Assembly: GCA_000496135.1 (NCBI GenBank)
Contig: KI542675.1
Span: 248,001 to 312,000, forward strand
Direction: 5' to 3'
DNA from: Thermoplasmatales archaeon E-plasma
Lineage (GTDB): Archaea; Thermoplasmatota; Thermoplasmata; Thermoplasmatales; Thermoplasmataceae
Length of the DNA stretch: 64,000 nt
Shown here: one piece after another, positions 1 to 64,000 of the stretch
Layout: each line of letters begins with the position of its first letter
Numbering within the stretch: the first letter of the stretch is position 1
Program-made: the position numbers and the translations under genes
Notes under the pieces: generated by a model
Told to the model about the DNA's origin: nothing
The model's input: the letters and a program-made list of their open reading frames with translations, nothing else
Database searches by the model: none

Positions 1-204
1 AGGGACATTACGATTGTTCCAAGAACACAGACAGACGCCCTTGATCACGCTTCAGAGATGTTTAACTTTGGCTCAAAGATAGGTATAGACGCAACCAGGA
101 AGTGGAAAGAGGAAGGGTTCAACAGGAGATGGCCTGACGTAATGGAAATGGATCAGGATGTGGTTAAAAAGGTCGAAGCTATACTGGGCAGGTATATTAA
201 ATGA
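1..204 (+). CDS. UbiD-family decarboxylase, C-terminal end (partial)
   Basis: The window opens inside this gene; 67 codons and the stop remain. The fragment reads PRTQTDALDHASEM, then GSKIGIDATRKW, then RRWPDVMEMD, which is the usual C-terminal layout of the UbiD family of prenyl-FMN-dependent aromatic acid decarboxylases. The stop TGA overlaps the ATG of the next gene, a UbiA prenyltransferase, by 4 bp, so the two are probably translated together. In futalosine-route menaquinone makers the UbiD/UbiA pair corresponds to MqnL/MqnP. That pairing is inferred from gene order. The active site lies upstream of the window and cannot be checked. Confidence 0.82.
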   Translation, partial: RDITIVPRTQTDALDHASEMFNFGSKIGIDATRKWKEEGFNRRWPDVMEMDQDVVKKVEAILGRYIK

Positions 205-1052
205 AATTTAAGGAAATTGCTGACTATATAAAGTTGGAACATACAGTATTCGACGTTCCATTCATAGTTTCAGGCAGCTTTATAGCAGCCAACGGTTATC
301 CAGGAACACTTGTTCTCATTCTGGTTATACTTGCAGGCAGTTTTGCGAGAGCAACCGGTATGTCAATAAACAGGATTCTGGGAAGAAAGTACGATATAAT
401 AAATCCAAGGAAGAAAGACTGGGCTCTCGTAAAAGGTTCATTCACGGTTAATAAGGCCATCGGGTTCACAGTTATATCAGCATTTCTTTTTGAAACATGT
501 GCTTTTTTCCTTAACAGGCTTGTTTTTGAATTATCCCCCATAGTTCTTGCTCTGTTCATAATAGATCCACTTCTCAAGAAAATCACAATGCTTCGTCATT
601 TCTTCATGGGATTGGTCATAGGAGTGGGTGTTATGGCAGGTTACCTGGCTGTAAATCCATCCTTCCCTGCGATTCCTGAAATTTATATTCTTATACTGGC
701 AACAGGTCTATGGATTGCTGGATTTGATATGATATACACAATACCAGATATTAAATATGACAGGCAGAATGGATTAAAAACGGTTATGAGCAAAAGCGGG
801 ATAAAGAAAGGAATTCACTATTCTGAATCAGTTCATGCTGTCACCGGAGCTCTATTTCTGTCCATAGCATTTTTCATAAAGTCCTATATTTATCTGGCAG
901 CTGCTACGGTAATTATCATACTCATCATTTATCAGCATGTTATTTTAAAGCCGGACGACCCAAAATCAATAAGGGTCTCATTTCTTAACTCAAACTCGTT
1001 CATAGGATTCATATTTCTGGCAGGGGTTATTCTTTCTATATATGTTCATTGA
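201..1052 (+). CDS. UbiA-family prenyltransferase (quinone biosynthesis)
   Basis: A 283-aa integral membrane enzyme with about eight hydrophobic segments. UbiA proteins transfer a polyprenyl chain from its diphosphate to an aromatic ring in the membrane. Both Mg-diphosphate binding motifs are visible: NRILGRKYD at residues 57-65 and DIKYDRQNG at 183-191. The first motif is in the NR..xR..xD form used by MenA/UbiA-type ring prenylases. The start overlaps the stop of the UbiD gene (ATGA), and the 3' end overlaps the convergent MFS gene by 17 bp. The likely role is menaquinone side-chain attachment (MqnP-like). Other UbiA roles, such as archaeal lipid synthesis, are less likely given the UbiD partner. 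Confidence 0.88.
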   Translation: MKFKEIADYIKLEHTVFDVPFIVSGSFIAANGYPGTLVLILVILAGSFARATGMSINRILGRKYDIINPRKKDWALVKGSFTVNKAIGFTVISAFLFETCAFFLNRLVFELSPIVLALFIIDPLLKKITMLRHFFMGLVIGVGVMAGYLAVNPSFPAIPEIYILILATGLWIAGFDMIYTIPDIKYDRQNGLKTVMSKSGIKKGIHYSESVHAVTGALFLSIAFFIKSYIYLAAATVIIILIIYQHVILKPDDPKSIRVSFLNSNSFIGFIFLAGVILSIYVH

Positions 1053-2238
1053 CGAGGTTATTTTTTGTTCCCTTAACTGATCGCCCGAAGAGTGAGAACA
1101 GTATTATGGAGAAAACTCCAAACATATCTAATGACGCCCAGAGTCTAAGACCGTTATAGTTGAATATAAACATGAAAAATGTTCCAACGGAAGGTCCTAT
1201 TGCTCTACCTACATTGTTAACCATTGAGTTAAATCCGTTATATCTTGCTACCTTTTCCCTGGGTGCTATTTTCGATACTATGGAGCTGATGCCGGGGGAA
1301 GATAGGTTTTCTCCTATTGTTATTATAATCATGTCTATTATGAAAGCAGACAGGCTTGAAGAAAAAGCAGAAAGGAGATAACCGGCTGAATAGAAGATCA
1401 TTCCAAGTTCCATGGATACAAGATCGCTAATCTTTCTGGTTATCCTGGTTGTGGGAAATTGTCCAAGCACAACTACTATCCCATTTACCGCGTAGATATA
1501 TCCAATTTCATAGGGAAGAATGTTGCCTCTGAGAACAGCATATGAAGGGAATGTTACGCTGAATTGCGAAGAAACAACTGTCATGAAAAATGTTCCTATT
1601 GAAAAAATAATTAGAAATCTGTCAAAGGAAACATACTGCTTCTTTTCCCTTACATCTCGTTTCTCCGTCTTATGTGTTTCTTTTAGAAACAGCAGAACAA
1701 TCAGCAACTGCAAAAGTAGTGTTATGGAAGAAAAAAGGAATATATTTCCAACTCCTGAACTGTACAGGAATGAACCAAGTACAGGGCCGACAGCCCATCC
1801 AAGATTGGTTAAAATACGATAAATTGAATACCCTTCTCTCCTGTTGTCAATAGTAGTCACATCTGCTACGATGGCAGACGTTGCTGGAAAAGTAAGTGAT
1901 CCAGATATGGATGACAATATGAAAATAATGGCTATATACAGGGCCATTACATTTCCAATCACAAATAAATATACTGTAAAGTATGTTAAAAATCCCAAAG
2001 CGCTCCCTAACATTATGGTTTTCCTTCTGCCAAGTAGATCACCAAGAGTTCCCCCAACAAGACTGAATAACATGGATACAGCAGCTATGGCTGTGAAAAT
2101 TGCTCCTACGTAAAGAATAGGTACATGGAGGTTTACCTCAAAAAATATTGCAAGGAATGGCCATGTTGAGCCAATACCAAACGATCTAATCATGGATGCT
2201 GATCCAGCCACCCAGAAGGACTGATTGTAATTCTTCAT
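1036..2238 (-). CDS. Major facilitator superfamily transporter
   Basis: A 400-aa protein with 12 predicted membrane segments. The MFS motif A between helices 2 and 3 is clear (GGTLGDLLGRRK, residues 62-73), and a second copy-like stretch follows mid-protein, as in the two six-helix halves of MFS drug or metabolite exporters. Substrate cannot be told from sequence. It is transcribed toward UbiA, and the two stop regions overlap by 17 bp. It resembles the MFS protein at 16738-17973 in layout (the NIGxAxGPxxG helix 5 motif is present in both), suggesting paralogues of one archaeal drug-exporter-like family. Confidence 0.88.
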   Translation of the reverse strand: MKNYNQSFWVAGSASMIRSFGIGSTWPFLAIFFEVNLHVPILYVGAIFTAIAAVSMLFSLVGGTLGDLLGRRKTIMLGSALGFLTYFTVYLFVIGNVMALYIAIIFILSSISGSLTFPATSAIVADVTTIDNRREGYSIYRILTNLGWAVGPVLGSFLYSSGVGNIFLFSSITLLLQLLIVLLFLKETHKTEKRDVREKKQYVSFDRFLIIFSIGTFFMTVVSSQFSVTFPSYAVLRGNILPYEIGYIYAVNGIVVVLGQFPTTRITRKISDLVSMELGMIFYSAGYLLSAFSSSLSAFIIDMIIITIGENLSSPGISSIVSKIAPREKVARYNGFNSMVNNVGRAIGPSVGTFFMFIFNYNGLRLWASLDMFGVFSIILFSLFGRSVKGTKNNLVNEHI

Positions 2239-2358
2239 AAGCCTGATTAAGTGAGGTTTTCGCGTATGCTCTTAGTTAATCGATCTATTTATTCATTTGT
2301 CAGGCACAAAAAATAATAACAGGAAAAATTGGATAATTTATTCCATATACAATTATGA

Positions 2359-2898
2359 TTATCTGGGGTATTTTTCTTTGTAGACTTTTATGGATTGCTT
2401 TATTTCTTCATAGGCTTCTTCTTTGGAACCAAAACCATCAACAGATGTTTTTTTACCCTCAAGCAGTTTATATGTTTCGAAAAAGTTTTTGAACTCCTTA
2501 AGAAGATGCGGGTTCAGATCATCCATAGACTTTACATGGGAAAATGCTGGATCCTTTGATGGTACTGCGATTATCTTGTTATCTTTATCACCAGCATCGA
2601 TCATATGCATAACCCCAATCGGTCGTGCCTTTAGCATTATTCCTGGATAGGTTGGAAAACTCATAACAACTATGACATCTATGGGATCACCATCGTCATA
2701 GAGTGTATGTGGAATTAACCCATAATCTGCAGGATAAACAACTGATGAATGCAACACACGGTCAAGTACGATACCATTATGTTCTTTGCTGATTTCATAC
2801 TTGTTTCTGCTGCCCCTGGGAGTTTCAATTATCACATTCACTTCTTCAGGCGCCTTCTCGCCGGGCCCTATCACATGCCATAAACTTTCATTAGTCAT
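2359..2898 (-). CDS. ppa: Inorganic pyrophosphatase, family I
   Basis: A 179-aa soluble enzyme that hydrolyses pyrophosphate to phosphate, pulling biosynthetic reactions forward. The family signature is intact: D69-G-D71-P-I-D74, the metal-binding aspartates, preceded by ADYGLIPHTLY. Conserved basic and tyrosine residues around 30-60 (RGSRNKYE) match the phosphate site. Length is normal for the archaeal and bacterial family I enzyme. A TATA-like CTTTAAGAT lies about 27 nt before the ATG on the minus strand, so it likely has its own promoter and a leaderless message, separate from the oxidoreductase gene 45 bp upstream in the chromosome. Confidence 0.95.
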   Translation of the reverse strand: MTNESLWHVIGPGEKAPEEVNVIIETPRGSRNKYEISKEHNGIVLDRVLHSSVVYPADYGLIPHTLYDDGDPIDVIVVMSFPTYPGIMLKARPIGVMHMIDAGDKDNKIIAVPSKDPAFSHVKSMDDLNPHLLKEFKNFFETYKLLEGKKTSVDGFGSKEEAYEEIKQSIKVYKEKYPR

Positions 2899-2920
2899 TG
2901 AAACTACAGGGAAATTTGAA

Positions 2921-2930
2921 TCTTAAAGGT
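2921..2930 (-). promoter_or_regulatory. TATA-like box for pyrophosphatase
   Basis: Read on the minus strand this is CCTTTAAGAT, centred about 27 nt upstream of the ppa ATG at 2898. That spacing puts transcription start at or next to the ATG. Motif match only. Confidence 0.4.
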
Positions 2931-2943
2931 TACCATCAAATGG

Positions 2944-3888
2944 TTATTTGATCAATTCAATGGTTTCTCTTACAACGGCTGCTCCATCTTTTCCCTGAGC
3001 AATTTCTGTCTGTTTATTGCCCACAAGATCAACAAATGCAGTAACTTCCAATTCATACATACTCCTGGTTTCATTGAATGTTATTTCAGTTTTGCCATTT
3101 ACTTTTAATTCTCCCGTAACTTTCGTTCCAAATATATTGGTTCCTTCCAGTGTTCCGCCGGTTCCAAAAATTCTTATGGAATTATCCGGAATAGAATATT
3201 TCCTTGATGCATTTATGGTTCCCAATATATTTCCAAATCTTAGAACAGCCACTCTGGTATCATCCACAATTTTCCCTGGAGGTGAGCCCATACCTTTAAC
3301 TGCATCAGGTTCACTTTCCATTATGTAATTGAAAAAGTCCAATACGTGAACGCCCATGCCCATTATGGCTCCACCGCCAGCTTTCTCATCATCACTCCAC
3401 CAGCTGGACTCAGGGTTTGGTCTGGTTCCCTGGGAAAATGATCCCCATGAAGCCTCCATATAACTTATTTCCCCTATGGAGTGATTATTTATCCTTTCTC
3501 TAATCATTTTAGCAACAGGATGAAATCTCATGTGAAAACCAACTCCAAGTTTAAGATTTACCTCCTGAGAATATTTTACCAGTTTCTCTGCGTGTTCTAT
3601 CTTCAGTGTCATGGGTTTCTCAAGAAGAACATGTTTTCCATGTCTGAACGAGGCCATTGCATAATCATAATGGAGGAAGTTTGGTGAACTGATATATACC
3701 GCATCAAGGTCTTCCTTAAGAAGTTCCTCAAGAACACCATGCTGGTTGCATCCATATTTCTTTGCAAATTCGCTTGCCTTGTTCTGGTTCGTACTGTAAA
3801 CTGCAGTAATCTGGTTTCCTGAAGATACAATTGCAGGCACTACCCTGTTTATAGCATGATTGCCAAGGCTAACTACGCCAAATTTCAT
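2944..3888 (-). CDS. Gfo/Idh/MocA-family NAD(P)-dependent oxidoreductase
   Basis: A 314-aa dehydrogenase-like protein. The N-terminal Rossmann fold starts at residue 1 (KFGVVSLGNHAI), and the family hallmark EKP is at residues 90-92, where the lysine takes part in substrate and cofactor binding. A large C-terminal alpha/beta domain follows, with GGGAIMGMGVHVLDFF in the substrate-binding region. Family members oxidise sugars or reduce sugar derivatives with NAD(P). The substrate is not evident. The gene lies between ppa and cbiA with separate spacing, so context gives no specific pathway. A weak TATA-like stretch (GTTAAAT) lies about 26 nt upstream. Confidence 0.88.
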   Translation of the reverse strand: MKFGVVSLGNHAINRVVPAIVSSGNQITAVYSTNQNKASEFAKKYGCNQHGVLEELLKEDLDAVYISSPNFLHYDYAMASFRHGKHVLLEKPMTLKIEHAEKLVKYSQEVNLKLGVGFHMRFHPVAKMIRERINNHSIGEISYMEASWGSFSQGTRPNPESSWWSDDEKAGGGAIMGMGVHVLDFFNYIMESEPDAVKGMGSPPGKIVDDTRVAVLRFGNILGTINASRKYSIPDNSIRIFGTGGTLEGTNIFGTKVTGELKVNGKTEITFNETRSMYELEVTAFVDLVGNKQTEIAQGKDGAAVVRETIELIK

Positions 3889-4012
3889 AAAATTCTATTA
3901 TTCTATAAGATTTAACATTTACGAATAATTTGCTTCTCTAAATACAAGCGTTAAGGATATTATCTACCAAATCACACTGGATAAGAAACATCTTAATTTC
4001 AGGAGCATTTAT

Positions 4013-5293
4013 TCATTTTGAATTGCTTAGTGAATTTAAAAGTCTCCTGGAATATCTTGAGAGTGAAAAATGCGAATAAGAACCAAAAGAATTCTTTGTT
4101 AAAAGACCATCCATTCCATCGATACCCTTTCCCACCTCCATTACCAGACTCTTTTCGCCATCATCGACAATGGAACTATAGTGAAATTCGTGTCCCCTTA
4201 CCGTTTCGTTCTTCTTAAAAATGGGTGTGTCCTTAATAACCTTCATCTGGGTATAGCTTATTGTGAGCTTTTCATTTTCTTTTACAATACCGTCAAAGAT
4301 ACCCAGCAGTTTCTTTGTTCCACTGGTCGTCTCTATTCCGGATTCCATATACATTAATCCTCCACATTCACCAACAGTAATCTTACCGGATTCAGAGAAA
4401 TCTCTTATGTAGCCCATAGTTTTAAAATTCCGGGACAATTCATCAGTGAATAGCTCAGGATAACCACCTCCCAGGTAAATAAAATCAGCATTCTCAGGAA
4501 CCTCATTTTTCAGCGGAGAAAAATAATGAACTCTGCCAATTTTTCCAAGGGCATCAATGGAATCCTCATAATAAAAGCTGAAGGCAGAATCTTTAGCTAC
4601 ATATATATTGAATTTTCCGGATGTCTCATCATGAATATGCAGATCTCTGGATTCTGATTTGATTTCCGGCAAATCATCCAGAAAATCAAGGTTTAAAAAT
4701 TCTGAAACTTTTGCTGCTATTTCCCTAATTTTTTCTTCCGGTACGTTTGTCGACAGCCCAAGGTGCCTCTCAGGGAGCTCAAATTCTTTCCGGTGGGGGA
4801 TTGCACCCAAAATTTTTATGCCATGATCACGAAAAGGCTTTGAAACCATTTCCAGGTGCCTTTCACCTGCATAGTTATTTATGATGACACCAATACAAAG
4901 CCCTGTAATGAAGGATTTAGCAATATAGTAACCTGATTCTGCTACTTTATACACATCAACTACGAGAATATAGGGTATCTTCATTCTCCGGAAGTAGTAA
5001 ATGGAATTGAGTTTCATGGGGGACCCCGAATCGTAGAGACCCATAACACCCTCAATAACTGCATAATCAAAGTTTGATATGGAAGAGAGAAAAATATCTC
5101 TGTATTTTGGTCCCTGAAGCCAACGGTCTATATTGTATGAATTTACGCCCGTTACAGACGAATGAAGATTTTTATCTATATAATCCGGACCAATCTTCAC
5201 TGACGTTGAATTTTTCAATTTTGAAAGAAGTGCCAGCGTCACAGTGGTTTTTCCAGAACCGGTGAAAGGAGCACTAATACCAAAGATCTTCAT
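4013..5293 (-). CDS. cbiA: Cobyrinate a,c-diamide synthase
   Basis: A 426-aa ATP-dependent amidase of the cobalamin pathway, which amidates the a and c side chains of cobyrinate using glutamine. The N-terminal P-loop domain has APFTGSGKTT at residues 8-17 and DYID at 37-40. The C-terminal class I glutamine amidotransferase domain has the nucleophile C310 in GECGGLMYME and the family's RGHEFHYS stretch near 366-373. Length is close to the family norm of about 450. No other cobalamin genes lie nearby, so it appears as an isolated gene here. A TATA box sits 26 nt before the ATG. Confidence 0.9.
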   Translation of the reverse strand: MKIFGISAPFTGSGKTTVTLALLSKLKNSTSVKIGPDYIDKNLHSSVTGVNSYNIDRWLQGPKYRDIFLSSISNFDYAVIEGVMGLYDSGSPMKLNSIYYFRRMKIPYILVVDVYKVAESGYYIAKSFITGLCIGVIINNYAGERHLEMVSKPFRDHGIKILGAIPHRKEFELPERHLGLSTNVPEEKIREIAAKVSEFLNLDFLDDLPEIKSESRDLHIHDETSGKFNIYVAKDSAFSFYYEDSIDALGKIGRVHYFSPLKNEVPENADFIYLGGGYPELFTDELSRNFKTMGYIRDFSESGKITVGECGGLMYMESGIETTSGTKKLLGIFDGIVKENEKLTISYTQMKVIKDTPIFKKNETVRGHEFHYSSIVDDGEKSLVMEVGKGIDGMDGLLTKNSFGSYSHFSLSRYSRRLLNSLSNSK

Positions 5294-5313
5294 TTATCTC
5301 AATCTCATGTCTT

Positions 5314-5323
5314 TATAATTATT
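5314..5323 (-). promoter_or_regulatory. TATA box for cbiA
   Basis: On the minus strand the sequence AATTATAAAG is centred about 26 nt before the cbiA ATG at 5293, the spacing of an archaeal box A driving a leaderless transcript. Confidence 0.5.
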
Positions 5324-5447
5324 GAAAGTTTCACACTTAGTTGCACAGTCAGCTTAAAATTAAAATCGGCGCATTAACCTTTTAAATTTGAATTTAGAAG
5401 ACTTTTAGAATAATTATCCATTGGAAACTATTGTAATTACAGAAATG

Positions 5448-5456
5448 TTATATAAA
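5448..5456 (+). promoter_or_regulatory. TATA box for taw1
   Basis: TTATATAAA lies 19-27 nt upstream of the GTG at 5475. It supports the GTG start and a leaderless or nearly leaderless message. Confidence 0.55.
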
Positions 5457-5474
5457 TGGTTTTTCTAAAGTAAT

Positions 5475-6437
5475 GTGGCAAATAAATACGCTGAAATTTA
5501 TAAGAAACAACATTATGCCCTTGTAGGCGAACACTCTGCGGTCAAGGTATGCCACTGGACAAAAAGCCAGATGACCGGTGGAGCATCCTGCTATAAAGGT
5601 ACTTTCTATGGAATTAATTCCCATCAGTGCGTACAGATGACTCCTGCACTTAATTCATGCACTGAAAATTGTTCTTTTTGCTGGAGATTCCAGGGATTTG
5701 ACAGCATGAAAATTTCATACGAGGATGATCCGGAATTCATTTTGGAAGAGAGCATAAAGGCACATATGAAACTCATCTCCGGTCTTAAGGGGAATCCCAA
5801 GGTCACAGAAGAAATGTGGAAAGAAGCATCCATGCCAAAACATATTGCTATTTCGCTGACGGGTGAGCCCACTCTATATACAAGACTTGGTGAATTTATA
5901 GAGCTTGCTGGAAGGAGAGGGATATCAACTTTCCTTGTTACGAACGGAACACTCCCGATGGTTCTCGAAAAGCTCAATCCACTTCCCACCCAGCTGTATG
6001 TTACAACAGCGGGGCCAACTAAGGAAATATTCAATGATGTGCTGAATCCCGCAATCGGTAATGCATGGGAGAACTTCAGCAGGACGCTTGAGCTTTTGCC
6101 ATCCCTTGATACAAGAAAGGTGATCAGGCATACTCTGGTAAAAGATGTGAATATGCCATACATTGACGAATATGAAAGAATGGACAGAACTGCCGATCCG
6201 GATTTCATAGAATCCAAAGGGTATGTCCACGTAGGACAATCAATAACCAGGCTAACTAAGGATAATATGCCTTCCCACGACTTGATAGTCGAATTCTCCA
6301 GAGAGCTTGCTTCTAGATTGGGTTACGACTTTACATCAGAAAGGAGGGACAGTCGCGTTACACTTCTTTGCAAGGATCCAACCAACAGATTCATAAATTT
6401 CAATGAAATTGAGGAAAAAGCAATAACCATAAACTGA
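5475..6437 (+). CDS. taw1: tRNA 4-demethylwyosine synthase (radical SAM, Taw1/TYW1)
   Basis: A 320-aa radical SAM enzyme that builds the tricyclic 4-demethylwyosine base on m1G37 of tRNA-Phe using pyruvate. The radical SAM cysteines are C62, C66 and C69 (CTENCSFC). Three further cysteines at 26, 39 and 52 match the second Fe-S cluster known in archaeal Taw1. The region after the cluster carries ISLTGEPTLY, the GEP-type SAM motif. The start is GTG; an ATG two bases upstream is in the wrong frame. The TATA box 23 nt upstream agrees with this start. No flavodoxin domain is present, as usual in archaea. Confidence 0.95.
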   Translation: MANKYAEIYKKQHYALVGEHSAVKVCHWTKSQMTGGASCYKGTFYGINSHQCVQMTPALNSCTENCSFCWRFQGFDSMKISYEDDPEFILEESIKAHMKLISGLKGNPKVTEEMWKEASMPKHIAISLTGEPTLYTRLGEFIELAGRRGISTFLVTNGTLPMVLEKLNPLPTQLYVTTAGPTKEIFNDVLNPAIGNAWENFSRTLELLPSLDTRKVIRHTLVKDVNMPYIDEYERMDRTADPDFIESKGYVHVGQSITRLTKDNMPSHDLIVEFSRELASRLGYDFTSERRDSRVTLLCKDPTNRFINFNEIEEKAITIN

Positions 6438-6521
6438 ATCTATCTTAAATTTCAATCATTTCCCATATTAAACTGTGATATCAAACGCTTAAATTTCTAT
6501 ACAACCCTGGTATGTGGTTAC

Positions 6522-7715
6522 ATGCTTGATTTTACATTTAGTGAAGAGCAGGAGATCATAAGAGAGTCTGCAAGAGCATTCTGTAAAAAGGAGATTTCTC
6601 CCAGGATAAGGGATATGATTAAACAGAAGAAAATCGATCCTGAACTTATAAAAAAAATGGCACAACAGGGGTTTTTTGGATTAACCATTCCTGAAAAATA
6701 TGGGGGGAGCAACAGGGATGCAGTTAGCGTCGGAATAATTGCGGAGGAAATAGGAAGAGCCGATCCAACTGTATCTATACCGGTAATGTTTCTTGTGAAT
6801 AACGCATGGGCATATCTGGTATCAAAATATGGTACAGAAAGTCTGAAGGAAAAATATCTGCCAAAAGTTGCCAGAGGAGAAAATTTTGTAGGTATCGCGT
6901 CAACTGAACCAAATTTTGGATCCGATGTAGCATCAATGAAGACAACTGCAATAAAAAAAGAAAAGAACTACACACTGAATGGAGAAAAGAGCTATATCAG
7001 TCTTATGAAGAATATTATGGATTGTGGTGGAGGTTTTGTCACAGTGGCAAAAACATCCCCGGACAAGGGAGCCCGAGGCGTTTCCCTGTTTTTTGTTCCG
7101 TACAGTAAAGAGCATATGGATGTGACTTTTCTAGAGGAAATGGGCCGTGAAGGATCTTCATGGGGGGCATTCAAAATTAAGGACTACGACATTCCCGAAG
7201 AGAACCTCATAGGTACTTTGGACAAAGGATTCAACATAATTCATGAAGGGTTCGAATTTGCAAGGGCAATAATTTCAGTAATCAGTGGAGGAGCGGCTCT
7301 GGAGTCCATTGGAAGGGGCATAGAATACATGAAGAACCGTGTTGCATTTGGAAAAGAAATTGTAAGGAATCAGGGTCTCCAATTTTCAGTAGCAGAACAC
7401 ACTGCCAGAATGGAAACGGCTCTTGACCTTGGTTATAGGGCACTCTGGTTTTATGATCAGGAGCAGAGGTTTGGAAAGTATGACAGATTCAGGGTAAGCA
7501 AGGAAATAGCTAAAGCCAAGCTACTTTCAACTACATGGGCATTCGACGCCATAAACGATGCACTACAGTGGCAGGGCGCATATGGATATTCAAAGGACTG
7601 TCCTGAGGAATGGGCTCTTAGAGGAATAAGATCTTTTCAACTTGCAGAAGGTTCCAGAGAGATCATGAAACTCATAATTGCAAGAGAAACCATAGGCAAA
7701 GAATTCATGAATTAA
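6522..7715 (+). CDS. Acyl-CoA dehydrogenase
   Basis: A 397-aa FAD enzyme that introduces the alpha,beta double bond in acyl-CoA thioesters. The three family domains are visible: N-terminal helical (residues 1-115), central beta (FVGIASTEPNFGSDVASM, then a second half ending near 230) and C-terminal helical with FAD-contacting RVAFGKEIVRNQ-type residues near 260-285. The catalytic-type glutamate is E376 in AEGSREI. Length is typical. It is a single gene convergent with the flippase, with stops 2 bp apart. Together with the longer homologue at 34683 it suggests fatty-acid or branched-acid breakdown. The chain-length preference cannot be read. Confidence 0.92.
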   Translation: MLDFTFSEEQEIIRESARAFCKKEISPRIRDMIKQKKIDPELIKKMAQQGFFGLTIPEKYGGSNRDAVSVGIIAEEIGRADPTVSIPVMFLVNNAWAYLVSKYGTESLKEKYLPKVARGENFVGIASTEPNFGSDVASMKTTAIKKEKNYTLNGEKSYISLMKNIMDCGGGFVTVAKTSPDKGARGVSLFFVPYSKEHMDVTFLEEMGREGSSWGAFKIKDYDIPEENLIGTLDKGFNIIHEGFEFARAIISVISGGAALESIGRGIEYMKNRVAFGKEIVRNQGLQFSVAEHTARMETALDLGYRALWFYDQEQRFGKYDRFRVSKEIAKAKLLSTTWAFDAINDALQWQGAYGYSKDCPEEWALRGIRSFQLAEGSREIMKLIIARETIGKEFMN

Positions 7716-7717
7716 CT

Positions 7718-9232
7718 TTACTCATTCTCTTTTTTTTCTTTTAGTAATTTTAAACCAACTAAAACTTCTCTTATTTCTTTCACACTTATCTCTCTGATTA
7801 CTATTGAAACGCCGAGATACAGAATGTAACTAAGCAAGACAATCGGTAGTAATTCCAGAATATCATATGGTTTAATGTACAAATATGCTCCTATGAGAAA
7901 TAATGACTGCAAAGCAGCTGGAATTATCTGGAGATAGAATTTTGAAGAAGTACGGACACCATTTATTTTTCTGTAATATTCTTTGAAAACAATGTATGCG
8001 AATAGAGCACCGAGAAGAAAGCCTATGGCTGCTCCAGAATCCCCTAACCCTCCAAGTCTGATACCTAATATTTCCCTTGGAATCAGAACTATGTTGGCAA
8101 CCAGATTTACTATTACTGCGCCTAAACCTATAATCGCTATATATTTTTGCTTGCTTTTGGAAATTACTGCGGAAGTGAATGGTGATGAAAGAACAGAAAA
8201 ATAAGTTCCTACAGCAAGGATGGAGAGCGAAAGTGCATATGGAAGATATATTCTGTTAAATAAATTCAGAATGAAGGGTGACATCCAGATCATGCTTATG
8301 GCAATTGGCAGAGTTACCAGCGAAATTATTCTTTCATATTCATGCACCTCATCATTGAAATCTTCTGCTGTTTTGTGACCTGATGAACTTAGCAACGGTA
8401 TAAAGAAAACATATACTGAAGCAGAAATGGCAAGCATTGCCGACGTTAATTTCTGATTGGCATAAAAAGCACCTGTTGCTATTGTGCCCCAGAAGAATTG
8501 AATTATAACCTTGTCAACATTTGCATTTATTATGGCTATGCTTGTTCCCAGAGCTAACGGTAATGCTATGGAAATGTACTTTTTAAAAAGAACAGAACTT
8601 GGTCTTCCTATCTTCCATGGCCTCCCGATCATGTAAGAAATAATTATAAAAATACTATATGTAACTCCATATATCAGGGCAAGTATAACGGAAATATTAT
8701 TTCCAATATTGCCTTCTTTTCCGAGGAAATAAACTATTCCAATAAATATGAATATGGAATTTCTTAATATTGCCTCAATGAGTGGCGGAATCGCCATCTT
8801 ATTTGATTGATACGTTACAGAATAATACGTGGAGAAGACAGGTATCATGTTTGCTATGGCATAATATGGCAAAATAGCAAGTATAACCCAAAATTCAATA
8901 GGATTATAGAAGCCTCTGTGAAGGACATATACCCATAGAAGCAATGTGCCAATTACGGCAAAAACATAGATTGCATTCAGCGTACCTCGTATGGCGATGA
9001 ATGTACCAATGGCTCTTGACCTATCCTCCCCAGATGCTAAAATCTTAACATGCGCAGTGGAAAAACCAAGATCAATAATTATGGTATAAAGCCCGGCAAA
9101 AGCGATAGCGTAAGAGAGATAACCCCAGTATATTGGACCTATATATCGATTGATAAAGAATAGTGATACATATCCCAGAATTGCAGAAAACAAAGTCTGA
9201 AATACAAGTATGGGGGATTTTCTCGCAAACAC
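7718..9232 (-). CDS. Polysaccharide/oligosaccharide flippase (Wzx/MOP family)
   Basis: A 504-aa membrane protein with about 14 hydrophobic helices and no soluble domain. The N-terminus (KSPILVFQTLFSAILGYVSL) and the repeated helical pairs match the MOP-superfamily exporters that move lipid-linked oligosaccharides across the membrane. Start is GTG (minus strand), with a TATA-like ATATTTAAT about 26 nt before it. In an archaeon the natural substrate would be a dolichol-linked glycan for surface glycoproteins. Neighbouring genes are not glycan genes, but a heptose-kinase-like gene is 3 kb away. The specific substrate is unknown. Confidence 0.82.
   Translation of the reverse strand: MFARKSPILVFQTLFSAILGYVSLFFINRYIGPIYWGYLSYAIAFAGLYTIIIDLGFSTAHVKILASGEDRSRAIGTFIAIRGTLNAIYVFAVIGTLLLWVYVLHRGFYNPIEFWVILAILPYYAIANMIPVFSTYYSVTYQSNKMAIPPLIEAILRNSIFIFIGIVYFLGKEGNIGNNISVILALIYGVTYSIFIIISYMIGRPWKIGRPSSVLFKKYISIALPLALGTSIAIINANVDKVIIQFFWGTIATGAFYANQKLTSAMLAISASVYVFFIPLLSSSGHKTAEDFNDEVHEYERIISLVTLPIAISMIWMSPFILNLFNRIYLPYALSLSILAVGTYFSVLSSPFTSAVISKSKQKYIAIIGLGAVIVNLVANIVLIPREILGIRLGGLGDSGAAIGFLLGALFAYIVFKEYYRKINGVRTSSKFYLQIIPAALQSLFLIGAYLYIKPYDILELLPIVLLSYILYLGVSIVIREISVKEIREVLVGLKLLKEKKENE
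7729..7744 (+). terminator. T-rich terminator after acyl-CoA dehydrogenase
   Basis: The run TCTCTTTTTTTTCTTT starts 14 nt past the acyl-CoA dehydrogenase stop. Archaeal RNA polymerase terminates on such T tracts. It lies inside the 3' end of the opposing flippase gene. Confidence 0.5.
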
Positions 9233-9325
9233 TGTTTTTGTGCAGTGGAAATTAAATATTAATACTTTTGATCTGGCTAAATTTCGGGAATTCTAATATT
9301 CGTTTAATAAAAATTAAGGGGAAGA

Positions 9326-10963
9326 TTAATCCTCTCCGCCCATTCCTCCTTCGCCGCCAGGTCCGCCTGGAGCTCCAGCACCGCCTTTTGATCCCTTCGT
9401 GGCAATGACATCATCAATTCTTAATATCATAACTGCGGCTTCGGTTGCGGCATCTATAGCCTGTTTGCCAACCCTAATAGGCTCAATAACACCGATTTTG
9501 TCCATATCTTCAATTTCCCCGCTATATACGTTTATTCCTGCGTTTTTCTTTCCCTTGGCGTGAGCATTTCTAAGGTTGATTATAACATCAATAGCTCCCA
9601 GACCCGCATTCTCTGAGAGAGCTCTTGGGATCTCTTCAACAGCATTTGCAAATCTTTCAATTGCTAACTGTTGTCTTCCTCCAATCTTTGTGGCATATTC
9701 TCTTATGTGGAATGCTATTTCACTTGCTGCAGAACCTCCACCAGAAACATACTTCCCATCTTCAACAGCAGCTGCTACAACATGAATTGAATCAACTATT
9801 GACCTCTCAATTTCATCTGCTACGTGCTCTGTTCCACCCCTGACAAGTATACTTACTGCTTTAGGATTCTTGCATCCTGTTACGAAGGTAAGGTAGTCAT
9901 CTCCAATTTTTACCTGCTCTACTGTTTCTGCCGCGCCAAGATCCGAAGAGCTTAGTTCGTCCATTGATGATGCAATTGCAGCTCCAGTGGCCTTTGCCAA
10001 TTTTTCCATATCGCTTTTCTTCACTCTTCTGACTGCATAAATCCCTTCTTTTGCAAGATAATGCTGTGCCAGATCATCGATTCCCTTCTGGGTTATGAGA
10101 ACATTAGCCCCTGAATCCTTTACCTTCTTTACCATTTCCTTCAGCAGGGATTCCTCCTGTGATAGAAACTTCTGAATCATTGACGGGTCGTCTATTCTAA
10201 TGTTTGTGTCAAATTCTGGTTTTTTGATTTCAAGTGCTGCATTCAACAAAGCAATTTTTGCTTTTTTAACTGTGTCAGGCATTCCGGGATGAACTTTTTC
10301 CTTATCTACAATAATTCCTGATATTAGCTCGCTGTCCTCAATGTCTCCACCCTGTTTCTTCACTATCTGAACATTATCCAGGTCAACTGAATATCCAGTT
10401 TCTGTTTTCTCTGCAACCGCCTTAATTGCTTCATGCGATATCTCACCAAGTTTGTCTCTGCTTCCTGAGGCAGATTTACTGCTCAGTGAAGTTTGAGCCA
10501 TTTTAACAAGAAGAGCTTTGTCATTTATTGAAACTGGTTTGGACATCTGATCCAGGATTTCCTTAGCCTTTTCAGCTCCCATTCTGTAACCTTCTGCTAT
10601 AACAGTTGGGTGGACTTCCTGATTTATTAATCCCTCAGCTTCCTGAAGAAGTGCGCCAGAGATAATAACAGCTGTTGTAGTTCCATCGCCAACAAAGGAA
10701 TCCTGAGTCTTGGAAACCTCTACCATCATTTTGGCAGCAGGGTGCTCTACATCCATTTCTTTCAGAATTGTCACCCCATCATTTGTTATTACAATATCGC
10801 CGAGGGAATCTACAAGCATCTTGTCCATTCCTCTTGGTCCAAGGCTTGATCTTACTGCTGCTGCTATGCTCTTGGCTGCTTCAATATTGCCTTTCATGGC
10901 ATCTTTTCCGGTTTCTCTTTTAGCTCCTTCTTTTAATATGAATATTGGTTGTCCTCCTATCAT
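9326..10963 (-). CDS. thsB: Thermosome subunit (group II chaperonin, beta-like)
   Basis: A 545-aa subunit of the archaeal double-ring chaperonin that folds proteins using ATP. Nucleotide-site motifs are intact: NDGVTIL at residues 61-67 and GDGTTT at 92-97, with [11 protein letters not shown] at 40-50. The tail is a Gly-rich run ending GGED, typical of chaperonin C-termini that line the cavity. From memory the N-terminal half is closest to the beta subunit of Thermoplasma, hence the symbol; no alignment was run. A TATA box lies about 30 nt upstream, and a perfect inverted repeat further upstream may be a regulatory site. A second (alpha) subunit gene is not in this window. Confidence 0.96.
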
Positions 10964-10989
10964 AACTATCAGCTAAGTAAAAATAAACT

Positions 10990-10999
10990 TCTATATAAG
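10990..10999 (-). promoter_or_regulatory. TATA box for thermosome gene
   Basis: On the minus strand this reads CTTATATAGA, centred about 31 nt before the ATG at 10963, predicting a leader of only a few bases. Confidence 0.5.
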
Positions 11000-11033
11000 C
11001 TTTTATATTGACAATGTGATAATAGATACATAG

Positions 11034-11057
11034 AATCAATAGGCTGATGTATTGATT
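11034..11057. promoter_or_regulatory. Inverted repeat upstream of thermosome, possible operator
   Basis: Perfect 8-bp arms AATCAATA (11034-11041) and TATTGATT (11050-11057) with an 8-bp spacer. It lies about 35-60 bp upstream of the thermosome TATA box and about 90 bp upstream of the DUF1805 promoter on the other strand. The position fits an activator or heat-shock regulator site, but no known motif is recognised. Confidence 0.35.
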
Positions 11058-11147
11058 GAAATTATGAGATTTAAATTGATCACTTGAAAACCTTCAAATG
11101 AAAAGTCAAAATTATACGAAAATATGAGTTATTTTCGAATAAATAGA

Positions 11148-11156
11148 TTATATATA
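11148..11156 (+). promoter_or_regulatory. TATA box deciding the DUF1805 start
   Basis: TTATATATA is centred 25 nt before the ATG at 11177. It favours that ATG over an in-frame TTG nine bases upstream, since transcription should begin at about 11177. Confidence 0.55.
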
Positions 11157-11176
11157 CCCTTTTAGGATTGTTGAAT

Positions 11177-11464
11177 ATGGTGGAAACAAAGGAAATGACA
11201 ATTGAAGGCAAGTCTTTTACTTATCTAAAGATGGATATGGAAAAGGCTCCGCTTGTTCTTATTAAGGGGAAAACAGGCTATGTTATGTGTGGTTACCTGA
11301 ATATGGAAACAGCTGACAAGTTGGGCGATACTGCGATCAGAGTAAAGGGAGTAAAAGATGCCGAATCAATTCTGGCATCCAATGTAGAGGCAGTTTCATT
11401 GAAAGCAAAGGCATTGGGTATAGAAGTGGGAATGCCGGTTAAATCAATTATATCCAAATTGTAA
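11177..11464 (+). CDS. DUF1805 domain protein
   Basis: A 95-aa protein that fits the DUF1805 family (YunC-like), known from archaea and Firmicutes and of unknown function. Seen here: a compact alpha/beta protein with APLVLIKGKTGYVMCGYLN in the core, where the Cys is the family's conserved cysteine, and a basic-poor C-terminal half. No signal peptide or membrane segment. The gene stands alone, divergent from the thermosome gene with a 200-bp shared intergenic region that holds both promoters. A longer reading from TTG 11168 is possible but is not supported by the promoter spacing. Confidence 0.78.
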   Translation: MVETKEMTIEGKSFTYLKMDMEKAPLVLIKGKTGYVMCGYLNMETADKLGDTAIRVKGVKDAESILASNVEAVSLKAKALGIEVGMPVKSIISKL

Positions 11465-11563
11465 TTTGCTAAATCGTTAATGTTGGATTTATAAAGTTCT
11501 CCAGCTTCTCCCATTAAACCTTATAGATTTAATGTCCAAAATAGTGGAATAGATGATAATCAC

Positions 11564-12049
11564 ATGATTGAAAAAGCATCCGAAAAGAAAGCATCAGTTG
11601 CATTGGTTTTCCATAAAAGTGAATTCATTCTTCTTAAAAGAAAGAAAAGGGATAACGATCCATGGTCAGGAGACTATTGCCTTCCAGGAGGGTTCTCTAA
11701 AAATGTAGAAACACTCAAGGAAACGGCAAAGAGGGAGTTTGAAGAGGAGACAGGAATAAATTCATCGCTTTTGGAATATATTCAATCTATGAATTATTTT
11801 GAACCAATGAAGGGCATCGGTGTTAAGGTATACCCATTTGTTTTTTCACTGAAGGAGAAGAAAGAACTCAAAATTGGAGATGAAATTGAGTGGGGAAGTT
11901 TTGAAAATATAACCTCTTTCACACGGGGAAGAGATGAAGTCAGAGGAGATGCTTTTATTAAGGGAAAAATAGTAATCTGGGGACTTACATTTAGAATACT
12001 GGATATGTTCTTTTCCGGTAAAAAATCATTTTTTGACAGACCTGAATAA
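11564..12049 (+). CDS. Nudix hydrolase (CoA-pyrophosphatase-like)
   Basis: A 161-aa protein with a complete Nudix box, G-x5-E-x7-REFEEETGI, at about residues 45-67, the Mg-binding catalytic helix that cleaves nucleoside diphosphates linked to another moiety. The sequence before it (DPWSGDYCLPGGF) and the trailing ...GIGVKVYPFVF region resemble NUDT7/NudL-type CoA pyrophosphatases more than ADP-ribose or 8-oxo-dGTP enzymes, but that is a weak assignment. The stop is followed 20 bp later by the opposite-facing GHMP kinase stop. Start is the first ATG after an upstream TATA-like TTATAGATT at 11521-11529, giving a short leader. Confidence 0.85.
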   Translation: MIEKASEKKASVALVFHKSEFILLKRKKRDNDPWSGDYCLPGGFSKNVETLKETAKREFEEETGINSSLLEYIQSMNYFEPMKGIGVKVYPFVFSLKEKKELKIGDEIEWGSFENITSFTRGRDEVRGDAFIKGKIVIWGLTFRILDMFFSGKKSFFDRPE

Positions 12050-12069
12050 GAGATAGCGCATATTCTAAA

Positions 12070-13062
12070 TCATTTAATTATCCTTGTACCGAGGGGGGAC
12101 GTGGATATTCTTGTTACGAATGTTGATATCTTGGTCATTTCCATCTGGATAGATGTGAGTTTCTCCGGCTCAGCCATAATAAGAACAAATCCCTGGTTTC
12201 CTCCACCGAGGAGTCTTGCAGCCTTCGCACCCATGGAAATTGATCTCGTAATTATTGCCTCAATTTTTTCAGACGATACATTTTTTCCAAGGTTTTTCTT
12301 CACATTCCAACCCTGGTTTATAAGGTTGTAAAAGAGTTGAAAATCACTTTGCATAAGTGCTTTTTGCATTTGTTCTGCAATATTCTTCATCTCCAGCAGT
12401 CTTTTTATTGTTTCATGGTCCCCTGTTTTTGATTTAGAAACCTGATCCCCTAATATGGCACTGCTTTCCCTTGTCCTTCCAGAATACACGAGGAGCATTC
12501 TTTCGTCAATGTATTCACTTATAGCATTTGCTTTAAAATATTCTGCCCTTACTTTATTTCCTTTGAATTCCATGAACTTGAATCCACCAAATGAAATAGC
12601 ATATGGGTCCTGTTTTCCAAGAGTTATGCCAAAAAAATCTCTCTCCCTCCTATAAGCCTCCTCCGCAAGCTCCATCCTTGAGATTTCTTCACCCCTCAAT
12701 TCATGAATTATCATAAGCAGTGCGGTTATAAGGGCCGATGAAGAACCCAATCCTGAACCAGGAGGCACCTCGTCTGATATAAATATTCTCCCTGTCCTTA
12801 TCCCGAATTCACCCATGAGTTCAATGATCTTGTTTTGCACATTATTTTCTTCATGATTACCTAAAACAAATGTTTTGAGAAAGTCTCTAGATGAGATTTC
12901 AACTGGATATGAATCCTCCCGGTAAGTTACGAAAACCCCTCTCTCAATAGTAGAATTAACCACAGAGCCGCCATAATCTTCAACAAAAGGTGAAATATCT
13001 GTTCCTCCGCCCGCAAAACTTACCCTCAATGGACTGAAAGCTAGGGTGTTTTTCCCTGTCAC
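12070..13062 (-). CDS. GHMP-family sugar kinase, D,D-heptose 7-phosphate kinase-like
   Basis: A 330-aa small-molecule kinase. The N-terminal PLRVSFAGGGTDISPF (residues 11-26) is the substrate motif of D-glycero-D-manno-heptose 7-phosphate kinases (HddA). The GHMP ATP loop PPGSGLGSSSA follows at about 100-110, and the C-terminal GAKAARLLGGGNQGF loop is motif 3. Start is GTG. HddA makes the heptose 1,7-bisphosphate needed for GDP-heptose, used in surface glycans. No GmhA or GmhB homologue is beside it, though an HddC-like nucleotidyltransferase lies at 55846. Other sugar-phosphate substrates are possible. Confidence 0.85.
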   Translation of the reverse strand: MTGKNTLAFSPLRVSFAGGGTDISPFVEDYGGSVVNSTIERGVFVTYREDSYPVEISSRDFLKTFVLGNHEENNVQNKIIELMGEFGIRTGRIFISDEVPPGSGLGSSSALITALLMIIHELRGEEISRMELAEEAYRRERDFFGITLGKQDPYAISFGGFKFMEFKGNKVRAEYFKANAISEYIDERMLLVYSGRTRESSAILGDQVSKSKTGDHETIKRLLEMKNIAEQMQKALMQSDFQLFYNLINQGWNVKKNLGKNVSSEKIEAIITRSISMGAKAARLLGGGNQGFVLIMAEPEKLTSIQMEMTKISTFVTRISTSPLGTRIIK

Positions 13063-13220
13063 AGCAATGTGAAGTTAACAGGGTTTAAAAGATTTACACA
13101 TCTTGCGGTCATTATGGATCAACTTCAATCTTTTGCATTCATTGATAACAGTAAAATTAAGAACCCCTTCTACAATGATAATGTAAAGAATCATATTCCA
13201 TTACACATTATTCTCTAAAG

Positions 13221-13230
13221 GTATATAGAA
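13221..13230 (+). promoter_or_regulatory. TATA box for rfcL
   Basis: GTATATAGAA is centred about 38 nt before the rfcL ATG at 13264 and about 25 nt before a five-codon ORF starting at 13250. Transcription would start near 13250, leaving a short leader with GGTGAT as a possible ribosome site. Confidence 0.45.
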
Positions 13231-13263
13231 GAAGTTTCATGGAGAAAAGATGAAGGTGATGGG

Positions 13264-14550
13264 ATGAAAGGATTGTTCTGGAATGATTTTTACAGGCCGA
13301 AGAGTTTGGATGATACCCTGATGGCCAACGACATAAGAATTAAAATAAAGGGCTGGGTTGAATCATGGCAAAGGGGAGAAGTCACCAAGAATGCATTGAT
13401 TCTTTGGGGTGATCCGGGACTTGGAAAAACAACCACTGCCTTTGCAATTGCAAATGAACTTGAGGTTCCGGTAATAGAAATGAATGCTTCGGATCTGAGA
13501 GATCGCCAGAGCATTAAGAACATCGCAGGTCTTGCCTCAATTTACATGGACCTTTTCTCAATTGAGAAGAAAGGGTGCTCCAAAGTTATCCTTATGGATG
13601 AAGCAGACAACATAAACGATTCAAGGTCTAAAAATGGAAGTTCAGACACCGGTGGAATGAATGAACTTCTCAATGTAATCAGGAACACTCGTAATCCCGT
13701 AATAATCACAATGAATGATTATTACGGTTTTAGACGAAAAAGCGGCGGTAGCGATATAATAAACAATTCTCTTTCAATTGAGTTCAAACTTTACAACAGG
13801 AGGAGAGATATTGACTATAACGAGAATGTACGGAAACTTCGGACGAACATCATAAAAATTGTTGAAGAGAATGGCTTTAGAATTTCTCAGAATGATGTGA
13901 GTGTTATAATCGAGAGAAATTTCCCCGATATCCGTGGAATCATAAACGATGTTCAGTCCATAGCAATAAACAGCAACAGTTCAATGATGGAGAATCTGGC
14001 CGAGGGTCAAAGAGATTCTGCAACATCGATCTTTGAAATAATGAAAGAGATATTCAGGGGAAGAAATTATGAGAAAATATTTGAGTTACTTCGCGACAAA
14101 GATTTTGACACATCTGACCTGGTATTATGGATAGATAACAATCTTCCCATGGAAGCTGAAGATCCATTAGATCTTGTTAATGCATATGAGATATTATCTA
14201 CTGCAGATATCTATCTGGGGAGAGTTATTAAAAAACAGCATTTCCGCTATAAGGTCTATGCTGAAGATATATCCGCGGGCGTCTTTAATGGAATATCCAC
14301 CGTTAACAAAAAATTTGTTAAATACGAGTTTCCTTCAATGATTATGAGCATGTCTCGCTCGAAAGGCTCTAGATCAGCAAGGAAGAACGCACTGAAGAAA
14401 ATTGGAAAAATCACACATACATCCTCAAAGGGTGCCACTGATCTTCTTTGGTTTTATTCGGCAATCGCTTCAACCTCAAAAGAAAACAAAATTGAGCTTA
14501 TGGAACTTATAGGACTTGATGAAAAAGAGATGGAGATTATAACGGGTTGA
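13264..14550 (+). CDS. rfcL: Replication factor C large subunit
   Basis: A 428-aa AAA+ ATPase of the clamp loader that opens PCNA onto primed DNA. Walker A GDPGLGKTT is at residues 49-57, Walker B VILMDEAD at 108-115, and the N-terminal FYRPKSLDD is the usual RFC box. The sensor/lid and C-terminal collar domains follow. Length suits the large rather than the small subunit, and the arginine finger SRC motif of small subunits is absent. A five-codon upstream ORF ends on the start codon (see findings). Its 3' end overlaps the convergent pop5 gene by 14 bp. Confidence 0.93.
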   Translation: MKGLFWNDFYRPKSLDDTLMANDIRIKIKGWVESWQRGEVTKNALILWGDPGLGKTTTAFAIANELEVPVIEMNASDLRDRQSIKNIAGLASIYMDLFSIEKKGCSKVILMDEADNINDSRSKNGSSDTGGMNELLNVIRNTRNPVIITMNDYYGFRRKSGGSDIINNSLSIEFKLYNRRRDIDYNENVRKLRTNIIKIVEENGFRISQNDVSVIIERNFPDIRGIINDVQSIAINSNSSMMENLAEGQRDSATSIFEIMKEIFRGRNYEKIFELLRDKDFDTSDLVLWIDNNLPMEAEDPLDLVNAYEILSTADIYLGRVIKKQHFRYKVYAEDISAGVFNGISTVNKKFVKYEFPSMIMSMSRSKGSRSARKNALKKIGKITHTSSKGATDLLWFYSAIASTSKENKIELMELIGLDEKEMEIITG

Positions 14551-14833
14551 CCTTCTCTGTTCTATCTTTTATTACGCCCTTACACTTTTTAATTGTTCCA
14601 CTTACCGTTTCAACATTAATTCCACTAAAGTTAGTTTCAATATAGGAGCAAATTTTCTGCTTCTTAAATTGATCGGTCAAAAAGATGTAAAAGCCTTCCG
14701 ATTTGAACTTTCTTTTTATATTAAAAAGGCGGCTCAGTGCATTCTCCATTTTAATCAATTCTTCAATATTATCTCCATAATAGACGAGAACATACCTCTT
14801 CCTGATTAACGAGCTTTTCAATTGCATCTCCAT
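14537..14833 (-). CDS. rnp2: RNase P protein component 2 (Pop5/Rnp2-like), short
   Basis: A 98-aa basic protein. The N-terminus LKSSLIRKRYVLVYY fits the Pop5 opening (LRxRKRY), and the C-terminal VETVSGTIKKCK (residues 75-86) matches the conserved SGTIK signature. Pop5 binds the RNase P RNA catalytic domain with Rpp30 and helps 5' maturation of tRNA. At 98 aa it is shorter than the usual archaeal form of about 120-150; the middle seems trimmed. A start at the second ATG (14827) has better TATA spacing. Convergent with rfcL, overlapping by 14 bp. The alternative is an unrelated small RNA-binding protein. Confidence 0.72.
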   Translation of the reverse strand: MEMQLKSSLIRKRYVLVYYGDNIEELIKMENALSRLFNIKRKFKSEGFYIFLTDQFKKQKICSYIETNFSGINVETVSGTIKKCKGVIKDRTEKVNPL

Positions 14834-15356
14834 GGAATCATTCGAAATAAATGATTACTTTTTTAGGTTGAAATGTCGAAATGCCCAGGGGCCAGAGCAC
14901 AGTCATCCGGTTCAATTTCCTGTTCGTTGTGGATCAAGTGTTTGGTTTAAAGCTATCACTTAAATTCTGTTCATTTTCATTTACCCTCATTGTATCCATT
15001 TTAAGGTCATTTAAGCAGAAAGTTCACGGCTCAAGTCATGCATAAAAATCAGCATGCAATGATTGATCCAGAATGACATTGACATGAGGTTGTGAGGGTC
15101 TCCATTCCGCAATCTGAGCAAAGGAACAGGATTAAGACGTATCCAGATTGCATACATACGGGATATATGCAAGCGGATCACTGATACTCACAGAGGCGCA
15201 AATTTCAGGACTGGAAAGATGCCGCAATATGGCAATGTATTCTCACAAAACCGTCGGAACCTTGAAGGATGAAGGCGAAAATGAAGTAAAAGTGAGAACC
15301 GCACATGCCTTAGCTGTGGGAGTATGTCAGATTTTCGTAACACACTATTGTAAAGG
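14834..15356. other. Intergenic stretch with no supported gene
   Basis: About 520 bp without a convincing coding region. A 74-codon open frame at 15148-15372 has no recognisable similarity and runs over the L15e promoter. The right part (15130-15320) looks less AT-rich than the flanks and holds a perfect 7-bp inverted pair, TTCTCAC at 15240-15246 and GTGAGAA at 15292-15298, so a structured RNA or decayed insertion sequence is possible. I could not match it to RNase P RNA or SRP RNA. Confidence 0.3.
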
Positions 15357-15365
15357 TATTTATTA
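15357..15365 (+). promoter_or_regulatory. TATA-like box for L15e
   Basis: TATTTATTA lies about 47 nt before the L15e ATG, predicting a leader of about 20 nt, longer than that of most genes here. Confidence 0.4.
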
Positions 15366-15407
15366 CACTTAATAATATGCGCTGGTATTCTAACAGGGTA
15401 GAAAGAG

Positions 15408-16004
15408 ATGGATAGAGTTTCAGGTTCATACGATGTAGTTAAGGAAGCGTGGAAATCACTAAAAGAGTCAGAGATTTACAACATGCACAAGCAGAGAATG
15501 ATTGCATGGAGAAACGGGCCGGCAATGGAGAGACTTGAATATCCAACAAGGCTTGACAGAGCAAGAAATCTTGGCTACAAATCAAAAAGAGGATATGCCA
15601 TAGTGAGAGCCAGAGTAAGAAGGGGGGGAAGCAACCGTCCGAAGATCATGGGTGGAAGAAGGGCAAGAAGATTAGCCTACAACAAACTTACAAGAAAGAA
15701 GAGTTTACAGTGGATTGCGGAAGAGAGAATTGCAGATAAATACCCAAATATGGAAGTCCTAAATTCATACTATGTTGGAGAAGATGGATATTACAAATAT
15801 TATGAAGCCATACTTGTGGATAAGAACGTTCCAGAAATATTCAACGACAGGAATATTTCATGGATAGCTGAACCCCAAAATAAGGGAAGAGTATACAGGG
15901 GTCTTACTTCAGCTGGTTATAAGACAAGAGGATTAAGAACTGGTAGGAAAGGATCGGCAAAGAGCAGGCCATCAATAAGATCAAATAACAGACTGAGAAG
16001 ATAA
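15408..16004 (+). CDS. rpl15e: 50S ribosomal protein L15e
   Basis: A 198-aa, strongly basic protein of the large ribosomal subunit, found only in archaea and eukaryotes. Diagnostic stretches are [20 protein letters not shown] near 47-66, RRGGSNRPK following it, and the C-terminal [19 protein letters not shown]. Length equals that of typical archaeal L15e. It is followed 11 bp later by tRNA-Ser, so the two may share a transcript. L15e binds 23S rRNA across several domains. Confidence 0.97.
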
Positions 16005-16015
16005 ACAACAGGAAT

Positions 16016-16097
16016 GCCGAGGTGGCCCAGCGGTACGGCGCCAGACTTGAGATCTGGTTCCCTTTGTGGATCGGGAGTTCGAATCTCCCTCTCGGCG
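16016..16097 (+). tRNA. tRNA-Ser (anticodon UGA)
   Basis: A full class II cloverleaf. Acceptor GCCGAGG pairs with TCTCGGC, with a G-T at the seventh pair. The anticodon stem CCAGA/TCTGG encloses loop CTTGAGA, giving anticodon TGA. A long variable arm follows, then the T arm GGGAG-TTCGAAT-CTCCC. The discriminator base is G, as required for serine. CCA is not encoded and no intron is seen. A T run follows 3 nt after the discriminator. Confidence 0.95.
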
Positions 16098-16100
16098 TAC

Positions 16101-16107
16101 TTTTTTT
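16101..16107 (+). terminator. T-tract terminator after tRNA-Ser
   Basis: Seven consecutive T residues start 3 nt after the tRNA-Ser discriminator base, a typical archaeal stop signal for tRNA genes. Confidence 0.55.
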
Positions 16108-16175
16108 GTATCCTGTAAATTAATATCTAAAAAATCTCATAATAGAAGGTCTTTAAGTATCATAGGATTTGTGCT

Positions 16176-16328
16176 TTACATTTTCCCTGGTTTTTTGTAA
16201 CTGGATAATTCAGCTTTACATTTGGGGCATAAGGTTTCAGATTCTGGAAGTAAATCCACTCTCATAATGTCGTTTTCCCCTTTCTCAATCTGGAAGAAAT
16301 CACCGCATCTCTTACATCTGACCAGCAT
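16176..16328 (-). CDS. Small zinc-ribbon protein (50 aa)
   Basis: A 50-aa reading frame between tRNA-Ser and the MazG-like gene, easily missed by size cut-offs. It begins MLVRCKRCGDFFQIEK and has a second pair LCPKCKAEL near residue 34, giving a CxxC-x(~27)-CxxC zinc ribbon or rubredoxin-like knuckle. The C-terminus is basic (SYKKPGKM). A GGTGAT ribosome-site match lies about 10 nt before the ATG. Such small ribbons occur in transcription, translation and DNA-binding proteins, so function cannot be assigned. The two regular cysteine pairs and ribosome site make it likely to be real. Confidence 0.75.
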   Translation of the reverse strand: MLVRCKRCGDFFQIEKGENDIMRVDLLPESETLCPKCKAELSSYKKPGKM

Positions 16329-16413
16329 TTTCACGCTCTATCACCCTTGATGTCACATTTGGAGGTTAGGCATTTTATAACTTAGTTAATATGTCTAATA
16401 ATTATAACAATAC

Positions 16414-16635
16414 ATGGTTAATAAAGAAATGCTTGATGAAATTTATGCCGAGATCCACCTGGCGAGGCAAAAGTACAGGAAAATAACAAGTTTGCACGAG
16501 GCGCATTCAATAATAATGGAAGAATTTGACGAATTCTGGTTTGCCATAAAAAATAAGGAAGAACGGGAAAAGATAAGGAAAGAGTTGATCCAGGTAATAT
16601 CTGCAGGTATAATGACATTGGAAGATCTGTTTTGA
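16414..16635 (+). CDS. Small MazG-like protein
   Basis: A 73-aa, mostly helical protein. IMEEFDEFWFAI followed about 20 residues later by KELIQVISAGIMTLEDL resembles the helix pair of all-alpha NTP pyrophosphatases (MazG/HisE type), where the EExxE and following acidic positions bind Mg. Here EEFDE keeps the first acidic set, but the second site (E..Q) is weaker, so catalytic activity is uncertain. Family enzymes remove non-canonical nucleotides. A TATA-like TTAGTTAATAT sits about 27 nt before the ATG. It is a single gene facing MFS on the same strand. Confidence 0.65.
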   Translation: MVNKEMLDEIYAEIHLARQKYRKITSLHEAHSIIMEEFDEFWFAIKNKEEREKIRKELIQVISAGIMTLEDLF

Positions 16636-16737
16636 GTGAAGTAATTCACGTTGATTCAAAAAGGTGAATTTTTCGTAATTTTCAGGTCAACCATATTAAA
16701 TATTTGAAGCATATAAGGTATTTTACGGTGTCATCGC

Positions 16738-17973
16738 TTGCCAGAACTTCTAGAAGGTTCAATAAGGAGCCTTCTTAAAAACAGAATTGTAGCTACAATA
16801 TCATTCAATCAGTTTATAAGAGTTTTTGGAAGATCTCAGGCGTGGATATTTTTACCTTTGTACCTTAATGAAATCAGAAATGTTCCTTACTTTAACATCG
16901 GTATTGTCCTCTTCATAATGGCTGTCACATCTGTTCCATTTGGTATATATGGAGGAAACCTGATGGATCGAATAGGGAGAAGAAAGATGCTCCTTGTATC
17001 TACGCCTGCAATCGCCATTCTCTTCCTGTTAATATCGGTCAGTATATTTTTCAGTTTAAACGTATTTCTGTTTTACATACTTCTCATATTGACAGAGCCA
17101 TTCATGAATATTCAGGGCTCAGCGGACAATGTAATAATAACAGATTCAACAACTTCTGCGGAAAGAACAAATGCCTTTGGCCTTGTCAGAATACTCCTGA
17201 ATATTGGGTTTGCCATGGGACCGGCCATTGGAGGATTTATTGCAGGAATATCCTATGGTTATATTTTCCTCATTCCTGCAGTACTTACTTTAATAGAAAT
17301 GATTCTCTATTTTCTATATGTTCCGGAAACCCTTAAGGCTGAAAACAAACAACCTAAAACAGGTGGTTTTAGTTTTCCAAAAAGGGATATGGCATTTATC
17401 TTTGCTGTTTTTGCAATTTCAATAATGTTCCTGGTGATGGGACAGTGGGGCACAACACTTACACTGTTCTGGAAAGCATATGATAATATTACTGATGTAG
17501 AGGTTGGTATTTTATATGGAACAAATGGATTGTATGTTGCCATTTTCCAAATGTATACTAATAAAATCTTCGCGAGGGTAAGAGATCACATAAGATTGCT
17601 CATTGGTCTCAATATATACGCTTTCGGTTTTTTCGCTCTGATATTCTTCAGGAGTTTCCTGTTTCTTCTGGTAGATGTATTTGTTCTTACAATGGCGGAG
17701 AACATAACAGCACCAATAATTAGCACCATCATCAGCAGATTAGCGCCATACAACAAGAGAGGACAATACTTTGGAGCATTTCAGGTAATCGCTGGTGTTA
17801 TTGGGCCAAGTGCGCCTGTCATGGGCACATTCTTTATTCAGTATTTCCCGGGTAATCTGGGCATTCTCTGGGTCGTAGTACTCCTCATAAGTTTACTGAT
17901 AACTGCAGTTACGCTCATGTTCTGGTCGAGAGTAGTAAAATATCAGGATGATTCTATGTCAGGTAATGGATGA
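16738..17973 (+). CDS. Major facilitator superfamily transporter
   Basis: A 411-aa, 12-helix carrier. Motif A, GGNLMDRIGRRK, is clear between helices 2 and 3 (about residues 73-84), and NIGFAMGPAIGGF is a helix 5 drug-exporter-like motif. The start is TTG; CATATAAGG about 26 nt upstream supports it. No better in-frame start lies nearby. Substrate unknown. The last 15 bp overlap the 3' end of another MFS gene on the minus strand, so two unrelated-looking transporters sit tail to tail. The protein at 1036-2238 is its closest relative in the window by motif layout. Confidence 0.86.
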   Translation: MPELLEGSIRSLLKNRIVATISFNQFIRVFGRSQAWIFLPLYLNEIRNVPYFNIGIVLFIMAVTSVPFGIYGGNLMDRIGRRKMLLVSTPAIAILFLLISVSIFFSLNVFLFYILLILTEPFMNIQGSADNVIITDSTTSAERTNAFGLVRILLNIGFAMGPAIGGFIAGISYGYIFLIPAVLTLIEMILYFLYVPETLKAENKQPKTGGFSFPKRDMAFIFAVFAISIMFLVMGQWGTTLTLFWKAYDNITDVEVGILYGTNGLYVAIFQMYTNKIFARVRDHIRLLIGLNIYAFGFFALIFFRSFLFLLVDVFVLTMAENITAPIISTIISRLAPYNKRGQYFGAFQVIAGVIGPSAPVMGTFFIQYFPGNLGILWVVVLLISLLITAVTLMFWSRVVKYQDDSMSGNG

Positions 17974-19116
17974 AATCTTTTCTACCTTCAGGAGAACTGG
18001 AATAGATAGCGGCAGAAGTATAAGTGAAATCAACCCCAGTGAGCACCAGGCAAGGTCTTTGTTCGAAGAGTATATTATGGAAAACACAAAGGCAATCAAG
18101 GAACCCAATCCTATCTGGAAGGAGTTCATTGTTGCAATGCTTAATGGAACAACTGTTTCATCGGTTTCCAGAAGAACTACATAATAATATTCAGCAGAAA
18201 AGATTGTTATGCTGAAAATTCCCTCTGCAAGGGCTATTGCTCCTAAGCCTGCATTATCAGTAAATGGTATTAATATAACAAGTACAGATAGAAATATGAC
18301 AAGACCTCCAGTTACCATAATAGGCCTATATTTTCTTGCAAAGGGAAGTATAAAAATACCGAGGATACCTGAGAAAAGCGCAATACTTCCTACAATACCG
18401 GCGTAATTCACAGAACCAGTTTTAAAAAAGGTATAAGGGTTAAGATATTCAACGGCTGTGAAGTTTAAGGCCCAGTATCCGCCGATCCCTATGGAAAGCA
18501 GTAGCATCAGGGGGGAGAAAGCCTTTGAAGCTATGCCTTTCATTGTTTTTCTTATAACCCCGGGATCGGGAATCATTGCTAGTGCTAATACAGAGGGAAT
18601 TGCCGTTATTATCCCTGCAATGTAAAGCGAAGTCTGCCATGGAATAAATCTTCCCAGCTCTCCGAATAGAATGATACCAAATCCTCCTCCTGCTGCAAAA
18701 GATACATTGAACATTGTAATTTTGCCGTCTATATTTTTCTTATCTATTTGCCCGAGTAAAACTATACCCGAGGAAAAGAAAAATGCTGATGCTATTCCAA
18801 CGAAGAATCTTGATACAAGGAAGATTATGAAATCTGGAGACAGCGGTGACAGAAAAACAGAAACAGACATAATTATCATCCCCCACAGTGCCACATTCCT
18901 CGTTCCTATTCTTGAGGCCAAAAATCCTGAAGGGATTTGAAATATTCCGGCTCCAAGAAGGAATGCTGAAAGTATTAATCCCGATCCGGAGGATCCTTCT
19001 GCATAGGATCCACTGATCGAAGTAAGGAACGGGGATACGTTATACCAGTTCATTGCATAAACAAAACGCAGAATGAGCATAAGTGCAACGGACTGAACCG
19101 GTGTTAATTTTCTCAT
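17959..19116 (-). CDS. Major facilitator superfamily transporter, coupled to a synthetase-like gene
   Basis: A 385-aa, 12-helix MFS protein. Loop 2-3 motif appears as SGFLASRIGTRNVALWG, consistent with the sugar/nitrate-like or CP-type MFS branch rather than the drug-exporter motif. Its start ATG overlaps the stop of the upstream asparagine-synthetase-like gene by 4 bp, so the two proteins are probably made together. That suggests the carrier moves a substrate or product of that enzyme. The 3' end overlaps the convergent MFS gene by 15 bp. Confidence 0.85.
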   Translation of the reverse strand: MRKLTPVQSVALMLILRFVYAMNWYNVSPFLTSISGSYAEGSSGSGLILSAFLLGAGIFQIPSGFLASRIGTRNVALWGMIIMSVSVFLSPLSPDFIIFLVSRFFVGIASAFFFSSGIVLLGQIDKKNIDGKITMFNVSFAAGGGFGIILFGELGRFIPWQTSLYIAGIITAIPSVLALAMIPDPGVIRKTMKGIASKAFSPLMLLLSIGIGGYWALNFTAVEYLNPYTFFKTGSVNYAGIVGSIALFSGILGIFILPFARKYRPIMVTGGLVIFLSVLVILIPFTDNAGLGAIALAEGIFSITIFSAEYYYVVLLETDETVVPLSIATMNSFQIGLGSLIAFVFSIIYSSNKDLAWCSLGLISLILLPLSIPVLLKVEKISSIT

Positions 19117-19868
19117 AAACCACCATTTATTCTTTCCATATTTCCAATAATACCAGATTTTATTGCAGAAGAAATGACTCTCTTAAAACCGGATCCGTAT
19201 TGTGCCGCGAGTTTCTTCGAATTGACAAATTTTGTTTCAAATCCAGCGTCGAGTGCACTTTTCCTCAAAATTGACTTTCCAATCCCTTCTGAAATATGCA
19301 TCTCTCTGGGAAGACCTGCAAATGAATCAATAATATCTCTATCAAGGTATGGAGTAACAAGCTCCTTTTGCATAATTGAGGCCAGATTCATCTCTCTTGG
19401 GGCAGTTCTCTCCAGGAGGATCCTGAGACTTTCCACATTTGAACTTTCTCTTCCATCAATAAACTTTGAATAACCATAGAATATTTCATCAGATCCCTGG
19501 CCAGTAACAATAAAGCGTCTTTCGGATCTTTGCATTAATCCTGCCAGTACAGCATCATATGATATTTCTAAAATTGATGCTCCTGGATCTGCACGGAGTA
19601 CAAGTGAAGCTGCCTCAATAACATCTGATTCAGAGAAAATCTCAACTTTTAACTGCCTTTTATAATGCCTGGCAACAATTTCTGCGTTCGTTATATCTTT
19701 CGCACCATCGATTCCAACTACGCAGGGTTCACAATGTTCTCCAGAAAGATATAACAGAAATGAACTGTCAAGGCCCCCGGATAATCCAAGTGTATAAGGT
19801 TCCTCAATTGAGTCAAGGCTATATTTAAGCCTCTGTACAAGTAACTTCCCATCAAAAGTTCGAACCAT
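19113..19868 (-). CDS. Lone asparagine-synthetase-type PP-loop domain
   Basis: A 251-aa protein matching only the synthetase half of AsnB. The PP-loop SGGLDSS is at residues 30-36, and the TGQGSDEIFYGYSKF stretch is the conserved AsnB adenylate-site motif. LVTPYLDRDIIDS and RKSALDAGF follow, as in AsnB. The N-terminal glutaminase domain, with its Cys-1 nucleophile, is absent. It could use ammonia directly or a separate amidotransferase, or make another amide or lactam bond. It overlaps an MFS gene by 4 bp and is divergent from the PIN-ATPase gene with 52 bp between starts. The product is not known. Confidence 0.82.
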   Translation of the reverse strand: MVRTFDGKLLVQRLKYSLDSIEEPYTLGLSGGLDSSFLLYLSGEHCEPCVVGIDGAKDITNAEIVARHYKRQLKVEIFSESDVIEAASLVLRADPGASILEISYDAVLAGLMQRSERRFIVTGQGSDEIFYGYSKFIDGRESSNVESLRILLERTAPREMNLASIMQKELVTPYLDRDIIDSFAGLPREMHISEGIGKSILRKSALDAGFETKFVNSKKLAAQYGSGFKRVISSAIKSGIIGNMERINGGL

Positions 19869-19920
19869 TTTCCAGACATTTCATACTAAGAGATAAATAA
19901 GCTGTATACCTTACAATAGT

Positions 19921-21705
19921 GTGGATTATATACCGGACACTTCGGTGATTGTAGACGGAAGATTTTTTGAATTTATAAGGAATAAAATTGACTCCAGAGT
20001 TATTTTTACTGAAGCAATGCTGTCGGAAGTTGAGCATCAGGCGAACGAGGGAATGAGCATAGGTTTTGCAGCTCTGGAGGAGCTTAAAAGAATAAGGATA
20101 ATGGCGGACGATGGAAAAATATCGCTGGAAATAACAGGAAAGAGACCCGGAGAATGGCAGATAGAGAAGGCACGAGTCGGAGAAATAGACGATCTGATTC
20201 GTAATGTGGCAGCGGAATACGATGCAATACTGGTAACAGGAGACAATGTTCAAAGAGAGATAGCAATAATAAAAGGAATAAGGGTAGAATTTCTGGAATC
20301 AAAGGATTCAACGAATCGTAATATCGAGGAATTCTTTGATGATATGACCATTTCTGCGCACATAAAAGCAGGTTCAAAGACAAAACTGAAGAAAGGATAT
20401 CCCGGCCAGATAAAGGTTGAAGTCGTTGGAAAAGAGATAACGGAGACAGAGGCAGAAGCAATTGCTAACAATATTATTAAGCGTGCCAGAGGAGATCATG
20501 AATCATTCATAGAGATGGACAATCTTGGAGCGACTGTAGTTCAGCTTCGTCAATTCAGAATCGTGATTGCGAGGCAGCCCTTTGCAAGCAGTCTTGAAAT
20601 AACGGCTGTCAGACCAATAAAGACGACCACAATCGAGGATTATTCCCTTGATCGGGAGATTCTGGATCAGGTACTTTCAGGTTCATCAGGCGTTCTTGTT
20701 GCAGGGAGTCCAGGTGCCGGAAAGAGCACTTTTGTTCAGGCGCTTGCCAATCTACTTAATGAAAAAAATCTCATTGTAAAAACCATGGAAAGACCAAGGG
20801 ATCTGCAGGTTAACAGGGAAATAACACAATATACGGCTCTGGATGGTTCAATGGAGAAAACCGGGGATTTGTTGCTTTTAGTAAGGAATGATTATACGAT
20901 TTTTGATGAAATGAGGGTCACCTCAGATTTTAAGGTATTCAGCGATCTGAGACTGGCGGGTGTCGGAATGATTGGGGTGGTTCATGCAACCAGAGCCATT
21001 GATGCCATTCACAGGTTCATCGGGAGAATTGAACTTGGGCTGATCCCTCAGGTTATAGACACCGTTCTTTACGTTAGTAAAGGGGATATCTCCAGCATTT
21101 TGAAAGTTAACTATGTTGTAAAAGTTCCATCAGGTATGACTCAGGACGATCTTTCCAGGCCAGTTATAGTTATAACAGAACATCCTTCCAATGAGCCAAA
21201 GTATGAGATATATACATTCGGAGATCAGGTTGTTGTTGTTCCGGTAACACAGGAACAGGATTCCGGTATGTCAGAAGAGACAAAAAACAGGGTCAGGGAT
21301 GAAATATCAAAATTCCTTGGCACCGAAAATATATCGGTAAAGATGAAGGGAAGGGGAAGAGCTCTGGTTAATGTTCCCGAACCAATGATGGCAAGACTCA
21401 TTGGGAGAAAGGGCGCTTCCATATCAGAATTGGAACGAAAGTTAGGTGTAAGGATAGATGTAGAGGCAAAAGAACAGGAACATGATGATAAAATTGACAT
21501 TATTCCTGTTATCAAGAACAGAATTATTTATCTCGATACTGGAAAAAAGAACAGCTCTGTGAACATCTATGTGGATGATATTATTATTCTTCAGGCCATA
21601 AGCTCCAATAAGGGGATTGTAAGAATCAAAATAGACAGTGGTGCAGGTTCAGCCATACAGAAGGCGATAAAAAGTGGAAAGAGCATAAAATGCTCATTCC
21701 CTTAG
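19921..21705 (+). CDS. PIN domain-ATPase-KH domain protein
   Basis: A 594-aa archaeal protein with three parts. Residues 1-125 form a PIN-type nuclease fold (D6, E35, D91 and D108 are candidate acidic ligands). Residues 230-400 form a PilT/VirB11-like P-loop ATPase, with Walker A AGSPGAGKST at 261-270. Residues 485-515 form a KH RNA-binding motif, with GRKG at 495-498. This matches the conserved archaeal PIN-ATPase-KH family, whose role is unsettled but likely in RNA processing or decay. The start is GTG; GATAAATAA about 26 nt upstream supports a leaderless message. Stops are 2 bp from the convergent aminopeptidase. Confidence 0.9.
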   Translation: MDYIPDTSVIVDGRFFEFIRNKIDSRVIFTEAMLSEVEHQANEGMSIGFAALEELKRIRIMADDGKISLEITGKRPGEWQIEKARVGEIDDLIRNVAAEYDAILVTGDNVQREIAIIKGIRVEFLESKDSTNRNIEEFFDDMTISAHIKAGSKTKLKKGYPGQIKVEVVGKEITETEAEAIANNIIKRARGDHESFIEMDNLGATVVQLRQFRIVIARQPFASSLEITAVRPIKTTTIEDYSLDREILDQVLSGSSGVLVAGSPGAGKSTFVQALANLLNEKNLIVKTMERPRDLQVNREITQYTALDGSMEKTGDLLLLVRNDYTIFDEMRVTSDFKVFSDLRLAGVGMIGVVHATRAIDAIHRFIGRIELGLIPQVIDTVLYVSKGDISSILKVNYVVKVPSGMTQDDLSRPVIVITEHPSNEPKYEIYTFGDQVVVVPVTQEQDSGMSEETKNRVRDEISKFLGTENISVKMKGRGRALVNVPEPMMARLIGRKGASISELERKLGVRIDVEAKEQEHDDKIDIIPVIKNRIIYLDTGKKNSSVNIYVDDIIILQAISSNKGIVRIKIDSGAGSAIQKAIKSGKSIKCSFP

Positions 21706-21707
21706 AA

Positions 21708-23147
21708 TCAGTTAAACAAAGCAATTGAGAATTCTGTAAGGAGTCTAACACCAAAGCCGGTTGCTCCTTTTCCTACATATTCCTTTTTTGCTGTTTTTTC
21801 CTGAGTCCATGCAGTACCCGCTATGTCCAGATGAAGCCATGGAGTCGTACCGATAAAATTCTCAAGGAAGGCTCCAGCTGTTTCTGCTCCACCCTGAGAA
21901 CCGCCTGTATTTTTGATATCTGCTACTGTACTTTTAATCTGTTCTCTGAAATCGTCATCAATAGGGAGGTTCCAGACCTTTTCCCAGGTTTTAGATGAAA
22001 CGTCAAGCATTTTACTGATAAGTTCCCCGTTATTACCCATTAATCCTGCAATGTTGTTTCCCAGGGCAGTTACGCATGCTCCGGTAAGTGTAGATATATC
22101 AAGAATAGCCTTTGGGGAATATTTGTCAACAGCATAGGATAGAGCGTCTGCCATTACAAGACGTCCTTCAGCGTCTGTTGTTATTACTTCAGAAGTTTTT
22201 CCATTGTAGTGGCGCAAAATGTCTCCAGGCTTGTAAGCATTTCCACCAGGCAGGTTCTCCGTTAGCGGTGCAAGGCCAATAACGTTAACCTTTGCATTCA
22301 TTTCACTTAGAGCTTTCATCACTCCAAGAACTGCAGAGGCCCCACACTTATCAAATTTCATTTCCTGCATTCCTGCAGATGGTTTTATGGATATTCCACC
22401 ACTGTCAAAGATAATTCCCTTTCCAATAATAGCAAAGGGTTTGTCAGAAGAGTTTTTGTATTCCATTATCACCAGTTTGGCAGGTTCTTTTGCCGCCCTT
22501 GAAACTCCTTCTAAACCCCCCATGCCCAATTCCTTGAATTTGTCCTTTTCAATTACAGAAATATTGACATTCTTCAGTTCACGGGCCAATTTCTCAAAGT
22601 AAGAAGGGGTCCCCTCTGATGGCGGCATGTTTGCAAAATCCCTGGCATAATTCGTTGATTTGCCTAGAATCTGCCCTCTTTGCAATGCTGAATTCAAATC
22701 ACTTTTTCCCGATATTAAAATCTCCTTAATCTCGGGGGTATCATGATTTTGAGATTTATATTTAGAAAATTTATAAAGAGTTGTTTCAGCAATATACGCT
22801 GTTTCAAACGTCTCTAAATCTGATCCGTCAACACCGGGAAGGCTGGCAATAACAGATTGAATACCTGTTCTTTCTATTTCTCTTAAGGCAGAAGATAATG
22901 CTCGTCTATAGGTTTCTATTGAATATTTTTCTCTTTTTCCCAGACCGACAGCACAGAAATTTTCCTTTATGCTTGGCATAGATACAATTCTTATATCATT
23001 GGATTTTCCAGTGAAACCTATTTCTTCCAAGGCTTTTCCAAGCTCTACTTTTACATCCTTAATGGGTGCCTGTTCAAAAAAAGGTACCAAAAGTATCCTT
23101 CTTTGAGAATCGTTCTTCTTTTCACCTTCTGAAACCTCTATCTTCAT
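21708..23147 (-). CDS. pepA: Leucyl aminopeptidase (M17)
   Basis: A 479-aa cytosolic metallopeptidase that removes N-terminal residues from peptides. Two-metal ligands of the M17 family are all present: K243, D248, D266, D325 and E327, with catalytic-site K255 and R329. The signature is TTDAEGRLVMADAL near 323-336. The N-terminal 150 residues form the less conserved domain. Length is normal. It fits the peptide-scavenging lifestyle of Thermoplasmatales. It has about 110 bp to the ABC operon downstream, so it is likely a separate unit. Confidence 0.95.
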   Translation of the reverse strand: MKIEVSEGEKKNDSQRRILLVPFFEQAPIKDVKVELGKALEEIGFTGKSNDIRIVSMPSIKENFCAVGLGKREKYSIETYRRALSSALREIERTGIQSVIASLPGVDGSDLETFETAYIAETTLYKFSKYKSQNHDTPEIKEILISGKSDLNSALQRGQILGKSTNYARDFANMPPSEGTPSYFEKLARELKNVNISVIEKDKFKELGMGGLEGVSRAAKEPAKLVIMEYKNSSDKPFAIIGKGIIFDSGGISIKPSAGMQEMKFDKCGASAVLGVMKALSEMNAKVNVIGLAPLTENLPGGNAYKPGDILRHYNGKTSEVITTDAEGRLVMADALSYAVDKYSPKAILDISTLTGACVTALGNNIAGLMGNNGELISKMLDVSSKTWEKVWNLPIDDDFREQIKSTVADIKNTGGSQGGAETAGAFLENFIGTTPWLHLDIAGTAWTQEKTAKKEYVGKGATGFGVRLLTEFSIALFN

Positions 23148-23259
23148 AATTTATTCTATGGCTTTATCATTATTTACTCTTTCTTCATTTAACAATATGA
23201 GCTCATTCTAGATGAAAAATAAACGGGATATTAAATAAAAATTTTATAAAAGGTAGATA

Positions 23260-24747
23260 TTAAAAATCCAAATTTTTCATTCTGCGATAACCTAAAACGA
23301 AGGGGAATACAATCCATGCAACAGCAACTATTGTAATAAAAATCGGGTTGATACCATAATCATACAAGGATCCATATGCATCACTGGGTATGAGTATGCT
23401 CTTGGTTATAATATCATTGAAGAGGTAGGGTAACGTGAATGGATTCCCGTATTGTATTATAGTTAATGTTGTGACTGTCGATTTATATGCCGTGGATAAA
23501 ACCTTTAAGAAACCCACAAAGGCAGAGTCAATTATAACAAGTGCTCCGTAGATCCAGGTAATCAGAAAAATAAAGAGAAATATGACCTTATTACTTAGTT
23601 TTCTTCCCCCAAAGGTTGAGAGCATAAATGTTATGGAAGTTGAGGCTAGAACAAAATAGAAGAGTGTTGTAAATGTTCCCGCAAAAGCTCCTGCGGAGAC
23701 GAATGTCCGGGTAAACGCTAAAAACACCAAATCAGACACTAAGAAATCTATGAGTAGAACTATTAGGGAACCAACAACAACTGCAAAAAACCTCAAGAGG
23801 TAGATTTCTCTTCTTCCCACCGGTTTAGAAATAACAGATTCCATGGTACCGTCCTTCACAGGCTTCATGAAATAATCTTCCGTAAACCATATAAAAAGAA
23901 ATACCATGAAAAAGAGAGCAAGATCAGTTGCAGTACCGACGCCTGCCGTTGAATATGTTGGGATAGAATTGTAATTAATTACATAGGAGTAGAGAGGAAC
24001 ACCATCTGTGGAATTTTGCTTAAACACCTCAATATTTAAAGAAAAATAGAAGAATTGCCCATTTAAAAGATATTTGGAGAAATGTATATCCACATGAGTA
24101 AATCCGGAATAATTCCCTATAAGAGTCTTAGCTCCATATTGCGCATTGCCCTGGCCGAAAAACCTAGTATAGTTTTCAACGGTTAAGCTTACATGAGGTG
24201 CGCCTGAAAGGTTGGGTGAGAGATAGGCCAGAACCAGTGAGCGATCTTCAAGATTTGTTTGGCCAAAGACACAGGTAACAAAGTAGGGATTTATAACTTT
24301 TCCTCCGCCATTGTAGGAATGTACTTCGGAGTTAGTTGAGAAATATCCATTTGAATAAGTTAGATTATAATTTTCAAGTGATAGATAAGATATATTTTTG
24401 TCTCCCTGAATGTTGTAACTAAGGATCAGATATCCATTTGAATTTGTCGTTCCACTACCGGAAAATTTAGGTAAAACGGTTGAATTGCTTTCAAGATAGA
24501 AATTATAATTTATTTGCAATCCCCCATCTGAATATCCCTGGCCATTAAATGCATATATTGATGCGTTAAAAGTATGGGTTTCAGCGTTAAAATAGGTTGT
24601 CATATCATATGATAAAGCAGTAGAAGCCTTAGGAGGAACAGGGTATGTAGAGACAAACAAGAGTGAGAATATTAATAATACCAATGTCACGCCAAATACA
24701 TTCTTTTTCTTGAAAAAGTAAATTAACTCTGATAAAAAGCGGTTCAT
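23260..24747 (-). CDS. ABC-2 type permease with large extracellular insert
   Basis: A 495-aa membrane protein. TM1 spans about residues 17-35. A Ser/Asn/Tyr-rich, beta-looking region of about 230 residues with many N-x-S/T sequons follows and should lie outside the cell. Then come about five helices (272-490) with the cytoplasmic SKPVGRREIYLLRF coupling-helix region typical of ABC-2 permeases. Its start overlaps the stop of the ATPase gene by 4 bp. The insert is unlike standard exporters, in which TM1-TM2 loops are short. Substrate unknown; an envelope or glycan role is only a guess. Confidence 0.85.
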   Translation of the reverse strand: MNRFLSELIYFFKKKNVFGVTLVLLIFSLLFVSTYPVPPKASTALSYDMTTYFNAETHTFNASIYAFNGQGYSDGGLQINYNFYLESNSTVLPKFSGSGTTNSNGYLILSYNIQGDKNISYLSLENYNLTYSNGYFSTNSEVHSYNGGGKVINPYFVTCVFGQTNLEDRSLVLAYLSPNLSGAPHVSLTVENYTRFFGQGNAQYGAKTLIGNYSGFTHVDIHFSKYLLNGQFFYFSLNIEVFKQNSTDGVPLYSYVINYNSIPTYSTAGVGTATDLALFFMVFLFIWFTEDYFMKPVKDGTMESVISKPVGRREIYLLRFFAVVVGSLIVLLIDFLVSDLVFLAFTRTFVSAGAFAGTFTTLFYFVLASTSITFMLSTFGGRKLSNKVIFLFIFLITWIYGALVIIDSAFVGFLKVLSTAYKSTVTTLTIIQYGNPFTLPYLFNDIITKSILIPSDAYGSLYDYGINPIFITIVAVAWIVFPFVLGYRRMKNLDF

Positions 24748-25664
24748 TTTGAATCACCCGTTGCCTTAAAGAATACATCTTCCAGATTTCCTGAAGTTGC
24801 CTGGAAGAAAGATATGTAATAGTTGTGGGATACCAAAATCCCGTTTATTCTGTAAACTTCATTTGCAGGTACTCTCACATTCTTTAAAATTACATTCTTT
24901 CCGTCTATTGTAAAATCCCCTAGTTCTCCCAACACTGATTCAAGACCTTTGTCAGGATTTTCAATTCTCAGCATAACCGTAACTGCATCGGTCAATGAAA
25001 TCTGTTCTTTTGTAATTAACTTTACAAGTTTTCCCTTATGTATAATGGCAACACGGTCTGATACAGCCTCGACCTCCTTAAGAATATGGGATGATAATAC
25101 TATGGTTTTCCCCTCATCTCTTAATCTTTTTATGAGATCTATGACAAACTTGATCCCATTGGGATCGAGACCGTTTATTGTTTCATCAAGGAGAATATTT
25201 TCAGGATTGGATAGCAGTGCCACTGCAATCATGAATCGTTTTTTCATTCCCTGAGACATTTTTAGAAAAGATATTTTGTTGAACTTTGATTCAAGGCCAA
25301 CCATGGATAGAAGATTGATGATGACCCTGTCTGCAGAGTCCTTATCAATGCCATAAAGTGTTGAGTAATACCTCATTAATGAAATCGGATTTTCATACAA
25401 ATTAAAATTTGTTTGTTCAGGAACCCATCCTATGTTTCGTGATGCCTCCCTCTTATCTTCAGATAGATCAATACCATCAACAATTATTTTTCCTGAGGTG
25501 GGTATTAATACACCTGAACAAAGCCTCAAAGTTGTAGTTTTTCCTGCTCCGTTAAGGCCAACGAGACCTAGAACTTCACCATTTGAGACAGAAAGGTTCA
25601 GATCCTGGATAGCAGAAGTTCTGGACCCTTTGAATTTCTTTGAAACGTTTTCAATCTCGATCAC
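24744..25664 (-). CDS. ABC transporter ATP-binding protein
   Basis: A 306-aa ATPase. Walker A GLNGAGKTT is at residues 36-44. The signature region reads LKMSQGMKKR (134-143) rather than LSGGQ, and Walker B is NILLDETINGLDP (156-168), with T in place of the usual P. H193 of the switch is present (SSH). A C-terminal domain of about 90 residues follows the core, as in drug or nodulation-type ABC-2 ATPases. It pairs with the permease gene through a 4-bp overlap. The substitutions do not remove catalytic residues (D160, E161), so activity is expected. Confidence 0.93.
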   Translation of the reverse strand: MIEIENVSKKFKGSRTSAIQDLNLSVSNGEVLGLVGLNGAGKTTTLRLCSGVLIPTSGKIIVDGIDLSEDKREASRNIGWVPEQTNFNLYENPISLMRYYSTLYGIDKDSADRVIINLLSMVGLESKFNKISFLKMSQGMKKRFMIAVALLSNPENILLDETINGLDPNGIKFVIDLIKRLRDEGKTIVLSSHILKEVEAVSDRVAIIHKGKLVKLITKEQISLTDAVTVMLRIENPDKGLESVLGELGDFTIDGKNVILKNVRVPANEVYRINGILVSHNYYISFFQATSGNLEDVFFKATGDSK

Positions 25665-25701
25665 TAACCCTGATAAAAAGGAAATATATGAAATGTTTTG
25701 T

Positions 25702-26172
25702 TTATTCTTTTTTCATCTTAAAGAGAAGTATCAAAGCGTAACCAAACGCAATTATATATATGGCCACAAGCAAGTCATAAAGACCCGGATAATAGGATTC
25801 TGCACCGGGGTATTTTGAAAGTCCAAACAGGTACGTGGCAAATTGGTTAGCATTGCTTAATCCGACCTCACTGTAAAGAAATATATCGCCAAACGTAAAG
25901 CCTATCATAAACAATGACCAGATGGTACCAAATATGAGGAACAGTTTTTGCGGTTTAACAAATAGTATAATTGCCCCAACAATGTCAAGGATCCCTGTAA
26001 CAAGCAAACCATACCAGTGTAGGAAATATCCACTTCCATGGTAAATCCCGAAATCGTTTTGCAGATTTTTGTCGGTAAACAAAATTACCATTGTGACAAT
26101 GAAATCAACCAGGAGCAAAAAACCTAAGATTCTGATCTTGCCCTCTTTTCCTGACAGCATCGATTTATCCAT
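25702..26172 (-). CDS. Four-helix membrane protein, unknown
   Basis: A 156-aa protein with four hydrophobic segments, around residues 15-32, 50-68, 76-96 and 132-150, joined by short polar loops. I do not recognise the family; a DoxX-like fold is possible by size and topology only. It lies 37 bp upstream of the ABC ATPase on the same strand, so it may head that operon and help the transporter. No signal peptide beyond the first helix. Its own start is ATG. Confidence 0.62.
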   Translation of the reverse strand: MDKSMLSGKEGKIRILGFLLLVDFIVTMVILFTDKNLQNDFGIYHGSGYFLHWYGLLVTGILDIVGAIILFVKPQKLFLIFGTIWSLFMIGFTFGDIFLYSEVGLSNANQFATYLFGLSKYPGAESYYPGLYDLLVAIYIIAFGYALILLFKMKKE

Positions 26173-26354
26173 ATCATATGTACATGATTATAATATATAA
26201 ACATTGACATTTAATGGCATAATTCTGGTTTTTATTTCTATGACAACAGCAAGTATAAAGATTTAATAAGTGCAAAATATATTAGTAACTATGTTTCAAC
26301 AAATTGTTTTTTTAAATATTTTTTTCATAGGTATGATAATGGGAGGCATAACAG

Positions 26355-26996
26355 TTGCAAATAGAATCCATAAATTATAATGGCAGATCCATAATGTCAC
26401 AGTCGAAGATAAGGAAGATCGAACAGGCTATGAACTTTTCCGGGTTTCTCAAAAAGAAATGGGTCAAGTTTATTGGGATTTCAGGATCTGTATCATATGA
26501 ACCAAAAGAGGATGATGATGTTGATGTTTTCATAATTTCTGAAAAATGTATGTTGTGGACCGTTATATTGCGGGCACTTATTGCAAGACGAATAATAAAG
26601 GACAAGGAGATTTGTCTCTCCTTATTCATGGATGCAGACTACGCAGCAGATTTTTATTCGGGGAATATGAGTCCACTGAAAAAAATGGATGCTAAAAAGG
26701 TTATACCTCTTCACGGTTCAGATTATTACCAGGAACTTTTAAACAGGATGAAATTCCATTCCAATAATGATAATAACCAGAACGCAAGTATTCTCGGGAT
26801 CATAGATTTTGCAGTCTTCTTATTTCTGGCACCTTTTTTATATATCAAAACACAAATCAATTCTCATATGGATATAATCAGAAAGGGCGAATCAGCAAAG
26901 TTTAGTCCAAGGATTTCTAGAAAATATTTTTACCTCGATTCAGAAAAGTACAGAAAGTATGAGATGGATTTCAAGGGTGACGATAGCTATGAATAG
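26355..26996 (+). CDS. Nucleotidyltransferase-fold protein with a membrane segment
   Basis: A 213-aa protein. Residues 44-57 give GS-x9-DVD (G44, S45, D55, D57), the metal-binding motif of the DNA polymerase beta-like nucleotidyltransferase superfamily. The rest of the N-terminal 130 residues is alpha/beta. A hydrophobic segment near 145-165 is followed by a basic tail, suggesting attachment to the inner membrane face. The TTG start is backed by GGGAGG 8 nt upstream; an ATG at 26394 would still keep the motif. It overlaps the glycosyltransferase gene by 8 bp. The target of any nucleotidyl transfer is unknown, and the domain could be inactive. Confidence 0.7.
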   Translation: MQIESINYNGRSIMSQSKIRKIEQAMNFSGFLKKKWVKFIGISGSVSYEPKEDDDVDVFIISEKCMLWTVILRALIARRIIKDKEICLSLFMDADYAADFYSGNMSPLKKMDAKKVIPLHGSDYYQELLNRMKFHSNNDNNQNASILGIIDFAVFLFLAPFLYIKTQINSHMDIIRKGESAKFSPRISRKYFYLDSEKYRKYEMDFKGDDSYE

Positions 26997-27858
26997 CACT
27001 GCAATCGTTTTTTCAAACAACGATCTTTCTTCAGTTCAGAGAATTTACCCTATATTGCACAAATCGGCATTAGATCAGATAATCTGGGCGGTTGACGGTG
27101 ACAGAAGTATTCCTGATTTCATACTATCTCATAACAGCAAAACCGATATAGTTTCATATTCTCAGATCAGACTGGGCAAAAGCAATGCATACAATCGTGC
27201 ACTTAAGCTAATAGAGAATGAAAACGTTTTCTTAGTTTCTGCAGATATTACATTTGATTCATCCATATTTCAAGCCATATTGGAAAGGATTGAGGATCAC
27301 GGATTGGCAATTACAAATGTTACGCAGGTAAGGCAAAACGGATTAATCAGAAAGGTTGGATGTCTTCTTTGGTGCATACGGGATATCCAGTTGAGATATT
27401 TTTCTGAAAATGGAATCCCTATCCATGGCGGGGAGTTCCTCTACATAAAGAGAAAATTTCTGGAGAGGCTCCCTGAAGTTGTAAACGATGATGCATATCA
27501 ATGCCTGATTGCTCAGAAGAATGGTGCTAAAGGTGTATACTTTGGAGATCTGGATGTTAAAAACTTTGTTCCATCAACGTTAACTGATTTGATTCAGCAG
27601 AGAAGAAGAATAAATTATGGACACATACAAATAGGGAAAAAGCTGGAAAAACCAAGCTCAGTTTCATTTATGGTGTTAAATAACACCGGAGGGACTCTGG
27701 CAATTTTCAAGAAGACTCTAAAGCGAAACAAGAGATGGGCTTTGATATTTCCAATTCTTATTCTTATTGAGATAATTGCTAAATTATCTGCTTACATAGA
27801 CGTCATGACAAGCCATGATCAGATTTTATGGAAAAATATTGAAACATCAAAATCATGA
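26989..27858 (+). CDS. Family 2-like glycosyltransferase with C-terminal anchor
   Basis: A 289-aa protein. Features of the GT-A fold are present: the nucleotide-sugar region with DGD at 36-38, a second acidic stretch SADITFD at 84-90, the likely base region NDDAY at 166-170, and an Arg-rich QQRRRINYG at 203-211 in place of QxxRW. A helix at about 249-268 should bind the membrane. ATG 26989 is chosen because GGTGA lies 8 nt upstream and the gene overlaps the nucleotidyltransferase stop by 8 bp; an earlier in-frame ATG at 26959 is less likely. Likely role: adding a sugar to a lipid or glycan. Confidence 0.78.
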   Translation: MNSTAIVFSNNDLSSVQRIYPILHKSALDQIIWAVDGDRSIPDFILSHNSKTDIVSYSQIRLGKSNAYNRALKLIENENVFLVSADITFDSSIFQAILERIEDHGLAITNVTQVRQNGLIRKVGCLLWCIRDIQLRYFSENGIPIHGGEFLYIKRKFLERLPEVVNDDAYQCLIAQKNGAKGVYFGDLDVKNFVPSTLTDLIQQRRRINYGHIQIGKKLEKPSSVSFMVLNNTGGTLAIFKKTLKRNKRWALIFPILILIEIIAKLSAYIDVMTSHDQILWKNIETSKS

Positions 27859-27871
27859 ATTCTCTTAACTG

Positions 27872-29014
27872 TCAGTTCTTATTTCTCATAAAATATAAGG
27901 TATGATCCCCCATATAATTGAATGGCCATAGTTTTGAAAAAAACATGTCCGCTTTCTTTATTCTTTCTTCATTGATTCTTCCTTTAATCATGAAGGAATA
28001 ATTGGATGGTGGTAATATAACGGGACATCCATATATCATCTCTATGTTAAATCGTTTTGAAAACAGCCTTTTCAGATATGCAGGGGAATAAGGGTATACA
28101 TCAATACAGAATCTGGAAGCCCCCTCGGGAATCTTGTTTGAAAATCTTTCAAACACTCTCCGCGGTTTCATTCCAATCATGTGTGCCGTCATTTCCAGAA
28201 TACAAAACTTATTGAAAATCCCAAGAACCACCTTTCCATGGGGTTTAACAATTTTGTGAACGCTTTCCATTATGGCATCAATGTTAGACTCGCAATTTAG
28301 TGCTCCGTAATTAGAGTATAATCCATCAAATGGTTTATTCATAAAATCCTCCTCGTGATTTACAAGATCTGATGCCTTCATAGTTATGGTTGTAAGAAGA
28401 TCACTTACTTCTGCATCAATCGCTTTCTTTCTCAATATGGTATTCATATTCTCTGATATGTCTATGGCTGTAATTTCATGACCACTTTTTAGCATTTCCA
28501 AAGTTTCAGTTCCGGTGCCCGAACCTATCTCCATGAGCCTTTGCGAAGGGGGGAAAAATGTTTTCATCAGGGAAATGGATCGTTCTCTGAGGTAGTTGTT
28601 TATCAGATTATCATATATATGATGGTCATAGTGCTGAGCAATGGAATCAAACTCGTCCTTCAACCATTCCTCATAATGATCCATATTTTTTTCATTTACT
28701 TCATTCGTTTGAGAAAGTTTAATAATTCGTGATATTTCCGCAAACCATTTATTAAATTTCAGGTCTCCATATTTTGCAATCATGGTATCCTTGATTTTTT
28801 TCTGTTGATCTGAATCTGTTACGAGCTTTGGTGTTACCAGTATATCTTCTCCCTGAAGTGAGATTCTTGCAGATCCCTGTCTTAGAACTTCCCCTGGCCA
28901 TCTATTTGAATTGCCTGAAGAAATTACATAAAATGATGAATTAATCTCAACAAATGCAAGAGGTACAGTCTTATTACCAATTTTCAGGGTCAAGTGTTCC
29001 TCATTATTTTTCAT
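27872..29014 (-). CDS. Fusion of split-barrel flavin/F420-type domain with SAM methyltransferase
   Basis: A 380-aa protein in two parts. Residues 1-90 resemble the split beta-barrel of deazaflavin/FMN-dependent nitroreductases (TVPLAFVEINSSFYVISSG, then the beta strand ARISLQGEDILV and the KYGDL end). Residues 115-380 are a class I methyltransferase with motif I LMEIGSGTGTE at 160-170 and AIDIS at 183-187 as motif II. Both halves are complete in look, so a genuine fusion rather than misreading is likely. Substrate unknown. It is convergent with the glycosyltransferase, with 13 bp between stops. The split-barrel call is the less certain part. Confidence 0.72.
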   Translation of the reverse strand: MKNNEEHLTLKIGNKTVPLAFVEINSSFYVISSGNSNRWPGEVLRQGSARISLQGEDILVTPKLVTDSDQQKKIKDTMIAKYGDLKFNKWFAEISRIIKLSQTNEVNEKNMDHYEEWLKDEFDSIAQHYDHHIYDNLINNYLRERSISLMKTFFPPSQRLMEIGSGTGTETLEMLKSGHEITAIDISENMNTILRKKAIDAEVSDLLTTITMKASDLVNHEEDFMNKPFDGLYSNYGALNCESNIDAIMESVHKIVKPHGKVVLGIFNKFCILEMTAHMIGMKPRRVFERFSNKIPEGASRFCIDVYPYSPAYLKRLFSKRFNIEMIYGCPVILPPSNYSFMIKGRINEERIKKADMFFSKLWPFNYMGDHTLYFMRNKN

Positions 29015-29075
29015 ATATCTAAAACAAATAACATATGCTAAAATAAATCTATTCGAAAGGCATTTATTGATTTAA

Positions 29076-29303
29076 ATGAAATTCTATTCTGAAAAATTCT
29101 TTATAAAATACCTAATTGAAAACAATGGAATATGCCTGGGCATAGATATGAAGAACAATTCTTATTTATTTCTGGTAACAAAAAGTGGATTTATGTTGAA
29201 GAAAAGGCCCGCTGGTGATAAAATAGTTGAAAATCTAAATTATGATGTTGGGAGAGTATCTTTATTCTTGCGAAATACGGAAACTGGGAATAAACGGCAT
29301 TGA
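29076..29303 (+). CDS. Small hypothetical protein
   Basis: A 75-aa open frame in the gap between the methyltransferase fusion and the next minus-strand gene. It begins MKFYSEKFFIKYLIENN and is rich in Lys, Asn and Phe, with no motif I recognise. TATTGATTTAA-like sequence lies just upstream, but spacing is poor and there is no ribosome site. It could be a real orphan or a chance frame in AT-rich DNA. Confidence 0.32.
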   Translation: MKFYSEKFFIKYLIENNGICLGIDMKNNSYLFLVTKSGFMLKKRPAGDKIVENLNYDVGRVSLFLRNTETGNKRH

Positions 29304-29329
29304 TCCGGGTCACAAAATATTTAGGTAAA

Positions 29330-29953
29330 TCATTTTTCAGGTTCACTCTCCCTGATCTCCTTTAAAGCTTCCCTGTCCCTGCAATACAGATATGGGGCTA
29401 AGTCCAGGGATGCAGGTGATTCTCTTAATTTCTGGCTGTATACCTTCCTCAGATTTTTGTCTACTTCCCCGCAATATCCTTTCCACGTTACTCCAAGATA
29501 CTCAACAAACTTCTTTTCAATTCCCGTGGCAACTTCATGTGCATAAGGGTATTCGAAATCATTGTCTGAAAGCCATTTTTCAGGGAGTTCATGGTGCAGG
29601 CCGATTGTGGCAGTTGTATCAATATCCTTCCCCTCAACCTTTAGAGTTTTTGGAAAATGTTCATCCAGATAGATTGTCTTGCCGTCAATTGAATAACCAC
29701 CAGTATACTTTATGTCGTGGCTGGTATCCAAAACCACATCAGACGAACTTTTTTTGATCGTAACGTATCCTATTTCCAATTTGTTTTTATATATTTTATT
29801 CCTTTCAACACTAACTGTATCTCCTTTTTTTATATCTACGGAAATTATGCCTTTTATATAAGTAGGTTTTATATATTCAATTGCTATGATTTCCTTCTGT
29901 CCCTTCTCTAAGTTGGAATTCCTGGAATGTTCTATAACCTCAAAAGTTTCCAT
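29330..29953 (-). CDS. Unknown protein with HHExxE and YAHExA motifs
   Basis: A 207-aa protein not recognised at family level. The first 80 residues are strand-rich and lysine-rich (KGDTVSVERNKIYKNK). The second half has TIGLHHELPEKWL at about 117-129, then YPYAHEVATGIEKK about ten residues on, and CGEVDK near 161. The spacing of His and Glu recalls small phage-encoded predicted metal-binding or protease-like proteins, but I cannot name one. No signal peptide. It stands alone, next to the membrane-anchored ABC operon that faces the other way. The last 30 residues are charged. Confidence 0.62.
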   Translation of the reverse strand: METFEVIEHSRNSNLEKGQKEIIAIEYIKPTYIKGIISVDIKKGDTVSVERNKIYKNKLEIGYVTIKKSSSDVVLDTSHDIKYTGGYSIDGKTIYLDEHFPKTLKVEGKDIDTTATIGLHHELPEKWLSDNDFEYPYAHEVATGIEKKFVEYLGVTWKGYCGEVDKNLRKVYSQKLRESPASLDLAPYLYCRDREALKEIRESEPEK

Positions 29954-30074
29954 ACACTTAATTGGAATAACAACAAATATATCTTTCTATTAATAGAATC
30001 AAACGAATACGTTTAGAATAAGAAATAATATTTGCAATATGTTTTTAAAAAAGTCTTGCATGGACGTTTAAACA

Positions 30075-30083
30075 AATTTATTA
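30075..30083 (+). promoter_or_regulatory. TATA box deciding the start of the ABC operon
   Basis: ATTTATTAA is centred 26 nt before the ATG at 30105, favouring it over an in-frame TTG at 30096. Confidence 0.5.
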
Positions 30084-30104
30084 AATCCAATAATATTGGA
30101 AATA

Positions 30105-30908
30105 ATGAGATATAAATATAAAATTTTTTCAGCTTTAGTAGTATTTTCACTATTTATGGCTGGCATTATAAGTTCTATCTCATATTCTGGTAATAAGGTT
30201 GATGAACTACAGAACCCATTTTATTTTATACCTGAAAATTCAACATTTCTTTTCTATAGTGAAGCGGGAAACTTAAAAGTATACACATTTGTAACTGGCA
30301 ATACCGGCGGAGCTGTCATTAATTTACCGGTCAATCAATTTGGGGGGATTTCAGCTGTTTTTCCTAAAGATATTAGGGACAACATCTCCCTGAATTATAT
30401 TGATTCAATACTGGGATACCCAATTTATAAAATTACCATAAGTGCAAAAAATTTGAATCAATCGAACAGTTCCATAGGGCTCTACCAGAAACTTTTTCCA
30501 AGTAATACGTTTTATTTTTCCAATCCACTTCCAAGTATAGATATTCTGGGAAGTCTGACAGCTATCGAAGATGCACTCATAGCTTATTCGAAAAATCAAG
30601 CGGGCAACACGAGCATTGAGAACTTCATAGACACGGATTCTCAATTCTCGTTTTTATATATGTCTCATCATGGAAATCCAGTAAGATTTATAAGCGCCAA
30701 CATTACCCCAAATGCTATTTTCGCTTCCATTATGTTCAATAATTCAGTCAATGTAAATAAAATTTATATTTTGCTCCTAGGTATTTTACCTCCTTATATA
30801 ATGGTGTATCCGCCAACCGGGGAGAAGATCGAACTGAGGATCTCAATGGGAAACAATAATGCGATTGAGTTTATTACAAAAATAATATTGTCCGCAGTGA
30901 TAGGGTAA
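30105..30908 (+). CDS. Membrane-anchored extracellular protein of an ABC operon
   Basis: A 267-aa protein. A hydrophobic segment at residues 7-26 acts as a signal or anchor. The body is Asn/Ser-rich with several N-x-S/T sequons (such as NST, NQS, NNS), as expected for an exported, glycosylated archaeal domain. A second hydrophobic patch lies near residues 208-226, and the C-terminus is weakly hydrophobic. I know no family. It is 4 bp from an ABC-2 permease and in one operon with the ATPase, so it is likely an accessory or substrate-contacting part of that transporter. The ATG at 30105 fits the TATA box. Confidence 0.66.
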   Translation: MRYKYKIFSALVVFSLFMAGIISSISYSGNKVDELQNPFYFIPENSTFLFYSEAGNLKVYTFVTGNTGGAVINLPVNQFGGISAVFPKDIRDNISLNYIDSILGYPIYKITISAKNLNQSNSSIGLYQKLFPSNTFYFSNPLPSIDILGSLTAIEDALIAYSKNQAGNTSIENFIDTDSQFSFLYMSHHGNPVRFISANITPNAIFASIMFNNSVNVNKIYILLLGILPPYIMVYPPTGEKIELRISMGNNNAIEFITKIILSAVIG

Positions 30909-30912
30909 AGAA

Positions 30913-31749
30913 ATGCTTTTCGAACTTAAAAAAATATCTGGTTTTTTCACTTTAAATTTCTGGAACTCCCGTGCATTTTCCTTTATGGCTTTTCTAACTA
31001 TCATCATATCTGTTCTTATGTTTATTCTTACGTTTTTTACTTTTGGATCAATAATACAAAGTTTTGTTCAGGAGGGCGGAATTTCATTGTATTTGCCGGA
31101 ACAGTTGAAAGAAGCAACATTTAATTTTATATGGGGGAACATATTCATCTATATACCAATTCTAGGAGCCGCATTCTTCGCTGCAGGTTCTATTTCTTAC
31201 GAATTAGAGCAGAAAACCATATACCAGCTTCTCTCACTGCCAGTATCAAGAGATGTAATCCTGCTTGGAAAATTGATATCGGCTTTTATTGCAACAGCAA
31301 CAATTGTATCAATCTATATTGCCATACAGTTTGTCTCTTTTATAATTGAATTTCAAGCTCTACCTTCTTTCAATTTTATAACCTATTATCTTCTTGCGCT
31401 TCTGCTCACGTTCTCAGATGTCTCCATGGGAATTGCAGTGAGTACTTTCTTTTCAAAACAGTCAAATGCATCCATTTCGTATTTAATTTTATATATTGTG
31501 GTCATGGACATAGTTTCACTTATTTTTCAAGCATCAGGACTAAACCCTCTGCTGATTAAAGTAAACGCTGATAGAATAGTTTACAGGGTTTTCATGAATC
31601 TTGATCCATACGTCCTTTTCTATGGCGGTTCTATTTCACCAGTACCCATATGGCAATTATTGTACTCAGTAGAAATATTAGGGGCCTATACGGGCTGTTT
31701 TTTGCTCATTGCGTATCTGATGTTCCTAAGAAGAGGGATAGTTAAATGA
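30913..31749 (+). CDS. ABC-2 type transporter permease
   Basis: A 278-aa permease with six hydrophobic helices. Between helices 2 and 3 the cytoplasmic stretch YELEQKTIYQLLSLPVSRD is the typical ABC-2 coupling region (residues about 97-115). The start is 4 bp after the stop of the anchored protein, and the stop overlaps the ATPase start (ATGA), so this is the middle of a three-gene operon. The family includes exporters of drugs, peptides and surface glycans. Substrate unknown. Confidence 0.87.
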   Translation: MLFELKKISGFFTLNFWNSRAFSFMAFLTIIISVLMFILTFFTFGSIIQSFVQEGGISLYLPEQLKEATFNFIWGNIFIYIPILGAAFFAAGSISYELEQKTIYQLLSLPVSRDVILLGKLISAFIATATIVSIYIAIQFVSFIIEFQALPSFNFITYYLLALLLTFSDVSMGIAVSTFFSKQSNASISYLILYIVVMDIVSLIFQASGLNPLLIKVNADRIVYRVFMNLDPYVLFYGGSISPVPIWQLLYSVEILGAYTGCFLLIAYLMFLRRGIVK

Positions 31750-32648
31750 GCAGTATTGTTGTTAAAAATCTGAGTAAAGATATGGGTCCAGATAAGACCC
31801 TGGAAATAAAGAAGCTCAATTTAGATTCACCTAGAATAATTGGGCTATTGGGACCCAATGGTGCTGGAAAATCAACGATATTGAAATTATTGTCTGGTTC
31901 AGTTGAATACTTCAAGGGTGAAATTGAAATAAATGGAATAAACATAAGAGAAGACAGGCAAAATGCAGTGAGGGGTATCGGGTCACTTATTGAGAATCCG
32001 AGATTTTATCAGTTTGTGTCAGGTGGTCATCTTCTCAGCTTTATCTCCAGCATCAGGAAGGGATCAGATGCTGGAATTCATGAAGAGGTAGCTTCTATTC
32101 TTGATCAAATAGGACTGGTAAAGAAAGGGAAGGCACTTATAAACACATATTCAACTGGAGAACTAAAGAGATTATCTCTCGGTGCTGCAATTATTGGTGA
32201 TCCGGATATAGTTTTGCTTGATGAGCCTTTAGACAATCTTGACATTCTGGGTGAATTAGTTCTGGACAATATAATAAATCAAATCTCAGAAGGAAACAAT
32301 AAGATTCTCATAATGGCATCTCACGATCTGGGTCTGCTTGAAAAATTTTGCGATGAGGTAATTATACTCATAGATGGAAAGATAGAAGAAACTGTTACAA
32401 TGGATTCAGGAAATAAAAAAATAATAACACTTTCGGGTGAGGTGCAATCGAACCTGTCACTATCAAAAGAATATGAAGCCATAGGAAATGAAATTATTGT
32501 TGAATTGGGTGAAAACGAGGAAATAATTTCGCTAATCAGAGAGTTGAATTCGCTGGGGTATAAAATTAAAAAAATAAATGATTATTCGGTGTTAAAAAGA
32601 AAATATTTGGATATTTTAAAAATTAAAGGTTTGAGTATTCATCACTGA
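31746..32648 (+). CDS. ABC transporter ATP-binding protein
   Basis: A 300-aa ATPase. Walker A GPNGAGKST is at residues 36-44, signature YSTGELKRLS at about 137-146, and Walker B VLLDEPLDNLD at about 156-166. The signature has STGEL in place of LSGGQ. A C-terminal tail of about 80 residues contains two helices that may dimerise or regulate. It completes the operon with the permease and the anchored protein. Its 3' end overlaps the opposing secreted-protein gene by 26 bp, the largest tail overlap in the window. Confidence 0.92.
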   Translation: MSSIVVKNLSKDMGPDKTLEIKKLNLDSPRIIGLLGPNGAGKSTILKLLSGSVEYFKGEIEINGINIREDRQNAVRGIGSLIENPRFYQFVSGGHLLSFISSIRKGSDAGIHEEVASILDQIGLVKKGKALINTYSTGELKRLSLGAAIIGDPDIVLLDEPLDNLDILGELVLDNIINQISEGNNKILIMASHDLGLLEKFCDEVIILIDGKIEETVTMDSGNKKIITLSGEVQSNLSLSKEYEAIGNEIIVELGENEEIISLIRELNSLGYKIKKINDYSVLKRKYLDILKIKGLSIHH

Positions 32649-34065
32649 GAAGATTAAGAACTGCAGTTTTACCAAGCGCATAGTGTCCAACGTACAATAT
32701 CACCGTAATAAACGAACCATCGTAACTGAAAATTGCTGACATATTACCATAATTCATTATCTGCTCCTGTCCATTGCTATATGAATATGAAGTACTTGCG
32801 TATCCGTGAATGTATAAATATTGTCCAGAACCAAGATTACCATAGTTTATGTTTCCTGTCGAAGAGTTTGCTGCGATCGCACTATTTGCTGAAGCTAAAC
32901 CGTCAATTCCTACGAAAATAGTGTTAGGAATATTTGTGTTACTGAAGTTTGCTATACCAACCATAGTCATAATTGGAATGGACCCGGTAAATTGTCCATT
33001 CGGAGAAGAATAATTATATTCCCCTGCGGTATATTCTGATAATCCAATTAAAGTGAGATTTCCAATTGTATCGTTGATGAGTAGGTGCTCACTGGGAGTT
33101 GATATACCTTGTTCCAAATTATAAGCCTTTGCATATTCATTAAACATCTGCATCCCGTTACTTATACCTACAATTAGGCTCACTTCCTGAACAAATTGCA
33201 TATTTGTCTGTGTTTTCACCTGTGAGTCCGTGAGAAATACATTGTTTATAATATTAGATGAAGGATTGGATAGCTTTAATATCTCTGCATTAAGCAGGCT
33301 GGTAAAATGGCTCAGACTCAAATTATCTGGCGTGAAGTAGAAGATTCCTATCATATAGGCCCCGTCCAAGCCGATTGTAATTGAAAGATTCCACAAAGTA
33401 TTGTTTGTTCCAAAGGCACCCTGTGTCCATTGATAAAGATAGTTAACTCCATTTGTCAGGAATATTTTTTGACTTGTTCCACTTGAATAGTTATAAGAGT
33501 TATGAGCAGACGAATTCATGTATTCATATACATATGATGCAGAACTTGCATTATTAAATTGTATAAAGCCAAGAGCTGCAAATCCATTCCCTGAGGGTTC
33601 ATACAAGTTTGCTTCAAATTGTTTAATTGTTACATTTGACGGGTTAAAATTCTGTGTACTCGTTGTCATTGGAGTAACTATATTAAACTGAGGATCGACT
33701 ATTCCTCTAGCAGCAAAACTCAAATCAGCCTTATATGGACTAGAAGATGGTCCCATCATGCCGAACGAGGTTATCGATGCTGCTGATGACAAATTTGATG
33801 CAGAACCTGATGCACCAGCTCTTTGAGACCATTGACCACCCAGTGAACTATTTACAACTGACGAACTTACAACATTGGGCGCTTTTTCCTGCACATTTGA
33901 ATTAAGAGTTTTTGAAGTTCCACTATTAGTTCCTGGTGTTGTAGTACTTGTTGTTGTATTTGAATTCGAGTTTGGCAATTTGATAATGCCAGATAAAACG
34001 AGACTTCCACTTACTACAACTATCAATACCACTACAATCGCTATTATAGCTCCAATTTTATTCAT
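32623..34065 (-). CDS. Secreted or anchored protein with Thr/Ser linker
   Basis: A 480-aa protein. Residues 5-27 are a hydrophobic signal or anchor, followed by a spacer of N, S and T (residues about 31-54), typical of cell-surface proteins in archaea. The rest is strand-rich with many Asn, Ser and Tyr and numerous N-glycosylation sequons. It has no cysteine in the body. I do not recognise a domain. It is the likely surface product of this region. It faces the ABC operon tail to tail with a 26-bp overlap, so any functional link is only by closeness. Confidence 0.68.
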   Translation of the reverse strand: MNKIGAIIAIVVVLIVVVSGSLVLSGIIKLPNSNSNTTTSTTTPGTNSGTSKTLNSNVQEKAPNVVSSSVVNSSLGGQWSQRAGASGSASNLSSAASITSFGMMGPSSSPYKADLSFAARGIVDPQFNIVTPMTTSTQNFNPSNVTIKQFEANLYEPSGNGFAALGFIQFNNASSASYVYEYMNSSAHNSYNYSSGTSQKIFLTNGVNYLYQWTQGAFGTNNTLWNLSITIGLDGAYMIGIFYFTPDNLSLSHFTSLLNAEILKLSNPSSNIINNVFLTDSQVKTQTNMQFVQEVSLIVGISNGMQMFNEYAKAYNLEQGISTPSEHLLINDTIGNLTLIGLSEYTAGEYNYSSPNGQFTGSIPIMTMVGIANFSNTNIPNTIFVGIDGLASANSAIAANSSTGNINYGNLGSGQYLYIHGYASTSYSYSNGQEQIMNYGNMSAIFSYDGSFITVILYVGHYALGKTAVLNLLSDEYSNL

Positions 34066-34282
34066 ATTAAACGATCGAAGACGGTGGTATTAAACTTTTG
34101 ATCTGCTAAGATATTTCGCATAGAGAATAATATGCATAATAAATGCAAATTCATTCTATGATAAAAATACGAAAGTTAAAATTAGAGTAAAAATACGCTA
34201 TAACCTTTATTGAATATGATGTGCAAGCAGCGTTCATATTGTACTGTAAAAATTATAACCTGAAAGAAATTACCCCATCAAA

Positions 34283-34355
34283 GGGCTTGTAGTCTAGCGG
34301 TTATGATGTCGCTCTCACACAGCGGAGGTCGCCGGTTCAAATCCGGCCAAGCCCA
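34283..34355 (+). tRNA. tRNA-Val (anticodon CAC)
   Basis: A 73-nt cloverleaf. The acceptor GGGCTTG pairs with CAAGCCC, and the anticodon stem TCGCT/AGCGG holds the loop CTCACAC with anticodon CAC. The T arm is GCCGG-TTCAAAT-CCGGC, and the discriminator is A, as for valine. There is no intron and CCA is not encoded. A TATA-like AATTATAAC lies about 30 nt upstream. Confidence 0.95.
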
Positions 34356-34682
34356 TCTAGAAAACCCAAGCAGTTTGTTTTGAGATGATCTGCTATAGTT
34401 CATAATCCATGAAGCAAGTGAATCCAAATAATTACAGGATATAATTTCCGTGCTGTTATAACATGGTATCATAATGGTCACTTTTAATATTTTTATACGG
34501 CAATAGTAGTAATTTATTCTTAATTTAATGATGCTGAAATTATCAAATCTTCAAGTTAGGAAAATTACTTCTACTTATAGTCAGATGTAATAATGAATTT
34601 TACAATTAAGAAATAGAAAATAATCAGACAAAATTCTAACACACAATAACAAAAGTCTTATAGGAATACTTGATATTTTAAC
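34356..34682. other. AT-rich intergenic region
   Basis: About 330 bp after tRNA-Val with no plausible gene. A minus-strand open frame here reads through the tRNA antisense and is spurious. CTTATAGG near 34656 is a likely box A for the downstream dehydrogenase, about 27 nt before its ATG. Confidence 0.5.
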
Positions 34683-36335
34683 ATGAGAAACCAATTTTCA
34701 GAGTTATTTTTAAGCAAAGGTCTAAACTATGCCAAAGATGATATGCCTTTGAACAGTGCTCTTCAATTTTTTAAATTTATTCCTGATAGAGACTTAATAA
34801 ATTTGGGAAAATATGTTTCAGAGGAAATGATCGAATCAGCAGATTTCATAGATCATGGATCCAAGCCCAAGCTCCAGACATGGAGCATTTTAGGTAAAAG
34901 AATCGATTATGTAAGGATATCTCCTGACCATGTAAATACTTTAAAAAAACTTCTCGGTTTCGGAGTCGTGAGCAAGAGTTCTTCTGGAGAGTTTCCCTGG
35001 CTTTATCATTTTATTTCCGGATACATAATATCAGATTCTGGCTTATTTTGCACTTTAACCTTAACAGCACAAACTGCTTACGCTATTTCCAAATATGGGG
35101 ATTCTTCTTTAAAGAATCAATATTTTCCATTTTATATTGCAGGTAATGAAGGATGGCTTGGTGCAACATACTATAGTGAGATACAGGGAGGAAGCGATCT
35201 GGGAAGTAACACAACAATCGCAAAGAAAAGTGGAGCTATATGGACCCTACAAGGTTCTGATAAATATTTTGCAAGTGACGCAGGATTAGCAGATGGAGCA
35301 ATTGTAACTGCCAAAGTTAAGGAGGGATATGGTGTAAGAAACATCGGTCTTTTTTTTGTGCCAGCCCTTAATTTAGAGAATAAACCTAATTATGATATTA
35401 GAAGGTTAAAGGAAAAGCTTGGGACCATTGCGGTTCCCACAGGCGAAGTGGAATTCAAAGATACAATAGCCTTCCCTCTAGGGGATCTGAATAAGGGAAT
35501 ATATTATGCCATGGAGGTTCTTACAATTTCAAGAATAGATGATGCGCTTGCGGCATGCGGGATTGCCAGAAAGGCGCTGTGGGAAGCATATCTGTATGCA
35601 AACGAGAGAACTTCATTCGGTAAAAAAATTATAGAACATCCTCTCCTTAGACGTGATTTTATTGAGCTTGAATCTGAACTGGAGGGATCTCTATTTCTAT
35701 CTATATTTGCAGCAAAGAAATTTTCAGATTCATGTGATGAGAAACCACCATACACAGATAAGTATAATCTGGCAAGATTGCTATCGCATCTATCAAAGAA
35801 CATAGCAGCAGAAACTTCTACAGCGATAACGAGGTACGCAATGGAAATATTTGGCGGTATAGGATTCTTTGAGGAATTCCCTATCGCCAAATTTCACAGA
35901 GACGCCATTGTTACCTCTATTTGGGAAGGAACCAGCAATATACAGGCTCTAGATATGCTTGAGGCAATATTGAAAAAGAAGATACATATTTCATTGTATC
36001 AGGTTCTGAATGATCTATTGGAAAATATTGATGATGAGAAAACAAGGGAAAGAGTGAGAGAATCTGTTGAAGACATGAAGAAAGAGGTGAATCTACTACT
36101 TTCACAAAGTAATGTGGAGCTTTATTCCAAGGACATTTTGAATATGATGGGTCATATGGTTGCCTCAACACTGATGTTTTGTATATCTTATTCAACTGAT
36201 AATCAAGGGGATAGGCAAAGTCTTTTGAATATGGCTGAGGTTTATTACCTGAGAAATGTTCTGAAGAAAGGTAAATTACCTGAAGAGCTCATATCTAATG
36301 CTGATTTTTTGAAATGGATGGAGAGGGGTAATTAA
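34683..36335 (+). CDS. Acyl-CoA dehydrogenase, long form
   Basis: A 550-aa member of the acyl-CoA dehydrogenase superfamily, longer than the usual 380-400. An N-terminal extension of about 90 residues precedes the core; the FAD-site stretch is YYSEIQGGSDLGSN near 160, the helical part is RTSFGKKIIEHP near 320, and the catalytic-type glutamate is E415 in IWEGTSN. A 120-residue C-terminal helical region follows, as in AidB/ACAD11-like forms. The message appears leaderless. It is a monocistronic gene, and its substrate may be long or branched chains, which cannot be decided here. Confidence 0.88.
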   Translation: MRNQFSELFLSKGLNYAKDDMPLNSALQFFKFIPDRDLINLGKYVSEEMIESADFIDHGSKPKLQTWSILGKRIDYVRISPDHVNTLKKLLGFGVVSKSSSGEFPWLYHFISGYIISDSGLFCTLTLTAQTAYAISKYGDSSLKNQYFPFYIAGNEGWLGATYYSEIQGGSDLGSNTTIAKKSGAIWTLQGSDKYFASDAGLADGAIVTAKVKEGYGVRNIGLFFVPALNLENKPNYDIRRLKEKLGTIAVPTGEVEFKDTIAFPLGDLNKGIYYAMEVLTISRIDDALAACGIARKALWEAYLYANERTSFGKKIIEHPLLRRDFIELESELEGSLFLSIFAAKKFSDSCDEKPPYTDKYNLARLLSHLSKNIAAETSTAITRYAMEIFGGIGFFEEFPIAKFHRDAIVTSIWEGTSNIQALDMLEAILKKKIHISLYQVLNDLLENIDDEKTRERVRESVEDMKKEVNLLLSQSNVELYSKDILNMMGHMVASTLMFCISYSTDNQGDRQSLLNMAEVYYLRNVLKKGKLPEELISNADFLKWMERGN

Positions 36336-36375
36336 ATGTTGCAAATCATTTCATTTTAACAATAAGATGTTTCAT

Positions 36376-37641
36376 TCATTTAGGTTTTATTATTCCACCT
36401 GAAGGGATTCCAGGGTCCTTTTGCCGGAATATAATCGAGTATATTCCAAGACCACTGTTGGTTCTCTTGTTTGGTTCTTTGATTCTCAGGAAAAGGAGCG
36501 ATGAAAGAAATCTTCCCGCGAACACTATGACATATGAAAAAATGAGTGCTTCACGAAGTGGATATAAGGTAATGAAAAAACTTAGCATGTATCCACCGAT
36601 AAGAGCACCAACAAAGTATATCCCGCCATTTATCCCATTGATCAGTGACATATATTCCGCCTTCTGGTTTACCGGTACAATATCCATCATATAAGATACC
36701 ATAACAGTGCTTTGAATAGCTCCAACAAAACCACTGTATACCTCGAGAAGAAGAAACTCCCTAAAATTTATAAAAAAGGCATACATAATTGGTATAAGAC
36801 AAAGCATAACCCTGTTGAGAAATATGAGTGGCACCCGGTCAATCCTATCAACAAGCCTTCCTAAAACAAATTGCCCTGCAATGCTGGAGAGAAGAGAAAC
36901 CACAGTCAGGAGGCCGATAGTTGCAAGTGAAAAATTCATAATTGAAACAACTGTGATGGGAAACATTGGCCATGCCATTGACCAGAACAGAGATTGAACA
37001 TTTGTGGCTGTAAAATATCTGTAGAATATAGAATTTTTCTTCATTTCGCGGAATGTATTTCTAATTTTAGACGAAATTTTAGGTGCTGATTTTACCTCAT
37101 TGAATTTGTATGCGATAATTGCGGACGCAACATATGATGCAGATGCTGCTGCGAAGGGAATGAGAATATCTGAAGAGACATCGCCGCTAAAAAATATTAT
37201 CATAACCAGAACTGCAATGATCGTGCCAATTGAGGCTATATTATTTATTCTGGATAGAAAATGGCCTCTGCCTTGAGAGGAAATATTGTCCGCGATTAGA
37301 GAATACCAGTTAATAGCTATCATAGCCCCAAACAGTGATAAAAGGGCATAAGTGAGAATAAGAACAACAGGAGATGTGATAAACGCCATGTATAACCACA
37401 AAATTGCACTGGCAATGCTGGCTATTATGATGAATGGTGCTCTCTTTCCTACCCTGTCGCTAAGCCTTCCCCAGATAAGTTGACCTGAATTGCTTATGGC
37501 ATTGGATGTAGATTGCAACCACCCCATATCCACAGCAGTTGCACCTATGAAAACACCATACACACCTACAAAAGTTGCAGCTGCTGAAGCCCCCGCGGCT
37601 ATGATAAATGAACGCAGAGCCATAAGAACTTCGTTTTTCAT
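36376..37641 (-). CDS. Major facilitator superfamily transporter
   Basis: A 421-aa, 12-helix MFS protein. The loop 2-3 motif is GRLSDRVGKRAPFI (about residues 58-71) with the second-half copy GRLVDRIDRVP. It resembles the branch of MFS proteins containing xylose/oligosaccharide-like carriers more than the drug exporters. Substrate unknown. It lies 85 bp from the MMPL gene on the same strand, downstream of it, so they may share a transcript. It is convergent with acyl-CoA dehydrogenase. Confidence 0.86.
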   Translation of the reverse strand: MKNEVLMALRSFIIAAGASAAATFVGVYGVFIGATAVDMGWLQSTSNAISNSGQLIWGRLSDRVGKRAPFIIIASIASAILWLYMAFITSPVVLILTYALLSLFGAMIAINWYSLIADNISSQGRGHFLSRINNIASIGTIIAVLVMIIFFSGDVSSDILIPFAAASASYVASAIIAYKFNEVKSAPKISSKIRNTFREMKKNSIFYRYFTATNVQSLFWSMAWPMFPITVVSIMNFSLATIGLLTVVSLLSSIAGQFVLGRLVDRIDRVPLIFLNRVMLCLIPIMYAFFINFREFLLLEVYSGFVGAIQSTVMVSYMMDIVPVNQKAEYMSLINGINGGIYFVGALIGGYMLSFFITLYPLREALIFSYVIVFAGRFLSSLLFLRIKEPNKRTNSGLGIYSIIFRQKDPGIPSGGIIKPK

Positions 37642-37726
37642 TTAATCAGATTTTGCCAGTATGTTGAAGAGGAAATTAAATTTTATCTCTGAAATTCCCA
37701 TTCACACACTTCCTAAAACAAATCCC

Positions 37727-40357
37727 CTAAATCTTTTCAACTTTGAAAAATCTTTCAAAAATACTCAGCATTGAGGGGAAATAGAATGTTCTGATGATGA
37801 ATGTATCAATAAGCAGTGAAATAACAAAGGAAAGCCCCAGTTCCTCAAGGAATGAAATTGGAATGAAAGCCAGTGAGCCCAACGAAATGGAAAGTATAAG
37901 ACCAAGTGAAGTAACAACTTTCCCCGAGCCGACCATTCCTATTTTTACACCGTCATCGTGACTTCTATTCCTTGATTCCTCCCTTATCCTAGAAATTAAA
38001 AAGACTGTATAGTCATTCCCAATTGAGAAAAGAATTATAAAGAGAATTATGGGTATGAGATATATCAAAGCTTCATGTAATATGAAATTAGAAATAACCC
38101 ATAAGATGAAAGTGCTCCAGGAAACACTGAAAAACACTCCAGATAGTGATATTATTGGGTATCTTAACTTTCTGAATGAGATGAATAGGATGACAAAAAT
38201 CGCTGAAACTATCAATATTTCGAGTTCTCCATATACAACTGAATTTTGATTCTTTTCATCAATAATAGTTGAAGTTAAACCACCAACAATAAGAGTGCGA
38301 TTATCTCTTAGACTTTGAACTAAATTTATTGCATTAGTGGAATAAGGGTCATAGCTGGTAAAAATAGTATAATAAACATATTTTCCATTATCAATTATAT
38401 ATTGCGAATTAGTGGAAGAGATAACCATGGCGGTGCCGTTTGAATAAGGACCTATTACCTCACTAATTCCGTTCGTAGATAAGAAAGTTCCAGTCAGATG
38501 CATAAGATCAGTATTTCCCAATTTATTCAGGTTTCCATCAACATAGAAGGAAGAGGTTGGAACTATAACAATTACCGGATAGATTTGACTTGCCCCAAAA
38601 TTAGAATTTATTGAATTGATGGCCTTTACAGATGATATAGACGAAGGAAGCCCTGTCTCAAAGTTGTATGTTGTTGGAACATTAAGGAAGAAATATCCGG
38701 CCGGAACACCAAGAAGTATTATTACAAGAGCAACAAGGAACTTATGTTTAATTGAAAAATTACTTGTTTTATAAAATAGAGAGTTTTCTCTATAACTCTT
38801 CTCATATGGCACCATTCCCTTCTTCATTATGAGATTCTTCCTGAAGACATACATTATGGATGAAAGGAGTGTTGTCATAAGGAGAACTGTAAATATTATG
38901 GACATCATCAATACGAAACCCCACGATTTAAATTGAGGCAATAAGGAAAACATTCCAAGGGTGGCAGCAACGGTTATTCCACTAATGACAATGGATTTTC
39001 CTGCCCTTTCTATGGCCAATTCCATAGCAGTAGTTTCATCCTTTCCCTCCCTCAGTTCCTGCCTGTATCTGGCAATCATAAAAACCAGATAGTCCGTAGA
39101 AATGCCTAATATAACTGCGGTTAAGGTATATGTTACAACGTAGTCTACATGCCCTATTAAGAAACCTGTTATGAATATGGAGGTGTATCCCAGTAATGTT
39201 GCTATACCCACGAAGAAAATAGAAAGAATAGCAGCTCTGTATGATACAAGAGTGATAAATACAGCAATTATGAGGAATATGAAAATGAGACCAAATGCGG
39301 CCCCTGAGGATGAAGTTAGTTGAGAAGTCTGGTAAGATATGGCTCCGTTTCCTGTTATGGAAGCCGTCGAGCCGAAATATTCATTAGAGATTGAAACTAT
39401 GGACTTATAATCAACTTCTGACGGAGAAGAGCCATTTTTATATTCAAAACCTGATTTAACATTAAATCCTATTGTTATGAGAAATATCTTATGATTGGGG
39501 CTTACCAGTCCTGAAATTAATTCATATGGTGAATTAAGCAGATCAAAGTGTTCAACATAACCGACACCGGGATTGTAAAAATTAACTTCAGAATATATCA
39601 TTTCCCATGTCAAGGAATATCCTTTCCCAGCGAGATAAAATGATTCAGTTTCAGTCAGGACAATAGATTCCTGGAAGTTTGTAATATTCTCATTTTTGAG
39701 GATATAATCTGTATATGGATTCTGAATAAAATAGCTGTTGGAGGAGGCAGAGTGATTAACTGCCTTTAGTATGTTTGAAAGAGGCGAAATATTGTAGTTA
39801 TATGAATTATTGAGGTAATAGCTGAAATTCTGTTCAAAAATGGATCCATTGAAACCAGCTTTCAACTCAGATGTCCAGATAGTTGATGAGGAAAACCCTG
39901 TTTGTCCCCATAATTTATAAAATAAAGCAGGAAACAAAAATAATTTTTGGGAAGTGGAATTTATTTCATTATAATTATTCTTTATCAGAGGTGTAAAAGA
40001 TGAATAAACTCTGTTTATGTAGCCGGCATATTGAGAAAACGGGGAGACAGAAGAACTGTAATTCAGAAGATTTGAATGTGAAAGTTTTGATTGAAACGCA
40101 AGAACATTTGTTGCCATTGTGAAATTATCAAAAGGATTTCCAGTAACAACTACGGTTAACGATTCATTCAGGGAACTGACATTTTCCATTATGCAGGCAG
40201 CTTCACCAGATTCTGTACCGGAGCCGGAAACGTTTGAATTTCTATAATCCACGTAATGACCATAGTTCAGGAAAGCAGGTATTGACAGAAGGAAAACAGC
40301 AATCCATATCAACGCAATGATCTTAGGATACTTAACAGGAACTTTGGATAATTTCAC
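37727..40357 (-). CDS. MMPL/RND-family membrane transporter
   Basis: An 876-aa protein with 12 helices in two repeats, each with a large Asn/Ser-rich external loop after the first helix. Helix 4-type motifs VILGISTDYLVFMIARYRQE and SIGNDYTVFLISRIREES carry the D-Y residues that serve as the proton relay in MmpL/RND pumps. Such proteins export lipids, glycolipids or drugs. The start is GTG; a TATA-like AATTAAAATT is about 24 nt upstream. A double-HTH regulator gene sits immediately divergent, 119 bp away, and is a candidate regulator. Substrate unknown. Confidence 0.88.
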   Translation of the reverse strand: MKLSKVPVKYPKIIALIWIAVFLLSIPAFLNYGHYVDYRNSNVSGSGTESGEAACIMENVSSLNESLTVVVTGNPFDNFTMATNVLAFQSKLSHSNLLNYSSSVSPFSQYAGYINRVYSSFTPLIKNNYNEINSTSQKLFLFPALFYKLWGQTGFSSSTIWTSELKAGFNGSIFEQNFSYYLNNSYNYNISPLSNILKAVNHSASSNSYFIQNPYTDYILKNENITNFQESIVLTETESFYLAGKGYSLTWEMIYSEVNFYNPGVGYVEHFDLLNSPYELISGLVSPNHKIFLITIGFNVKSGFEYKNGSSPSEVDYKSIVSISNEYFGSTASITGNGAISYQTSQLTSSSGAAFGLIFIFLIIAVFITLVSYRAAILSIFFVGIATLLGYTSIFITGFLIGHVDYVVTYTLTAVILGISTDYLVFMIARYRQELREGKDETTAMELAIERAGKSIVISGITVAATLGMFSLLPQFKSWGFVLMMSIIFTVLLMTTLLSSIMYVFRKNLIMKKGMVPYEKSYRENSLFYKTSNFSIKHKFLVALVIILLGVPAGYFFLNVPTTYNFETGLPSSISSVKAINSINSNFGASQIYPVIVIVPTSSFYVDGNLNKLGNTDLMHLTGTFLSTNGISEVIGPYSNGTAMVISSTNSQYIIDNGKYVYYTIFTSYDPYSTNAINLVQSLRDNRTLIVGGLTSTIIDEKNQNSVVYGELEILIVSAIFVILFISFRKLRYPIISLSGVFFSVSWSTFILWVISNFILHEALIYLIPIILFIILFSIGNDYTVFLISRIREESRNRSHDDGVKIGMVGSGKVVTSLGLILSISLGSLAFIPISFLEELGLSFVISLLIDTFIIRTFYFPSMLSIFERFFKVEKI

Positions 40358-40476
40358 AAGGTTCGATAAATTTTAATTAATAAATTATTTGTAAAAAAAA
40401 ATTTTATGAAATGTTTTTGAGATTCATAACTTTTGAAAACTGGAAACTTTATGTATAGCAATGGGTTAAGAAGCGA
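40358..40476. promoter_or_regulatory. Divergent promoter region, MMPL and Lrp-like gene
   Basis: A 119-bp region holding TTTATGTATA at 40448-40457 (25 nt before the regulator ATG) and, on the other strand, the MMPL TATA-like stretch. An AT-rich segment with the palindrome TTAATTAA (40373-40380) lies at the MMPL promoter and could be an operator. Motif match only. Confidence 0.4.
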
Positions 40477-41256
40477 ATGGATCTGGTTGATAAGAGAATT
40501 CTGTTTGCCCTTCTAAAAGACGCAAGGACTCCACAGAGACAAATTGCCAGTAGAATAGGAATTTCTGCGCAGACCCTTAATTACAGAATGGGAAAAATGC
40601 TGGATGATGGAATTATTAAAAATTTCATTGTTATGGAGTCACCTTTTTTGACGGGAAAGGTAGAGGGATTCGCAGCATTTGTCTCTGAAAGAGAAAACAG
40701 TGGAAGATCCAGAGCTAAAATCAAATGTCTTGAAAAGATTACCCTTTATGGGTTTGAAGGTGAGAATGAGGCTGAAATAAATAATCAGATATCAAAGGCT
40801 GCAGAAGAACTTGGCAATCCAGTGATGAGATATTTTCCAAAGTCTATTTCCTACAATCAAAATTCCAGGGCTATTGATCGCGAAATAATTAACCAGCTTA
40901 GAAAAGACCCAAGGGCAAACCTTTCAGACATAGCAAAGGGCATTGATGCCCCATTGATGAGAGTAAAGTGGCGCTACAATATTATGAAGAAGAATAATCT
41001 TCTTAACGTTACCGTTAAGGTTGACCTTTCAAAGACGGACGTTGTTCTTTTTAGTATCTTTTCCGGGAACAAAGAAAATATCAGAAAAGCACTTCTTGAA
41101 AGTACCATATTCTCAATCACTGATTCGAATTATGGGGTATTCATATGTTTTTCAGAGAATATGGTAAATGCAAAAGAGATGATAAATAAGGTAAGAAGTA
41201 TGGAAGAAAAATCTGAAGTGATGGTAATTTATGACTACGACTTCTTTTCCGGGTGA
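40477..41256 (+). CDS. Lrp/AsnC-type regulator with two HTH domains
   Basis: A 259-aa protein with two Lrp-style helix-turn-helix units: residues about 3-48 (DKRILFALLKDARTPQ, then ASRIGISAQTLNYRM) and 131-178 (AIDREIINQLRKDPRANL, then SDIAKGIDAPLMRVK). No clear RAM ligand domain of the usual AsnC type is seen; each HTH is followed by a short alpha/beta segment of about 70-80 residues. This duplicated layout is known in some archaeal regulators. The leaderless start is supported by a TATA box 25 nt upstream. It sits between the MMPL pump (divergent) and an MFS exporter (convergent, 22-bp overlap). Confidence 0.85.
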   Translation: MDLVDKRILFALLKDARTPQRQIASRIGISAQTLNYRMGKMLDDGIIKNFIVMESPFLTGKVEGFAAFVSERENSGRSRAKIKCLEKITLYGFEGENEAEINNQISKAAEELGNPVMRYFPKSISYNQNSRAIDREIINQLRKDPRANLSDIAKGIDAPLMRVKWRYNIMKKNNLLNVTVKVDLSKTDVVLFSIFSGNKENIRKALLESTIFSITDSNYGVFICFSENMVNAKEMINKVRSMEEKSEVMVIYDYDFFSG

Positions 41257-42686
41257 GCACCAGTTATATGAATATCATTTCCTGACCTCATAAATGAACA
41301 AAATCCAGCAGCGAGAAGTATAACCGCAGAAGCTATGAAAGCGTACCTTAAGCCTCCCATGAATGCTATAAACTGGGCAGAATTCAGGGCACCATCCCCA
41401 AGAAATATCTCATATGAAACATACCTTGGAACAGTTAATGAAGCCACAGAGATTGTTATGACAAAGCTTAGAAGCGTTCCTATGTTTGCCAGAGTTCTCT
41501 GTAAACCCGAAGTTGATCCAAATGCTTTTGCCTGCGCAGCAGCCATCACGGCCTTATTGTTAGAGGGCCAGAACATTGAACCTCCAACCCCGGCTATGAG
41601 CGATCCGGTTATAACCTGATAATATGAGGAAGTGCTGTTAAGCTGCGTATATATGATAACTGCCATAATCATTAGAAATATGCCTAAAGTGGCCATGGTT
41701 CTTGATCCAAATCTATCAGTAACCTTTCCCATTTTAGGAGAAAGGAAACTTGCAATTACGTAACCAGGCACCAAAATCAGGGCAGCATAGAGCGGAGAAA
41801 GTCCCCTCACACCCTGTAGATATAATATCAGCAGAAAGACCACCGAAAGGTATCCGGTAGCCTGGAGAAATGTGGCCATCAGAGATAGGCTAAGGTATTT
41901 AGATTTAAATGCTCCCAGGTCAATTATGGGATTTTTACTCTTTGTTTCTATTACAAGGAATGCTACAAATGAAATTATCCCGATTGCAAGATAGGTTAAA
42001 ATAGTGGACTTTCCAGCCCCTGATGCTACATCTACTCCAGAATATGACAGCGAGAATAGCGATATGGCAAGAGCAGCAATTCCAGGAAAATCGAAAACAT
42101 GCTTCACTTTTTTTGAATCTCTGATGTATTTCACGCTAAAAATAAATGCAACGAGACCAATGGGGGCATTTATGAGAAAGATATAGTTCCATGATAGATA
42201 GTAAGTAATCACTCCTCCAAGAACAATTCCAAGAGTTCCTCCTATATTCCAGCCGAGGGTGGTGTATCCAAAGGCCTTTCCCCTGATTTTTGGGTTAAAC
42301 GTGTCAGCAACTATGGCTCCTGAGTTTGCCTGCATCATTGAAGCACCAAAAGCCTGAACACCCCTCATTGAAATAAGTACGGAAATGTTAGGTGAAAGTC
42401 CGCATATAACCGAAGCAACTGTGAACAATGCAATTCCTGCAGAAAATATCCTTCCTCTTCCCAGAGAATCACCAACTGATCCCAATTGTGTAGTAAAAAT
42501 GGCTACTACCATTAAATAAATCAGGATGACCCATATGGAAGAGGAGAAATTTGTCAAAAGAGCTCCATTGATTTTAGGTAAAGCCAGAAGAACAATGGTC
42601 GAATCAACCGCAGACATCATTGTTCCAATGATCAGGACCATCAGTATGATATTCCTGTGAGATGTTTCAGATTCCTGCATTTTCAT
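41235..42686 (-). CDS. MFS exporter, 14-helix DHA2 (EmrB/QacA) type
   Basis: A 483-aa protein with 14 helices. The N-terminal MSAVDSTIVLLALPKI is the signature of the DHA2 drug:H+ antiporter family, and motif A-like GSVGDSLGRGRIFSAG follows between helices 2 and 3. Helix 5 contains GWNIGGTLGIVLGGVIT (motif C type). These features point to export of drugs or toxic metabolites. Its 3' end overlaps the regulator gene by 22 bp on the other strand, so read-through could make mutual antisense. Confidence 0.9.
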   Translation of the reverse strand: MKMQESETSHRNIILMVLIIGTMMSAVDSTIVLLALPKINGALLTNFSSSIWVILIYLMVVAIFTTQLGSVGDSLGRGRIFSAGIALFTVASVICGLSPNISVLISMRGVQAFGASMMQANSGAIVADTFNPKIRGKAFGYTTLGWNIGGTLGIVLGGVITYYLSWNYIFLINAPIGLVAFIFSVKYIRDSKKVKHVFDFPGIAALAISLFSLSYSGVDVASGAGKSTILTYLAIGIISFVAFLVIETKSKNPIIDLGAFKSKYLSLSLMATFLQATGYLSVVFLLILYLQGVRGLSPLYAALILVPGYVIASFLSPKMGKVTDRFGSRTMATLGIFLMIMAVIIYTQLNSTSSYYQVITGSLIAGVGGSMFWPSNNKAVMAAAQAKAFGSTSGLQRTLANIGTLLSFVITISVASLTVPRYVSYEIFLGDGALNSAQFIAFMGGLRYAFIASAVILLAAGFCSFMRSGNDIHITGAHPEKKS

Positions 42687-42767
42687 TAATTTCTATTTCA
42701 TATTTTATTATGATGTCAATTTTGATCAAAATAATTTGTGGAAATTTGGTTTTTGAGACGGTATTTA

Positions 42768-45434
42768 TCAAGCATTCATAATTGCTGCCCTAGCAGCAGA
42801 AAGCCTTGCAACAGGAATTCTGAACGGCGAAGCGGAAACATAGTCAAGGCCTATTTTATGGCAAAACTCAACAGTCTCCGGATCTCCACCCTGTTCTCCG
42901 CAGATACCAATTTCAAGTTTAGGCTGCCCTCTCCTGCCTTTTTCAACAGCCATTTTCATTAGCTCTCCAACGCCCTCAAAGTCCACAGTCCTGAAAGGAT
43001 CTCCGGGGAGGATATTATTATCAAGGTATTTGGACATAAACTTTCCCTCTGCATCGTCTCTCGAATATCCAAAAGTCATTTGAGTCAGATCGTTTGTGCC
43101 GAAGGAGAAGAAATCTGCAAACTTTGAAATTTTGTCTGCAGTGACACATGCTCTTGGTATTTCGATCATTGTACCGAATTTGTATGTAATCTTTTCATGA
43201 CCCTCAATTGATTGGACAACCTTTTCCAGTCTTTCTCTGAGTATCTCAAGTTCCCTGCTCTCTCCAACGAGCGGTATCATTATTTCAGGTAATATCTTCT
43301 TTCCTTCATCTGATACATTAATGGCTGCCTTTATTATTGCATTAACCTGCATTTCGTAGATCTCAGGATAGCTGATTCCAAGCCTGCATCCTCTGAAACC
43401 AAGCATTGGGTTGAATTCTTCAAGGGACTTTATTACCTGATATATCTTGTTCTTCTCACTTAACACTGCAACGGCATCGTCAATTTCCTTTGGATCTCTC
43501 ATTGAAGAAAGTCTCATTTTCAGGGAAAAAACTTCATTCATTATCTCTTCCTTATCGGGAAGAAACTCATGCAGTGGGGGGTCGAGAAGCCTTATTATAA
43601 CCGGGAAACCTTCCATAGTTTTAAAAAACTCGGTAAAATCTGATATCTGCATGGGAAGAAGCTTTGAGAGATAAAATTGCCTGTCCTCCCTCGTCTTGGA
43701 CATGATCATAGCTCTCATTATGTCTATTCTCCCGTCACCGAGAAACATCCTTTCTGTCCTTGCAAGCCCTATGCCCTCTCCTCCATTATTTCTTGCAAGT
43801 CTAGCTTCCTCTGGAGTATTTGCATTTGCTCTGATGCCAAGCTTCCTGAATTCATCGGCCCATTTCAGGAGAAGATCAGTATCGTTCCCCACTGATGGCT
43901 TTTCCAGATCCGTAACGCCTATGATGAACTCGCCATTGGTTCCATCAACGGTTATGATATCCCCCTCTCTGAGCACTATACCCTGACAGGTTAAAGTTCC
44001 ATCTCTCACATTAACTGTAATATTTTCTGCCCCAACTACTGCAGGTTTACCCATGGCTCTTGCTACCACTGCGGCGTGAGAGGTCATACCACCCTTCTGG
44101 GTAAGGAATCCTTCAGAAGCTGACATGCCTCTGACATCATCAGCAGTTGTTTCAGGACGAACCAGTATAATCTTTTTTTTCTGTTTGGCCAGTTCAACGG
44201 CTCTGTCAGATGAAAATACAATGGAGCCCACAGCTGCTCCCGGGGATGCCGCCAGACCTGTTCCCAATACTTTTTCCTTACCGGTTTTCTTAACCTGGTA
44301 ATGGAAAAGCGTATCTAGAGTGTTTGGAGTAATTCTAAGTAGCGCCTCCCTTTTATCAATTACTCCTTCCTTAACGAGATCTGTAGCCACTCTCACGGCA
44401 CATCTTGAACTTCTCTTTGCATTTCTTGTCTGGAGTAGATAAAATTTACCCTTCTCTATGGTAAATTCAATATCCTGCATATCCTTATAGTGGAGTTCAA
44501 GTTTTTTTGCTGAAGTTATGAGATCATTATACGCCCTGGGCATGAATTTTTCAAGATCTGAAATTTTCTTGGGAGTTCTAATTCCTGCAACGACATCTTC
44601 GCCCTGTGCATTCTCAAGATATTCTCCAAACATTCCCGGTTCTCCAGTGTTTGGATCCCTTGTAAAAGCAACTCCTGTGGCTGAGTCAGTCCCCATATTT
44701 CCAAAAACCATTGACACAATATTTACTGCAGTACCTAAGCTGTTGTCTATTCCGTTGATTTCCCTGTATGCTTTTGCCCTTTCTGAATTCCATGATAAAA
44801 AAACTGCTTTTATTGACATATTAAGTTGTTCTCTTACATCCTCAGGGAATTTCTTACTGTTCTTTCTATAAACATCATCAAAATCATGTATGAGAATTTC
44901 CATATCAACTTCATCAAGCTCTACATCGAACTTCTTTCCTTTCTTTATTTTCAGAGCTTCTATGGCATCCTCAAATTCTTCATGAGGAATTCCCAAAACT
45001 ACCGTGCCGAACATCTGTTTTAACCTTCTAAAGGAATCGTAGGCAAATCTGCGGTTTCCTGTTTTTGTGCTCAATCCAGCAATGGTTTCACTGTTTAAAC
45101 CCACATTCAGGATTGTATCCATCATTCCCGGCATGCTTATTGGAGCACCGGATCTAACGGATACCAGGAGAGGATTTTTGGTATCTCCAAACGTCTTTCC
45201 TGTTTCTTTTTCCAACCTTGCAAGAGCTTCTTCATATTGCTTAACCATGCCCTCTGGAAACTTCTGATTTTTCTGAAATGAAATGCATGCTTCAGTGGTA
45301 ATTGTGAAACCAGGAGGTACCTGAAGACCGATCTTTCTCATTTCAGCCAGACCGGCGCCTTTTCCTCCAAGAAGATTAACCATTTCCTTGCTTCCTTCTG
45401 AAAAATCATAAACGTACTTTTTTTGAGCAGTCAC
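42768..45434 (-). CDS. ppdK: Pyruvate, phosphate dikinase
   Basis: An 888-aa enzyme that interconverts pyruvate, ATP and phosphate with PEP, AMP and pyrophosphate. The ATP-grasp N-terminal domain begins KYVYDFSEGSKE; the swivelling phosphohistidine domain has GGMTSHAAVVARAMGKP with H453; the C-terminal TIM-barrel has the conserved GICGEQGGDP cysteine loop near residue 840. Length is normal. The pyrophosphate it makes can be removed by the pyrophosphatase at 2359. It likely serves glycolysis and gluconeogenesis. The start is GTG, with AAATTTAATT about 26 nt before it. Confidence 0.96.
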   Translation of the reverse strand: MTAQKKYVYDFSEGSKEMVNLLGGKGAGLAEMRKIGLQVPPGFTITTEACISFQKNQKFPEGMVKQYEEALARLEKETGKTFGDTKNPLLVSVRSGAPISMPGMMDTILNVGLNSETIAGLSTKTGNRRFAYDSFRRLKQMFGTVVLGIPHEEFEDAIEALKIKKGKKFDVELDEVDMEILIHDFDDVYRKNSKKFPEDVREQLNMSIKAVFLSWNSERAKAYREINGIDNSLGTAVNIVSMVFGNMGTDSATGVAFTRDPNTGEPGMFGEYLENAQGEDVVAGIRTPKKISDLEKFMPRAYNDLITSAKKLELHYKDMQDIEFTIEKGKFYLLQTRNAKRSSRCAVRVATDLVKEGVIDKREALLRITPNTLDTLFHYQVKKTGKEKVLGTGLAASPGAAVGSIVFSSDRAVELAKQKKKIILVRPETTADDVRGMSASEGFLTQKGGMTSHAAVVARAMGKPAVVGAENITVNVRDGTLTCQGIVLREGDIITVDGTNGEFIIGVTDLEKPSVGNDTDLLLKWADEFRKLGIRANANTPEEARLARNNGGEGIGLARTERMFLGDGRIDIMRAMIMSKTREDRQFYLSKLLPMQISDFTEFFKTMEGFPVIIRLLDPPLHEFLPDKEEIMNEVFSLKMRLSSMRDPKEIDDAVAVLSEKNKIYQVIKSLEEFNPMLGFRGCRLGISYPEIYEMQVNAIIKAAINVSDEGKKILPEIMIPLVGESRELEILRERLEKVVQSIEGHEKITYKFGTMIEIPRACVTADKISKFADFFSFGTNDLTQMTFGYSRDDAEGKFMSKYLDNNILPGDPFRTVDFEGVGELMKMAVEKGRRGQPKLEIGICGEQGGDPETVEFCHKIGLDYVSASPFRIPVARLSAARAAIMNA

Positions 45435-45576
45435 ATGAAATTCATAGCGATCAGTAATTAAATTTTTACTATTTCTTCTCTTAAATCGGAGCAGTATAAT
45501 ATGAATGTATTACGAGAAACGTATTTACATATTTTTCAGGCAAACATTTTGATTTATTGTTGCATAAGGCTTTAAT

Positions 45577-46293
45577 ATGAAAAGGGACATCGTAGAAACA
45601 AGGCATGGAGAAATATCATTTTTAGATAGAGAGGGGCAGATTCCCGTAGTGCTTCTTCATGGTCTGGGAGGAATGGGTAACGTCTTTTTCAAACTTTCAG
45701 GATGCATTCCGAAAAAATACAGGCTCATATTCCCGGATCTTCTGGGTCATGGGCATTCAAAATCCAGTTCAAGGGATATTACCGTTCAAATGCAGAGGGA
45801 GTCAATGGAAGATTTTATCAGAAATCTCAATTTGAAGAATCCTGTAATAGGTGGACATTCATATGGCGGTTGGGTGTCACTAAACTATGCAACCGCACAT
45901 GAAGATATTTCAGGCTTGATATTAATTGGGAGCGCTGGAACCAATCCCACTCTTGCAACAGCAGGAGAAACAGAAATTGAAAAATTTTTGGATCAGGTTG
46001 TTGCTGTGAACAGAAACAATGACAGAGCTACAATGAGAAATATTATACTGAATAACAATAAAGAAGAGGTTAAAATCGGAGATAATCTCTTAAAGAAAAT
46101 TAATATACCAACCCTTATTCTATGGGGTTCTGATGACCCAAGAATACCCGTAGATTATGGTGTTAAATTATCAAAGGAAATCAAAAATTCAAAATTGGAA
46201 ATTATTCCTGGTGGAGGACACAATATTCACTACAGTCACTATGAAGAGGTCTGTAAGAGTATTAGCGATTTTTTGGAATCGATATCTCAGTGA
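45577..46293 (+). CDS. Alpha/beta-fold hydrolase
   Basis: A 238-aa serine hydrolase. The nucleophile S95 lies in GGHSYGGW, the acid is D186 or D187 in WGSDDPRIP, and the base is H215 in PGGGHNIHYS. The oxyanion HG motif is LLHGLGGMG (residues 27-35). Substrates of this family are esters, lactones, amides or C-C bonds and cannot be picked out here. It stands alone. No signal peptide, so it is cytosolic. Confidence 0.9.
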   Translation: MKRDIVETRHGEISFLDREGQIPVVLLHGLGGMGNVFFKLSGCIPKKYRLIFPDLLGHGHSKSSSRDITVQMQRESMEDFIRNLNLKNPVIGGHSYGGWVSLNYATAHEDISGLILIGSAGTNPTLATAGETEIEKFLDQVVAVNRNNDRATMRNIILNNNKEEVKIGDNLLKKINIPTLILWGSDDPRIPVDYGVKLSKEIKNSKLEIIPGGGHNIHYSHYEEVCKSISDFLESISQ

Positions 46294-46644
46294 TAATAAA
46301 ACGCTATGAATTTCCTGTGCTTTGAAAGTCTCGTTCTGGAAATTGTTACATTCGCATGTGTCTCTAATAGATAAGCGAAGGAAATCATCTCTCCAATCCG
46401 GGGAAACATAATCGATTGACTCGTTATTATTTTTTAAAGCTAATGAACGCAATCTCAAACTGAATGTTGCTTCCAAGAGTGCCTTAATAGATGCAAACCA
46501 TATGTGAGGTGAAGAATTTGAAGATCTTTTAAAGAAGGAAATCTAAGTGCCTGCATATCATGGATGAAGACAATTAACTGAACCTGTTCCCGTGATATCT
46601 GAGAAAAGATCACGAAATTATGATTGGTAATTCAAAGGGCAATC
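46294..46644. other. Intergenic region, no supported gene
   Basis: About 350 bp. A minus-strand frame runs from about 46520 into the hydrolase gene and encodes a Leu/Asn/Arg-rich product starting from TTG at 46476, but it overlaps the hydrolase and has no recognised match, so it is not listed as a gene. No tRNA, repeat or terminator was seen. Confidence 0.35.
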
Positions 46645-47412
46645 TTATTTTTTCATAAAAAGATCATAAGAACCAGGGTCATCTTCCAGCCTTTTTTTTC
46701 TCATTTCTCTGGTTGATTCCCATTGAAATTTTACAAAGAGATTTGAGGTTTGAGTTGCTGTTGTTATACTTAGTTTAGCACCAAACTTATAAGGAAATGG
46801 GAAGGAAGAAATTGATTCTCCCATGAAAAAGTCAGATGATGAATTCACGGATACAACTCCAACTCTGTTTTCTAATGATCTTGTTTTAACATAGAGATGC
46901 CACATATCATGAAAATTTTCTGCTATGAGAGCTGGATTTATTATGAGGTCGCATCCCCTGAGTGCCAGTATTCTTGAATAGTAAGGGAAATCAATGTCAT
47001 AGCAGATGGCTATTCCAATCTTAATATCATTATACTGGAAGACATTAATCTCCTTTCCACCGCTCACTTTTAATTTTTCATTGAGAAAGGGTGATATTTT
47101 TTCCTGCCACCCCATAATTTTTCCATTGAGGATAAACGGCGAACTGTTTGTAACTTTACCTTCACTCTCAATAAGGAAAGAGCCTGGAACCATGCATAAG
47201 TTATTGTCTCTGGATATCTGGAGCAACCTTTCCAGAATAAATGAAAAGTTTTCATCATCTTTATTTATGACGTCAGAAATCCACCGCTCTGGAAATGCCA
47301 TAACGACATCATGGAGTCCCTCGAACTCCTTCAAAGTATTCTCGAGAAGATTCAAAGAGTCTTTTTGCTGCACAACCGGAAGCTGTATTCCCAATATCGA
47401 AATGTTTTTCAT
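46645..47412 (-). CDS. Nitrilase/carbon-nitrogen hydrolase family protein
   Basis: A 255-aa CN-hydrolase. The Glu-Lys-Cys triad is present: E42 in AFPERWIS, K105 in GWQEKISPF and C137 in GIAICYDIDFP. The family hydrolyses amides or nitriles, and includes omega-amidases and pantetheinase-like enzymes. It overlaps the coaBC stop by 4 bp and is the last gene of a thioesterase-coaBC-nitrilase unit, so a role in pantetheine or CoA turnover is a natural guess (inference). The active-site residues are intact. No signal peptide. Confidence 0.87.
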   Translation of the reverse strand: MKNISILGIQLPVVQQKDSLNLLENTLKEFEGLHDVVMAFPERWISDVINKDDENFSFILERLLQISRDNNLCMVPGSFLIESEGKVTNSSPFILNGKIMGWQEKISPFLNEKLKVSGGKEINVFQYNDIKIGIAICYDIDFPYYSRILALRGCDLIINPALIAENFHDMWHLYVKTRSLENRVGVVSVNSSSDFFMGESISSFPFPYKFGAKLSITTATQTSNLFVKFQWESTREMRKKRLEDDPGSYDLFMKK

Positions 47413-48584
47413 CGTTCAATTTCCTCTTGAATTATTCTTATCAATTTTTCGGCCATGGAACTTTTTGTCATCAAATCTTCCCCCTGATCCCGTCCTTTTA
47501 CAATATATCTATATGTTCCAGATTGAGACCCAATTACATTATCTTCAATGTAATTGACAACAGCAATTTCGTCATTTTCTGCAGTTATATCCTTATCTCT
47601 ATGGGTGAGTTTGAAACTGACTACTGGAATCCTGAACTGCTCTTTCACGATGGCTTTTAATTTTTTTGCGGGTTTAAGCGCAAGGGAAAGACTCCTGGAA
47701 CTGTCAATCTTCTTCGTTGAAGCATCATACTCATAGTCCGATAAAGCGGCTGAAACTATAACACAGTCATAGTGGTTATTCTTTAATTCATCAATGGTTT
47801 TATTATAGAAATCTCTGTTAAGAAAGCATGATAACAGATTTATATAATTCGGAAAGTGTTCCGACGCATTACCTATGACAGTTATTTTGTTAAAACCAGA
47901 TCTGAACGCCCATCGGGAAATCCAAATTCCTGTAATTCCTGAACTTCTATTTGTGATTGATCTTACAGGATCTATGGGCAATTCACTCCTTCCACTTATG
48001 ATAAGTATGTTTTTTCCACTCTTTTTTGCCCCTGATCTTATTATCGTATCTATTATTTCTTCGGACCCCTGTATTTTTGCCTTTCCATCTTCAATAATTG
48101 GATAAACTATGGTAACTCCTGCATGCCTGAGTTTTTCTATGTTTTGACTTATGATACTGTTTGTGTACATATCAAGATGCATTGCAGGCACGATTACTAT
48201 TCTGATGCCGTGACCCAGGGCGTAAGCAAACATTGTATCAATGATTCCGTCCGCAACACCCGATGCAAATTTCCCTATCTGATCATATGTAGCAGGGCAT
48301 ATAAGAAGGACTTTCCTTCCAGGTTCATTCTCAAAAATTTTAATGTGTTCCATATTTCCAGAGAGGCTGTCGAGAACATCATTTTCTGCTGCCCATTGAA
48401 TTGTGGTTTTAGTGATAAGCGTTTGGGAATTCTGGCTCATCACCGGTAAAACAGAAGCTCCAGCATCTCTAAGGTCCCTAATAATGTCCGGAACGCGATA
48501 TATTGAAATGCTTGCTCCCATTGCAAAGACAACAGTTTCTCCAAGCAATGGTTTCTCTCCACTGGAGATCTCACTTTCGCTCAT
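47409..48584 (-). CDS. coaBC: Phosphopantothenoylcysteine decarboxylase/synthetase (CoaBC)
   Basis: A 391-aa bifunctional enzyme of CoA synthesis. CoaC is N-terminal: FMN-binding fold, H80 in MEHI, PATYDQIGKFASG near 97-109 and PAMHLDMYTN near 132-141. CoaB is C-terminal: ISGRSELPIDPVRSITNRSSG at about 195-215. The lid Cys loop of bacterial CoaC is replaced by EDGKAK, as I recall in archaeal forms. ATG 48584 is chosen because AGGTGA lies just upstream and a longer reading would overlap the thioesterase; a start at 48719 is less likely. It is the middle gene of a three-gene operon. Confidence 0.92.
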   Translation of the reverse strand: MSESEISSGEKPLLGETVVFAMGASISIYRVPDIIRDLRDAGASVLPVMSQNSQTLITKTTIQWAAENDVLDSLSGNMEHIKIFENEPGRKVLLICPATYDQIGKFASGVADGIIDTMFAYALGHGIRIVIVPAMHLDMYTNSIISQNIEKLRHAGVTIVYPIIEDGKAKIQGSEEIIDTIIRSGAKKSGKNILIISGRSELPIDPVRSITNRSSGITGIWISRWAFRSGFNKITVIGNASEHFPNYINLLSCFLNRDFYNKTIDELKNNHYDCVIVSAALSDYEYDASTKKIDSSRSLSLALKPAKKLKAIVKEQFRIPVVSFKLTHRDKDITAENDEIAVVNYIEDNVIGSQSGTYRYIVKGRDQGEDLMTKSSMAEKLIRIIQEEIER

Positions 48585-48588
48585 GCTT

Positions 48589-49002
48589 TCACCTGAACAC
48601 TGACCATATGCCGCTTCCCTTTGAGCACAATTCCCCCTTCCCATCAAATAGTTCCATAGTGGCAAAAGCAGTTCTTGTTCCCATTCTTTCAACCCTTGAT
48701 GATATTTCAATGGGTCCATTGTTTACCTGTCTCATAAACAGAATATTCAGTTCAATGGTTACACTGTTAATTATATCCGCCGCGGTAAAAATAGCAATAC
48801 CACCACAGAGGTCAAAAAGGCTGGAAATAGCCCCCCCATGCATTATACCTCCAGGTCTCATGATCTTCTCATTGAATTCAACAAGAATAGAAGCTTTCCC
48901 CGCTTCAGCTGATTTTAGAGAAAGATCCAGGTGAGCAAGAAAACCGTCAAGCTGAAGGATTCTCTGAAAAAATTCTTCATTATCCATGTAGTGGGAATTC
49001 AT
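48589..49002 (-). CDS. PaaI-type hotdog thioesterase
   Basis: A 137-aa hotdog-fold protein. The conserved HGGAISSLFDLCGG region (residues about 54-67) is the catalytic helix of PaaI-family acyl-CoA thioesterases, with H54 and D63 as likely active-site residues. Such enzymes release free CoA from aryl- or acyl-CoA. It lies 4 bp upstream of coaBC, so it likely starts the operon. CATATAAAAGG at 49016-49026 is a plausible TATA box about 19 nt upstream, slightly close. Confidence 0.88.
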   Translation of the reverse strand: MNSHYMDNEEFFQRILQLDGFLAHLDLSLKSAEAGKASILVEFNEKIMRPGGIMHGGAISSLFDLCGGIAIFTAADIINSVTIELNILFMRQVNNGPIEISSRVERMGTRTAFATMELFDGKGELCSKGSGIWSVFR

Positions 49003-49106
49003 ACTGCATAAAATACCTTTTATATGAAATAAAGAGTGATAAAATTATGAGAGAAAAAAATCGCTAAAAAACTATGATTATTTTAATTGTAAAACTATCA
49101 TGGACT

Positions 49107-49631
49107 ATGATCAAAATCGGAAACAATGTTGTGTTAGCTCCGACTGCAGTCTTACTTGGAGATGTTGAGCTTGAAGATGGAGTATCAGTATTTGACAATG
49201 CAGTTCTAAGGGGAGATTTGAACAGTATCAGGATCGGAGAGAACAGTAATATCCAGGATAATGTTACAATACATACAGAAAGGGAAAATTCAGTAATTGT
49301 GGGGAGAAATGTTTCCATTGGACATAATGCGGTTGTTCATGGGGCAATGGTGGATGATAATGTAATTATTGGAATGGGCTCTGTAATCCTCAATGGATCA
49401 CACATTGCCTCGGGGTGCATTGTTGGAGCAGGAGCTGTGGTAAAGGAAAATTTTACCTGCCCCATTAATTCCATCATTGCCGGTATACCTGCAACTGTAA
49501 AGAGAATAGGGGAAGATATTGCGTTAATGGCGGAAAGCAACGGGAAAGGATATCAGATACTGAGAGACAGATATATTAAAGGGGAATACGAGAGAAAAAC
49601 TGGTAAAGATTTAATGAACGATAAAAAATGA
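49107..49631 (+). CDS. Gamma-carbonic-anhydrase-like hexapeptide protein
   Basis: A 174-aa left-handed beta-helix protein with hexapeptide repeats. Three histidines are placed as in gamma-class carbonic anhydrases: H56 (NVTIHTE), H73 (IGHNAVV) and H78 (VVHGA), the last two five apart. The family includes YrdA/PaaY-like proteins that bind zinc or iron. The start at 49107 (MIKIGNN) fits the family; an in-frame ATG at 49074 would add 11 residues of hydrophobic sequence and is less likely. Function as carbonic anhydrase is possible but many relatives have lost or changed activity. Confidence 0.85.
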   Translation: MIKIGNNVVLAPTAVLLGDVELEDGVSVFDNAVLRGDLNSIRIGENSNIQDNVTIHTERENSVIVGRNVSIGHNAVVHGAMVDDNVIIGMGSVILNGSHIASGCIVGAGAVVKENFTCPINSIIAGIPATVKRIGEDIALMAESNGKGYQILRDRYIKGEYERKTGKDLMNDKK

Positions 49632-49652
49632 AGCATTGGTTAAAATTAAAAT

Positions 49653-51104
49653 TTATCCGATTGGATTTGGTTTGAATCTTTCTTTTACCTCTTCTATTTC
49701 ATGAACCACAGTTGACTTGAACTTAGGGAATTCTTCCGGGGTTTTAGGGTATTTCTCATAAATGTCGTTCAGTTCCTTCATTTTCTTTACTGTATATATC
49801 AAATTGGAGAATGCTGTGATGTTCCTTGCACCTTTCAGGATCATTTTGAACTTCTGGGCCATGGATAATTCCGGGATCAAACCAACAGTCAGGTCAGATG
49901 CCTCTTCATTTGTCAGGAATGATTTCATTCCATAGTTAAGTATGGAATTGTTCAATGACTGTAAATATATTCTGAATGCCTCCATTCCAGCCATTTTCTT
50001 TCCGTAGAGCTCATTGTATTCAAGATTATAGCTCCATAAATTTTTCATGGATACATCTCCTTCCTGTACTGCCCTTGCAGAATGTTTTCCACAGATTATG
50101 CCTGAGATAAGAGCCGGTCCGATTCCGCCTGCACTGATTGGATTCGGCATAACCATACTGTCACCGGCACCCATATATCCATTAAATACCAGACTCTCCA
50201 TCTGTCTTCTTACAGGCACAGACCACGATCCCTTTCCATTACCGTCTTTATCATATAGTTTCAGATCTTTAAAAACAGGTAGCATTTTGACATAATTGTC
50301 AATGAGAGATTGAAGGTTATCTGACTTTCCAAGTGCCTTATTTCTAATGTCAAGGCTCCTTTTCTGCACTCCCAATCCAATGTTGACTCTGTTTCCGGAT
50401 CTGGGAAAAACCCATCCATAGCCTCCTGGCGCAATTTCATTATTAAGATGTATTAGGGCATATTTTCTGTCATAATATCTTTCATCCTCGTGATCAAGAG
50501 ATTCAAATTCAAAAATATATCTCCCTGTGCTTTCAATATCATCTATATCAATGGTTCTATCCACATAAGGATTTTCTGGAAGCTTTCTTCTTATTACTGT
50601 TGAAACTCCAAGACAGTCTATAACTATCTTTGATTTAAATATCTTTTTCTCGCCACCTTTTGATCTGCCGGAAATTCCGGTGATTACATTGTTTTCTGCA
50701 AGTGGGCCATCCACTTCAAATTCAGGAATGTATTCAACTCCACTCTTCTTTGCTATCTGAAGCAGTTTTCTCTCAAATTCCGGTCTATCGAGAGAATACC
50801 CAACACCATCAAAAGGATATTTTGAAGAAAGATCGGGCGATAGAGCCAGCACTCCAGCAACCTGCTGATCAAGTTCCGGGTGTGAAAATGTCACGCCGGT
50901 ATTCTTCTGGAGAAAGTCAATATGACTTCCGGCTACGGCATCACCGCACGTCCATCCCCATACAGTTTTCTTTCCCACGGATTCTTCTTTGTTTCTATCC
51001 ACGAGCAAAACTGATGCCCCTCCTCTGGCCGCCATGGCCGCGGCCAAACTACCCGACATCCCTGCTCCTGCGACAATTACATCATAATCATTAGAGCTTG
51101 TCAT
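49653..51104 (-). CDS. Geranylgeranyl reductase family protein
   Basis: A 483-aa FAD-dependent reductase. The N-terminal Rossmann motif IVAGAGMSGSLAAA is followed by a dinucleotide-binding end LLVDRNK, and later parts carry GYGWVFPRSGNRVNIGLG and GDSMVMPNPISAGGIGPAL, hallmarks of geranylgeranyl reductases that hydrogenate archaeal lipid chains. It is the enzyme expected to saturate digeranylgeranylglycerophospholipids. ATG 51104 is favoured by GATTATAC about 25 nt upstream; a TTG at 51113 is possible. It pairs in function with the GGPP synthase at 60325. Confidence 0.9.
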   Translation of the reverse strand: MTSSNDYDVIVAGAGMSGSLAAAMAARGGASVLLVDRNKEESVGKKTVWGWTCGDAVAGSHIDFLQKNTGVTFSHPELDQQVAGVLALSPDLSSKYPFDGVGYSLDRPEFERKLLQIAKKSGVEYIPEFEVDGPLAENNVITGISGRSKGGEKKIFKSKIVIDCLGVSTVIRRKLPENPYVDRTIDIDDIESTGRYIFEFESLDHEDERYYDRKYALIHLNNEIAPGGYGWVFPRSGNRVNIGLGVQKRSLDIRNKALGKSDNLQSLIDNYVKMLPVFKDLKLYDKDGNGKGSWSVPVRRQMESLVFNGYMGAGDSMVMPNPISAGGIGPALISGIICGKHSARAVQEGDVSMKNLWSYNLEYNELYGKKMAGMEAFRIYLQSLNNSILNYGMKSFLTNEEASDLTVGLIPELSMAQKFKMILKGARNITAFSNLIYTVKKMKELNDIYEKYPKTPEEFPKFKSTVVHEIEEVKERFKPNPIG

Positions 51105-51220
51105 ATGTACCAATTTCCAAAGTGTATAATCTATTTAGTTTAAATGTTTTTAGTTCGTTTAAGAACAAAATACCCATTGAATAGCAATATTATGATAAGC
51201 GGAAATGCATAACCCTTAAT

Positions 51221-52072
51221 ATGGAACTGTCAGTAAAAGATATAATGACCGAAAACCCAATCATTTTCAAAGTTCCAGGAACATTGTCTGAGGCGGTCGA
51301 TGCTCTTGTAAGGAACAATATAACCGGTATGCCTGTTGCGGATTCAAATGGGATTTTCGCCGGTGTTATAACACGCAGGGACATATTCAACAATCCAAAC
51401 GAAATTCAGGCTGCAATGGTAATGAGGAAGGCAAAAACTGTCAACCCCGAAGATTCAATTGAGTTCGCAGCCAGAGAGATGATACGGCAGAGAAGAAGAC
51501 ATATTACTGTTACTGACGATTCAAACAAAGTATGTGGAATACTAACACCTCAGAACTTTCTTGGAATTATATCGGAACGGTTTCCAAATGTTGGTATTAA
51601 ACATTTAAGCCTGGGAATTACGTTCCCGATGTGGGAAAAAACACCGCTTTCAGTTGCGTATTATACCATGAGGTACAGCGGTACATTTGCAAACCCCATA
51701 ATTGATATGGAGGGAACATTCAAAGGGCTAATCACAGACAGAGACTTATTCGATAAAATTGATATCATTTCAAATATTAACAGAACCAATCCGGGAAGCG
51801 ATCTTGATGAAGATCCCTGGACATGGGGAGGGATCAGGAATATGGGCTCATACTTCATAGAGAGAAACCAGATAAAACTGCCACAGGAAACCGTAGAGAG
51901 TATATTAATAAGGGACCCGGTTGTTGCATATTCCAACGAGAAGATTGGATCAATCGCAGGTAAGATGAGTGCGGGTAATTTTAATCACTTACCTGTTCTC
52001 GATGGTCCTGGAAGATTATCAGGAATGCTTTATGACCTTGATTTGATGGGGGTATTCGATGTCAAACTTTGA
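51221..52072 (+). CDS. Four-CBS-domain protein
   Basis: A 283-aa protein made of four CBS motifs in two pairs: KDIMTENPIIFKVPGTLSEA (about 6-25), the second from about 75 (KTVNPEDSIEFA), the third near 145-185 (ending FKGLITDRDLFD) and the last near 225-280. CBS pairs bind adenine nucleotides and sense energy state. It has no other domain. The gene overlaps glyS by 14 bp, so they are translationally linked. The TATA region is weak. It could regulate GlyRS or another protein. Confidence 0.92.
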   Translation: MELSVKDIMTENPIIFKVPGTLSEAVDALVRNNITGMPVADSNGIFAGVITRRDIFNNPNEIQAAMVMRKAKTVNPEDSIEFAAREMIRQRRRHITVTDDSNKVCGILTPQNFLGIISERFPNVGIKHLSLGITFPMWEKTPLSVAYYTMRYSGTFANPIIDMEGTFKGLITDRDLFDKIDIISNINRTNPGSDLDEDPWTWGGIRNMGSYFIERNQIKLPQETVESILIRDPVVAYSNEKIGSIAGKMSAGNFNHLPVLDGPGRLSGMLYDLDLMGVFDVKL

Positions 52073-53525
52073 TGAAATTATTGAAATCTGTAAAAGAAGG
52101 GGATTTTTCTGGCCTTCATTTCAAATTTATGGAGGGTCAGCAGGATTGTATGATTATGCACCTCTTGGGACAATTTTGAAGGAGAATGTATACAAGATCT
52201 GGATGGAGGAATATCTGAAAATAGGAGCAATTCCGTACGACTCACCGTCCATAACCCCGGAAGCTGTTTTCAGGGCTTCGGGACACCTGCAGAGGTTTGC
52301 AGACCTTGCCACAACATGTGAACAATGCAAATCAAGCTATAAAGTGGAATCATTACTGTCCAGTCAGGGGATAAACCTAGTGCCAATAAACGAGGAACAG
52401 GCTGCTTCACTTCTCACGGATAACAGGATCCGTTGCCCAAAATGCGGGACTTTCCTCAAAAAAGCCTACAATTTCAACCTCATGTTTCAGATATCCTCAA
52501 ACAGTGGTGAAAAACTATACCTGAGGCCGGAAACAGCACAGGGCATCTTCGTGAATTTCAAACTTCTGGTCACCTATAACAGGGGAAAATTGCCCATGAT
52601 TGTAATTCAGAGAGGAAAAGGGTTCAGGAATGAAATTTCTCCAAGGCAGGCAATCATAAGGCAGAGGGAATTCAACATGGCAGAGGTTGAGGTGTTCATG
52701 GACCCCGCAGATAAAACATCATTTTATCCATACAAAGGGGAGGAAATAGTACTCCTTAGCAACGACGGCAGAGAAAATAAAGTGGACATTGAAAAGGCGT
52801 TTTCAGACGGAATCATTGGAACACCGGAACATGCCTATTTCATGGAAATAACATTAAGAATTGCATTGAAATTGGGAATAGAGAGAAACAGGCTCAGATT
52901 CAGGCAACATCGCAAAGACGAACTTGCGCATTATTCTTCAGACTGCTGGGATCTCGAGTTCAAACTTGACGGAGACTGGGTCGAAATAGTTGGTATATCA
53001 GACCGGGGACAGTTTGATGTGAAGAACCACCAGAATTCTTCAGGTCAGAACATGAGCACAGGAGAACAGGGAGATATCATACCGAAGGTACTTGAACCGG
53101 CCTACGGGATAGACAGGATGATTATGGCAATTCTCTCCTCATCATACAATAAGAGAGATAGCGGGTATAAGGTTCTCTCTCTGAAGGAGGAGATATCACC
53201 ATATGTACTGGCAATATTGCCTCTTCAGAAGAAGGATGGACTCACAGAAAAGGCACAGGAACTTTTCAACACAATGAGGCAGTTTGAACCCAGAATTCTT
53301 TTCGACGACAGTGGTTCCATTGGACGAAGATATTCAAGACAGGATGAAATTGGAACTCCATATTGCATAACGGTGGATTATGATACGCTTTCAAGAAGCG
53401 TTGTCACAATTAGAGAAAGGGATTCTCAAAAACAGATAAAAGAGGTTCCCATATCATCGTTGACTGATGGCAGCGCTTTTCTGAATAATGATATCTTAGG
53501 CAGGTTCAAACAAGGTCTACAATAA
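52059..53525 (+). CDS. glyS: Glycyl-tRNA synthetase
   Basis: A 488-aa class II synthetase that charges tRNA-Gly. The N-terminal RRGFFWPSFQIYGG and the YDYAPLG motif 1 region are those of the eukaryote/archaeal-type alpha2 GlyRS. Motif 2 is GKGFRNEISPRQA with RQREFNMAEVE, and motif 3 is AYGIDRM near 350. Two zinc-like pairs are seen, C87/C90 and C126/C129. A C-terminal anticodon-binding domain follows. It overlaps the CBS gene by 14 bp. Length is a little short, as in Thermoplasma. Confidence 0.96.
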   Translation: MSNFDEIIEICKRRGFFWPSFQIYGGSAGLYDYAPLGTILKENVYKIWMEEYLKIGAIPYDSPSITPEAVFRASGHLQRFADLATTCEQCKSSYKVESLLSSQGINLVPINEEQAASLLTDNRIRCPKCGTFLKKAYNFNLMFQISSNSGEKLYLRPETAQGIFVNFKLLVTYNRGKLPMIVIQRGKGFRNEISPRQAIIRQREFNMAEVEVFMDPADKTSFYPYKGEEIVLLSNDGRENKVDIEKAFSDGIIGTPEHAYFMEITLRIALKLGIERNRLRFRQHRKDELAHYSSDCWDLEFKLDGDWVEIVGISDRGQFDVKNHQNSSGQNMSTGEQGDIIPKVLEPAYGIDRMIMAILSSSYNKRDSGYKVLSLKEEISPYVLAILPLQKKDGLTEKAQELFNTMRQFEPRILFDDSGSIGRRYSRQDEIGTPYCITVDYDTLSRSVVTIRERDSQKQIKEVPISSLTDGSAFLNNDILGRFKQGLQ

Positions 53526-53577
53526 GAAGGTTTAACATTCAGGAAAAACCGCTGACATGAACTCCCGCCATTAAATC

Positions 53578-54513
53578 TCATTTTTGAAGATTAGATATCA
53601 TATCTCTGATCATTTCACGTATGGTAAATCTTGCCTTGAAACCCCAATCTTTCACCCCATCTGAGCAGTCAAGGCTTCTTGGCCATGATTCTGCAATCTT
53701 CTGTCTGCTGTCTGGTTTATATTTAACTTTGAAAGCAGGAACGAATTCCCTGATCGCTTCAGCCAGCTCGCCCGGAGAAAATGAAAATGCTGAAATGTTG
53801 TATTCTCCGCGATATCTCAAATTTTTTAGGGGAGCATCAAAAAGCCTCATGGTATTTTCCATGGCATCCGGCATGTACATCATCGGAAGAACTGCATCTT
53901 CTTTCAGATAGCAGGTATAATCCATACCCCTTGCAGCATGAATTATCATATCAACTGCGTAATCAGTTGTTCCTGCTGTGGGCGGTGTTTTATAGCTCAG
54001 AAGACCAGGATACCTTATTCCCCTTACATCAAGGTGACTGCGCTCAAAATAATATTGCATAAGATATTCTGCTGTAAATTTTGAGATACCATACATTGTT
54101 CTGGGTCTTGACGAATTTAATATCGGGGTATTATCCTTTTGAGCCTCCGGTCCAAAGACGCCGATTGTGGATGGTATAAACACTTTATCCACTCCAAGCT
54201 CTGCAGATGCAGCTAAAACATTATGGGTTCCATTCATGTTAACATCAAAGGCAAGTTTTGGGTTTTCTTCACCTTTGGCTGAAAGAATCGAGGCAAGATG
54301 AAATATATATTTTATGTCTTTTTCCTTAATTATTTGCTTAAGCAAATCATAGTTTCTCACATCAAGAATAATTTTTTCATAGTCATCTGAAATCTTATCC
54401 AGTCCGTTAATGTCAGAAACAACTATATCATTTGATGAGAATTTCTTTTCAAGTTCCAATAACAGTTCTCCGCCAACCTGACCTGCGGAACCGGTCATAA
54501 GTATTTTAGACAC
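53578..54513 (-). CDS. tdh: L-threonine 3-dehydrogenase (SDR type)
   Basis: A 311-aa extended SDR enzyme. GSAGQVGG at residues 8-15 binds NAD, and the catalytic Y141 and K145 lie in MYGISKFTAEY. Thermoplasma uses this UDP-galactose-epimerase-like form of threonine dehydrogenase, which oxidises threonine to 2-amino-3-ketobutyrate. The start is GTG. It is divergent from the kbl gene, the next enzyme in the route, with 84 bp between starts. Without that neighbour the substrate could not be named so surely. Confidence 0.9.
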   Translation of the reverse strand: MSKILMTGSAGQVGGELLLELEKKFSSNDIVVSDINGLDKISDDYEKIILDVRNYDLLKQIIKEKDIKYIFHLASILSAKGEENPKLAFDVNMNGTHNVLAASAELGVDKVFIPSTIGVFGPEAQKDNTPILNSSRPRTMYGISKFTAEYLMQYYFERSHLDVRGIRYPGLLSYKTPPTAGTTDYAVDMIIHAARGMDYTCYLKEDAVLPMMYMPDAMENTMRLFDAPLKNLRYRGEYNISAFSFSPGELAEAIREFVPAFKVKYKPDSRQKIAESWPRSLDCSDGVKDWGFKARFTIREMIRDMISNLQK

Positions 54514-54567
54514 ATCAGGTAATCAATATACTATTAAAATAGTCAGCGATAGTCATTTCGCAAAGTA

Positions 54568-54577
54568 AAATTATAAA
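54568..54577 (+). promoter_or_regulatory. TATA box for kbl
   Basis: AATTATAAAG is centred 26 nt before the kbl ATG at 54598, inside the 84-bp tdh/kbl divergent region. Confidence 0.5.
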
Positions 54578-54597
54578 GCCTGCAGACATATGACATT

Positions 54598-55779
54598 ATG
54601 GTAAATTTAAGTTGGGTAGATGATGAAATCGCATCTTTGAAATCTTCAGGAAGGTACGTGCCAATAAGAGTACTTGAAAGCCCGCAGGGGGCATGGGTTA
54701 AGATAGAGGGCAGGAAGATGCTCAACATGTGTTCCAATAATTATCTCGGCCTTGCAAATCATCCGGAAGTAAAGAAGGCAGCCATAGACGCAATGAAAAG
54801 TTTTGGTGTGGGAGCAGGTGCAGTAAGATCAATAGCAGGCACGGATGAAATTCACAGAAAACTTGAGGAAAAGCTTGCTGAATTTAAGCACATGGAAGAT
54901 TCGCTTGTATATCAGGGAGGTCTTCTGGCTAATCTGGGCACCATTCCTGTGCTTGTGGGAAAAGAGGATGTTATATTCAGCGAGGAACTGAATCATGCAA
55001 GTATTATCGACGGAACCAGGCTTAGTTCAGCTAAGAGGTATGTGTATAAGCATATGAATACGGAAGATCTGGAAAAGCAGCTCAAAGAACACAGGGCCGA
55101 AGGGAAGAGATCGCTTGTAATAACTGATGGAGTATTCAGCATGGACGGAGATATTGCACCTCTTGATGAAATAGCAGAAGTAAAGGAAAGGTACGATACA
55201 ATGTGCTATGTGGATGACGCACATGGTGAAGGAGTGCTTGGTAAAAACGGGAGGGGCATAGTGGACCACTTCTCTCTTGCTGGAAAGGTAGAGGTAGAAA
55301 TGGGAACATTTTCAAAGGCACTGGGATCAATGGGCGGTTTTGTAGCCGGCAATTCAGATCTCATAGATCTTCTCAGGCAGAGGGCCAGGCCATTTCTATT
55401 CAGCAGTGCTTTAAATCCAGGAGATGCAGCGGCTGTCTTAAAATCTATTGAAATTATGGGCAGAGACAACTCATTAATGAAGAAATTATGGAAAAATTCT
55501 GAGATTCTTAAGAAAGGTCTCAAAGATAATGGATTCAGGTTAACTACAACAAAGACTCCAATCACACCGGTTGTTATTGGAGATGAAAGGAAAACAGTGG
55601 AATTCAGTAAGATGCTGTATGAACAGGAAAACATCTTCGCTTCCCCAATCGTATATCCAACCGTAGCAATGGGAACTGCCAGAATCAGATTGATGCCCTC
55701 CGCAGTTCATTCTGAAGAAGACATAGCGAAGGCAGTGGACGCATTCATTACAACCGGTAAAAAATTAAGGGTAATCTGA
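54598..55779 (+). CDS. kbl: 2-amino-3-ketobutyrate CoA ligase (glycine C-acetyltransferase)
   Basis: A 393-aa PLP enzyme of the alpha-oxoamine synthase family. K240 in GTFSKALGSMGG carries PLP, and DDAHG at 206-210 holds the cofactor aspartate. The N-terminus has NNYLGLANHP. Family members condense a CoA ester and an amino acid. Because the tdh gene is immediately divergent, the likely job is to cleave 2-amino-3-ketobutyrate with CoA into glycine and acetyl-CoA. The alternative AONS (biotin) role is less likely without biotin genes. Confidence 0.93.
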   Translation: MVNLSWVDDEIASLKSSGRYVPIRVLESPQGAWVKIEGRKMLNMCSNNYLGLANHPEVKKAAIDAMKSFGVGAGAVRSIAGTDEIHRKLEEKLAEFKHMEDSLVYQGGLLANLGTIPVLVGKEDVIFSEELNHASIIDGTRLSSAKRYVYKHMNTEDLEKQLKEHRAEGKRSLVITDGVFSMDGDIAPLDEIAEVKERYDTMCYVDDAHGEGVLGKNGRGIVDHFSLAGKVEVEMGTFSKALGSMGGFVAGNSDLIDLLRQRARPFLFSSALNPGDAAAVLKSIEIMGRDNSLMKKLWKNSEILKKGLKDNGFRLTTTKTPITPVVIGDERKTVEFSKMLYEQENIFASPIVYPTVAMGTARIRLMPSAVHSEEDIAKAVDAFITTGKKLRVI

Positions 55780-55845
55780 TTTTCAGGAATATAAAAAAAT
55801 TTTAATTTAAACATAATTTTTATATGTTCCTATGATTCACTCGCA

Positions 55846-56790
55846 ATGATTGGAGCAATATTATCGGGTGGCTACGGGAAGAGATTAAAACCTTTGACAG
55901 ATGAGATTCCCAAATCACTTATTGAGATAAAGGAAAAGTACACAATTATGGACAGGCAGCTTTATGATTTTCAGAATGCGGGAGTAAAGGAAATATACAT
56001 ACTTTCTGGGCACCTTGGGGAAAAAATAGAAGAAAGGTATGGAAAAACTCACTTGGGAATGAACTTTCACTATCTTAAGGAAGATAAACCTATGGGCACA
56101 CTATATTCCGTAAGAAACCTTATGAAAAATTGCCCTGATCAGGATATTTTACTCAGAAATGGAGATACAATAACAGATCTTAACTTCAATGAATTTATTA
56201 AATTTTCAGAAAATTCTCCATTTCAAATGGTTATGTTCATATACAGGATGAAGAGCCCCTTTGGTATTGTTGAGACTCTGGGCGATCAGGTAACAAGCTT
56301 CAAGGAAAAGCCATTCTTGAGATATTTTATAAATGCAGGTGTCTATTACATTAAATCCACAGCAAGGGATATATTTTTTGCAGAATATCTTAATAAGGAT
56401 ATAGAAACCACGGTATTTCCGGAACTTGCAAGGAAAAAACTGATCGGAGCATACAGAGAAGATACTTTCTGGATGGGTATCGACAGCGAGAAAGATCTGG
56501 AAACCGTAAGGAATCAGTATTCAGGAAGAGTAGATTATCCATGGGGATATATAAAGAATGCATTTTCCGGCGACAATATTTCCATTGTGTCATACCATCT
56601 AAAGGAAAACTCTAAAATGTCTCTTGAATTAAAGGAAGGAAGTGTGATGCGTTTTGCTGAAGGGGAGGGTCAGATACATTCACAGAAGGATGTAATTTAT
56701 GCAAAGGATACAGTATTTGACAAACCTGGAAAGCTGGAAATTTTATGTCACAAGACTACAGAATTTGAAATTATTTCAAATTCAAAATAA
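55846..56790 (+). CDS. Sugar-phosphate nucleotidyltransferase with C-terminal extension
   Basis: A 314-aa protein. The N-terminal LSGGYGKRLKPLT and IPKSLIEI (residues 6-29) form the NTP-binding loop of sugar-nucleotide pyrophosphorylases, and FMVFIYR-type beta strands complete the GT-A fold to about 235. The last 75 residues are strand-rich and could be a beta-barrel or cupin-like cap, not the usual hexapeptide helix. It resembles HddC/RmlA-type enzymes; given the heptose-kinase-like gene at 12070, heptose-1-phosphate guanylylation is a possible job. TTTATATG about 26 nt upstream supports a leaderless start. Confidence 0.85.
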   Translation: MIGAILSGGYGKRLKPLTDEIPKSLIEIKEKYTIMDRQLYDFQNAGVKEIYILSGHLGEKIEERYGKTHLGMNFHYLKEDKPMGTLYSVRNLMKNCPDQDILLRNGDTITDLNFNEFIKFSENSPFQMVMFIYRMKSPFGIVETLGDQVTSFKEKPFLRYFINAGVYYIKSTARDIFFAEYLNKDIETTVFPELARKKLIGAYREDTFWMGIDSEKDLETVRNQYSGRVDYPWGYIKNAFSGDNISIVSYHLKENSKMSLELKEGSVMRFAEGEGQIHSQKDVIYAKDTVFDKPGKLEILCHKTTEFEIISNSK

Positions 56791-57267
56791 CGGTTTCCAC
56801 ATAACATAGGCATCAGAACCGTCGCTATAATATGCTGGAAGATTGGAGGTTATTGAATAACCAAGTCTTTTATAAAATTTTATTCCAAGTTCATTGTCCG
56901 TTCTAACTTCCAGTCTCACGCTGAGGATTCCGAGATATCTGCACTTCTCTTCAAACTTCTTCATTAATTCCTGACCAATACCCAGATTCCTGTACTTTTC
57001 CCTTGTGGCCAGAAGAAGAACTCTGGCATCATGCTGTGTCTTTCTGCTACCAGCGAGAAATCCAATAATTTCCTTTCCATTTGCGAAAACATAAAATCCT
57101 TCGTGCCAGGAAAGGAAAATTTCATAAACCACACTTTTAGAATAGGATTCGGATAGAGAAGAACTGCATATTTCCATGACATCGTCGATATCCAGAGGAT
57201 CGAACTGTCGTATTCCTCCAATCTCGAAAGTTGTCATGGCCATAGAATGAATAATTTTTTTATGCAT
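56782..57267 (-). CDS. GNAT acetyltransferase (RimI-like)
   Basis: A 161-aa protein with an acetyl-CoA-binding loop RNLGIGQELM at about residues 93-102 and a C-terminal LEVRTDNELGIKFYKRLGY stretch, as in RimI/Naa10-like N-alpha-acetyltransferases. The start is uncertain: ATGs at 57267, 57243 and 57237 are in frame, and the later ones fit the family better. It overlaps the 3' end of the nucleotidyltransferase gene by 9 bp. The natural target could be a ribosomal protein or another N-terminus. Confidence 0.85.
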   Translation of the reverse strand: MHKKIIHSMAMTTFEIGGIRQFDPLDIDDVMEICSSSLSESYSKSVVYEIFLSWHEGFYVFANGKEIIGFLAGSRKTQHDARVLLLATREKYRNLGIGQELMKKFEEKCRYLGILSVRLEVRTDNELGIKFYKRLGYSITSNLPAYYSDGSDAYVMWKPLF

Positions 57268-57317
57268 AATAATTTTTGCAAAGGTTATAGGTATTTACTG
57301 GAAAGTTATCTTTTCAT

Positions 57318-59144
57318 TCATTCCTTCTGCATCGCCTTTCTCCTTCTTATTTCCCGGTTATATGCATCTGCAATTTCAGTAAAACCTACAGTTCCGAAAA
57401 TCATGGTATGGTCCCTTGGATCCACTACGGCCAGTTTCCCTCCCGGTTCCCTCGTTAGCTTATCAAGAGCTTCATGGATATTCTCATCCTTGGAAATTAT
57501 GGGTACTTCCGTTGACATTACTGACGATACAGGTCCACTGAGATCGCCATTGAGATCAATATTCTCGATTGAGAGATAGCCAACCAGTTTACCATTATCA
57601 ACGATCATTATGGATTTCGTTTTACTCTCCCTTACCTTGCTAACTGCTTCCTTTATAGTAGAACTGCTTGGAACATTAATGAAATCTCTCTTCATGGCGT
57701 CAAATACAGATATCTTGTCCATAATGGGATTCTCATATTCATAACTGTGTGCAGGTGAATCTTTTCTGGTATTAACCTGTGATCTATATATTGAATACTT
57801 GTTTCCGGATATAAAATAGCTCACGGTTGTCGCAAGCATCAGCGGAATGAACAGGGCATAGGAACCCGTCATTTCTGTGCCCATAATAATAATAGCAATA
57901 GGTGCCTTGGAAATCCCGCCGAAGAAGGCAATCATTGCGACAATGATAAATTCTGCAAAATTCAGGAATGAAAACACAGGTAAAAGTGCATGAAATGGAA
58001 TAAATATGGCAACTCCCAGGAATGCACCTGAAACAATTCCGGGGGCGAAGACACCCCCGGAACCGCCAGATCCAACGGTTAATGAAGTTGCAACCACCTT
58101 CAGTATGAAGAGCAACAGGAAAAATAGTGAAACATATACCCAGAACCCGGTATAAAAGAGATTAAAATTTTCATCCAGAAGCTGTTGAACCCATCCATAA
58201 CCAAGACCGATGACCTCCGGAAATTCTATGGCTATAAGACCCATTATCAGGGCCCCAATGGCAGGTTTAACCATTTTAGGAATCTTCTTCCTCCTGTTAA
58301 AGAATCCCTGAATTCCATAAAATGTTTTAACATAGAAAATTCCCCCCAAACCTGTAATTATACCTATTATGAGATATGCAAGCAACGCCGTTGGATGAAA
58401 GAATCCTATTGTAGTGGTTACGGGAATATCAAAAATGGTTTTGTATCCAACAAAGTAACCGAATATGGAATATCCAACAACCGATGCAATTATTGCCGGG
58501 ATTAGAGCTTCCACTTCAAAATCTCTTCTGTATAGAATTTCAGTGCTGAGAATAGCCCCTCCCAAGGGTGCAAGGAATATACTTCCTATACCGGCTCCAA
58601 TTCCTGCTGCCACTGCTATTCTTCTGTCCCTGTCGCTCAATCCGAATACGTCTGATATCATTGATCCGAAACCTGCTGCAATTTGAGCAGTTGGACCCTC
58701 TCTCCCGGCACTGCCTCCTGATCCTATCGTGATTGCAGATGCTATTGTCTTTACCAGAGGAATTCTTTTCCTGATTTTCCCCTGTTTGTTGTGAAATGCG
58801 TCAATGGCGGCATCCGTTCCATGACCTTCAGCTTCAGGAGCAAACTTAAAAATTATAAAACCGGAAATTAGTCCTCCTATTACAATTGAAACCGGTATGA
58901 GATAAAATTTATAATTTGTAGGAAATGAATAGAGTGAGGTTCCTGAAACTATTCCAGATCTCGGCAGAGTAAATCCAGTCAGGTTTTGGAATAAATAGAT
59001 CGTAATGAGGTCAATTGCCGAATATAATGCAAGTGCGCCGAATCCCGCAATAATCCCAATTATGATACCTATAAGAGTCCATTTCCCCGCCGTTGTGGAC
59101 AAAATTTTATTCAAAATATCATGAAGGAATTGCCTAAATACCAT
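57318..59144 (-). CDS. ClC-type chloride channel or Cl-/H+ antiporter with CBS domains
   Basis: A 608-aa membrane protein. The selectivity-filter motifs are present: GSGGSAGREGP at 141-151, with the gating glutamate E149, and GSGGSGGVFAPGI near 360. About 10 membrane helices end near 450, and two CBS domains follow (about 485-600), which bind adenine nucleotides. In an acidophile such a protein could handle anion and proton balance. Whether it is a channel or exchanger depends on an internal proton glutamate I cannot place by eye. It is a single gene between GNAT and a gene-poor gap. Confidence 0.9.
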   Translation of the reverse strand: MVFRQFLHDILNKILSTTAGKWTLIGIIIGIIAGFGALALYSAIDLITIYLFQNLTGFTLPRSGIVSGTSLYSFPTNYKFYLIPVSIVIGGLISGFIIFKFAPEAEGHGTDAAIDAFHNKQGKIRKRIPLVKTIASAITIGSGGSAGREGPTAQIAAGFGSMISDVFGLSDRDRRIAVAAGIGAGIGSIFLAPLGGAILSTEILYRRDFEVEALIPAIIASVVGYSIFGYFVGYKTIFDIPVTTTIGFFHPTALLAYLIIGIITGLGGIFYVKTFYGIQGFFNRRKKIPKMVKPAIGALIMGLIAIEFPEVIGLGYGWVQQLLDENFNLFYTGFWVYVSLFFLLLFILKVVATSLTVGSGGSGGVFAPGIVSGAFLGVAIFIPFHALLPVFSFLNFAEFIIVAMIAFFGGISKAPIAIIIMGTEMTGSYALFIPLMLATTVSYFISGNKYSIYRSQVNTRKDSPAHSYEYENPIMDKISVFDAMKRDFINVPSSSTIKEAVSKVRESKTKSIMIVDNGKLVGYLSIENIDLNGDLSGPVSSVMSTEVPIISKDENIHEALDKLTREPGGKLAVVDPRDHTMIFGTVGFTEIADAYNREIRRRKAMQKE

Positions 59145-59479
59145 GCCAATTTAGTCATATTAGTTTCATTATTAATATTAACTTCATTCAAAGGTAAATC
59201 ATTGGAATTTTTGATTTCCAAAAAAGCCAATGCAAAATATTTTCATTTTGAAAAACAGGTTTAACATTCTTATGTTGAAGCCTTTTATTGATGAAAGACC
59301 ATTCCTGTTTTGAGCTAGATGTTGATAGAAATAGAAAAATTCAATTCAGATCATACAACAAAGACTGATTTCTGGAAATTGTTTTACGAATTTTTACTTC
59401 ATCTACAATCATATTCGCACATAGGGCAATGCGCAAAAGTATTATAGCGATTTGACGATAGAATCATGATAATTCACAA
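59145..59479. other. Gene-poor AT-rich gap upstream of xerA
   Basis: About 335 bp with no supported gene. An inverted pair AAAACAGG (59251-59258) and CCTGTTTT (59304-59311), 45 bp apart, is the only structure noticed. A 25-codon frame (59291-59368) is probably chance. No dif-like site was seen. ATTATAGCG near 59441 may be the xerA TATA box. Confidence 0.4.
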
Positions 59480-60328
59480 ATGATGACAAATATTGAAGAT
59501 CAGATTGACCGGTTTAAAAAAAATATGATTGGAGAACGAAGGAGTCCATATACAGTGAAAGAATACTCATTTCTTTCCAGAATATTCCTCAATTTCGTAA
59601 ACAAGGATCTTGATCAATGCACTCCGGCAGATATAGAAAATTTTAAACTCTATCTGGCGGTGGAAAGAAAATATTCCAAATCTTCGCAGTATTTAGCAAT
59701 AAAAGCAGTTAAGCATCTCTTCAAATCAAGAAATATAAAACCTCCAGAAAATCTAATCGCACCCAGAAGATCAGCAAAAATGCCCGTATATTTAAGTCAA
59801 AGTGAAATGGAACGTCTGGTAGAGGCTTCCAGAGAAGATCTGAGAGATAGAGCAATGATCCTTCTGTTACTTTACACAGGTATGAGAGTAGGGGAACTCT
59901 GCAGCCTTAAGGCTGAGGATATTGACCTGACTGAAGGACTCATCAGGGTTCGTTCAGGTAAGGGAGATAAAGACAGAATTGTTCTTATTCCACAGGAATG
60001 CTCGGATGTTTTATCCCAGCTTTATTCAAGGAATATCAGTTCAGGAAAATTCTCAGAATATTTTTTTGGAACAAGAAGCGGAAAGATTCACCCGACTACC
60101 GTGGAAAGAATTGTTCGTAACAATGCAAAGAAGTGTGGAATTGAACGGAAAGTTACACCTCACACTCTAAGGCATACATTTGCCACAACAGTATTGAAAA
60201 ATGGTGGTGATATACGATTTATCCAGCAGATTCTGGGCCATGCCAGCATAGCCACAACCCAGATTTACACGCACATAGACAGTTCAACTTTAAGGGATAT
60301 GTATTCAAAATACCGCCCAAAAATTTAA
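59480..60328 (+). CDS. xerA: XerA tyrosine recombinase
   Basis: A 282-aa tyrosine recombinase. The catalytic set is complete: R136 (TGMRVGEL), K161 (SGKGDKDR), H228 and R231 (HTLRHTF), H254 (LGHASI) and nucleophile Y263 (QIYTHI). The N-terminal SAM-like DNA-binding domain covers about 1-100. This matches the archaeal XerA that resolves chromosome dimers at dif. There is no sign of a mobile-element neighbour. It overlaps the 3' end of the GGPP synthase gene by 4 bp. The start has a five-codon upstream ORF (see findings). Confidence 0.95.
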   Translation: MMTNIEDQIDRFKKNMIGERRSPYTVKEYSFLSRIFLNFVNKDLDQCTPADIENFKLYLAVERKYSKSSQYLAIKAVKHLFKSRNIKPPENLIAPRRSAKMPVYLSQSEMERLVEASREDLRDRAMILLLLYTGMRVGELCSLKAEDIDLTEGLIRVRSGKGDKDRIVLIPQECSDVLSQLYSRNISSGKFSEYFFGTRSGKIHPTTVERIVRNNAKKCGIERKVTPHTLRHTFATTVLKNGGDIRFIQQILGHASIATTQIYTHIDSSTLRDMYSKYRPKI

Positions 60329-61392
60329 TTTTTTCTTGTTACCAGGTAATCTGAAAGCCATAAAAGGAATTCTTTAGTTTTCCGGTCTCCATCAATCGTG
60401 TCCAAATATTTCTTTCCAGACGAGATAAACTTTTCAATAAGCCTTCTGGAATAGTCATATGAACCTGATTTCTCCACTATTTTCTTAATTTTTTCAAATT
60501 CAGCATCAGAAACATTTCCTCTTTTAAGAATTTCCTCAATGAATTGAGATTCTTCCTTTCCTGAATATTCCATTGCCTTAATCATAAGAAGCGTTTGTTT
60601 ACCCTCATTAACATCACTTTTTACGGGTTTTCCTATCTCCTCTTCCTTCCCGAAAAGACCTATAATATCATCATGAAGCTGGAATGCCAGACCGGTAAGG
60701 CATCCATAAGCACTGATAGCTGCCGTTGAACCCTCATAGCCTGCAAGAGTGGCACCCAGTAGCAAAGGACCTTCCAGAGTGTATTTTGCGGTCTTCCACA
60801 GATGCAGCCTTATGAGATCACTCATTCTGAGCTTTACCCCTGCAGTAGTTAGCATATCTATTCCTTCACCATAACCTGTTATTTTGGTTATTGAAATAAG
60901 TTCCCTCATAGCCTTACTCTTAATTTTATCATTAAAATTAGTTTCTGCAAGTGCCTCATAGGCATATGTCATTGCAATATCTCCTGCTACAATTGCTATA
61001 TTCTCTCCCATTCTTCGAGCTTCTCTCATGCCCTCAAAATCTTTTTCCAGCACCTTATGCAACGATGGTTTTCCCCTTCTAAGGTCACTTTGATCCATAA
61101 TGTCATCATGGATTAGAAAAAAGGACTGGGTTAATTCTATTGAAATTGAGGCTTTGTAAACCTCAGGGTTTGGCTCCTTGAAAAGGTTGTGCCCACAGAC
61201 AACCAGTATTGGTCTAATTCTTTTGCCTCCTTGAACCGTATAATCACCGATCTGTCCTATGAGTTTCTTTATACTTGAATCGCTGATTTCAGAGTTTCTT
61301 CTTTTAAAAAAGTTTACAAGTTCAAGGTTTATGTTTTTTCTTGCATCTGACATGAATTCATCGGGATTGATCATAGTGCCGTTCTGAGCCAT
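60325..61392 (-). CDS. Geranylgeranyl diphosphate synthase (polyprenyl synthase)
   Basis: A 355-aa trans-prenyltransferase. The first Asp-rich motif DDIMD is at 96-100 and the second DDIIG at 241-245, each flanked by the usual basic residues. F91, five residues before DDIMD, is the position reported to cap chain length at C20 in archaeal GGPP synthases. It supplies GGPP for the ether lipids that the geranylgeranyl reductase later saturates. The start is chosen at 61392 because GATAAATAC is centred 26 nt before it; an upstream ATG at 61407 would be less favoured. Confidence 0.93.
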   Translation of the reverse strand: MAQNGTMINPDEFMSDARKNINLELVNFFKRRNSEISDSSIKKLIGQIGDYTVQGGKRIRPILVVCGHNLFKEPNPEVYKASISIELTQSFFLIHDDIMDQSDLRRGKPSLHKVLEKDFEGMREARRMGENIAIVAGDIAMTYAYEALAETNFNDKIKSKAMRELISITKITGYGEGIDMLTTAGVKLRMSDLIRLHLWKTAKYTLEGPLLLGATLAGYEGSTAAISAYGCLTGLAFQLHDDIIGLFGKEEEIGKPVKSDVNEGKQTLLMIKAMEYSGKEESQFIEEILKRGNVSDAEFEKIKKIVEKSGSYDYSRRLIEKFISSGKKYLDTIDGDRKTKEFLLWLSDYLVTRKN

Positions 61393-61413
61393 ATGGCATA
61401 GAATCATTAAAGT

Positions 61414-61422
61414 GTATTTATC
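61414..61422 (-). promoter_or_regulatory. TATA box for GGPP synthase
   Basis: On the minus strand GATAAATAC is centred 26 nt before the ATG at 61392. It favours that start over the ATG at 61407. Confidence 0.5.
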
Positions 61423-61456
61423 GCTTTATGTATAGATGGATCAGCATCCTGAACAT

Positions 61457-62083
61457 ATGAAGTATTTATGCGGTATAGATGAAGCAGGCAGAGGACCTGT
61501 TTTTGGGCCAATGGTAATTTCACTGGTATGCGGGGATGTGGATAAAATAGTTGCTACCGGAGCAAAGGATTCCAAGGAAATGAGTCAGAGTTCCAGGGAG
61601 ATATCATTTGATAAAATAATGAAAGCAGCTGAACTTGTAAAATTTGAGATCATAAGCAGCAAAGAAATCAACCACCTCATGGATTCAATGACACTAAATG
61701 AAATTGAGGAAAAATATGTGCTGAAACTTTTGGAACATTCAAAATATCCAGTGATTGTAGATTCTTTTGATGTCAACACTGAGCGTTGTTCAGCCAAGCT
61801 TTCTCAAAAAAGTGGGAAAAACGTAATATGCAGGCATAAAGCTGACCGAGACTATAAGATTGTTTCTGCTGCTTCAGTGGTATCCAAAGTTATTAGAGAA
61901 AGGGAAATGGATAAAATCAGAGTCAAACATCCGGGAATTGGATCCGGTTATCCATCAGATCCATATACAATTGAATATCTGCTACACGCTTTGGATAACA
62001 AGATTAACATGGAAGACATAGTAAGAACAAAATGGAAAACTTTTACCAATGCTTTGAATGAAACAAGGCAAAGAAGATTATGA
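61457..62083 (+). CDS. rnhB: Ribonuclease HII
   Basis: A 208-aa nuclease that cuts RNA in RNA-DNA hybrids and at embedded ribonucleotides. The D8-E9 pair in CGIDEAGRGPVFGPM starts the type 2 active site, a further Asp lies in VIVDSFD, and the conserved IVSAASVVSKVIRERE stretch follows. The start at ATG 61457 places GIDEAGRG near the N-terminus, as usual, and has CTTTATGTATAG about 27 nt upstream; an ATG at 61436 would add seven residues. It is divergent from the GGPP synthase gene with a short shared promoter region. Confidence 0.93.
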   Translation: MKYLCGIDEAGRGPVFGPMVISLVCGDVDKIVATGAKDSKEMSQSSREISFDKIMKAAELVKFEIISSKEINHLMDSMTLNEIEEKYVLKLLEHSKYPVIVDSFDVNTERCSAKLSQKSGKNVICRHKADRDYKIVSAASVVSKVIREREMDKIRVKHPGIGSGYPSDPYTIEYLLHALDNKINMEDIVRTKWKTFTNALNETRQRRL

Positions 62084-62372
62084 TGCATATCATAAACAAC
62101 ACATTAATTATGGAAAATCTTATGATCACAAAAATATTCGAAGGCTTAGATATTTATTCAACACAAATGAAAAATATACTGATATTTTCCAAAACGATTA
62201 ACTAAATAACAACTCTTGGAATTGGCAAAAATATATAATAAATGACTTAAAATCCGCATTTTCTGATATAATATAATGTTTCCGAAGTTACCTATTACAT
62301 AGACATATTAAAGGAAAATTCAATAAATAACAACCATTTAGCATTTCCGGGAAATAATTTTATCAAATTTCT
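62084..62372. other. AT-rich intergenic region
   Basis: About 290 bp, very AT-rich. A 41-codon frame (62080-62205) begins with an ATG overlapping the rnhB stop by 4 bp (see findings). The sequence AATAACAAC occurs twice (near 62205 and 62328). No other structure was seen. Confidence 0.4.
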
Positions 62373-62681
62373 ATGTTATCAGCACAGTTCATTTTTTTCC
62401 AGATATCAACATATGTCGTTGCATATACAAACAATTCTTCAGCAATATCATCTCTATGTGCTGTCCTATCAAATACAGTGGCTGTTCTAGCGTCGAAGCC
62501 TGCAAACCCTACAGAATTAATCTATCCCGGCCTTATCTTTGGTGTTATCTCCCTAGCAGTGTTCATACTGGCTAGAATTTATGGTGAGGATACTAAATAT
62601 GCGCCGGAAAAGCTTCTTAGAACCAATGAAAGTTCAAAGAGTCCAGAGAAACGTGGAATTAAGGGTAAATTCAAGTCTTGA
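62373..62681 (+). CDS. Small membrane protein, unknown
   Basis: A 102-aa protein. Its N-terminal half is Ser/Ala/Val-rich and weakly hydrophobic, and one clear helix lies at about residues 50-68 (IYPGLIFGVISLAVFILARI), followed by a basic, Lys-rich tail (SSKSPEKRGIKGKFK) that should stay inside. I do not recognise a family. The start is the first ATG after an in-frame stop, with no clear ribosome site, and no TATA box is well placed. It could be a short orphan or the remnant of a longer membrane protein. Confidence 0.5.
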   Translation: MLSAQFIFFQISTYVVAYTNNSSAISSLCAVLSNTVAVLASKPANPTELIYPGLIFGVISLAVFILARIYGEDTKYAPEKLLRTNESSKSPEKRGIKGKFKS

Positions 62682-62725
62682 AGTATATTACAATAAGTTA
62701 ATGTATTTTAGGATATTCTTGTTTT

Positions 62726-63424
62726 GTGCCGCAAGATGAATTAGGAAGGGATCAGGCAGAGATAGCTGATGATTATAACGAAAGGGGAGTTTCATTCTTT
62801 AACCTGAATAAATATCCTGATGCAATTAAGGAGTTTACCAGAGCCATAAAGATACTCCCCAAAGATCCGGATTATTATTTTAACAGAGGGTTATCCTACT
62901 ATTCAATGAGAATGTATGAGCCTGCCATAAAGGATTTTAAGAGATCAATAGAATTATACCCTGAGCATGCAGATTATTATAATGCAGCAGGGGCTGCACT
63001 GGAAGATTCTGGAGATCTTCAGGGAGCTTATGATCTTTTCACTCAGGCAATAAAGATTGAGGGTGACATACCTGATTATTACTATAACAGGGGAAATGTG
63101 CTTTGGAAGCTGAAAAGAAAGGACGAGGCCCTTAATGATTATACGGAAGCAGTAAGGCTAAACAGCATGGATCAGATTTTTGTCTACAGAAGATATGAGC
63201 TTCTTATGGAAATGGGCCAGACAGACAGGGCTCTAAAGGACATAGAAACTGCAATTTCACTCGTCCCTGAAAATTTCAATTATCACATAATAAAGGCAGA
63301 AACACTCGCTAAAATGGGAAAGAAGAAGGAGGCACTTGAAGCCTTTGAAGAAGCTACAAGATATATTTCACAACCGGAGTTAATTGAGGAAAAGAGAAAG
63401 GAACTTGAAAAGCTTCTCCAATAG
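62726..63424 (+). CDS. TPR-repeat protein
   Basis: A 232-aa protein of about six tetratricopeptide repeats, each about 34 residues with the N-x(n)-A/G-x(n)-Y pattern: YNERGVSFFNLNKYPDAIKE, then YYFNRGLSYYSMRMYEPAIKD, then YNAAGAALEDSGDLQGAYD, then YYNRGNVLWKLKRKDEALND, and so on. TPR proteins are scaffolds for protein-protein contact. The start is GTG. The helicase gene follows 21 bp downstream on the same strand, so the two may form an operon. No signal peptide or membrane segment. Confidence 0.88.
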   Translation: MPQDELGRDQAEIADDYNERGVSFFNLNKYPDAIKEFTRAIKILPKDPDYYFNRGLSYYSMRMYEPAIKDFKRSIELYPEHADYYNAAGAALEDSGDLQGAYDLFTQAIKIEGDIPDYYYNRGNVLWKLKRKDEALNDYTEAVRLNSMDQIFVYRRYELLMEMGQTDRALKDIETAISLVPENFNYHIIKAETLAKMGKKKEALEAFEEATRYISQPELIEEKRKELEKLLQ

Positions 63425-63445
63425 AATATATAAGGGGTAAGCGGG

Positions 63446-64000
63446 TTGGTTCATGAATCTTTTGATGCTCTTAATTTAAGGGATTATCAGAGAGATGCAA
63501 TTGACTTTGTAATCAGCAGTCTTAAGGAAAAAAATGGTGCTATTCTTGAATCTCCTACAGGTTCAGGAAAAACAATCATGGGGCTTGTCTCTGCAATATC
63601 TTTTGCAAGGGAGAGCAAGAAAAAAATTCTTTATCTTACCAGAACAAATTCACAGCAAAGTCAGGTTATTGAGGAAATAAGGGTTATTCAAAAATTCTTA
63701 GACATAAAGGCAACTGCAATACAGGGAAGGGGAAATCTGTGTCCCCTTTATAGAGAGATTGAGAACGAGGACGATTTTACATCGGAATCACTGTCGAAAA
63801 TGTGTTCCTCCAGAAAGAAAAAAGTTGTGGAAGGGCACCAGGATGCTTGCAGGTTCTACAATTCCAGGGTGAAATCCGATGAGATCAAAAACCGGATTAT
63901 TACAGAACTTATAAGCCCGGAAGAAGTTTATGAAGAACTTGTACCTCTTGAAATCTGCCCATACGAGAGCATAAAATATGCAATGAGGGATGCAGAAATT
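63446..64000 (+). CDS. xpd: XPD/Rad3-type helicase (partial, cut by window end)
   Basis: 185 codons in an open frame up to the window edge. It is a 5'-3' DNA helicase of the XPD family. Motif I SPTGSGKTIMG follows RDYQRDAIDFVI. The four Fe-S cluster cysteines are visible in LCPLY, KMCSSRK, DACRFYN and ICPYE, as in archaeal XPD. The start is TTG at 63446, with GGGGT 8 nt upstream and no earlier ATG in frame; an internal start would remove motif I. Later helicase motifs lie beyond the window. Confidence 0.93.
   Translation, partial: MVHESFDALNLRDYQRDAIDFVISSLKEKNGAILESPTGSGKTIMGLVSAISFARESKKKILYLTRTNSQQSQVIEEIRVIQKFLDIKATAIQGRGNLCPLYREIENEDDFTSESLSKMCSSRKKKVVEGHQDACRFYNSRVKSDEIKNRIITELISPEEVYEELVPLEICPYESIKYAMRDAEI

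Follow-up and report, generated by a model that had tools for sequence, protein, structure and literature searches.

What does a protein do that joins a reductase-like barrel to a methyltransferase? The question arises from a gene in a 64,000-nucleotide stretch of the Thermoplasmatales archaeon E-plasma genome (here called the window). A sequence-only reading had noted an open reading frame whose N-terminus resembles the small beta-barrel of F420- or FMN-dependent reductases and is followed by a complete class I methyltransferase. It offered two guesses: the protein reduces and then methylates one substrate, or the barrel merely binds it. The frame is present at 27872-29014, single and with zero internal stops; that it lies on the minus strand is a detail absent from that reading.

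27872..29014, minus strand: fusion gene, split barrel and class I SAM methyltransferase, 380 aa (Pfam and AlphaFold)
27881..28684, minus strand: class I SAM methyltransferase, residues 111-378, with the conserved C-terminal cap SRFCID, PPSN, LGDH (Pfam and alignment A1)
28511..28531, minus strand: SAM-binding motif I, E162-G168 (EIGSGTG), with E162, G164, G166 and G168 identical across all 24 rows of A1

The methyltransferase is there, as claimed. Five Pfam methyltransferase models (PF13649, PF08241, PF13489, PF08242 and PF13847) and the UbiE/COQ5 model PF01209 exceed their cut-offs, with all matches inside residues 115-277. D185 is invariant alongside the four residues of motif I (24 of 24 rows of alignment A1, which comprises 24 window-type sequences, the window's included). 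The motif and the Pfam matches place the domain among class I SAM methyltransferases. An AlphaFold model of the full-length protein, built from A1, is confident (pLDDT 89.3, pTM 0.85): seven strands within residues 8-102, helices at 39-46, 68-82 and 84-90, and then the methyltransferase. Nearest in fold are Escherichia coli CmoM and TM1389, which have SAM motif I and the methyltransferase fold in common with the window protein; CmoM (8joz) gives a TM-score of 0.81 on the target. Among the 25 NCBIfam models listed, none reaches its cut-off (the best is CpaM, 50.6 of 180 bits). MenG/UbiE membership was considered and rejected: the protein passes the PF01209 UbiE/COQ5 cut-off (27.3 of 20.1 bits) but falls far under that of the NCBIfam MenG/UbiE model TIGR01934 (42.7 of 158.35 bits). 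The cap motifs SRFCID, PPSN and LGDH were traced to no named enzyme.

How widespread is this domain order? A contig scan for relatives found at least 95 stretches at no fewer than 79 distinct loci; the 79 rows examined are 78 of these loci plus the window. The barrel precedes the methyltransferase in 75 rows, whole or (at contig ends) in part, in Thermoplasmata and Thaumarchaeota/Marsarchaeota. The other four, from Anaerolineae or an uncultured bacterium, have no barrel. Recurrence of the same order in 75 of 79 rows rules out a chance juxtaposition. The sequence-only reading was right about both the identity and the order of the domains. The barrel-bearing rows fall into three groups: T1, Thermoplasmata of the window type (61 rows); A (eight rows: Thaumarchaeota, Nitrososphaerales, one Marsarchaeota and one "archaeon"); and B (six rows: Thaumarchaeota, Nitrososphaerales, one "archaeon" and one record titled "bacterium"). 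Groups A and B together are called thaumarchaeal-type. The remaining locus, L109 from Thermogymnomonas acidicola (JCM 13583, the only culture-collection strain among the loci listed), was excluded: it holds barrel and methyltransferase pieces, but in the draft assembly the gene runs over more than one reading frame (L109 7758-9020, L026), through either sequencing error or a broken gene.

Among 101 genomes, the window's own included, full-length relatives occur in 24, and the fusion was read as present in 27. In a larger sample of Thermoplasmata, 81 of 300 genomes contain a detectable barrel, and 78 of the 83 barrel matches lie in open frames of at least 300 aa (judged by frame length only, the frames not being read singly); two of the five shorter frames start near a contig end. 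A thaumarchaeal-type barrel profile matches 65 of 300 genomes of the phylum to which one thaumarchaeal carrier, L090, belongs. There, all matches except L090's own fusion fall in frames of 66-211 aa, so single-domain relatives are common in that phylum and the fusion is patchy.

What kind of barrel is it? The best 50 Foldseek matches of the whole model are methyltransferases or are led by the methyltransferase domain; because this search is silent on the barrel, a barrel-only model was built, from an alignment (A2) of 73 barrels that includes the thaumarchaeal-type rows. The model (pLDDT 86.3) has six strands where the full-length model has seven, and the strands are nearly identical in the full-length model, which was made from window-type rows alone. 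Foldseek ranks 1-9 are held by MSMEG_3358, Ddn, two Nocardia reductases, MSMEG_2850 and Rv1558 (E 1.6e-5 to 2.7e-4), all of which we take to be members of the FDOR-A group. For part of them this membership is given in the portions available of a 2021 review of F420 (PMC8498797). On the predicted model, then, residues 1-102 form a split beta-barrel of the Ddn type, though other split barrels come about equally near. Neither outcome that would have refuted the sequence-only reading of residues 1-95, a different fold or a simple lengthening of the methyltransferase, occurred. In a VIA-align comparison with Ddn (3r5r) the barrel model scores Z 13.0, with an rmsd of 2.2 over 96 aligned residues, and the heme protein HutZ ties, so the cofactor cannot be read from the fold alone.

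Sequence profiles lean towards the F420 branch. Searched against PDB sequences, the L090 barrel and the A2 all-barrel profile both reach Ddn (E 1.1e-6 and 3e-4, respectively), and F420 enzymes come first in each case. PF04075 (F420H2_quin_red), the Pfam family of Ddn/FDOR-A, is matched by 13 of 13 thaumarchaeal-type barrels at E up to 1; of the 10 full-length thaumarchaeal-type proteins scanned (from 14), six pass its cut-off and four fall below. Profile-profile comparison joins Thermoplasmata and thaumarchaeal-type barrels at 98.7% probability (E 4.3e-16). Against PDB sequences, a Thermoplasmata-only profile (A4) gives no split-barrel match with a useful E-value (best 0.32), so the sequence link from the window type to Ddn runs through the thaumarchaeal-type rows and through structure. 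By both routes the F420 branch is the closest to the barrel.

Pfam assignments within Thermoplasmata are scattered. Among 38 Thermoplasmata barrels searched at E up to 1, 14 match DUF2255, 10 Pyridox_ox_2, seven PF04075 and six PNPOx_N. Neither the window protein nor its barrel alone matches PF04075 in Pfam, and the family has no match in the window's genome (the same search matched 0 of 14 control genomes); one other fusion, in genome G034, is over the cut-off (23.6 of 22 bits). The only Pfam family to match the window barrel alone is DUF2255 (PF10012), over residues 15-85. Membership was rejected, as the match is sub-threshold (25.2 of 29.8 bits); the name was not found in the open-licence literature searched. 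Compared with Ddn/FDOR-A, then, the window barrel shares the split-barrel fold and differs in three respects: PF04075 is unmatched; it is fused to a methyltransferase, whereas the matched Ddn-type structures, 109-141 residues in chain length, have none; and its tail hairpin is deleted.

The features of the barrel are as follows.

28709..29014, minus strand: F420-type (Ddn-like) split beta-barrel, residues 1-102 (barrel-only model, Foldseek, VIA and profile-profile comparison)
28967..28972, minus strand: residues 15-16, the site at which the relatives' F420-tail hairpin (GRxTG region) has six further alignment columns, absent here (alignment)
28898..28900, minus strand: W39, aligned with Ddn W88, invariant (73 of 73 rows)
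28880..28882, minus strand: R45, present in all 60 Thermoplasmata rows and in 1 of the 13 rows of the thaumarchaeal type
28766..28774, minus strand: KYG motif, residues 81-83, where the long helix of the barrel ends (at least 90% of 73 rows)

The role of the F420-tail hairpin in Ddn, and the F420 contact residues R54, T56 and N91, are taken from the available part of PMC3267046. Thaumarchaeal-type rows retain R54, T/S56 and N91 (13 of 13 each); the position of Ddn R60 is His in all 13, and K79 has no clear equivalent in these rows by eye. In Thermoplasmata, all 60 rows have gaps in the columns of K55, T56 and G57, 59 have another residue in place of N91 (N is kept in one), and five have R in the R54 column; R38 is found in 38 of the 60. 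A census of the F420-tail motif pattern gives the same division: 8/8 in group A, 5/6 in B (the sixth is cut by a contig end), and 0/61 in T1. Hairpin residues and N91 alike are thus present in the thaumarchaeal-type relatives and lacking in the window protein.

Do the hosts make F420? The search for its biosynthesis covered CofD and CofH, for each of which 3 of 14 control genomes gave a match over the cut-off. CofD was found in 0 of the 101 genomes, and CofH over cut-off likewise in 0 of 101, both counts including the window's own genome (96.29% complete); on these two markers, F420 production by the window's host finds no support. Weaker CofH matches occur in 71 of the 101 genomes, many as strong pairs that are presumably MqnC/MqnE. 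One such divergent pair, under the CofH cut-off, lies at G000:C2:509816-512174 and probably encodes the MqnC/MqnE of the futalosine menaquinone route. Among carriers of the fusion, CofD is present in 10 of 14 of the thaumarchaeal type (nine over cut-off) and in 0 of 8 Thermoplasmata. The four thaumarchaeal-type carriers for which CofD was not found are L090, L091, L100 and L101; L090 is also the strongest PF04075 match among the 10 proteins scanned.

The two functional guesses can now be separated. Because the F420-tail hairpin is deleted and CofD and CofH stay below cut-off in all 101 genomes, mere binding by the barrel is favoured for the window protein, which is probably a methyltransferase whose ex-F420 barrel now serves to bind. 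Reduction followed by methylation remains plausible for the thaumarchaeal-type relatives, since these keep the F420-tail motif and most of their hosts have CofD. The thaumarchaeal-type protein may be an F420 reductase-methyltransferase, predicted to bind F420, and its barrel is probably a working F420H2 reductase.

Does the fusion act with a partner? A small gene diverges from it in the window.

29076..29303, plus strand: conserved small protein of 75 aa in divergent orientation, with 61 bp between it and the fusion start codon (conservation and co-occurrence)

The family measures about 75-90 aa. The window copy has no Pfam match, 12 members yielded three chance-level Pfam matches (each in one member), and the family profile found nothing among PDB sequences. 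A copy lies within 2.3 kb of the fusion gene in 57 of 79 rows: 51/61 in T1, 6/8 in A, 0/6 in B and 0/4 in the outgroup (the profile for this count was built from 15 copies, and some flanks are short). Across the 101 genomes it occurs in 25 of 27 fusion carriers and 0 of 74 others. The profiles of the small protein derive from copies beside the fusion, which match by construction. Of the two carriers without it, G028 has a fragment at a contig edge and G032 a highly divergent copy; G078, counted among the 74 non-carriers, holds a contig-edge barrel fragment. In the 300 Thermoplasmata genomes, 71 have both barrel and small protein, 10 the barrel only, nine the small protein only, and 210 neither; Fisher values for these counts ignore shared ancestry and are unfit as probabilities. 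The two lie no more than 3 kb apart in 65 of the 71.

All nine sites with the small protein only (L111-L119) were fetched. At L111, L112 and L113, a barrel-less methyltransferase and the small protein lie less than 3 kb apart. L114 has a very divergent barrel; the methyltransferases at L116 and L118 are cut by the end of the sampled stretch or contig; and on the contigs of L115, L117 and L119, each under 5 kb, no methyltransferase was found. Since L111, L112 and L113 keep the methyltransferase and the small protein without a barrel, these two components suggest themselves as the core of the system, with the barrel looking like an accessory. The small protein is likely a partner or subunit of the methyltransferase.

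Phylogeny suggests that the barrel may have been altered more than once. A tree of 87 methyltransferase domains, for which the program warns of long branches (T3 above all), recovers six groups, each on one side of a branch: T1 (60), A (8), B (6), T2 (5), T3 (4) and the outgroup (4). T2 comprises barrel-less Thermoplasmata, and T3 Thermoplasmata with a barrel that by eye is heavily degenerate. T1 and A are joined with support 97/79, and B, barrel-bearing and thaumarchaeal, is sister to barrel-less T2 with support 99/97, a parallel case to the hairpin loss. In a second tree, of 52 rows, the place of group A is not resolved, L111 and L112 join T1 (84/83), and L113 is placed, weakly supported, close to B/T2. 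Read cautiously, the trees have the F420 part abandoned twice in Thermoplasmata: the hairpin in T1 and the whole barrel in T2. Four loci (L027, L028, L029 and L030) carry a tandem pair of related methyltransferases (0.5-3.4 kb), one member T2 and barrel-less, the other T3 with a barrel remnant and a diverged methyltransferase; the two perhaps form a heterodimer.

The window barrel remains under purifying selection. Barrel dN/dS is 0.14-0.25 in eight pairs, and 0.16-0.20 in the window's three (in several pairs dS is near or above 1). For the methyltransferase it is 0.06-0.17 in the seven computable pairs. The barrel is the less constrained domain in six of the eight; one pair is reversed and one is saturated.

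A constrained barrel might still be a redox domain, working with one of the cofactors bound by other split barrels (FMN, FAD or heme), in which case the protein would reduce one substrate as well as methylate it. By fold, split barrels with heme or flavin come equally close (HutZ, Z 13.0), and the best scores among the 38 Thermoplasmata barrels do not single out F420: 1.6e-6 for PNPOx_N, 2.1e-5 for PF04075 and 3.9e-4 for Pyridox_ox_2. The invariance of W39 and R45, the frequency of R38 and the purifying selection would all fit such a role. We consider it unlikely, however: F420 enzymes are the first reached in PDB sequences by the L090 barrel and the all-barrel profile, and they hold Foldseek ranks 1-9; no flavin or heme family appears among the Pfam matches of the window protein itself; and some near relatives have no detected barrel. 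The absence of a barrel from T2, L111, L112 and L113, the heavy degeneration in T3 and the weaker constraint on the barrel in six of eight pairs would suit a functionless relic on its way to loss. This we judge distinctly improbable, given barrel dN/dS values that stay at 0.14-0.25 in all eight pairs (several with dS close to 1 or higher), the presence of W39 and R45 in every one of 60 rows, and a barrel detected in 81 of 300 Thermoplasmata genomes.

What, then, would an ex-F420 barrel help to methylate? The neighbourhood offers a clue.

26959..27858, plus strand: family 2 glycosyltransferase (GT2), convergent neighbour (PF13632 over cut-off, 29.4 of 27 bits; PF00535 below)
26355..26996, plus strand: 213-aa nucleotidyltransferase-like protein, overlapping the glycosyltransferase gene (in the same neighbour cluster, C1, as the GT2)

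The upstream protein of this overlapping pair has no Pfam family over cut-off; its motif has the look of a nucleotidyltransferase. C1 pairs of this kind (here 26355-26996 and 26959-27858) recur near the fusion at many loci. On the other side of the fusion, 29330-29953 (minus strand) encodes a 207-aa protein that, among the loci compared, is a neighbour only in the closest relatives, L031-L033.

The recurrent neighbour families scanned were C1 and C2 (GT2), C3 (GT87, matched in one of two members scanned and not in the other), C10 (group 1 glycosyltransferase), C4 (methyltransferase) and C7 (phosphoesterase). At least one of C1, C2, C3 and C10 lies within 4 kb at 29/37 T1, 4/4 A, 5/5 B and 0/4 outgroup loci (those with 4 kb on both sides); as C1 mixes GT2 with the nucleotidyltransferase-like protein, such counts are not of glycosyltransferases alone. 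Twelve loci, L109 among them, came out of ORF calling without a member of the focal cluster, likely owing to longer antisense frames in high-GC loci, so the neighbour-family counts are probably lower bounds. The joint density of the four families is 0.31 per kb at 0-2 kb and 0.039 per kb at 6-8 kb; that of other ORFs goes the opposite way, from 0.62 to 1.0; and 30 of the 31 copies of the GT2 family C2 counted in 8 kb flanks lie within 2 kb. The window's genome has 14 GT2 domains over the Pfam cut-off in 1.66 Mb, and the window's neighbour would be a fifteenth, below it. From this neighbourhood, the likely role of the methyltransferase is to methylate a glycan or glycolipid intermediate.

A quinone enzyme, in which a Ddn-like barrel binds (demethyl)menaquinone and a UbiE-like domain methylates its ring, would accord with the PF01209 match and with Ddn being termed an F420H2-dependent menaquinone reductase (in the part available of PMC8498797), but is very improbable, in that the NCBIfam MenG/UbiE score is far below cut-off, 7 of the 27 fusion genomes lack strong CofH-like matches (presumed MqnC/MqnE, the one menaquinone route that the search covered), and scanning of the recurrent neighbours brought up glycosyltransferases together with a methyltransferase and a phosphoesterase.

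The explanation that we prefer, and to which we give about an even chance, is a SAM methyltransferase with an ex-F420 barrel. Its ancestor would have been a Ddn-type F420H2-dependent reductase barrel joined to a class I methyltransferase. In Thermoplasmata, the F420-tail hairpin would have been deleted and Asn91 replaced, with the barrel, its tryptophan and a new invariant R45 retained. The barrel would now bind and present the substrate, or dock the small protein; and the methyltransferase domain would methylate a glycan or glycolipid intermediate supplied by the neighbouring glycosyltransferases. The comparisons above supply the domain identities, predicted fold, motif loss, the CofD result, selection on the barrel, co-occurrence of the small protein and the glycosyltransferase neighbourhood; from them we infer that the hairpin was lost rather than gained, that the barrel binds substrate, that the small protein is a physical partner, and what kind of substrate is methylated. 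Several considerations stand against this explanation: the case for the substrate comes from gene neighbourhood; the window's GT2 neighbour is convergent, not co-transcribed, and is below the PF00535 cut-off; C1 mixes two kinds of protein, and one of the two C3 members scanned has no glycosyltransferase match; the small protein was not found in 10 of 81 barrel genomes, nor the barrel in 9 of 80 small-protein genomes; other residues might hold F420; even in the thaumarchaeal type, R60 is His, K79 has no clear equivalent, and CofD was not found for 4 of 14 carriers; and the join of the window type to group A appears in one tree of the two.

Both domains are of known kinds; their order, spread, loss of the cofactor site and small partner are undescribed as far as we searched. 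No paper found in the open-licence literature (titles and abstract openings) names the fusion architecture. In the part available of the 2021 review (PMC8498797), the F420 split-barrel family is tabulated for Actinobacteria and Chloroflexi, with question marks for Thaumarchaeota, Methanosarcinales and Halobacteriales; the word "methyltransferase" has zero uses in its main text, to the same extent.

A broader proposal, which we put forward tentatively and would sooner bet against than for, is that in Thaumarchaeota/Marsarchaeota one polypeptide couples F420H2 hydride transfer to SAM methylation on a surface glycolipid, together with the small protein and a GT2. In Thermoplasmata, where F420 was lost, the reductase half would have been rebuilt as a cofactor-free domain for binding substrate or partner, and the methyltransferase and its partner kept. 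If true, this would be a traceable conversion of a redox domain into a binding domain. An archaeal fusion that crosses phyla, its F420 motif present where F420 genes mostly persist and deleted where none were found, lets such reuse of a redox domain be put to a direct test. It also singles out an uncharacterised family of small proteins as likely partners of the methyltransferase, and hints at a putative new methylated glycan or lipid of acidophilic archaea.
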